A DNA stretch of 5,677 nucleotides from NCBI GenBank assembly GCA_008534395.1, contig SHMQ01000058.1, positions 1 to 5,677 of the forward strand, read 5' to 3'. How positions within the stretch are numbered: position 1 is the first letter of the stretch; each line of letters opens with the position of its first letter. Position numbers and translations under genes: made by a program. The notes under the pieces are model-generated. The model was not told the DNA's origin. It searched no databases and saw nothing but the letters and a program-made list of their open reading frames with translations. This stretch comes from Candidatus Acidulodesulfobacterium acidiphilum. Its GTDB lineage: Bacteria > SZUA-79 > Acidulodesulfobacterales > Acidulodesulfobacteraceae. Positions 1 to 5,677 of the stretch are shown in pieces.

Positions 1-1
1 A

Positions 2-427
2 CAGGAAACCGCCGTTACGGGTTCTGCGTCTATGAACTCTAACAATACCGCTTTTAGCTATACTGGCGTAAACGGTAACCAGCATAACAATATTTCTATT
101 AATAATACGGTAAATAACGCCACGCAGCAAGAATGCGTAGTCCAGCAAACGACGACGAACGCATCTGTTTCAAGTTCCGTTCAGGCTACTACCGCTACGC
201 AGAATACGCCTACGTCGGATACCACTACTAATACGGAAACTTTAAACTGCACGAATACTGGGACGATTAATAATCCGTCTTGGAATTGTCCCGTACCAAA
301 AGGCTATACGATACAAACCGACTGCACAGCCGCAAGTAATATTAATAACAATAACTTCGCTCCGGCTATGGTAGAACTTCAGGTATTAGACAAAGCGGGA
401 AGTTCTTTGATTTGTTCGGCAAACTAA
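2..427 (+). CDS. Asn/Thr/Ser-rich probable exported protein, 3' part only
   Basis: I do not recognise a family. The frame is open from base 2 to the TAA at 425-427, with no stop before the first ATG at 32. That ATG has no ribosome binding site at a usable distance, so the gene most likely starts upstream of the window and ATG 32 is an internal Met. The visible part is dominated by Asn, Thr, Ser, Gln and Ala (for example HNNISINNTVNNAT), with few charged residues and no membrane segment. Counting from Met at base 32, Cys lie at 35, 73, 86, 98 and 128. The last 45 residues are less repetitive and may form a small disulfide-bonded domain (WNCPVPKGY to SSLICSAN). This composition fits a secreted, surface or pilus-associated protein, and its position just before tra genes suggests a transfer-apparatus component, but that is inference. 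TraN-like, adhesin or minor pilin identities cannot be separated from this fragment. Confidence 0.6.
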   Translation, partial: QETAVTGSASMNSNNTAFSYTGVNGNQHNNISINNTVNNATQQECVVQQTTTNASVSSSVQATTATQNTPTSDTTTNTETLNCTNTGTINNPSWNCPVPKGYTIQTDCTAASNINNNNFAPAMVELQVLDKAGSSLICSAN

Positions 428-470
428 AAATTTAGTATTGTTTTGATTATCTTTTTTATTAATTTTTGTA

Positions 471-499
471 TTGACATAAATTTATTAAAGTGATATTTT
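471..499 (+). promoter_or_regulatory. Candidate sigma-70-type promoter for the traF operon
   Basis: A perfect TTGACA box lies at 471-476 in the only sizeable intergenic gap of the window. With a 17-base spacer it is followed by TATTTT (494-499, 4 of 6 consensus bases); GATATT (492-497) with a 15-base spacer is an alternative. Either would start transcription close to the traF ATG at 506, giving a very short or absent leader. The region is AT-rich, so a chance match to the weak -10 is possible; the exact -35 is the stronger part. Confidence 0.4.
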
Positions 500-505
500 T
501 TTACT

Positions 506-1339
506 ATGAACAACCATACGACGCAATTCCCTAACTTTAGAAAAACAATTAATATATTAATTCTATTTATCGTTTTATTTTTGTTTACGCCCGTTAACGC
601 TTATTCTTTTTTTTCTATGGGTAACGGTTATTTTAACGGGAATAAAGGCAAGGGATGGTTTTGGTATCAACGGAAGCCTAAAAAAAATAAAAATAAGAAT
701 AAAATAAAGAAAACCTTAAAACTTCCGACTACAAAAACGTTAATGGCTATGCCGGCTCTGCAATTTAAAAAACTTTTAAAAAAATTTAAATATGAATCTA
801 TTTCTTATCCTACGGAGCAAAATGTTTATAATTATATAAAAATTCAGTCCGTAGCCGGCGACAGGGCAAGGCAGTATGCTTATATGTGGCGTTACGTTAT
901 GACTAAATATCCGTCTTTGAATTATATGAATACTCACGTAGGCGGTTCTTCGCAATATAGGAATATTATTTCGTATCAGATTAATCACAATAAAAAAATA
1001 GAAATTTATAAAAAATTAAGAAAACGAATGGGACTTGTTTTATTTTATAATCCAAGCGACCCATATTCGTTGCAAGAATTATTGCAGTTAAAAATCGTAG
1101 CCAACGAATACGGTTTTTTCTATACGAAAGTTAATGCCGAAAATCACCCTAACGAAGTTAAGAGGATGGGCATTATAAAATTACCGGAAATAGTAATGAT
1201 TTATAAGCATTCAGACGGTAAATTATCGCATTATCCCGTTACTATAGGATTAAGGACACAGGTTAAAATAAAACAAAATATACTCTACGATTACGAAGCT
1301 TTCGTAAAACACAAACTTAATTATGGAAATAAATATTAA
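506..1339 (+). CDS. traF: TraF, F-type conjugation periplasmic assembly protein (thioredoxin-like fold, no CXXC)
   Basis: TraF is a periplasmic protein needed for pilus assembly in F-type type IV secretion systems. The start is fixed at 506: an in-frame TGA lies at 491-493 and no other start codon precedes the hydrophobic stretch. Residues 1-32 form a signal peptide (RK at 12-13, hydrophobic core 15-28, likely cleavage after VNA). A GWFWY motif at 50-54 matches the N-terminal signature of TraF proteins. A very Lys/Asn-rich linker (57-70) follows. Residues 101-140 carry the family pattern YPTEQNVYNYIKIQ, DRARQYAYMW and YPSLNY. The C-terminal thioredoxin-like part starts at GLVLFYNPSDPYSLQE (176-191), where redox-active members have CXXC; here there is none, and the whole protein has no Cys. 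F plasmid TraF also lacks CXXC, so the role is probably structural. No clear ribosome binding site precedes the ATG. The 3' end overlaps traW by 17 bases. Length (277) is close to the family norm. Confidence 0.85.
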   Translation: MNNHTTQFPNFRKTINILILFIVLFLFTPVNAYSFFSMGNGYFNGNKGKGWFWYQRKPKKNKNKNKIKKTLKLPTTKTLMAMPALQFKKLLKKFKYESISYPTEQNVYNYIKIQSVAGDRARQYAYMWRYVMTKYPSLNYMNTHVGGSSQYRNIISYQINHNKKIEIYKKLRKRMGLVLFYNPSDPYSLQELLQLKIVANEYGFFYTKVNAENHPNEVKRMGIIKLPEIVMIYKHSDGKLSHYPVTIGLRTQVKIKQNILYDYEAFVKHKLNYGNKY

Positions 1340-2117
1340 AGAAAAAGCTAAAAAAGCAGGTAAGGTCGTAAAAAAAACGGTTTTTACTCTAAATTTAATT
1401 GTAACCGTTATTTTTTTTGCTTTTATAGTAGCGCTTATTATAGTTAATCTTATAAAGGGCGCACAAGGCGAAACGATAAATTTAGGCGTTTACGGTAAAA
1501 CTTACAGGTTCAGGGAAAAAAATCTACTGTCTGTTATAAAAAATAAAGCTAAAAAAATTAATTGGCAGGAAGTTATAAAACGCTCTCATATAAAAAGGCA
1601 GGTAGAAAACTACCAGCCTTACAATCAGGAAGTTTCATTGCCTACTGCGTTGAATAGTAAAGTTTTTGAGCCGTCTATGTACTATACTTTAAAGTTTAAT
1701 ATAAGAGATTCTAAAGGCAACATAATTTATCCTAAAGGCTTTAAATACAAAATTACTAATTATATATTTTTACCGAATTTCTTAGTCGTAATAAACGGAG
1801 ATTCTAAAAAGCAAATAGAGTGGTTTAAGCATTCCAAATTTAAAAACAACATAGCGGTAATGCTTTTAATAACCAAAGGCGACTATTATAAACTTGAAAA
1901 AAAACTCGGCATTCCTGTTTATTTTTATATGAAACAGTTACAACAAAGGTTTAAATTAAAAGCCGTCCCAAGCGTAATATGGCAGAAAGGAACTACGATT
2001 TACGTTAAGCAATACGGCAAAAATGCGGTTTATAAAGCCATTAAAAATATTAAAAAACATAAAAAAAACAATAAAGCGTTAAAAGAATCAGGGTTATTAA
2101 ATCCTGATTATAAATAG
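1323..2117 (+). CDS. traW: TraW, F-type conjugation pilus assembly protein
   Basis: TraW acts in the periplasm with TraU and TrbC in F-type pilus assembly. After a basic N-terminus (KEKAKKAGKVVKK), residues 20-44 form one long hydrophobic segment that may be a signal peptide (possible cleavage after AQG, 47-49) or an uncleaved anchor. The mature N-terminus has the family start INLGVYGKTYRFREKNLL (52-69). The core shows PSMYYTLKFNIRDSKGNIIY (117-136) followed by PKG, matching the TraW pattern of aspartate-rich strand, then YPKG, then a proline-led FLPNFLVVINGDSKKQIEW segment (149-167). GIPVYFY (196-202), QRFKLKAVPSVIWQKG (208-223) complete the TraW C-terminal half. The tail (237-264) is Lys/Asn-rich. 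It contains no Cys. The ATG lies within the end of traF and has no good ribosome binding site, so translation is probably coupled to traF. traU follows nine bases after the stop, in the same traW-traU order as F plasmid. Confidence 0.85.
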   Translation: MEINIKEKAKKAGKVVKKTVFTLNLIVTVIFFAFIVALIIVNLIKGAQGETINLGVYGKTYRFREKNLLSVIKNKAKKINWQEVIKRSHIKRQVENYQPYNQEVSLPTALNSKVFEPSMYYTLKFNIRDSKGNIIYPKGFKYKITNYIFLPNFLVVINGDSKKQIEWFKHSKFKNNIAVMLLITKGDYYKLEKKLGIPVYFYMKQLQQRFKLKAVPSVIWQKGTTIYVKQYGKNAVYKAIKNIKKHKKNNKALKESGLLNPDYK

Positions 2118-2126
2118 GTAGATTAT

Positions 2127-3152
2127 ATGCGTAAATATGTAAAAATTATATTATTATCCTTTTTTATACTTTTCGGCTTCAGCTTAAAATCTTACGCCGG
2201 AGTTTGCAAAATAGGTGATACTATCTTTACCGAACCGCCCGCCGGTATTTTTACGTCAGTCGATTGGGCGGGAATATTTCCGATAAGGGTAGGAGGAGTA
2301 ACTGTAGTCCCCGGCATACCGGATGCTCAGGATTATTTACCGCCCGTTTGTCTTTGCCAGAGATTGCCGCCGCCAGCGCCGCCTATCCCAGGAATAACTT
2401 TTTCTATGTGGCAGCCGGCGCATATAACCGAAGTAGTTCAGGAGCCTTTTTGTTTTCAGGCGTTTGGAGTAGCGATTCCTAATCCTACCGGAGTTTACGG
2501 CTACGGCGACCAGTCTAAACATCCGAAGCATTATTCGTTTTATCAGTCGCATTATTATAATTTTCCTATACTAAATATTTTAGGCATAGCGCAAGATATA
2601 ATCTGTTTACAGTCGCCATATGGTTCTAATATTAATATACCTTTTATATCAGAGCCCGACCCTATGTGGCAGTCCGATATATTGGCTACTTTTGGAAGTC
2701 CTGAAGCCGTCCTTTTCGCAAATCCCATAGCTCAGATGTCCTGCACTGCGGATTCTGTCGCTGCTCAAACTTATCAACCGTTAGACCCTATGTTTTGGTG
2801 TATGGGTTCTTGGGGCGGAGTATTTCCTATCGACGGAGACATAGGGGGTTCAAACGACCCCGTTCAAAATGCGGCGGGTATTGCGGCTAAAACGCAGTTT
2901 TTAATGCACGAGTATTTAGACCAGTTCGGTACTGTCGGACCGCCTACTTATATGGGCGTATGCCAAGATTATCCGGATCCTATATGGATACAATCTGCAG
3001 TAAGATACGATTTATCAATGCCGGTGCCGGAGCCGGTTGTTCAACCTATAGGACAGACCGGTATAGTTTGGTCTATGTTGAAAGATTTGCCTGCATTAGG
3101 TGGCAATTACGTATTTACTACGTTTACGGAGCAGGACTGCTGCGCTTTCTAA
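2127..3152 (+). CDS. traU: TraU, F-type conjugation periplasmic protein
   Basis: TraU is a disulfide-rich periplasmic protein required for DNA transfer and pilus assembly in F-type systems. The N-terminal signal peptide is clear (hydrophobic 7-19, cleavage after SYA at 24). Family landmarks occur in order: DWAGIFPIRVGGVTV (46-60), LPPVCLCQRLPPPAPPIPGI (71-90) with the CXC pair at 75/77, MWQPAHITEVVQEPFC (94-109), SEPDPMWQSDILATF (175-189), FANPIAQMSC (197-206), PLDPMFWCMGSWGGVFP (218-234), and the C-terminal DCC (337-339). Ten Cys in total (27, 75, 77, 109, 160, 206, 225, 279, 338, 339) suggest several disulfides, all after the signal peptide. Length 341 is close to F TraU. A weak AGG lies eight bases before the ATG. 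Its base composition is visibly more GC-rich than traF and traW, largely because it is rich in Pro, Gly and Ala. This is the most secure identification in the window. Confidence 0.95.
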   Translation: MRKYVKIILLSFFILFGFSLKSYAGVCKIGDTIFTEPPAGIFTSVDWAGIFPIRVGGVTVVPGIPDAQDYLPPVCLCQRLPPPAPPIPGITFSMWQPAHITEVVQEPFCFQAFGVAIPNPTGVYGYGDQSKHPKHYSFYQSHYYNFPILNILGIAQDIICLQSPYGSNINIPFISEPDPMWQSDILATFGSPEAVLFANPIAQMSCTADSVAAQTYQPLDPMFWCMGSWGGVFPIDGDIGGSNDPVQNAAGIAAKTQFLMHEYLDQFGTVGPPTYMGVCQDYPDPIWIQSAVRYDLSMPVPEPVVQPIGQTGIVWSMLKDLPALGGNYVFTTFTEQDCCAF

Positions 3153-3184
3153 ATGCTATCAACGTAAGTGTGAGGTAGTCCGTT

Positions 3185-3868
3185 ATGTTTGCTATCAATA
3201 GAAATGTTTATAACGAAAAAGAAATTCGGTATTTTTCGAGTTTAATTAATTATATAGAAAATTTTCAAAAGAATAATATGGAATATTCAGAGATTCAAAA
3301 TCAATTCGTAGAGGTATTTCTTATGGCATTAGGCGCAAGGGACGCCTATACAAAAGAGCATTCCAACAGACTTTCTTTTCTTGCAAGGGAAATAGGCAGA
3401 GAGTTAAAACTTCCGCCTGTTGAAATTAAAAAAATAGTTTTAGCGGCGAAACTGCACGATATAGGAAAAATCGGCATAAGCGACGCTATTTTATTAAAAC
3501 CGTCGAAATTGACGGACGAAGAATTTGACGAAATCAAAAAGCACCCTGTAATAGGCTTCGATATGCTTAAAAATCTAAGCATTTTTTCGCATATCTCGGA
3601 CTACATACTTTATCACCACGAAAAATTCGACGGTTCGGGTTATCCGGAGAAAATAAGCGGCGACGATATTCCGTTCGGCGCAAGAATTATAAGCATAGTA
3701 GATGCGATAGACGCAATATTAACAAAAAGGTCTTATAAGGAACCGAAACCCGTCGAATATGCCGTTCAGGAATTAAAGAAAAATGCGGGAACGCAATTTG
3801 ACCCGATGATAACTAAATTCGCTATAAAAGTTATAGAGGAGAATAAAGATGTTTTTAAAATCAAATAA
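3185..3868 (+). CDS. HD-GYP domain protein, predicted c-di-GMP phosphodiesterase
   Basis: HD-GYP proteins hydrolyse the second messenger cyclic di-GMP in the cytoplasm. All landmarks are present: EHSNR with His59 (first metal ligand), HDIGKIGI at 91-98, KHP with His120, HHEKFDGSGYP at 144-154 (the HHE and GYP signatures), DAIDAILTKRSYK at 173-185 and GTQFDP at 202-207. No catalytic residue is seen to be missing, so activity is expected. The first ~45 residues are not a receiver, PAS or membrane domain, so this is nearly a bare catalytic domain with a short helical lead-in. GAGGT at 3172-3176, eight bases before the ATG, supports the start. It lies 32 bases after traU and overlaps the next gene by 20 bases, so it is probably co-transcribed with the tra genes. 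HD-GYP proteins are not a standard part of an F-type transfer operon; a role in linking c-di-GMP to pilus or biofilm control is inference. Confidence 0.93.
   Translation: MFAINRNVYNEKEIRYFSSLINYIENFQKNNMEYSEIQNQFVEVFLMALGARDAYTKEHSNRLSFLAREIGRELKLPPVEIKKIVLAAKLHDIGKIGISDAILLKPSKLTDEEFDEIKKHPVIGFDMLKNLSIFSHISDYILYHHEKFDGSGYPEKISGDDIPFGARIISIVDAIDAILTKRSYKEPKPVEYAVQELKKNAGTQFDPMITKFAIKVIEENKDVFKIK
3835..3841 (+). promoter_or_regulatory. Ribosome binding site of the cytochrome c gene, inside the HD-GYP gene
   Basis: AGAGGAG lies seven bases before the ATG at 3849. It decides the start of the cytochrome gene: the next Met in that frame (residue 115) lies beyond the haem site. It sits within the 3' end of the HD-GYP gene, so ribosomes finishing that gene could re-initiate here. 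Confidence 0.75.
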
Positions 3869-4268
3869 GACCGAAACATTATATCCCTACAGTGCAAATA
3901 TTTTGATAAAACGGCGAAATAATAATATTAACGCAAAAAACAAAAGAGTGTTTTTAATTCTATTATTTATTTGCCTTGCTATATTTGCTTATTTTATTTT
4001 TTCGAAAAAAGCTCACGCTTTTACTAATGACAATATAGAAAAGGGCAAGCAAATAGTAATTCAAAGCGGTTGTATAAGATGTCATAGCTTTGTTAAAGGT
4101 AAAAGAATCGACAATATAGCAACTCTTGCCGGCTGGGGAAATAAACATCTTTCGATTAAACAGACGGAAAAGGCAATTAGAAGTTGCAGAATGGATCCAT
4201 ACTGTTCGCAAATTTTAACAAATAAGCAGGTTAAATATGTTGCATATTATCTTAATTCATTAAAATAG
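3849..4268 (+). CDS. Membrane-anchored monohaem c-type cytochrome
   Basis: This is a small class I-like cytochrome c. Residues 1-33 are a basic, polar N-terminal extension (KRR at 21-23, KNKR at 30-33), followed by one hydrophobic segment at about 34-51 (VFLILLFICLAIFAYFIF) and then KKAHA, which is either an anchor or a late signal peptide cleavage site. The haem domain begins with DNIEKGKQIVIQSGCIRCH, with the CXXCH attachment site at 75-79. Met115 in CRMDPYC is the probable distal haem ligand and is flanked by Cys113 and Cys119. The domain closes with the usual C-terminal helix (NKQVKYVAYYLNSLK). Only one haem site is present. Haem attachment happens in the periplasm, so the domain should face that side and carry electrons there; its partner is unknown. 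The gene overlaps the HD-GYP gene by 20 bases and has its own ribosome binding site. A CcdA-type gene, which serves cytochrome c maturation in many bacteria, lies two genes downstream. Confidence 0.88.
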   Translation: MFLKSNKTETLYPYSANILIKRRNNNINAKNKRVFLILLFICLAIFAYFIFSKKAHAFTNDNIEKGKQIVIQSGCIRCHSFVKGKRIDNIATLAGWGNKHLSIKQTEKAIRSCRMDPYCSQILTNKQVKYVAYYLNSLK

Positions 4269-4277
4269 GGGGTTATT

Positions 4278-4460
4278 ATGTCGAAAAAAGAAAGTTTTAT
4301 TGGTAATTTTAAAAATATAGAAAAGTCAAAAGATAAAACTTATATTAATAATTATGTCGAGAAAGATAAAAATATAGACCCTGTCGAAAAAGAGAAAATA
4401 AATAAAATCAAGATACAGCAGGCGTTAAAAGAGTTTTCAAAAGACAATTTAATTGATTAA
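4278..4460 (+). CDS. Small charged protein of unknown function (60 residues)
   Basis: I do not recognise a family. The ATG at 4278 follows a GGGGG run by about five bases, a plausible ribosome binding site, and the gene fits exactly between its neighbours (9 bases after the cytochrome, 20 before the TraC-like gene) without overlap. The product is Lys/Glu/Asp/Asn-rich, has no Cys, signal peptide or membrane segment, and is expected in the cytoplasm. Residues 37-53 (EKEKINKIKIQQALKEF) could form an amphipathic helix; the N-terminal half looks disordered. Being directly before the cytoplasmic TraC-like protein, it could be its small partner, but nothing in the sequence shows this. The clean spacing and ribosome binding site make it more likely real than a chance frame. 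Confidence 0.6.
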   Translation: MSKKESFIGNFKNIEKSKDKTYINNYVEKDKNIDPVEKEKINKIKIQQALKEFSKDNLID

Positions 4461-4468
4461 TAATATAA

Positions 4469-4475
4469 AAGGAGG
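4469..4475 (+). promoter_or_regulatory. Strong ribosome binding site of the TraC-like gene
   Basis: AAGGAGG lies five bases before the ATG at 4481, close to a perfect anti-16S match. It shows that the short TraC-like protein really starts here, rather than being the remnant of a longer gene that has lost its 5' half. Confidence 0.8.
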
Positions 4476-4480
4476 CGGCA

Positions 4481-5521
4481 ATGTTTAAATCATCTTTTAC
4501 GTTGGATTTGTTTAAATCTAATGCCAGTTATAACGGATATATTTTAGGCGGACAGGGTAAAAATACGTTAATTGACAATATGGTTATGGATTATTTACAC
4601 AATGGAGATACTAAAATATTTATTTTTGATAGCAATAAAAAACATATTAGATTAGTAGAGAATTTGGGCGGAAATTACATAAGCATCAATTCTAAAAGCA
4701 CGTTTTCCGTTAATCCTTTTTCTATAATTAAGACCGAAGATGACTTTATGGAATACAAGGATTATTTAATAAATTTTTTATACGCTATAGGAGTTACATC
4801 TGAAAATACAGATAAAGATTTAAACGAACATTTTAGATTATATATGATAACTGCTTTATATGCAGTACAAGACGAATGCAAAGATTTTGAACTAATAGAT
4901 ATATATAATTGGCTATCAAGGCAAAACGATGAAACGTTGCAACCATATATAGACAATCTAATGCCTTTTTGTCCTGAAGGTAAATACGGCAAGTTTTTCT
5001 CCGGAGAATTAACATTAAATTTCGGAGATAGTTTACTTTCGGCGATAGATTTCAGCGATTTATCCTACGACCCTAAATTTAAAGTCTCTATTCAGGCGGC
5101 GGTAATGTTTTATATGGGGAAAATTTTTTACGATTACAACCTCCCTATTGAGAAAACCCTAATATTTATCAACCAGCTTAAAGAATTTGTTAAAGATTTA
5201 CCGAATGCGCATGGTTTTATAGACAAATTATACCGTGAAGCAAGAAGGAATTATATTTCTGTCGTTACGTCAATAGAATCGGTTAAAGACCTATACGATA
5301 ACGATAAAATATCGCAGGCGGGAAGAGCTATTATAGTAAATTCAGAATGGAAATTCTTTTTACCGCAGGTTAAAACCGAAAACTCCTCAAAGGAAATGAG
5401 TGACAAGCTTTGTTCTTATATTTCAGACACGGAATTTACTTTAATAAAATCCTTAAGATACAATGATGTTTATATCAAATCTAACGATAATTCGAATAGC
5501 GGAATTATGATAAGATTTTAA
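4481..5521 (+). CDS. Stand-alone TraC/VirB4-like motor domain with degenerate ATPase motifs
   Basis: TraC/VirB4 proteins are the cytoplasmic ATPases that drive F-type and related type IV secretion. This 346-residue product corresponds to their C-terminal RecA-like half; family members have about 800 residues, and the N-terminal half is absent. Family landmarks in order: NGYILGGQGKNTLIDNMV (18-35, Walker A region), KIFIFDSNKKHIRLVENLGG (45-64), VNPFSII (77-83), LMPFCPEGKYGKFFSGE (160-176), TLIFINQLKEF (226-236, Walker B region), GFIDKLYREARRNYISVVTS (245-264), and AIIVNSEWKFFLPQ (283-296). Key residues have changed: Walker A keeps Gly26-Lys27 but has Asn28 for Ser/Thr and Ile21 for the first Gly. 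The Walker B Asp-Glu pair is Asn231-Gln232. The conserved TQ is Thr263-Ser264. ATP hydrolysis is therefore unlikely. There is no signal peptide. The frame is intact and the ribosome binding site strong, which argues for a functional pseudo-ATPase. An active TraC is expected elsewhere in the element. The assignment rests on motif order by eye. Confidence 0.75.
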   Translation: MFKSSFTLDLFKSNASYNGYILGGQGKNTLIDNMVMDYLHNGDTKIFIFDSNKKHIRLVENLGGNYISINSKSTFSVNPFSIIKTEDDFMEYKDYLINFLYAIGVTSENTDKDLNEHFRLYMITALYAVQDECKDFELIDIYNWLSRQNDETLQPYIDNLMPFCPEGKYGKFFSGELTLNFGDSLLSAIDFSDLSYDPKFKVSIQAAVMFYMGKIFYDYNLPIEKTLIFINQLKEFVKDLPNAHGFIDKLYREARRNYISVVTSIESVKDLYDNDKISQAGRAIIVNSEWKFFLPQVKTENSSKEMSDKLCSYISDTEFTLIKSLRYNDVYIKSNDNSNSGIMIRF

Positions 5522-5524
5522 ACT

Positions 5525-5532
5525 AAAAGGAG
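5525..5532 (+). promoter_or_regulatory. Ribosome binding site that sets the TTG start of the CcdA-like gene
   Basis: AAAAGGAG ends six bases before TTG at 5539. No ATG or GTG in that frame lies nearby before the first membrane segment, and the protein from this TTG begins as CcdA-type proteins usually do, so the site decides the start. Confidence 0.75.
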
Positions 5533-5538
5533 AATATT

Positions 5539-5677
5539 TTGCAGTTATTATTTACGCCCAACGTATCATTTTTAGTAGCTTTTTTAGCGGGATTGTTTTC
5601 TTTCATAAGCCCCTGCGTGTTTCCTTTAATACCTTCTTATTTATCGTATATATCCGGCTTGTCTATGGACGAACTTA
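5539..5677 (+). CDS. ccdA: CcdA/DsbD-type transmembrane thiol-electron transporter, 5' part only
   Basis: CcdA passes reducing equivalents from cytoplasmic thioredoxin across the inner membrane to periplasmic thiol proteins, notably those that keep apocytochrome c haem-site Cys reduced. Only the first 46 residues are in the window, starting with TTG at 5539. They include a hydrophobic first segment (about 9-23) and the family motif SFISPCVFPLIPSYLSYISG (21-40). Cys26 in SPC is the expected first redox Cys; the second, in a later membrane helix, is outside the window. The gene starts 17 bases after the TraC-like gene, so it is probably in the same transcript, and its neighbour two genes upstream is a cytochrome c, a likely client pathway. 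A full-length DsbD would carry an N-terminal periplasmic domain before this region; starting directly at the membrane domain favours CcdA. A fused C-terminal thioredoxin domain cannot be excluded. Confidence 0.88.
   Translation, partial: MQLLFTPNVSFLVAFLAGLFSFISPCVFPLIPSYLSYISGLSMDEL

Follow-up and report, generated by a model that had tools for sequence, protein, structure and literature searches.

Introduction

Pseudo-ATPases regulate many ring motors. Among the VirB4-family ATPases, the closest described counterpart of the gene reported here is Rickettsia VirB4b (RvhB4-II), a full-length (810 aa) degenerate VirB4 paralog whose NTP-binding cleft has seven substitutions (PMC2653234). VirB4b is the faster evolving copy, and its authors left open both a relic and a new function (PMC2653234). 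Here we describe a 346-aa stand-alone relative of TraC, which we call pTraC. Like VirB4b, it is an additional VirB4-family copy in a genome that also has a normal one, and its NTP site is altered; on sequence it falls into the same type, since its genome encodes two full TraCs and the altered residues are common to its relatives. The two differ in architecture and setting: VirB4b is full-length, VirB-type, and encoded on the chromosome at a distance from other vir genes, whereas pTraC is an F-type ATPase domain only, lies inside a tra operon, and carries a P-loop deletion. A preliminary description of this DNA knew of no TraC pseudo-ATPase paralog of this form. In the literature we likewise found none described in truncated form and none for F-type conjugation, but the statement has to be narrowed for the full-length degenerate VirB4 paralog of Rickettsia (PMC2653234). 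That form is already known; by its sequence, the truncated F-type TraC form appears to be new.

Results

The window, meaning the whole stretch of DNA analyzed, is the entire 5677-bp contig C58 of the Candidatus Acidulodesulfobacterium acidiphilum genome (G000). It carries part of an F-type conjugation cluster, with every gene on the + strand:

2..427, + strand: TraN-like gene, 3' end (Pfam F_T4SS_TraN 0.008, below cut-off; complete 767- and 803-aa homologs in genome G016)
506..1339, + strand: traF (PF13728, 2.9e-35)
1323..2117, + strand: traW (TIGR02743, 7.4e-28)
2127..3152, + strand: traU (PF06834, 1.5e-76)
3185..3868, + strand: gene for an HD-domain (HD_5) protein (PF13487, 2.3e-37)
3849..4268, + strand: gene for a c-type cytochrome whose N terminus has a hydrophobic stretch (PF00034, 6.6e-5; CxxCH)
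4278..4460, + strand: conserved 60-aa ORF (homologs in genome G002 and in both G016 clusters)
4469..4475, + strand: Shine-Dalgarno sequence AAGGAGG of the TraC-like gene (AAGGGGG at the same place in G002)
4481..5521, + strand: pTraC, 346-aa stand-alone TraC C-terminal-domain paralog (TIGR02746, PF19044, 88% homolog, AF2 fold)
5539..5677, + strand: 5' part of a gene for a CcdA/DsbD-type membrane protein, truncated where the contig ends (80-96% to homologs in G002, G014, and G016)

The HD_5 and cytochrome c genes (3185-4268) lie inside the tra operon, and their ends overlap. The 60-aa ORF had no family match in profile searches and occurs both with and without an adjoining pTraC; the G002 copy of the CcdA/DsbD-type gene matches PF02683 at 9.9e-19. 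Elsewhere in G000 there are two full-length TraC clusters, C2 and C5, with traB, traE, traH, traG, and the like, and the sole traU of the genome is the window's copy. Since the full TraC clusters are on C2 and C5 and the only traU is in the window, the tra genes of this bacterial family are spread over at least two modules. Genomes G007, G014, G017, G024, and G026 contain F-type TraC genes or fragments, yet traU was not found in their assemblies, where contigs are possibly missing. We looked for F-type TraC and TraH in the G002 assembly and found neither; the G002 element runs off the end of its contig.

pTraC starts with the ATG at 4481, and AAGGAGG ends five bases 5' of it. In profile searches the protein matched the F-type TraC model TIGR02746 at 5.6e-37 (model positions 419-738 of 800), TIGR00929 at 5.1e-21, and PF19044 at 3.7e-7, the last exceeding the cut-off of that family. 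It resembles F-type TraC (TIGR02746, PF19044) in its homology over positions 419-738, its fold, and its place among traF-traW-traU genes; it differs in the absence of the N-terminal half, of the C-terminal tail (about the last 50 residues), and of the ATPase motifs, and in a shortened P-loop. With a TIGR02746 score of 127 bits against a curated cut-off of 567, and 346 aa against about 800 at full length, pTraC falls outside that family as defined, and the functional TraCs of the same bacterial family are likewise under this cut-off (maximum, 511 bits). An AF2 model built from a six-row alignment (pLDDT 76.6; pTM 0.78) has the VirB4/HerA-FtsK fold of the VirB4 C-terminal domain. The nearest solved folds are the C-terminal domain of Thermoanaerobacter pseudethanolicus VirB4 (4ag5/4ag6; Z 26.9, rmsd 3.6, 317 residues aligned) and R388 VirB4 (TrwK; Z 24.1), which, unlike pTraC, have native-ATPase motifs and are 10-18% identical to it.

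We then considered the active site. The reference set comprised 11 functional TraCs, seven from the family to which G000 belongs and four encoded by named plasmids, where functional means full length with intact motifs as judged from sequence; the L090 TraC was left out of the tree and of the invariant-residue count. Alignment gave the following features:

4544..4564, + strand: L22-GGQGK-N28, a degenerate P-loop that lacks two residues relative to the 11 functional TraCs
4628..4645, + strand: D50-S-N-K-K-H55, replacing the conserved D-x-G-R-S-Y
5171..5176, + strand: Asn231-Gln232, replacing the Walker B Asp-Glu; same in G002
5234..5245, + strand: retained Arg252 and Arg255, both invariant among functional TraCs
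5273..5278, + strand: Ile265-Glu266, replacing the conserved Thr-Gln

None of the motifs expected of a TraC (Walker A GxxGxGKS/T, Walker B DE, and Thr-Gln) is present in pTraC. Its P-loop reads NGYILGGQGK, versus NGYIVATSGAGK in functional TraCs, and the pattern N-x10-K-S, found in 11/11 of these, has become N-x8-K-N: Lys27 is kept, and the Walker A Ser is replaced by Asn28. The Gly-x-Ser-Tyr motif is missing at residues 52 to 55. Asn231 is encoded by AAC (5171-5173) and Gln232 by CAG (5174-5176). The Thr-Gln position was set by an ungapped alignment anchored on SVV...D-L-Y. Among 26 positions invariant over the 11 functional TraCs, pTraC has lost 8/11 at the active site and 2/15 elsewhere (Fisher P 0.004), and the G002 copy has lost 9/11 and 2/15 of the same positions (P 0.0009), with an active-site set that we based on known VirB4 motifs and defined once we had seen the alignment.

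Much of the preliminary description agrees with these results. The sequence bears out its ORF, coordinates, AAGGAGG spacing, and AAC/CAG codons; the TIGR02746 match at positions 419-738 confirms a TraC/VirB4 C-terminal ATPase half without the N-terminal half; and the AF2 match to the VirB4 C-terminal domain (Z 26.9) fits its statement that the rest of the fold is kept. Its replacements S28N, D231N, and E232Q are right against the 11 functional TraCs. It was mistaken in taking Ser264 for the replaced Gln of TQ, where the alignment gives Ile265-Glu266, and it missed two lesions, the two-residue P-loop deletion and the loss of Gly-x-Ser-Tyr. Profiles, alignment, and model thus support a TraC-derived protein that is predicted to be catalytically dead with its fold kept. 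Retention of Lys27 and of the overall fold could be taken to mean that pTraC, its unusual residues notwithstanding, remains an active ATPase or one that binds nucleotide, but with a short P-loop, with the Walker B acids and Thr-Gln all replaced, and with the GK glycine also gone in G002, this is highly improbable.

Within the same bacterial family, genomes G002, G014, and G024 also encode degenerate relatives of pTraC. The nearest (L018:3863-4903; 88% identity) is in G002, which belongs to a different genus; it stands in the same gene order, carries the same replacements, including Asn-Gln, and has additionally lost the glycine (G26) preceding the P-loop lysine. The others are a stand-alone TraC domain of 319 aa with an HD-like gene upstream in G024 (contig C45, public as JAJZJX010000069.1, MAG LSA5.bin80) and one of 300 aa in G014 (C24), with a near-identical 3' fragment on C21. 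In all three copies the P-loop is two residues short and the Walker B Glu is missing; overall, the shortening occurs in 5/5 degenerate sequences and 0/11 functional TraCs. Stand-alone copies in G024 and G014 have lost noncatalytic invariant residues about as often as catalytic ones, and all degenerate copies keep long open frames. Judged from these homologs, the pTraC lesions are not a private mutation. Of the checks proposed in the preliminary description, those made on sequence came out in its favor: the nearest homolog also has Asn-Gln and is free of stop codons, the distant stand-alone relatives all lack the catalytic Glu, and TraC profiles match.

Two neighbors of these copies deserve mention. 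Directly behind the 319-aa G024 copy is a 600-aa partly degenerate TraC-like gene (L019:2348-4150) with a shortened N-domain; its product has the same P-loop shortening, keeps GKT, and has Asp-Arg at Walker B. In G014, the contig and strand of the 300-aa copy also carry, 15.6 kb downstream of it, a TraC gene of 690 aa that is cut by the contig end and has intact GAGKS and DEA. A 208-aa ORF preceding the G014 copy was ruled out as the missing N-half, having no TraC similarity.

Pattern scans of genome_contigs and viral_contigs returned no close relative outside the family, the sole return being the G024 record, and a phylum-level search added no genome beyond the order's 30. Among the matches listed in a PLSDB search, the top ones were ordinary TraCs at 24-27% identity. 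A single origin of all degenerate copies was compatible with the tree (AU p 0.53) without being demonstrated by it; the P-loop deletion common to them speaks in its favor.

We compared the clusters at the slot that follows the 60-aa ORF and precedes the CcdA gene. In the window the order is HD, cytochrome c, 60 aa, pTraC, CcdA, and the G014 copy also has a cytochrome upstream and CcdA downstream; because the copies share surroundings, one old accessory gene is suggested. In G016:C76 the slot is empty, with no pTraC, and the flanking tra genes are 90-95% identical. In G016:C82 it holds an unrelated 128-aa ORF, and a pTraC remnant there is unsupported (shuffle p 0.05-0.37). By eye, the C82 variant tra cluster also contains a TnpB-like 442-aa ORF and the start of an IscB-like ORF (L056:8196-9524 and 11123-11356). 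Tandem near-identical DsbA-like genes of 221 and 223 aa lie at L065:8309-8980 and 9473-10138.

Between the window and L018 clusters (506-4460), dS climbs within 4 kb from 0.009 in traF to 1.7 in the cytochrome gene, a pattern suggestive of recombination between elements. With dS varying this widely among adjoining genes, both clusters are mosaics, and ratios for individual genes need caution. Read with this caution, pTraC in the window versus G002 has a dN of 0.063 and a dS of 0.222, giving a dN/dS of 0.29 (NG86) or 0.39 (YN00). We used a neutral simulation in which base changes matching the observed ones in number and kind were put at random sites. Amino-acid changes numbered 43 against 55.8 expected (P 0.0019), and stops 0 against 3.6 expected (P 0.021). 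There is no indel over 1041 bp, and a Shine-Dalgarno sequence is present in both. For the same genome pair, dN/dS is 0.07 for traU, 0.12 for traW, and 0.10 for the HD gene; functional TraC has 0.02-0.04, about one-tenth of the pTraC ratio. Because the ratio is below 1 in simulation, yet far above those of traU, traW, HD, and functional TraC, pTraC is constrained, but weakly.

Slow decay is the main and serious rival to reading pTraC as an accessory subunit. As a relic, pTraC would be a truncated TraC duplicate under weak constraint, slowly decaying, with no stop or frameshift yet and nothing of note done; we regard this as possible though doubtful. A ratio of 0.29-0.39, ten times that of functional TraC, is in line with decay, whereas the deficits of amino-acid changes and stops are not. 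Similarly, the absence of the gene from G016:C76, the additional loss of G26 in G002, and the very long tree branches and lost structural residues of the other stand-alone copies fit a relic, but the 1041 bp without indel, the Shine-Dalgarno sequence in window and G002, the concentration of losses at the active site in these two, and the long open frames of all degenerate copies argue against it. The earlier view of a gene maintained and not simply decaying therefore holds insofar as dN/dS is below 1 (P=0.0019), and is weakened by the tenfold excess over functional TraC and by the close sister cluster G016:C76 without the gene.

Several F-type clusters can coexist in one genome: G000 has two with TraC, and G016 and G014 have further ones. 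Together with the variable slot and the fast evolution of pTraC, this would by inference also suit an inhibitor of other elements (fertility inhibition), with the dead domain joining the TraC ring of another F-type element, whether co-resident or incoming, and stopping its transfer. pTraC lies inside its own cluster's tra operon, however, and the TraC of its own element would have to be spared, so we consider this role quite unlikely.

Discussion

Because three further genomes of the family have related copies with these defects, pTraC looks like an accessory part of the DNA-transfer machine, with slow decay allowed for. Our best explanation, put forward tentatively and with a little less than even confidence, is that pTraC is a non-hydrolyzing TraC C-domain serving as an accessory subunit or modulator of TraC. 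An F-type TraC would have been duplicated, and the duplicate would have lost its N-terminal half and ATPase site and been retained in the conjugation cluster as an accessory gene. Its product would then be made and bind functional TraC by C-domain to C-domain contacts, and a non-hydrolyzing subunit in the TraC ring might slow, gate, tune, or block the ring. In R388 VirB4, the central-outer dimer forms via N-domains only, and central-hexamer neighbors touch via both domains (PMC9259494). From this contact pattern, a lone C-domain could reach the ring by C-domain contacts only (PMC9259494). A more specific version is a dedicated pseudo-motor in the F-type systems of one family, in which a single-origin clade of N-domain-less, ATPase-dead TraCs would join or cap the TraC ring and control pilus assembly or DNA transfer; we think this rather unlikely.

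A natural C-domain-only, non-hydrolyzing TraC would be a tool to probe TraC-ring contacts and the switching-off of mixed rings, and pTraC would carry the precedent of Rickettsia VirB4b over to mobile elements.
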